The position numbers were made by a program, and so were the translations under genes. Shown here in pieces: positions 1-21,339 of a stretch of 21,339 nucleotides of DNA. Position 1 is the first letter of the stretch. Each line of letters starts with the position of its first letter. The stretch is from Candidatus Hydrogenedentota bacterium (lineage in GTDB: Bacteria > Hydrogenedentota > Hydrogenedentia > Hydrogenedentales > JAGMZX01). The notes beneath the pieces are model-generated. The model made no database searches and was not told where the DNA came from. It saw nothing but the letters and a program-made list of their open reading frames with translations. The stretch is taken from assembly GCA_029556545.1 (NCBI GenBank), contig JAKQEQ010000135.1, forward strand, positions 1 through 21,339, given 5' to 3'.

Positions 1-42
1 GCCCTTATTCCCTGCCCGCGTGGAATCTTCCCGTCGTGTTTC

Positions 43-128
43 GCCCTTTCAGGGCTTCTCTTTATAGCAGGCATCCCTCTTCCCAGGGCGTTGCCCTGGG
101 CTGTCTTCTCCGGCCCTTTTCAGGGCCG
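43..128. repeat. Array of three GCCCT/AGGGC hairpins
   Basis: Three perfect short stem-loops follow each other: 43-55 (GCCCT, 3-nt loop, AGGGC), 82-100 (CCCAGGGC, loop GTT, GCCCTGGG) and 111-128 (CGGCCCT, loop TTTC, AGGGCCG). All share the core GCCCT...AGGGC. Three more small hairpins follow at 301-314, 316-330 and 341-356. This looks like a dispersed intergenic repeat (REP-like) rather than a gene. A similar core recurs at 18131-18146. A structural role or a mobile origin is inference. Confidence 0.5.
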
Positions 129-691
129 TGCCCTTCGCCAAAGCGCGCAAACCGCGCGGTTCCCGCAGTGGACATAATGTGCGGATTTTGATGCGATTGC
201 CCTGCTTCCTTTGTGTCTCGGCCAGGAACCGACCGGCAGGCCGGACGAGTAACCCATCTGTAATAGCATCATAGTACCACGCCCTCCCGCGAAGCTTCTT
301 GGGGAAAAATCCCCAGTCCAGAATCTGGACGAATCGTGTATGAATTCTGGAATTCATGCGCGTGGCCGCCCGGCGTCATCGGGGCTCATTCTTCAGGCCA
401 TGTGTCATAAGTTATTTTACTACAAGTATTTATGGTGGTCTTCCGACGCGAAACAAGGAGTTGGCATGAAACATGCTCATACTACTGCCAGACCGGCGGG
501 ATCGGGCGGCACGGGAGAGCACCGTTGAACAGCGCGGGACAGGAAGCAGAGCGCGGCGGACCGGGGGGAAACACGGCGGCGGGGCCGTCGCGCGCGGTTC
601 GGGGCCGCGGCGGATTTCGCGGGCGCGCCGTCCGGAAAGCGGATTCCGGGGCGTGCAACGGTCGATTTATTGGGGATTTTGCGGTCAGGAG

Positions 692-710
692 CGGGGGCGT
701 CACGCCCCCG
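692..710. repeat. GC-rich perfect palindrome
   Basis: CGGGGGCGT and ACGCCCCCG are exact reverse complements separated by one base, giving a stem of at least 7 bp. It lies about 100 bp before the start of the giant propeller gene. It may be an intergenic palindromic repeat or a structure in the leader transcript. No U-tract follows, so it is not a classical intrinsic terminator. Confidence 0.4.
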
Positions 711-798
711 AAGGAGCTTGTGGCGGCGGATGTGAGTTCTCAACAGCATCGGGAATGTGTACGCAATCGAGCGACGGAGGCAAAGGGACTACCAGAAC

Positions 799-804
799 AG
801 GAGG
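799..804 (+). promoter_or_regulatory. Ribosome binding site deciding the start at 813
   Basis: AGGAGG lies 8 nt before the ATG at 813. The codons that follow encode a signal peptide, so this site fixes the start and excludes the longer open frame beginning at 432. Confidence 0.75.
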
Positions 805-812
805 ACGGAACC

Positions 813-3800
813 ATGCGATCGGGAATGTGGTGGATGGCGATGATAGGGGTGATGGCCGCTTGTGCGGCGGGGGCGGCAAGCGGGCAGAACGCGGACGCGG
901 AGAACGCGGAAGCCCGGGCAAAGGTCGAGCAGTTCATGGCCGGCCCGTCGGTGTTCATCGAGAACGCGGGGCAATGGGCGGAGGCCGACATCAAGTTCGC
1001 GCTGGACAGCCACGGCGCGAACGTGGGCCTCACGGACCGCGGGCCGCGATTTCAGTTGTTCCGAAAAACGGAGACCGATCCGACCGATCCGACCGATCCG
1101 ACCGATCTGTCCGATCCGTCTGGTTTGCCCGAACCGGCCCGTGAGCCGGCGGCGGTCCCCTCGGCGATGCACGAGTTCGGGCTCGTCTTCGACGGCGCGG
1201 CCGTGGTGGCGCCGGTCGGGCGCGGCCAATCGGATCGGACCTTCCACTACCTGATGGGCGATGCGGCGCAACACCGCGAGGGCGTGCCGTCGTATGACGC
1301 GGTGTGGTACGAGAACCTCTACCCCGGCGTATCGCTGGAACTCACGGGCCGCCGCACGGGCATCAAGTACAACTTCCACGTCGCGCCGGGCGCGGACCCA
1401 GGGCTGATCCGGCTGCGCTACGAGGGGGTCGCGGGGCTGGCGCTGGCCGAAGACGGCGCGCTGCAAATCCAGGTCAAGGAGGACTGGGAGCCGCTGCGCG
1501 ACGGCGCGCCCTACGTCTATCAGGAACAGGGCGGGGAACGCCGCGCCGTGGCGGCGCGCTTCGTGTTGCTCGATGATCACGCGTATGGCTTCGAGGTCAC
1601 CGGCGCCTACGACCCTGCGCTGCCGCTGGTAATAGACCCGGAAGTGGAATGGGGCACCTACCTGGGCAGCTCGCAAAGTGAGCAAGGCAGGGGCATCGCG
1701 GTGGATGCGGACGGGAACTGCTACGCGACAGGGGGTACGGGTTCTTCGGGCTGGGTGAGCGGCGGTTGGGGCGGTGGCGGCGGCTGGGACGGCTATGTGG
1801 TGAAGCTGAGTGCGTCCGGCGCGCACCTGTGGTCGACCTACATGGGCGGAGGGGCTTCGGAAGACGGCTACGGCATCGCGGTGGACGGGAGTGGCAACTG
1901 CTACGCCACGGGATGGACGGCGTCTTCCGGCTGGGTGAGCGGCGGCTGGGACACCAGCCTTGGCGGTACGCGAGATGCCTACGTCGTAAAGCTGAGCGTT
2001 TCTGGCGGGCACCTGTGGTCCACCTACCTTGGCGGCACAGGCGACGACTATGGCTACGGGATCGCGGTGGACGGGAGCGGGAACTGCTACGCCACGGGGC
2101 CTACCGGGTCCTCGGACTGGGTAAGCGGCGGTTGGCAAGCAGCCAGCGGCGGCGGCTATGTGGTCAAACTGAGCACTGCGGGTACACATCTGTGGTCGGC
2201 GAGGGTGGGCGGTGCAGGCTATGGCATTGCGGTGGATGGAAGTGGGAACTGCTACGCCACGGGGAATACCGGGTCCTCGGGCTGGGTGAGCGGTGGCTGG
2301 AACACGATGCTACAGGGCACGGACGGCTACGTGGTGAAGCTGAGCGCTTCGGGCGGGCACCTGTGGTCCAGCTATCTGGGCGGTACAAGCAGCGACTACG
2401 GCTACGGCATTACGGTGGACGGGAGCGGGAACTGCTACGCCACGGGGCGTACGCAATCCTTGGGCTGGGTGAGCGGCGGCTGGGACACGACGCACAATGG
2501 GGACGATGACGGTTACGTGGTGAAACTGGGCGCAGCGGGCGCGCACGTCTGGTCGAGCTACCTCGGCGGCACGAGCACTGAGTATGGCTACGGGATCGCG
2601 GTGGACGGGAGCGGCAACTGCTACGCCACGGGCTACACGCAATCTTTGGGCTGGGTGGGAGGCGGCTGGGACACGACGCACAATGGGGGCAATGACGGCT
2701 ACGTAGTCAAACTGAGCACGTCTGGCGCGCACCTCTGGTCCACGTACTTTGGCGGATCGGGCACTGACCACGGCTACGGCATCGCGGTAGATTCGACTGG
2801 CAGCAACATTTGGGTGACCGGGTGGACGGCTTCTTCCGGCTGGTTCAGCGGCGGCTGGGACACGAGTTTCGGCGGTATGTGGGACGGCTTCGCACTGAAG
2901 ATATCGGACGCACCTTCCCAAACAGGCAGTCTCCAGGTGACGCTCACCCCTCCCGAAGCCGTCGGCGCCGGAGCGCGGTGGCGCCGCGTGACGACAACAA
3001 CATGGTTTAACAGCGACGACACGGAGGCGGATATTACGGCGGGCGAGTGGGCGATTGAATTCAAGAATATGTACGGGTGGGTCCCGCCCGACACTCGTGG
3101 CGTCATAATCGCGGCGGACGATACGGTCACGGAGACGGCGGCGTACACCGCGACTTCGGTCGACGTCACTTGGTCCACCTACCTCGGCGGCACGGGCTTT
3201 GATCAAGGCTACGGGATCGCGGTGGACGGGAGCGGGAACTGCTACGCCACGGGGCAAACGGCGTCTTCGGGTTGGGTGAGCGGCGGCTGGGACACGTCAT
3301 ACGGCGGCAGTTATGACGGCTACGTGGTGAAGCTGAGCACGACCGGCGGGCACCTGTGGTCCACCTACCTGGGCGGGACAAGTGGCGACGAAGGTTACGG
3401 CATTGCCGTGGACGGCAGCGGGAACTGCTACGCCACGGGGCAAACGGCGTCTTCGGGTTGGGTGAGCGGCGGCTGGAATACGACGTACAACGGCGGAAGC
3501 GGTACGACCACTGACGGCTACGTGGTGAAGCTGAGCGCTTCGGGCGGGCACCTGTGGTCCAGCTATCTGGGCGGTACAAGCAGCGACTACGGCTACGGCA
3601 TCGCGGTGGACGGGAGCGGGAACTGCTACGCCACGGGGCAAACGGCGTCTTCGGGTTGGGTGAGCGGCGGCTGGAATACGACGCTACAGGGCACGGACGG
3701 CTACGTGGTGAAGCTGAGCGCTTCGGGCGCGCACCTGTGGTCCACGTATCTGGGCGGCACGGGCAGCGACTCTGGCCGGGGCATCGCGGTGGACGGGAGC

Positions 3801-6800
3801 GGGAACTGCTACGCCACGGGGGCAACAGGTTCTCCGGGTTGGGTGAGCGGCGGCTGGGACACGATCCTTGGCGGTACGGGAGATGCCTACGTCGTAAAAC
3901 TGAGCGCTACGGGCGGGCACCTGTGGTCCACCTACCTTGGCGGTACAAGCGGCGACGGCGGCTCCGGCATTGCGGTGGACGGGAGCGGCAACTGCTACGC
4001 CACGGGGTCCACGGAGTCATCCGGCTGGGTGAGCGGCGGCTGTGACACGACACATGGCGGCGCTGACGATGCCTACGTGGTCAAACTGAGCGCGTCCGGC
4101 GGGCACCTGTGGTCCACGTACCTGGGCGGCACGGGCACTGATTACGGCCGTGGCATTGCGGTGGACGGGAGCGGGAACTGCTACGCCACGGGGTCCACGG
4201 AGTCATCCGGCTGGGTGAGCGGCGGCTGGGACACCAGCCTTGGCGGTACGCGAGATGCCTATGTGGTCAAACTGAATGCCGCAGGCGCGCACTTGTGGTC
4301 CAGCTACCTTGGGGGGGCGAACGATGACCGAGGTTACGGCATTGCGGTGGATGCAACTGGGATCAACACTTGGGTGACGGGGAGCACGACTTCGGCGGGC
4401 TGGGTCCACGACGGCTGGCAGACCACGCACGGCGGCGGCACAGACCCGTATGTAGCGAAAATCATGGACGCGCGCTTAACCGGGAGCCTTCAGGTGACGT
4501 TGCTGCCGGCGGAGGCGGTGGCGGCGGGCGCGCAATGGCGGCGGATGTATACGAGCGCTTGGCGCGACAGCGGCGAAACGGAGACGGGTGCTCCGGTGGG
4601 CTACTGCAAAATCGAATTCAAGGATGTGTTTGGGTGGGTCCCGCCGACGCCACAGACGGTAGCGATTCCGCTCACGGGGACGGCCCAGGAAACGGCTACC
4701 TACACGGCGGTCGACGTTGATATGAATTGGTCGACGTACTTGGGCGGCTCGGGTACTGGTTATGGCATCGCGGTGGATGCGAGTCGGAACTGCTACGCCA
4801 CGGGGAGCACGGCGTCTTCCGGCTGGGTGAGCGGAGGCTGGGACACCACGCACAATGGGGGCGCTGACGGGTATGTGGTGAAGTTGAGCACGGCAGGAGC
4901 GCATCTGTGGTCCACGTACCTGGGCGGTACGGACCATGATTACGGCCTTGGCATCGCGGTGGATGCGGACGGGAACTGTTACTCAACCGGGTACACGCAG
5001 TCGTCCGGCTGGGTGAGCGGCGGCTGGAACACAACGCATAACGGCGGCAGGGACGGTTATGTGGTGAAACTGAGCACGGCGGGCGCGCACCTATGGTCGA
5101 CGTACCTGGGCGGCACAAGCGACGACTACGGCCAAGGCATCGCGGTGGACGGCAGCGGGAACTGCTACGCCACGGGGTACACGTATTCTACTGGCTGGGT
5201 GAGCGGCGGCTGGAATACGACATACAACGGCGGAAGCGGTACGGCCACCGACGGCTACGTGGTGAAATTGAGCGCCTCGGGCGGGCACCTGTGGTCCACC
5301 TACCTGGGCCGCACGAACAATGACTACGGCTACGGCATCGCGGTGGATACGATCGGGAACTGCTACGCGACGGGGTACACGACGTCTTCCGGCTGGGTCA
5401 GCGGCGGCTGGGACACCACGTACAATGTTATTGACGGCTACGTGGTCAAGCTGGATGCGTCTGGCGGGCACCTGTGGTCCACCTACCTTGGCGGCACGAG
5501 CAGTGATTACGGCCGGGGCGTCGCGGTGGATGCGAGCGGGAACTGCTACGCGACGGGGCAAACAGGTTCTCCGGGTTGGGTCAGCGGCGGCTGGGACACC
5601 AGCCATAACGGCGGCTGGGACGGCTATGTGGTGAAGCTGAGCACGTCCGGCGGGCACCTGTGGTCCACGTACCTCGGCGGCGCGGAACCTGACCAAAGTT
5701 ACGGCATTGTGGTGGACGGGAGCGGGGACTGCTACGCCACGGGGTGGACGCAGTCGTCCGGCTGGGTGAGCGGCGGCTGGGACAGCACGCTGGACGGAAC
5801 TTATGACGCGTATGTGGTGAAGTTGAGCAGCGCGGGTGCGCACGCGTGGTCAAGCTACCTTGGGGGGGCGAACGATGACCGAGGTTACGGCATTGCGGTG
5901 GATGCGACTGGGACCAACACTTGGGTGACGGGGAGCACGACTTCGGCGGGCTGGGTCCACGACGGCTGGCTGACCACGCACGGCGGCGGCACAGACGCGT
6001 TCGTGGCCAAGATTAGCGAAATCACCGCGCCTGCTCCTCCCTCGGACCCCGGCGCGACGGCCATCGGCCTCGATACTATCACGTGGACGTGGCAGGACAA
6101 TTCGTCGGATGAGGACGGGTTCAAGGTGTATGACGATCCGGGCGCGGCGGAACCGGTTACGCTGCGGACCACGACGGCGGCGGATGTCGAGGCGTGGCAG
6201 CACAATGGGCTGCCGGCAAATACGCAGCATGCGTTCCAGGTGGCGGCGACCAATGCGCAGGGTGACAGCGACAAGACGCCGAATTTCACGGCATGGACGC
6301 TGATCGAGGCGGTGTCGGGGCTGGCGTTCAGCGGCGTGGATGTCGACATGATCGGTGTGGCGTCGGTGAATACGCCGAGCAACCTGGCGGCGGGGTTGTC
6401 GGGGTTGCAGTTTGGAAACACGACGGCGGGTCAACTTTCGCCGTGGCGGCAGGACAACACGCCGTGGGTCTCGACCGGGCTGACGCCGAACACGCAGTAT
6501 GCGTTCACGGGGCAGTCGCGCAACGGCGACGCCGTGACGACGACGACGGCGACCGGTTCGCGATACACCCTGATCGAGGCCGTATCCGGGCTGGCGTTCA
6601 GCGGCGTTGGCTTGGGCAGCATCAGCGTGGCGTCGGCGAACACGCCGAGCAACCTGTCGAGCGGCGCGTCTGGACTGCGGTTCGCCAACACGACGGCGGG
6701 GACCGCATCCGGATGGCGGCAGAACAACACGCCGTGGGTCTCGACCGGGCTGACGCCGAACACGCAGTATGCGTTCACGGGGCAGTCGCGCAACGGCGAC

Positions 6801-8660
6801 GCCGTGACGACGCCGGGGGCGAGCGGCTCGCGATACACCCTGATCGAGGCCGTATCGGGGCTGGCCTTCAGCGGGGTGACCCCGACGTCCATCGGCGTGG
6901 CGTCGGTGAACACGCCGAGCAACCTCGCTTCGGGCGCGTCTGGGCTGCGGTTCGCCAACACGACGGCGGGGACCACATCCGCGTGGCGGCAGCATAACAC
7001 GCCGTGGGCCTCGACCGGGCTGACGCCGAACACGCAGTATGCGTTCGCGGGGCAGTCGCGCAACGGCGACACCATCGAGACCGCGCCGGCCTCGGGAAGC
7101 AAGTGGACGCTGGCGGCCCAGCCGCTAGCGCCCTCGGTCACGAACGCGACGCAGCACACGCTCGATGTGGCGCTCACGGCGGGCGACGGGAATCCCGCCG
7201 GAACGGAATACGCCATCCGGGTGGACTCGGGGATGGGCGGCAATGTCTGGGTGCAGCCGGACGGGACGCTGGGCGCCGCGCCGGTGTATCGGACGATTCC
7301 GGCGTGGGGCACGGTGACGGTGACGGGCCTTACCGGAGGCGTGTTCTACGGCGTATTCGGCGTGGCGCGCAACGGGGAAGGGGTCGACTCGGCTATCGGT
7401 CTCGCGGGGTACGGGCAGACCCTCGAAGACGTGCCGCCAACGGGCACGGTGCTAATCAACGGCGGCGCGGCATATACGAACACGACGGCGGTGACCTTGA
7501 CGCTGTCCGCGACGGACAACGCCTCGGGCGTCGCGCAGATGCGGTTCAGCAACGACAACGTTTCGTGGTCCGGCTGGGAGGCCTACGCGGTCGGCAAGGC
7601 GTGGGCCGTGGAATCCGGCGAGGGCGTGAAGACGGTGTATGCGCAATTCCGCGACGGCGTGGGCAACGTGTCCGTCGGCCCGATCAGCGACAGCATCACG
7701 CTGGACACGATCGCGCCGACGGTGGCGCTCTCGTGCGCCGCGCCGGAACCGACGAATACGCCGATTGCGGTGTCGGTCTTGTTGAGCGAGCCGAGCACGG
7801 ACTTCGCCCAGCCGGACATCGCGCGGACGAACGCGACCATCACCGGGTTCACCGGTGGCGGCGCGTCGTACAGCTTCACGCTCGTGCCCTCGGCCCAGGG
7901 CGTGTTCTCGTGCTCCGTGCCGGATCTGCGGTTCCGCGACACGGCGGGCAACTGGAACGCCATCGCCTCAAACACGATCGCGCGCACGTATGACAACGTC
8001 CCGCCCGTGGGGTCGGTGGTGATCAACGGCGGCGCGACGCATACGACTAAGACGGCGGTGACGCTGGCGCTGTCCGCCACGGACAGCGGCGTGGGCGTGG
8101 CGCACATGCGGTTCCGGAACGCCGGGGCCGTGTGGAGCGGCTGGGAGGCCTATGGCCCCGCGAAGGCGTGGACCCTCGACCCGGGCGATGGCCTGAAGAC
8201 GGTGATCGCGCAGTATCGGGACGGTGCGGGCAATGTGTCCACAGGGACGACCTCAGACACGATCGCGCTGGACACCGCGGCGCCCACGTTTACGGGGCTT
8301 GTCGCCGCCCCCGCGGAGGCGAGCGAGGGTGACACGGTGACGATTACCTTCGCGTCGTCGGAGGCGCTGGACGCCGCGCCCGAGGTGACGGTGAACAGCC
8401 ACGCCGCGACGCGGGATACGACGAAGGCGGACTATGTCTATCTCTACGAGGTACTCGGCGTGGCCGACGACCCGCTGGGCCCGGCGTACATCGAGATCAG
8501 CGGCGCGGACCTCGCAGGGAACCTGGGCACGCTGTCGGACCTGAGCGCGCTGGAAATTGTCGATACCGCTACCGTACCTGCGGCAAGCGCGGCGTTGCTG
8601 GCGCTGTTGGCGTCGGTGACGGCGCTGGCCGGGGCCGCGGCCCTGCGCCGCCGCACATAA
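813..8660 (+). CDS. Giant secreted SBBP beta-propeller protein with Ig/Fn3-like domains and C-terminal sorting tail
   Basis: This is a 2615-residue secreted protein, probably displayed on the cell surface. Residues 1-23 are a signal peptide. Residues ~48-279 resemble the domain that precedes SBBP repeats (FIENAGQW near its start, PLVIDPEVEW at its end). Residues 280-702, 787-1222 and 1306-1738 each hold seven ~60-residue SBBP blades (consensus WSTYLGGTSSDYGYGIAVDG, then NCYATG and DGYVVKLS). Two ~84-residue PEGA-like linkers separate them (703-786, 1223-1305). An Fn3-like domain (1739-1830), three 90-residue repeats (1831-2100) and further Ig-like domains follow. The tail from 2588 has VPAAS, a hydrophobic stretch and RRR, as in PEP-CTERM-like sorting signals. 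No catalytic residues are recognisable. Adhesion or scaffolding is inferred. The blades carry a regular cysteine, which is unusual. Confidence 0.88.
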   Translation: MRSGMWWMAMIGVMAACAAGAASGQNADAENAEARAKVEQFMAGPSVFIENAGQWAEADIKFALDSHGANVGLTDRGPRFQLFRKTETDPTDPTDPTDLSDPSGLPEPAREPAAVPSAMHEFGLVFDGAAVVAPVGRGQSDRTFHYLMGDAAQHREGVPSYDAVWYENLYPGVSLELTGRRTGIKYNFHVAPGADPGLIRLRYEGVAGLALAEDGALQIQVKEDWEPLRDGAPYVYQEQGGERRAVAARFVLLDDHAYGFEVTGAYDPALPLVIDPEVEWGTYLGSSQSEQGRGIAVDADGNCYATGGTGSSGWVSGGWGGGGGWDGYVVKLSASGAHLWSTYMGGGASEDGYGIAVDGSGNCYATGWTASSGWVSGGWDTSLGGTRDAYVVKLSVSGGHLWSTYLGGTGDDYGYGIAVDGSGNCYATGPTGSSDWVSGGWQAASGGGYVVKLSTAGTHLWSARVGGAGYGIAVDGSGNCYATGNTGSSGWVSGGWNTMLQGTDGYVVKLSASGGHLWSSYLGGTSSDYGYGITVDGSGNCYATGRTQSLGWVSGGWDTTHNGDDDGYVVKLGAAGAHVWSSYLGGTSTEYGYGIAVDGSGNCYATGYTQSLGWVGGGWDTTHNGGNDGYVVKLSTSGAHLWSTYFGGSGTDHGYGIAVDSTGSNIWVTGWTASSGWFSGGWDTSFGGMWDGFALKISDAPSQTGSLQVTLTPPEAVGAGARWRRVTTTTWFNSDDTEADITAGEWAIEFKNMYGWVPPDTRGVIIAADDTVTETAAYTATSVDVTWSTYLGGTGFDQGYGIAVDGSGNCYATGQTASSGWVSGGWDTSYGGSYDGYVVKLSTTGGHLWSTYLGGTSGDEGYGIAVDGSGNCYATGQTASSGWVSGGWNTTYNGGSGTTTDGYVVKLSASGGHLWSSYLGGTSSDYGYGIAVDGSGNCYATGQTASSGWVSGGWNTTLQGTDGYVVKLSASGAHLWSTYLGGTGSDSGRGIAVDGSGNCYATGATGSPGWVSGGWDTILGGTGDAYVVKLSATGGHLWSTYLGGTSGDGGSGIAVDGSGNCYATGSTESSGWVSGGCDTTHGGADDAYVVKLSASGGHLWSTYLGGTGTDYGRGIAVDGSGNCYATGSTESSGWVSGGWDTSLGGTRDAYVVKLNAAGAHLWSSYLGGANDDRGYGIAVDATGINTWVTGSTTSAGWVHDGWQTTHGGGTDPYVAKIMDARLTGSLQVTLLPAEAVAAGAQWRRMYTSAWRDSGETETGAPVGYCKIEFKDVFGWVPPTPQTVAIPLTGTAQETATYTAVDVDMNWSTYLGGSGTGYGIAVDASRNCYATGSTASSGWVSGGWDTTHNGGADGYVVKLSTAGAHLWSTYLGGTDHDYGLGIAVDADGNCYSTGYTQSSGWVSGGWNTTHNGGRDGYVVKLSTAGAHLWSTYLGGTSDDYGQGIAVDGSGNCYATGYTYSTGWVSGGWNTTYNGGSGTATDGYVVKLSASGGHLWSTYLGRTNNDYGYGIAVDTIGNCYATGYTTSSGWVSGGWDTTYNVIDGYVVKLDASGGHLWSTYLGGTSSDYGRGVAVDASGNCYATGQTGSPGWVSGGWDTSHNGGWDGYVVKLSTSGGHLWSTYLGGAEPDQSYGIVVDGSGDCYATGWTQSSGWVSGGWDSTLDGTYDAYVVKLSSAGAHAWSSYLGGANDDRGYGIAVDATGTNTWVTGSTTSAGWVHDGWLTTHGGGTDAFVAKISEITAPAPPSDPGATAIGLDTITWTWQDNSSDEDGFKVYDDPGAAEPVTLRTTTAADVEAWQHNGLPANTQHAFQVAATNAQGDSDKTPNFTAWTLIEAVSGLAFSGVDVDMIGVASVNTPSNLAAGLSGLQFGNTTAGQLSPWRQDNTPWVSTGLTPNTQYAFTGQSRNGDAVTTTTATGSRYTLIEAVSGLAFSGVGLGSISVASANTPSNLSSGASGLRFANTTAGTASGWRQNNTPWVSTGLTPNTQYAFTGQSRNGDAVTTPGASGSRYTLIEAVSGLAFSGVTPTSIGVASVNTPSNLASGASGLRFANTTAGTTSAWRQHNTPWASTGLTPNTQYAFAGQSRNGDTIETAPASGSKWTLAAQPLAPSVTNATQHTLDVALTAGDGNPAGTEYAIRVDSGMGGNVWVQPDGTLGAAPVYRTIPAWGTVTVTGLTGGVFYGVFGVARNGEGVDSAIGLAGYGQTLEDVPPTGTVLINGGAAYTNTTAVTLTLSATDNASGVAQMRFSNDNVSWSGWEAYAVGKAWAVESGEGVKTVYAQFRDGVGNVSVGPISDSITLDTIAPTVALSCAAPEPTNTPIAVSVLLSEPSTDFAQPDIARTNATITGFTGGGASYSFTLVPSAQGVFSCSVPDLRFRDTAGNWNAIASNTIARTYDNVPPVGSVVINGGATHTTKTAVTLALSATDSGVGVAHMRFRNAGAVWSGWEAYGPAKAWTLDPGDGLKTVIAQYRDGAGNVSTGTTSDTIALDTAAPTFTGLVAAPAEASEGDTVTITFASSEALDAAPEVTVNSHAATRDTTKADYVYLYEVLGVADDPLGPAYIEISGADLAGNLGTLSDLSALEIVDTATVPAASAALLALLASVTALAGAAALRRRT
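1073..1117 (+). repeat. 9-bp tandem repeat encoding Asp-Pro-Thr units
   Basis: Four exact or near-exact copies of GACCGATCC (units starting 1073, 1082, 1091, 1100) plus a degenerate copy encode a DPTDPTDPTD-type spacer inside the N-terminal domain of the propeller protein. The copy number is likely variable between strains. Confidence 0.7.
1650..2918 (+). repeat. Propeller block 1: seven SBBP blade repeats
   Basis: Seven consecutive ~180-bp coding repeats, each starting at WSTY-like residues. Blade 4 is shortened (WSARVGGAGYG). Blade 7 replaces NCYATG by NIWVTG and ends the block. Seven is the number expected for one closed seven-bladed beta-propeller. Confidence 0.8.
3171..4478 (+). repeat. 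Propeller block 2: seven SBBP blade repeats
   Basis: Seven blades in the same register as block 1. The last blade again replaces NCYATG (NTWVTG). Its DNA, including a run of seven G (4311-4317), is almost identical to the last blade of block 3, pointing to duplication of whole propellers. Confidence 0.8.
4728..6026 (+). repeat. Propeller block 3: seven SBBP blade repeats
   Basis: Seven blades again, ending with the NTWVTG variant blade, which nearly copies that of block 2 and includes a G7 run at 5862-5868. Blade 1 is slightly shortened. Confidence 0.8.
6303..7112 (+). repeat. Three exact-length 270-bp tandem repeats
   Basis: Units start at 6303, 6573 and 6843, each 270 bp. Each encodes a 90-residue beta domain beginning IEAVSGLAFSGV, passing through STGLTPNTQYAF and ending at a W/Y-T-L junction. 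The near-identity and constant length suggest recent tandem duplication. The preceding Fn3-like domain ends in the same way. Confidence 0.85.
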
Positions 8661-8719
8661 CCAAGTCCTCCTGGGAGAGGGCGCCCCACCGCGTCCTTTC
8701 CTTGCCTAAGACCCAGTGG

Positions 8720-8750
8720 CCCCGGCGCGTCAAGGCTAGGCGCGCCGGGG
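8720..8750. terminator. Palindrome between convergent genes, possible bidirectional terminator
   Basis: CCCCGGCGCG (8720-8729) and CGCGCCGGGG (8741-8750) form a perfect 10-bp stem with an 11-nt loop. It lies between the 3' end of the propeller gene (8660) and the 3' end of the NRAMP-like gene (8835). There is no U-tract, so termination is suggested by the position and stem strength only. Confidence 0.5.
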
Positions 8751-8834
8751 TCACGCCAGTTTCCTGGTATCGGGTTTTGGGTGGGTCGTGCGGACCCGGA
8801 CGCGACCATGAATGGCCCCACGCGGCGCAAGCGC

Positions 8835-10139
8835 CTACAGACTCAAGCGCAGATAGAGAAACCAAACCATCCGCAGCGCGAGCAGGAGGACGACGATCAT
8901 TCCGACGGCCCCGAGCAGGTTCGAGACGACCTTGTTGCGGCGCTCGCCCATGATGGATTCTCGGTTGGCGAGCCACAGGATGGTCCCGGCCATGATCGGG
9001 TTGCCGATGACGGTCATGGCTTGCCCGAACACCATCAGGTTCACGGGCGGAATCCGGTTCCAGAGGCCCACGGCGGCCATGGCGAAGCCCGTCAGCAACA
9101 GGCATACGGTGAACACCCGCGGCCAGAAATCGCTGAGCTTCCCCGGCAGCCCGAAGCCGTCGGCCAGCGCCGTCCCGCCAATCATCGCGTTAATCAGGAA
9201 CGGGTTCAGCGCCACGGGGATCAGCCCGACACAGAAGACAACAAAAGCGGTGACGCCCAGCAGTGGTTGCAGTGTAATAGCAAGCGTGGCGATATTGTCC
9301 GCCGGCTTGCCCGCAATCACGGTAGCCGCCGTAATCATGATCATCATGCTGACCAGGGTCAGCACGCCCACGCCCGCGATGGAATCACCGATGCCCCGGT
9401 CATAATCCTCTTTACCCCAACCTTTCTCGCGCACCAGATTCCCCTGGAAGAACGCGCCCGCCACCGAGAACGTGGTCCCCACCAACGACGCAATCAGAAC
9501 CAGCGGGTCCTGAATGGCCCCCGCCACGATTTGCGGAATCCCGAGGGACAGCCCCTCGGGCCGGCGAGGCACAAGCCCCCGCACGACCGCCATCCAGTCT
9601 GGTCGCGCCACAAAAAGATTGATCAGGAAGGATATCAGCACCACCCCGACCATGACTTTCATGATGCCTTCAATCGACTTGAAAATGTGTTGCGCTTTGA
9701 AGAGGAAGACGACAAGCACGACGTTGATCGCGGCCATGGCGGCAAGCTGGACGGGCAGCACGTAGCCTTCCGGGGCAAACGCCCCCACCGCCAACGCAAT
9801 CGCCAGGTTGTTCGAGAACTGGAACGCCGCGCAGGTCAGGCACAGAACCGCGCCCAGCAGGGCCGCAAAAGGGCGGCCGATTTCGCGGGCTATCGTCGAG
9901 AAATGCGTCGCCCCCGCGGTAACCCCCGCCCGCGCCGACATGGTCATGAACGCCCCCATGAGCAAACCCGCCAACGCCAGCAACCACAGCAGCTCGAAAC
10001 GGTACGTGGCGCCCACGTTCGCGCTGATAACCAGGCTGCCCGGCCCGAAAACCACGCAGGCCGTGATAAGCGCAGGACCTATCGACCGCCACCATGGCGC
10101 GCGCGCGGCGCCGGAACCACTCGCGTCTTTCTGCGACAT
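8835..10139 (-). CDS. NRAMP-family metal ion transporter, atypical clade
   Basis: This is a 434-residue polytopic membrane protein with about 11 hydrophobic segments, the size and layout of NRAMP/MntH proteins, which normally move Mn2+ or Fe2+ with protons. The first membrane helix reads FGPGSLVISANVGA (31-44), where canonical members have the DPGN metal-binding motif. The segment corresponding to helix 6 reads VGTTFSVAGAFF (220-231), where MPH is expected. Both usual metal-ligand motifs are therefore missing, so the substrate may differ (another divalent ion, or none). The ATG at 10139 has an AAGGGG ribosome site just upstream and a good promoter about 105 bp further up (10249-10277). It converges on the propeller gene. 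The family assignment is fairly firm, but the substrate is unknown. Confidence 0.8.
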   Translation of the reverse strand: MSQKDASGSGAARAPWWRSIGPALITACVVFGPGSLVISANVGATYRFELLWLLALAGLLMGAFMTMSARAGVTAGATHFSTIAREIGRPFAALLGAVLCLTCAAFQFSNNLAIALAVGAFAPEGYVLPVQLAAMAAINVVLVVFLFKAQHIFKSIEGIMKVMVGVVLISFLINLFVARPDWMAVVRGLVPRRPEGLSLGIPQIVAGAIQDPLVLIASLVGTTFSVAGAFFQGNLVREKGWGKEDYDRGIGDSIAGVGVLTLVSMMIMITAATVIAGKPADNIATLAITLQPLLGVTAFVVFCVGLIPVALNPFLINAMIGGTALADGFGLPGKLSDFWPRVFTVCLLLTGFAMAAVGLWNRIPPVNLMVFGQAMTVIGNPIMAGTILWLANRESIMGERRNKVVSNLLGAVGMIVVLLLALRMVWFLYLRLSL

Positions 10140-10513
10140 AAGAGCCCCTTTGTGGATTTCAGGGAAAGACCCCGAATCGGATTCGGTCCGCGGCAGTCAA
10201 AAACCACGCCCACGGCGGCCCAACAGCAAACACACACCCGCCGCGTTCATTATGTAGGGGCGGCCACTGCGTGTCAAGCACTGTCCAAGCGCGAATCTCG
10301 ACATAGCCCTTCTTATCGCACCCCGGTCCTCCCGCCACTGGCCCTCGATATATCGCAGGCCCTTCTTGACAGCCCGGAACACGTTCCAGGGATTACAAGG
10401 CGCATAAGACTGCGGGGTCGGGTGATCCGATGTACTCGGGGCCCAATTCCTCGCCAACGTATCAACCAGTCTCTCAGGCGTTCACGACACGCGGCGGTTT
10501 CGGTGCTCCGATG
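10140..10513. other. Intergenic region upstream of NRAMP-like gene
   Basis: No supported gene. It holds the promoter at 10249-10277 and a small palindrome (10172-10186, CCGAATC and GATTCGG) in what would be the 5' untranslated leader of the transporter transcript. The leader is roughly 100 nt, long enough for a regulatory structure, but I recognise no known riboswitch. An 86-codon open frame on the minus strand (10197-10457) lacks domain support and overlaps the promoter. Confidence 0.5.
10249..10277 (-). promoter_or_regulatory. Sigma70-type promoter of the NRAMP-like gene
   Basis: Read on the minus strand: TTGACA (10272-10277), a 17-nt spacer, then CATAAT (10249-10254). This is a perfect -35 box, a five-of-six -10 box and optimal spacing, oriented toward the transporter. 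Transcription would begin near 10242. Confidence 0.65.
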
Positions 10514-11029
10514 CTAAGCCGTCGACGCCATAAACGTGACAAAGAAAAAGACCGCCAGAAGAATAAGAAACGCGATGACGGCCGCCGCTCGATGGCGCTT
10601 CTTCCGTGCCCAGAAAAATGCAACATGAAACATTACCGCGATACAGAGCGCACTCACGCCGCCCCAAGCCGCCGCCGTACCGGTTGCCCACCAACCGCGG
10701 CCCACGGCATGAGCCGAGGCGCCGGGAATGTAAATGTCGCGCAACACGAAGCCGCGCCATGAACCCCACAGAGCCAATACGATAGGAAGGATAATGCCCA
10801 GGCACCAGGACGCCAGGCGGCCTAGGTCTGCCGGCGCATAGAGATACGCGTCGAGTTCGTCGGGGCTTAGCGCGCGGCCATATGTCAAGCGTGGAAATCC
10901 GGCATCATCCTGTTCGGGCATGGGCAGGATGAATGGCATCTCGCACTTGACACAGCGTACCGTCTTGCCGGCGAAATGTGCGGGAAAACTCTGCCGCCCG
11001 TGACAGTGCGGACATTCAGTAAAGACCAT
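10514..11029 (-). CDS. Small zinc-ribbon membrane protein
   Basis: A 171-residue protein of unknown function. The N-terminus has a four-cysteine zinc ribbon, CPHCHGRQSF (C6, C9) and CVKC (C26, C29), similar to the short MJ0042-type ribbons common at the N-termini of membrane proteins. About 40 polar residues follow, then probable membrane helices at ~72-90, 118-141 and 148-168, with basic residues (RKKRHR) between the last two. The frame extends upstream to 11200, but the ATG at 11029 is preceded by AAGGGGA at suitable spacing and starts directly at the zinc ribbon, so I chose it. A regulatory or sensor role in the membrane is possible but not shown. Confidence 0.7.
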   Translation of the reverse strand: MVFTECPHCHGRQSFPAHFAGKTVRCVKCEMPFILPMPEQDDAGFPRLTYGRALSPDELDAYLYAPADLGRLASWCLGIILPIVLALWGSWRGFVLRDIYIPGASAHAVGRGWWATGTAAAWGGVSALCIAVMFHVAFFWARKKRHRAAAVIAFLILLAVFFFVTFMASTA

Positions 11030-11348
11030 TTCGCTTCCCCTTCTCAGTTCTTGCCCCGCCGCGCTCGCGTGTTCTCCCTCACTCCGATGATGACGGCCGG
11101 GCAATCCGAAAGAAGGCATCCAGTCGTTTCGAGGGAAACAACCCGGTGAATCCGACGGAGTCGGCCAAGTTGCCAGAGCCCAGCGACCCCAGTGATTCAA
11201 TTGTCTTTGCTCGTCTTACCGGAACCCATATCTCCAGTCAAGTCTCGCGCCTTCCGTTCCCGCTTAGATAATGGCGCCATGAATAAGGAGAGCGGCCAGG
11301 ACCAGATCCCAGCCGCCCCACGCCATTATTCGACCATCAGTCAACCCG
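11030..11348. other. Intergenic region between zinc-ribbon and PHP genes
   Basis: No supported gene. It contains the inverted-repeat element at 11268-11329, close behind the PHP gene's stop codon, and the ribosome site of the zinc-ribbon gene. I found no convincing -35/-10 pair for the latter. Confidence 0.45.
11268..11329 (-). terminator. Long nested stem-loop downstream of the PHP gene
   Basis: ATAATGGCG (11268-11276) and CGCCATTAT (11321-11329) are exact reverse complements. Inside them GCGGC (11292-11296) pairs with GCCGC (11312-11316). The element begins about 20 nt after the PHP stop codon and could terminate or stabilise its mRNA. No U-run follows, so it could also be an unrelated repeat. 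Confidence 0.4.
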
Positions 11349-13277
11349 TCAAAGCCCAGGGCAGAAACCGTCCTCCGTGCCATCCGCTGGACAGTAGTGA
11401 TAGCCGCCGGAATTGTAGAACTGGATGACCCGGAGAAGCTCCGTCAAAGCGATCGTCCAATCCGGCCCGCTCGGCGCATAATCGCTCGCGTGCGGACAAC
11501 AACTCGTGTCCGGGCCCGGGCCGGGCACGTAACCGTCTTCTGTGCTCGACGGATCCTCGGCGCAGCAGAGGCCGCCCGAATTGAAGAACTGAATGACCCG
11601 CAGCAGTTCGGTCAACTCGATCAGGTTGTTTTGGCTCTGATCCGCAGTGTGATACGAGCTGAAGCAGAAATCGCCTTCGCCCTCACCTTCGCCTTCGCCC
11701 TCGCCCTCGCCTTCGCCCTCGCCTTCACCTTCACCTTCACCCTCGCCTTCGCCTTCACCTTCACCTTCGCCTTCGCCCTCGCCTTCGCCTTCACCTTCGC
11801 CTTCGCCTTCGCCTTCGCCTTCGCCTTCGCCTTCGCCTTCGCCTTCGCCTTCGCCTTCGCCTTCACCTTCGCCTTCGCCTTCGCCTTCGCCTTCGCCTTC
11901 ACCTTCGCCTTCACCTTCACCTTCGCCTTCGCCTTCACCTTCGCCTTCACCCTCGCCCTCGCCTTCGCCTTCGCCTTCGCCTTCACCTTCGCCTTCACCT
12001 TCGCCTTCGCCCTCGCCTTCGCCTTCGCCTTCGCCCTCGCCCTCACCTTCACCTTCACCTTCGCCTTCGCCTTCACCTTCACCTTCACCTTCACCTTCAC
12101 CTTCACCTTCACCTTCACCTTCGCCTGCCTCACACGCATTGCACCAAATCGGAGAACTGATGGCTTCGTCCGGATGGCCGCCATGATTTCCGACATTTAA
12201 TCCCACGATCACATAATAATAATCTTGTGCATTGGGCGCGGGATCCGAAAAAGACACCGTCACTTCCGTGCCGCTGATATACCGCGTATCCAGATGCACG
12301 CCGTTGCGATATAAACGGACTTCCTGGATCAAATCGCCGCTGCCATCCCACGCGGACACGGTGAACTGAAGCGGAACCCCGGTCAGTTGAGAACCCATGG
12401 GGTAGCCGGAACAACGGAAATCAAGATATAAATCCTTGTTTTCCGTGCTGTAAAAACGCCGGTTGCGATAAGCGTCAATGATGGCTGCCCGGGTCAGTTC
12501 GGTCGCCAGCACGCCGGTCCGAAACGAAGTACTGGAACCCCATGTTGTGCCATGGTGATCAAAGCCTCCCGTCGCACCGACCCGCCAGCCTTTCGAATTC
12601 GCCAAATCATAATAGTTCTTGCCGGAACCATAAGCATTGACATAGTAATACTCGTCGTACCCATCGCCCTTATTGAAAGTCTCAATGCCCACCACTTGAT
12701 CGACAACAGAGCTATGAACGTCGAAATGGTTGAATTCCGTTCCAGCATCATCCTGGCGGCCTGGATGGTTGAACGTGGCAAACCCTTCCGGATGGTCGTC
12801 GAGCCAGTTGTAGAAAGACGGCAAGAGCGGGTGGGAAATGGCGCTGGCAAATTCGCCCGTATTATGAACGCAGATGTGCCCCATCAGCGGATGACTGTAC
12901 TCAAAGCCCCACAGGGTCACGAATTGCCCCGGCGCATTGAACGCCTGGGCGGTGTCTACCAACTCCTCCCATTTGCTGTCTTCCCAGGGCCACGTGATGA
13001 GATTCTCCGCGTGATCGGCAAGCGAAAAAAAATCCAACTGGGCCACGTCGCGCGCATGGGCATACGCCGCGTACGGACTGCCGTCCCCATCCGAAAGTGT
13101 ACTGTGATTGTGAAGATTACCGAAATAGATGTTGTACGGAACCCCGGCTTGCGTCGTCTGACTCCCGACGGGTGCGATTGCCTCTTGAGCTTCCGCTTGG
13201 ACGGCCCCTCCTAGTAGCAGAAGACACAGCCCCGCGGTAATGCCAAGGACCAAGCGCACATTAAGAAGAGTCTTCAT
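11349..13277 (-). CDS. Secreted PHP-domain metallohydrolase with Gly-Glu linker and EF-hand-like C-terminus
   Basis: A 642-residue exported protein. Residues 1-29 form a signal peptide. The PHP domain, of the CehA/McbA type, shows [15 protein letters not shown] (H56, H58), a D-H pair (D88, H89), E126, FNHP (H171), E199 and GGFDHHG (D240, H241). These are plausible ligands for a metal centre hydrolysing phosphoester or related bonds; the true substrate is unknown. A beta-rich domain follows (~285-377), then a (Gly-Glu)n linker (385-535). The tail has an EF-hand-like loop [12 protein letters not shown] (546-557) and a second degenerate copy near 602-613, each followed by LLRVIQF and Cys-bearing TEDG loops. 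The ATG at 13277 has a strong GGGGGAGG site and its own promoter. The tail nearly duplicates that of the beta-helix gene. Confidence 0.87.
11361..11495 (-). repeat. DNA copy A of the EF-hand-like 3' module
   Basis: By eye these 135 bp differ from 14351-14485 at only 9 positions, including one uninterrupted identical stretch of more than 40 bp. Both encode the last EF-hand-like half-repeat of otherwise unrelated proteins. This indicates recent module duplication or gene conversion. Confidence 0.85.
11673..12125 (-). repeat. Gly-Glu hexanucleotide repeat (151 residues)
   Basis: 453 bp of GAR-GGN codon pairs encode an uninterrupted alternating Gly-Glu stretch between the catalytic part and the C-terminal module of the PHP protein. 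Synonymous third-base changes are frequent, so the repeat is kept at the protein level, while tandem DNA repetition makes length changes likely. Confidence 0.95.
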
Positions 13278-13314
13278 GTGATCCTCCCCCTTCCAATACG
13301 TTCATCATCGTTCG

Positions 13315-13344
13315 ATTATACCATGAAACCGCCCGCGAAGTCCA
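13315..13344 (-). promoter_or_regulatory. Promoter of the PHP gene
   Basis: On the minus strand: TGGACT (13339-13344), an 18-nt spacer, then a perfect TATAAT (13315-13320). The expected start is near 13308, about 30 nt before the ATG. This suggests that the PHP gene is transcribed on its own rather than only from the operon upstream. Confidence 0.5.
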
Positions 13345-13408
13345 TCATAGCCCTGAGTGCGTGCAGGCGCATCCCATCGATCGTGGCCCTTCGCCGGCCC
13401 TTCAACAC

Positions 13409-14317
13409 CTATCCTGACTGGGCGGCGATGAAGTCACGAACGGCATCGGCTTGGGGACGGTGTCCGTCAATCAACACGGCGGCCAGGATGGAATAACCGG
13501 ACAACGTTTTCTTTTCGACCAAGCCCGCGATTCCTTCCATCTGGCGCCTGACTTGGTCTACGGGAACCGGCGCCGCCTGGGTGTAGTCGCGGAGGTACAC
13601 GCCCATGACGATGGGTTTGCCGGGAAACAGTCTTTGGCACTGCTCAACATAGTGAGACATGTGATCAATGTTTTCCGATTTCCATATCCACAACGTCACT
13701 ACATCGATGTGCGGGCGCATCTCCGTCCAGAAATCGACCTCCTCAAACTCGTGGGTGTATACGACCGTCCAAAGTCTGAGATTCGGGTTCTGGTTCCGGA
13801 TCGCGGATCGGATTTCGCCGAACGCCTTCGGACCGTACTCGAAACTCTTCATCAGCCCCAGGAGGTCGTCGCAATAAACGCCGGTGATGTTCTCAAACTG
13901 CTTGGCCAGTCGTGCGACATTCTCGCCTTCGGTACGGACCGTCACGGGATCGCTCTTGGGTTTGCACGCCGGCCGCCCGTCCTCGTTCCACTCCCACCCC
14001 CATTTGGTGATGTCGCAGGTAACTTCGTCGTAATCCTCGAACAGGCGCAGGGCATGGACATCGTTCGGATGAAACAGGAAATTCGCCCGCGAGAGACCAA
14101 AATAGCGGGCGCCCTGCCCCAGGCCATAAATCGAGGGTGGCACTCCGGGGTCGACGCCCTGCCCTTCCCACACCCATCCGACGTCGCGAAAGGATGGTTT
14201 GCCGCATTCTACTGCTCCGGCGGCGTTTGGTCCTTGGTCAGCTCCTTCCGCCCTGCCGGCCAATCCCAGAGCCGCGCCGGCAACGGAAATCGTCTTAACG
14301 AATTCCCGACGCTTCAT
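13409..14317 (-). CDS. Tat-exported protein of unknown function, possibly TIM-barrel hydrolase-like
   Basis: A 302-residue protein. The N-terminus MKRREFVKTISVAGAALG is a twin-arginine (Tat) signal, so the protein is exported folded. The mature part has mixed hydrophobic beta strands and helices, with acidic or aromatic motifs at strand ends, such as GVYCDDLLG (D150, D151), VVYTHEFEE and VTLWIWKSENID. This layout resembles TIM-barrel glycoside-hydrolase-like proteins, but I cannot place it in a named family and identify no catalytic pair with certainty. An ATG 12 nt upstream overlaps the GGAGG ribosome site that serves the ATG at 14317, so the shorter start is preferred. It begins only 21 bp after the beta-helix gene's stop, which suggests one transcript. 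Confidence 0.7.
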   Translation of the reverse strand: MKRREFVKTISVAGAALGLAGRAEGADQGPNAAGAVECGKPSFRDVGWVWEGQGVDPGVPPSIYGLGQGARYFGLSRANFLFHPNDVHALRLFEDYDEVTCDITKWGWEWNEDGRPACKPKSDPVTVRTEGENVARLAKQFENITGVYCDDLLGLMKSFEYGPKAFGEIRSAIRNQNPNLRLWTVVYTHEFEEVDFWTEMRPHIDVVTLWIWKSENIDHMSHYVEQCQRLFPGKPIVMGVYLRDYTQAAPVPVDQVRRQMEGIAGLVEKKTLSGYSILAAVLIDGHRPQADAVRDFIAAQSG

Positions 14318-14338
14318 GAAAGCCTCCATGAGTTGCGC

Positions 14339-16243
14339 TCACGGGCCCGGGCAGAAACCGTCCTCCGTTCCATCCGCTGGGCAGTAGTGATAGCCGCCCG
14401 AGTTGTAAAACTGGATAATCCGGAGCAGCTCCGTCAAAGCGATCGTCCAATCCGGCCCGCTCGGCGCATAGTCGCTCGCGTGCGGCGCGCAACTGTGATT
14501 CGCGCCCGGCCCGGGCACGAACCCGTCCTCCGTGCTGCCCGGATCGTCCGCGCAATGGAACCCGCCCGAGTTGTAGAACTGGATAACCCGCAAAAGCTCG
14601 GTCAACTCGATGAGCCCATTCCCATTCTGGTCGGCGTTGTGTATCTCCGGCTCGCCCTCGCCTTCACCCTCGCCCTCACCTTCGCCCTCACCCTCACCCT
14701 CGCCCTCGCCCTCACCCTCGCCTTCACCCTCGCCTTCACCCTCGCCTTCACCCTCGCCTTCGCCCTCGCCCTCGCCGGTTGCCGGAACAGGATAGGGGTC
14801 GGAAAGAGCCGAGGTGTTTCCATCCACGGTTTGTGTTGCGGTCAGATTCATCCCCCCATAGGCAGTCAGGTCAACATCCAGAGTGAAATCGCCCCCGCCA
14901 TCGGCCACGGTTTTCCCGACAAACGTGCGCTGCCCCTCGCTTGCCGCGGCAAAAATCTCCACCGAGGCGGCGGCTGACGCCGTTCCGGACACGGGATTGA
15001 TGCCCGTGATGACTGGCGGCAGGATGCCGTCGTTTGCGCCGTCTTGTAGAACAATTTCACCCCCCTTGTTGCCGAAGATGGCATTCTCGTAGAGAGCGTT
15101 CAGGCGCGTCGAAGCGCCGGTAAGACGCACCCCGGCGCCTTCGTTGTCTGTGATGAGATTCGGCTCGCCGGGATTCGCCCCGCCGACCGTGTTCCCAGTG
15201 GATCCATCGGCAATCGTGATGCCGTCTCCGGCGTTGCCGAGGTCGCCGATTATGAGCGCACGCAAAGCCTTGCCCCAAGGGCTTGCGCCCATGTAGTTCC
15301 CCAAAATGTGGTTCCCATCGCTCTTCTCCAGATAGAGGGCTGACCCGGCATTGTCACAGAGGACATTCCCGAGGAACACGCTGTCGCCGCCTATCGTGTT
15401 GTTTGTGCTCATGTAGAGGTATATGCCGTGCAGCCCATTGCCAAGGGCCGTAAAGCCGTCCCCGTCCAGGCCGACAAAGTTGCTGGCAATCAGACAGTCG
15501 CTCACCGAGATGCAACGGATGCCATTGAAGAGGTTACCCACGATGACATTGCGCCCGGACGCGCCGCCGCCGCCGATAGTACAGTCCGTCAAAGTGTCAA
15601 TACTGACCCCCGTCCTGTTGAATCCGATAAGGTTTCCGCGAATCGTAACCCCGCTGGAGTTCGCCACGACAATGCCGGAATCCCCGTTGTGGAGAATCCA
15701 GTTCGCGTCCCCGCTGTTTGTGGAGCCAATGGCAAGATTGGTGGCGTTCTGCGCTATGATCCCATGAGAACCATTACTCTGATCCGTGCCCAGGTTGTCG
15801 GTTCCGATCCGGCATCCCGTCACCGTGCAATTGCCTGCGGAAATGGCCAGACCGAACAACGGAAAGTTGGTGATGCTAAGATTCCTGACCGATCCGCTGG
15901 TCCATAGGAGAAGTCCGCCGCCTTCGCCAATAATGTCCGTCCCGTCGATCGTACTGCCATTCCCCTCGATGCTTACGCGGCCCGGAAGATAGAACACGGC
16001 GTCCAACTCACTGGTCGGCCTGATGGTCAGGCCGCCGTTGATGGAAATAACGTGATCGCCCGAACTCTGCCCGTTGACGGCTAGTATCGCCTGCCGCAGT
16101 GACCCCGCGCCGCTGTCGTTGTTGTTGCTCACCGTGAAAGTGGCCGCCCCGGCCGTCGCCGCGAAGAACACGAGCAGCACCGCGGCATGAACATGAAGTT
16201 GGGGCCGGCTCCAGAGAGAATTGGAGACAATAAGCATACCCAT
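14339..16243 (-). CDS. Secreted parallel beta-helix protein with Gly-Glu linker and EF-hand-like C-terminus
   Basis: A 634-residue exported protein. After a signal peptide (cleavage near AGA-ATFTV), it opens with a CSLREA-like segment, [17 protein letters not shown]. It continues with repeated short strands of the NosD/pectate-lyase-like right-handed beta-helix type (for example [18 protein letters not shown] and NTIGGDS). Such folds often bind or cleave polysaccharides, but no catalytic residues stand out. A (Gly-Glu)21 linker (490-531) leads to an EF-hand loop [12 protein letters not shown] (538-549) matching the DxNxNGxIxxxE calcium pattern, and to a second degenerate half-repeat. The ATG at 16243 has GGAGG 7 nt upstream; the frame extends 15 codons further but without such support. 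A TTGACA promoter lies at 16375-16403. Confidence 0.85.
14351..14485 (-). repeat. DNA copy B of the EF-hand-like 3' module
   Basis: Partner of 11361-11495, with 126 of 135 positions identical by eye. It encodes the terminal half-repeat of the beta-helix protein. Most differences are silent. Confidence 0.85.
14651..14776 (-). repeat. Gly-Glu hexanucleotide repeat (42 residues)
   Basis: 126 bp encode 21 Gly-Glu pairs between the beta-helix part and the EF-hand-like module. This is the shortest of the three such linkers in the window. Confidence 0.95.
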
Positions 16244-16374
16244 GACACGTCCTCCCACCGGGCACGAACGGCCCCCGCGCAAGACCACAGTGGTTCCCCC
16301 GCGACGGGCAGTCTATGTACCCTATGGCAACTCTTACTCAGATTGAGTTGACAATCACTGTGAATGTCCGACTC

Positions 16375-16403
16375 AACATAGCGTAATCGATGTGGCTTGT
16401 CAA
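16375..16403 (-). promoter_or_regulatory. Promoter of the beta-helix / Tat-protein operon
   Basis: On the minus strand: a perfect TTGACA (16398-16403), a 17-nt spacer, then TATGTT (16375-16380). The start would be near 16368, leaving a leader of about 125 nt before the ATG at 16243. Confidence 0.55.
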
Positions 16404-16536
16404 CAATTTCTTCTATTACCATGCTGCATCAGCACTTCGTCAAGCGCCTCACGACTTGGACGGCATCCCGTGCCATGTCACGGGACGTAACCTACTGCGC
16501 CGCCTCCGGCGAAATGCGGGAACTCTGGCGATGAAG

Positions 16537-16542
16537 TATAGT
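16537..16542 (+). promoter_or_regulatory. Possible -10 box of the SGNH hydrolase gene
   Basis: TATAGT matches the -10 consensus at five of six positions and lies 35 nt before the ATG at 16578. No good -35 box is present at the usual distance, so this is tentative. Confidence 0.3.
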
Positions 16543-16577
16543 AGGGACACGGCGGACAACAGACGGAGGAAACTGCC

Positions 16578-17924
16578 ATGACACTGTGGTGCATTGCGAT
16601 TGTCGGTAGTCTAGGCGCGGCGGAAGTGTCGCCGGCGATGGAGCCGTCGCTGCCTGTTCGGGTCGTCGGCGCCTGGGAGATTGCCGTGGGGCCGGGCATC
16701 ATCCGCGTCGGCGAACGGGACGTGTCCATTGCCGATCCTGTCCAACTCGCCGTTGATCCGCCCGAAACCCGCCTCGTGCGCGACGAGTGTTACACGGACC
16801 TGCCCGCCTTCGACAGCGCGGCCCCCGGCTGGCGTAAGGGCGCGCGGCTGCGTCCCCTTATCACGGAGGAATGCTCCGCCACCGGTCTGCTCGACGAGGC
16901 AACCCTCAGAATAAAGACGGGACCCGGCGCCGCACCCGTCCTCACGCGAGGCGTCGACTACGAGCTAGACCCCTTCTGGGCCACGTTTGGCCGCCTGGAA
17001 TCCGGAAACATCGCGCGAAGGCAGGCCGTCTTCGTCGATTATGCCTACCGCCCGAACCGGCTCGATTCCGTAATAGTTAACGCTGCTGGTATCGTAACAC
17101 GCGTCCCCGGCGCCGCCGGCGTCGGCGCGTTGCGGCCCCCGGCGGTCCCGGATGACGCCGTGGTGCTTGCCAACGTGTGGGTGCCCGGTTTCACCGACGC
17201 CCTCACCGAGGACGCCGTTTTCCCTGTGTTGTCCGACGCGCCCTCCCCGGCCCCGGAAGCCCCCGTCGCGGACCGGCTGCTCCCGAATATGCTGCGCAAA
17301 CTGCGCGCCGGCGAAACCGTCACCATCGTCGCCTGGGGCGACAGCGTCACCAACGGCGGCGGCGTGGGAGACGACGTCAATAACTGGTACCAGCATCAGA
17401 TCGCCGCGCGGCTCCAGGCCCGTTTCCCCCGCGCGCGCATCCGCATGTTGACCGCCGCCTGGGGCGGCGCATCCAGTCGTCTCTACCTCGACGCCCCCCC
17501 GGGCGGCGATCACGATTTCCAACGGGACGTGCTCGACCCGAAACCGGACCTGGTCACCATCGAATTCGTCAACGACGCTTATCTCGACGAGGCCGGCGTG
17601 CAAGCGCATTACGGCTCCATTCTCGATCGACTGCGCGGCATCGACGCCGAAGTGGTCCTCTTCACGCCCCATCTCGTTCGCCCCGATTGGATGGGCGTCA
17701 ATACCGAGAACGTCCGGACGGACCCTCGCCCCTACGTGACCGGCCTCCGCCGCTTCGCCCACGAGAAGAACGTCGCGCTCGCGGACACATCCGCCCGATG
17801 GTGCGCACTCTGGCGACAAGGCATTCCCTACACCACCTTGCTCGCCAACGCCATCAACCATCCCGATGCCCGCGGCATGGCCCTCTTCTCCGACGCCTTC
17901 ATGGCCCTGCTCCCCGAAGAATAG
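16578..17924 (+). CDS. SGNH/GDSL-family hydrolase with beta-rich N-terminal domain
   Basis: A 448-residue protein, probably secreted via a short signal peptide (MTLWCIAIVGSLGAAEV). Residues ~25-230 are beta-rich with no family I recognise. The C-terminal ~210 residues form an SGNH hydrolase domain: block I AWGDSVTNGGG with the nucleophile S256, block II glycine in WGGASS (about 297), block III EFVNDAY with N332, and block V NAINHPDARG with H428. The position three before this His, usually Asp, is Ala, so the triad may be incomplete or use another acid. Family members deacetylate or de-esterify polysaccharides and lipids; the substrate here is unknown. The start has GGAGGA 7 nt upstream. Confidence 0.83.
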   Translation: MTLWCIAIVGSLGAAEVSPAMEPSLPVRVVGAWEIAVGPGIIRVGERDVSIADPVQLAVDPPETRLVRDECYTDLPAFDSAAPGWRKGARLRPLITEECSATGLLDEATLRIKTGPGAAPVLTRGVDYELDPFWATFGRLESGNIARRQAVFVDYAYRPNRLDSVIVNAAGIVTRVPGAAGVGALRPPAVPDDAVVLANVWVPGFTDALTEDAVFPVLSDAPSPAPEAPVADRLLPNMLRKLRAGETVTIVAWGDSVTNGGGVGDDVNNWYQHQIAARLQARFPRARIRMLTAAWGGASSRLYLDAPPGGDHDFQRDVLDPKPDLVTIEFVNDAYLDEAGVQAHYGSILDRLRGIDAEVVLFTPHLVRPDWMGVNTENVRTDPRPYVTGLRRFAHEKNVALADTSARWCALWRQGIPYTTLLANAINHPDARGMALFSDAFMALLPEE

Positions 17925-18290
17925 CCCGCCGCGTTATGTCCTCTCGGCCCTGTTGGTCCTCTTGGGCCTCTCCGGCCTCGTGGTCCCTTTGGCCTTCCTG
18001 GTCCTTTCGGTCCCTTTGGTCCTTTCCGTCCTTTCGCCCCCGTTGTGTCACGCGCTGCACTCACCGATCCAACGCAGATTTCGATTGCGGTCAGAGCGGC
18101 CACACCAGGAAGAATACGACTGCAACGTTTGCCCTCAAAAAAGGGCGCGAACCGCACAAGCTACGTGCCCTTCGAGGAGCCCTCATCCGAAAAAAGTCTT
18201 TTCGCTGTATTTGTTGATATGCGATTGTTTGTGTTGCTTTATTGATGTGTTATGTTGTTTTGTGTCGGCTTTCGGCGCGCGCCCCGCACC
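17925..18290. other. Region between convergent genes with tandem repeat
   Basis: No supported gene. The left part is a 9-bp tandem repeat (17945-18034). A small hairpin GCCCT/AGGGC lies at 18131-18146. The stretch 18205-18270 is strikingly T/G-rich on the plus strand and low in C compared with the surroundings. It follows the HDOD gene's stop on the minus strand and would be an A/C-rich, unstructured 3' untranslated region. Confidence 0.5.
17945..18034. repeat. Ten-unit 9-bp tandem repeat, consensus TGGTCCTTT
   Basis: Ten imperfect 9-bp units run in register from 17945 (for example TGGTCCCTT, CGGTCCCTT, TGGTCCTTT), between the 3' ends of two convergent genes. Read on the minus strand it would encode Gly-x-y collagen-like triplets, but no supported gene covers it. 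Confidence 0.75.
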
Positions 18291-19151
18291 CTAAATCAAC
18301 GCGAACACCGGCGTGCTCCATTGCCGCGTGTCCGTCACAACCGACGCAATCGCTTCCGGCCCGAAGCTGGCCGCTTCCCAGAATGGTTGCCCGGTTATTT
18401 GTTGCATGGCCTCCTCGGTTTCGTCCTCCGCCTCCAGCATATCGGTGATCATCTCCGCCGCCCGGACCGCGCTCGCCAGCAAGCGCGCGTCCTCCGGCGC
18501 CTGTTCCGGCTGGTTATGCCACGTCACCGCCGCCACAAGTTCCGGCGGCAGATTCCATTCTTCGAGGAGAAGACCGCCTATTTGCCCGTGGCAGAGCCCC
18601 AGTTCCGTTTGCTCCACTTCCGGCCTGGGTAGCGCGCGCGACGCGATATCCGTCTGAATCCGCTCGTAGACGTCCGGAAAATACTGATCCAAGATAAGCA
18701 GGCCGATGTCGTGCAACAGGCCCGCCATGTAGGCCTCGTCCTCGTCGATATACACCCCGGCCCCCGCAGAACGCGCGATCATGCGCATGCACACCGCCGC
18801 CCGCAACGACTGCTGCCAGAAGGTCTTCATATCCAGATGATGCCCGAGTTTTTCGAACGCCCGGATGATCGCGGCCGCCGAGACCAGCCGCTGCACCTCC
18901 TGCAGCCCAAGCCGCACCAGCGCGTCGCGAAGCGACACAATCCGCCCCGACATGCTGCTAAAATACACCACCGAATTCGCCACCCGCAGCACGCTCGCCG
19001 CAATCGCCGGGTCCTCCTCGATCACGACCGCAATCTCCTGGATGCCGGTCGAGTCGCTGCTCAACATCCGCTCCAATTCGAAGATGATCGAAGGCAGCGT
19101 CGGCAGGTCCTCCAGCGTACTGAATTTCTTGATCAGTTCGTCTCGAAACAC
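18291..19151 (-). CDS. HDOD-domain signalling/regulatory protein
   Basis: A 286-residue cytoplasmic protein consisting almost entirely of one HDOD domain. This HD-related, mostly non-catalytic module occurs in bacterial signalling, chemotaxis and stress regulators. Typical signatures are LPTLPSI near residue 17, EEDPAIAASVLRVANS (45-60), FWQQSLRAA (111-119), LLHDIG with H147-D148, and HGQIGGLLLEEWNLP (from H188) followed by WHN (H212). No GGDEF, EAL or receiver domain is attached, so it presumably acts with a separate partner. The start is a GTG at 19151 with GAGG about 8 nt upstream; the HDOD homology begins at once, which supports it. It is divergent from the second PHP gene. Confidence 0.87.
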   Translation of the reverse strand: MFRDELIKKFSTLEDLPTLPSIIFELERMLSSDSTGIQEIAVVIEEDPAIAASVLRVANSVVYFSSMSGRIVSLRDALVRLGLQEVQRLVSAAAIIRAFEKLGHHLDMKTFWQQSLRAAVCMRMIARSAGAGVYIDEDEAYMAGLLHDIGLLILDQYFPDVYERIQTDIASRALPRPEVEQTELGLCHGQIGGLLLEEWNLPPELVAAVTWHNQPEQAPEDARLLASAVRAAEMITDMLEAEDETEEAMQQITGQPFWEAASFGPEAIASVVTDTRQWSTPVFALI

Positions 19152-19198
19152 GCGCGTAACCTCGCTCTTTTCCGCCCTTTCCCGCCAAACCCGCCCCT

Positions 19199-19227
19199 AT
19201 GGTACGCGGAATCACCAGGAATTCCAA
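19199..19227 (-). promoter_or_regulatory. Possible promoter of the HDOD gene
   Basis: On the minus strand: TTGGAA (19222-19227), a 17-nt spacer, then TACCAT (19199-19204). Both boxes match the consensus at four of six positions with optimal spacing, about 48 nt before the GTG. Confidence 0.35.
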
Positions 19228-19240
19228 GGCAGCGAACCGG

Positions 19241-19256
19241 GACGCCAGCCGGCGTC
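19241..19256. repeat. Short GC palindrome in divergent intergenic region
   Basis: GACGCC (19241-19246), loop AGCC, GGCGTC (19251-19256). It lies between the HDOD promoter and the second PHP gene. It could be an intergenic palindromic repeat or an operator. Confidence 0.35.
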
Positions 19257-19346
19257 TCCGTGAACCCCGTGGTCTATCCCTCAACAGGACGAAACGGCAG
19301 TATGCCACCGCACCTTGAAATCACCCACATTCTTAACGAATACTCC

Positions 19347-19375
19347 TTGCGTCGCTTTGCGCTTCCGGGCATAAT
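19347..19375 (+). promoter_or_regulatory. Possible promoter of the second PHP gene
   Basis: TTGCGT (19347-19352), a 17-nt spacer, then CATAAT (19370-19375). The -10 box is the same as that of the NRAMP-like gene. The start would be near 19382, about 56 nt before the GTG at 19438. Confidence 0.4.
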
Positions 19376-19437
19376 ACGCACAGATTCTTCCGGGGTATTG
19401 ACGGGTGGAGTAAAGAAGAGACGCCAGGGGTGCCGCC

Positions 19438-21339
19438 GTGCATATTTCTAATCGACTTCTTGTCTCGATCCTGCCGCTCCTGCTACTTGTCGCGAGCACG
19501 GCGGGCGCCTCCAGCAACATGGCGCTCCAGCAGACGGCGACCGGCGCGGCGGCCGGCGTGACGCCGCCGCCCGGCCTGCGCTGGGTCCACTTCGCGCATC
19601 ATACGCACACGGACTACAGCGACGGCCGCGACACTGTCAGGAATCGCATACTCGAAGCCGCAAGTTTCGGCGCGGATAGTGTCTCGATCTGCGACCATAA
19701 TACCATCGAGCAATGCAATGACCCGTGGTTCATCGAACAGGACGGCTGCATACCGATGTGCGGCGATGAATGGGGCGGCATGGGCAGAGGGCACGCCTGC
19801 GTTCTGAACATGACGGGCAATGAAACGCTCGATGTGAGGCCTGACGGCACCCTGTACTCCCTTGATGAGATGCTGCCGCAAATGTTGGCGCGGGGCGGCA
19901 CGATCTTCATCAATCATCCCTTCGACGACGGCAATCCCTGGCCCCACGGATTCGCGCACGCCGGGATTTGCGGCGCCGCAGTATGGACCACTCCCTTCCC
20001 GAATGCGGACGCCCGCGGCTGGTGGGCCGCGCACATTACGCACGGCCGCATCCTCGTCGCAATCGGCGAAAGCGATCACCACCTCGAAAGGATCCTCTCG
20101 ACGGCAATCAGCAACTCGTTGGTTCCGTGCAATTACGTGCTGGCGAGCAGCGCCCAGCCCGCGGACGTGCAGGAGGCCCTCGAAGCGGGCAGAATCGCGG
20201 TTGCCGGGTCGAAGGGTGCGGCGCGTGCTTTCGTCTGGTGCGACCAGGACGGCGACGGCATCTACGAGACGCCCATGGGCACGAACATAGTCGTAACCCA
20301 GCCGAAACGCTTGCGCTTCCGGGTCGAGGTCTACGACGGGGCCGGGATACTCGGAAACGTGATGGTGTACTCGAACAATGGCGGCCTGAAGACGACGCTC
20401 GGAAGCGGGTCTCCCTGGCGCATTGATTACGAGGCCGATGTCACGGCGGATACGAAGGACTACCTGCGCGCAGAACTCCGGGGCGCCTTCGGCGTCTTTC
20501 AGTCGATTACAAACCCAATCTATATCAACTACGCGCCGACCGTGACGCTCAGCGCGGACCCGGCGGACCCTGTGAATGGCCCGATCGCGGTTGCCGCCAC
20601 GCTGAGCGCTGCGACCGGCGATTTTCACGCGGGTGATATTGCCGTAACGAACGCTACCGTCAGCGGTTTCTCCGGCGGCGGCAATTCCTACAGTTTCTTG
20701 CTGGCGCCCGTGTCGGAGGGGCTGTTCTCATGCCAAGTGCCTGCGGCCGTCTTCCACGACGCAGTCGGTAACATCAATCTGGCCAGTGCGACCTTGTCGC
20801 GCACGTATCTCAACCCGGCAGAAGGCGAAGGCGAAGGTGAAGGTGAAGGTGGAGGTGAAGGTGAAGGTGAAGGTGAAGGCGAAGGCGAGGGCGAAGGCGA
20901 GGGCGAAAGCGAAGGCGAAGGTGAAGGTGAAGGCGAGGGCGAAGGCGAGGGCGAGGGTGAAGGCGAAGGTGAAGGAGAGGGTGAAGGAGAGGGTGAAGGC
21001 GAAGGCGAAGGTGAAGGTGAAGGTGAAGGTGAAGGAGAGGGTGAAGGCGAAGGCGAAGGTGAAGGTGAAGGTGAAGGAGAGGGTGAAGGCGAAGGCGAAG
21101 GCGAGGGTGAAGGCGAAGGCGAAGGCGAGCCCTTCGAGTGCGCCGACCCCGACGCCGACACCGCCGCGCTCCCCGGCTCGGCCATCGTCGGCGAGTGGGG
21201 CCCGGCCACCCGCATCAACAGCCTCGCGATCCCCGCCAACCCCGACGAGTCCGCCGCCGTCGGCTGCGGCGACATGGTCGGCTTCAACAAGGGCACCGGC
21301 CTCTCCGGCCTGCTCGGCATCGCGATGCTCGACCTCAAC
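19438..21339 (+). CDS. Secreted PHP-domain protein with Ig-like domain and Gly-Glu linker (3' end missing)
   Basis: The frame is open to the window end (634 codons, truncated). It starts at a GTG with AGGGG 7 nt upstream. Residues 1-25 form a signal peptide ([19 protein letters not shown]). The PHP domain shows [10 protein letters not shown] (H55, H57), ICDHN (D86, H87), GDEWGG (E111), INHP (H160) and GESDHH (D213, H214), giving the usual metal-site set of PHP hydrolases. A beta domain follows, then an Ig-like domain (~365-460) about half identical by eye to one in the giant propeller protein. A (Gly-Glu)n linker (462-564) follows, with single Gly and Ser interruptions. After it comes a new domain beginning [17 protein letters not shown] that is cut by the window edge and is not the EF-hand-like module. 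The substrate is unknown. Confidence 0.85.
20821..21129 (+). repeat. Gly-Glu hexanucleotide repeat (103 residues)
   Basis: 309 bp of GAR-GGN codons. A rare GGAGAG variant recurs at 20974, 20986, 21034 and 21076 (steps of 12, 48 and 42 bp), showing that blocks of several hexamers were duplicated as larger units. One Glu-to-Gly and one Gly-to-Ser change interrupt the alternation near its start. Confidence 0.93.

Follow-up and report, generated by a model that had tools for sequence, protein, structure and literature searches.

A recurrent, Cys-paired module with a dockerin-like predicted fold on exported proteins of Hydrogenedentota

The window, that is the whole 21,339-nucleotide stretch of DNA analysed here (contig C58 of a 6.1 Mb Hydrogenedentota MAG, 96% complete), encodes two exported proteins that are otherwise unrelated and carry the same module at their C-termini (Table 1). 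Profile searches identified 111 places matching this module in the window's genome, and detected it in 41 of the 68 genomes of the phylum Hydrogenedentota, with up to 151 copies per genome. The module is rated a candidate dockerin-like attachment module with a sequence family of its own, absent from the protein-family catalogues checked. That it is a Hydrogenedentota-specific, dockerin-like attachment domain of exported proteins is the explanation we favour, and we hold it with about even confidence.

Table 1. Features of the two module-bearing genes in the window
Feature	Position	Strand	Evidence
CehA/McbA-type PHP metallohydrolase, 642 aa	11349..13277	minus	NF038032 E 6.9e-24; signal peptide by heuristic
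Gly-Glu spacer, PHP protein	11673..12128 (limits approximate)	minus	translation
PHP-protein module, 107 aa, residues 536-642	11352..11672	minus	E 4.2e-72, profile member
EF-hand-type loop 1, PHP module	11607..11642	minus	translation and loop conservation
Degenerate loop 2, PHP module	11439..11483	minus	loop conservation and half-versus-half profile match
NosD-like parallel beta-helix protein	14339..16288	minus	PF05048 E 5.7e-14
Gly-Glu spacer, beta-helix protein	14654..14779 (limits approximate)	minus	translation
Beta-helix-protein module, 104 aa	14342..14653	minus	profile match and AlphaFold2 model
Canonical EF-hand loop 1, beta-helix module	14597..14632	minus	translation, EF-hand model match, conservation
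Degenerate loop 2, beta-helix module	14429..14473	minus	loop conservation and half-versus-half profile match

The tails of the two proteins are 81% identical over ~104 aa, whereas outside the modules the proteins fall into different families (NF038032 CehA/McbA versus NosD beta-helix). This bears out an earlier, sequence-only reading of the window, which had claimed that two unrelated proteins end here in one shared module. The components named in that reading, a Gly-Glu spacer, a loop, a helix and TEDG/PGPG loops with cysteines, are likewise present in both window proteins. The beta-helix protein is 649 aa long from its GTG start and 634 aa from an internal ATG; its module covers residues 546-649 counted from the GTG, or 532-634 in the earlier numbering. 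The PHP-protein module belongs to a subtype with an additional Cys pair, and the beta-helix module does not. Since the genome holds so many further matches, with a conserved loop 1 and a Glu at its position 12, the module shared by the window proteins is not a chance likeness. Matches of the window proteins to the TrAA12, ser_rich and ClfB/ClfA families were rejected as artefacts of the Gly-Glu repeat. A Gly-Glu spacer without the module also occurs in the window, at 19438-21339.

Among the module counts listed, f1 and two genomes of f9 reached at least 76, and full counts for two of these genomes gave 151 and 95. G045 has 42 modules, G009 has 38, and f6 and f7 have 18-24; most f10 and f11 genomes contain 1-6, and nearly all f4 genomes contain none. 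Relatives were also sought by sequence in genome contigs, and among the best 80 of 260 those with names were Hydrogenedentota; the viral contigs searched contained no relative of the module. The sequence-only reading had suggested that a calcium-dependent surface-assembly or anchoring system may be undescribed here, and an undescribed module agrees with the databases consulted: no characterised family in Pfam or NCBIfam scored above its cut-off, and no model of either collection covered the tails of the window proteins at that level. When 95 members were scanned singly, Pfam returned just generic EF-hand models (best E 3e-6) and weak Dockerin_1 matches, and NCBIfam returned nothing meaningful. 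Weak FolE and S4 matches of members were discarded, the ELLRxIQ helix being their probable source. A profile search against the sequences of solved structures gave nothing significant. Within open-licence papers, a literature search for Hydrogenedentota and dockerin retrieved no paper linking the two; a paper under the name Hydrogenedentes covers general polysaccharide degradation and draws no dockerin link to the phylum.

Profile comparison indicates that the module, ~95-107 aa in length, is an internal duplication of two halves. The degenerate second copy described in the earlier reading proved genuine, the profiles of the two halves matching each other with an hhalign probability of 99.8 (E 8.7e-30). 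A strict EF loop 1 (D/N/S at positions 1, 3 and 5, a hydrophobic residue at 8 and Glu at 12) was present in 90 of the 95 longer modules of the window's genome, with frequencies of 92/93 for D1, 90/93 for D/N/S3, 92/93 for D/N/S5, and 93/93 for both I/V8 and E12. Just one of the 95 has two strict EF loops; loop 2 is longer than loop 1 and non-canonical, yet D, DW, I, L and E are kept. The canonical calcium-type loop named in the earlier reading holds for loop 1; loop 2 has no canonical EF pattern. Cysteines C34 and C55 are both present in 94 of the 95 longer modules and both absent from one, and the C91/C101 pair is complete in 91 and wholly missing from 3. The members of each pair are retained or lost together, the pattern to be expected if a predicted disulfide closes each hairpin. 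The Cys pair of the subtype (an N-terminal Cys and a CC motif) follows the same course, with both present in 37 modules, neither in 51 and a mixed state in 7 (Fisher 1.7e-18). The module ends in TEDGFCPGP and contains no hydrophobic segment.

AlphaFold2 gave a confident model for the beta-helix module of the window (pLDDT 90.8, pTM 0.81). A shorter relative was also modelled with confidence (pLDDT 94.7, pTM 0.84). Both models consist of a loop, a helix and a beta hairpin, two times over, each half comprising one EF-hand-type loop, one helix and one hairpin. In a Foldseek search of the PDB, dockerins occupied ranks 1 and 2 for the first model and ranks 1-10 for the second, at E values of 1 or more. 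A second structure comparison returned dockerins in 14 of the 14 rows with Z >=2 for the first model and in 10 of 11 for the second, and no other fold stood out in it, at low Z. The best neighbour was 5lxv_B in both cases (Z 3.8 over 61 residues at 3.4 A, and Z 4.2 over 60 residues at 3.0 A). The uniformity of this neighbour list, and not the low Z scores, gives a weak indication that the predicted fold is dockerin-like. The resemblance to dockerins noted in the sequence-only reading was thus recovered, dockerins being the closest PDB folds of both models, though with weak scores (Z <=4.2). On these models, a dockerin-like working of the module is plausible.

The module shares with type I dockerins (PF00404) a predicted pair of tandem calcium-type loop-helix units and a usual C-terminal place after a linker on exported proteins, but differs from them in several respects. 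It is ~95-107 aa long as against about 60 aa; position 12 of the loop is Glu, and the helix is an invariant ELLRxIQ; each helix is followed by a Cys-paired beta hairpin bearing TEDG; and the second loop is non-canonical. Matches to PF00404 stay below the Pfam cut-off: against 95 members the best E was 9.1e-5, E was <1 in 22 of the 95, and the gathering score was not reached. A profile built from 27 dockerins of the phylum aligned with the module over one 20-residue loop only (hhalign probability 52), which any EF-hand could yield. Seven places in the window's genome match Dockerin_1 above cut-off, none of them coinciding with a module. With the EF-hand families PF00036, PF13405 and PF13202 the module shares the canonical loop 1 (best member E 1e-4 to 3e-6), but the matches of the window proteins and of the first module are all below curated cut-offs; moreover, the model has no incoming helix ahead of the loop, being loop-helix as in dockerins, and the hairpins are obligatory.

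Export of the bearers, also claimed in the earlier reading for the two window proteins, was supported. Of 77 bearers, 70 begin with a signal-peptide-like stretch in their first 60 aa, versus 30 of 112 background ORFs from this genome. Most bearers that lack such a start are short fragments or come from broken genes, and there was no convincing cytoplasmic protein among the bearers checked. A 1473-aa ORF on C131, the start of which is uncertain, is an exception without a signal-peptide-like start. The N-terminal parts of bearers are diverse but of surface type, and include P-domain, beta-helix, LRR, Ig, PKD, BNR, CHRD, kelch and peptidase C25 domains, among others. Two kinds of bearer recur in low-copy genomes, namely a trypsin-like protease with the module (8 genomes of f10/f11) and SP-cohesin-module proteins. 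A conserved exported protein adjoins the module-bearing trypsin-like protease.

The position of the module bears on whether it could be a C-terminal signal for secretion or sorting that is recognised by a dedicated machine and processed on export. It would resemble the type IX CTD, PEP-CTERM/exosortase and GlyGly-CTERM/rhombosortase systems in being a C-terminal domain that is specific to a lineage, occurs on many exported proteins of unrelated kinds and often stands behind a low-complexity spacer, and its place at the extreme C-terminus in most cases, together with its strong conservation on unrelated proteins at up to 151 per genome, would suit such a role. The C-terminal place is indeed the usual one, nearly all modules of the window's genome stopping 0-5 aa short of the stop codon, but it is not the only one. 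Modules were found directly after the signal peptide (C116, C183, C63, C159, C140 and C75), internally (C19, C71, C131 and C170) and with their halves parted by an insertion (C131, C159 and C170), and those in L266, L267, L278 and L279 likewise break an obligatory C-terminal position. Since N-terminal, internal and split modules exist, a signal bound to the C-terminal position is unlikely. The spacer is no fixed part either: the earlier reading had included it in the module, and it is often seen, but C-terminal bearers can lack it: of 71, 50 have it within 60 aa. Unlike the three known signals, the module is predicted to be folded, Cys-paired and calcium-type; compared with PEP-CTERM, it lacks the tripartite motif, TM helix and basic tail, and the window's genome has no matching exosortase. 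Exosortase was not found in G000, G001 or the module-rich f1 and f6, and SprA (type IX secretion) was not detected in the 68 genomes by a search that had no positive control. The N-terminal, internal and split modules weaken the sorting half of the earlier proposal. We consider a secretion or sorting signal quite improbable.

The cohesin proteins of the phylum fit an attachment of the module to the cell. Ordinary dockerins are present in 56 of the 68 genomes and cohesins in 58, and the module coexists in genomes with genuine members of both families. A conserved operon of f1, f6, f9 and f10 (locus C33 in the window's genome) usually encodes two dockerin proteins, then two or three cohesin proteins. 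The first of these cohesin proteins has a C-terminal module in f1, f6 and f9, and in f10 it has a TM helix and a basic tail at its end, like other cohesins. The comparison covered 63 complete cohesin proteins: of the 50 without the module, 45 have a C-terminal TM, and of the 13 with it, 0 do (Fisher 8e-10, shared ancestry ignored). These 13 include three cohesin proteins with an N-terminal module and a free C-terminus. Because TM tail and module are mutually exclusive on cohesin proteins, the module probably takes the place of the membrane anchor there. The simplest reading is that both share one job, holding the protein on the cell. Counter-cases are the divergent f3/f4 modules L266, L267, L278 and L279 and C71 of the window's genome, which lie in proteins with a TM tail. 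Cohesin-module proteins are also present in genomes with just one or two modules (L270, L282), and the arrangement therefore looks old; support in the cohesin tree was too poor for dating the swap of anchor and module. The anchoring or docking role put forward in the sequence-only reading fits this use of the module instead of a membrane anchor, but the partner with matching distribution that the reading called for was not found.

The same cohesins raise the question of whether the module functions as a true dockerin and binds the conserved-operon cohesins, which would then be scaffoldin and membrane anchors. The dockerin-like predicted fold, the wide occurrence of cohesins and an operon in which cohesin-TM proteins adjoin the cohesin-module protein, as adaptor and anchoring scaffoldin do in cellulosomes, are all consistent with this. 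However, the operon is already supplied with ordinary dockerins as ligands, and cohesin number shows no significant tie to module number, being 1-7 in module-rich genomes and the same elsewhere. Furthermore, G009 (93% complete) has its 38 modules but no dockerin and no operon-type cohesin, with partial or weak cohesin-like matches only (45 and 34 bits). Because of this genome, the operon cohesins are probably not the receptor. We hold a true dockerin function to be rather unlikely. Not one genome proved rich in modules and dockerins alike, but a mutual exclusion of the two was dropped as evidence, since it does not hold when genera are compared (Fisher p 0.57), all dockerin-rich genomes belonging to one family, f4. 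Non-cellulosomal cohesin/dockerin systems are known, e.g., in ANME archaea (PMC9012536), but the Hydrogenedentota mass tag is, by comparison, a separate family and not a recognisable dockerin.

Among the 20 module neighbourhoods compared, which came from 17 genomes with a low copy number (1-6 modules), no shared neighbour was fit as a receptor. This would accord with a module that binds, in a calcium-dependent way, a non-protein surface ligand (LPS, capsule, S-layer glycan or extracellular matrix) or stabilises the protein, and the two-fold repeat, Cys pairs and conserved TEDG/PGPG loops would suit many ligands. The nearest folds are nevertheless dockerins, which bind proteins, and if the module were a plain stabiliser, exchange with a membrane anchor would not be expected. 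We regard a non-protein ligand or a stabilising role as unlikely.

The explanation favoured here, a dockerin-like attachment domain, would work as follows. An exported protein would be joined, often via the flexible Gly-Glu spacer, to a dockerin-like plug. This would consist of a loop-helix-hairpin unit and its tandem copy, would have a disulfide closing each hairpin, and would presumably hold calcium in at least loop 1. The plug would insert into a putative receptor on the cell envelope or on a surface scaffold, and docking would keep secreted enzymes, beta-helix proteins and Ig/PKD-type proteins on the cell. It would thereby do the work of the C-terminal transmembrane anchor used by other proteins of the phylum, and on cohesin proteins it would mount a socket into which ordinary dockerins fit, so that assembly would proceed in two steps. 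A wider version, in which plug and non-cohesin receptor form a surface-assembly system specific to the phylum, is offered tentatively; such a system would run parallel to cohesin-dockerin, would replace it in some lineages and could mount cohesins from which ordinary dockerin proteins hang in turn.

Hydrogenedentota is an uncultured phylum whose surface is little known, and one tag that marks some 20 to 150 exported proteins in each genome, in several families of the phylum, would open its surface proteome, and the evolution of this, to study. The module would add a new family to protein databases. If a receptor is found, the two would add an orthogonal plug-and-socket pair of calcium type to those used for building protein assemblies.

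Finally, local homogenisation was considered: neighbouring modules within 12 kb are mutual best matches in 8 of 92 cases versus 0.6 by chance, but this does not apply to the pair in the window, whose closest matches lie elsewhere.

A conserved operon in the genome's own contig C33 encodes two dockerin and three cohesin proteins, and its equivalents were found in three further families of the phylum (f6, f9 and f10). It appears to be a non-cellulosomal cohesin-dockerin set shared throughout the phylum. One of its three cohesin proteins carries the module, and the EF-hand protein adjoining the operon itself ends in the module.

Dockerin_1 matches were numerous in two genomes of family f4, G018 (n = 63) and G050 (n = 47), from both of which the module was absent. 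In G018, a three-cohesin protein adjoins a dockerin gene (locus L304). These features possibly reflect a cellulosome-like system in Hydrogenedentota.

Features of the window and of locus L231 (contig C33 of the same genome)
Location	Strand	Feature
Window 432-8660	+	Giant DUF7948/SBBP beta-propeller repeat protein
Window 13409-14329	-	Protein with TAT-type signal, between the two module bearers
Window 19438-21339	+	Second CehA/McbA PHP protein, long Gly-Glu spacer
L231:5933-9715		Protein made almost wholly of EF-hands, with Gly-Glu linkers between
L231:9823-14616		Operon of two dockerin and three cohesin proteins

The Gly-Glu spacer also occurs apart from the module: in the second PHP protein of the window, whose gene is cut by the contig end, it is followed by a non-module tail of another type. 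Six contigs of the genome (C9, C34, C100, C124, C155 and C191) start inside the spacer, a few dozen bases ahead of the module. The repeat thus seems to break assembly, so that genes for bearers are frequently truncated and intact bearers are undercounted.

The DUF7948/SBBP protein ends in a transmembrane helix followed by RRR, resembling a PEP-CTERM tail; despite this, no exosortase (PF09721) was found in the genome. Apart from its TAT-type signal, the protein between the two bearers matched no Pfam or NCBIfam family.

A trypsin-like protease with a C-terminal module is conserved in families f10 and f11 (loci L268, L269, L271, L273, L274, L276, L277 and L281). In five of the genomes with these loci it adjoins an exported protein of ∼450 aa, and the one such neighbor scanned matched a 3-keto-disaccharide hydrolase model.
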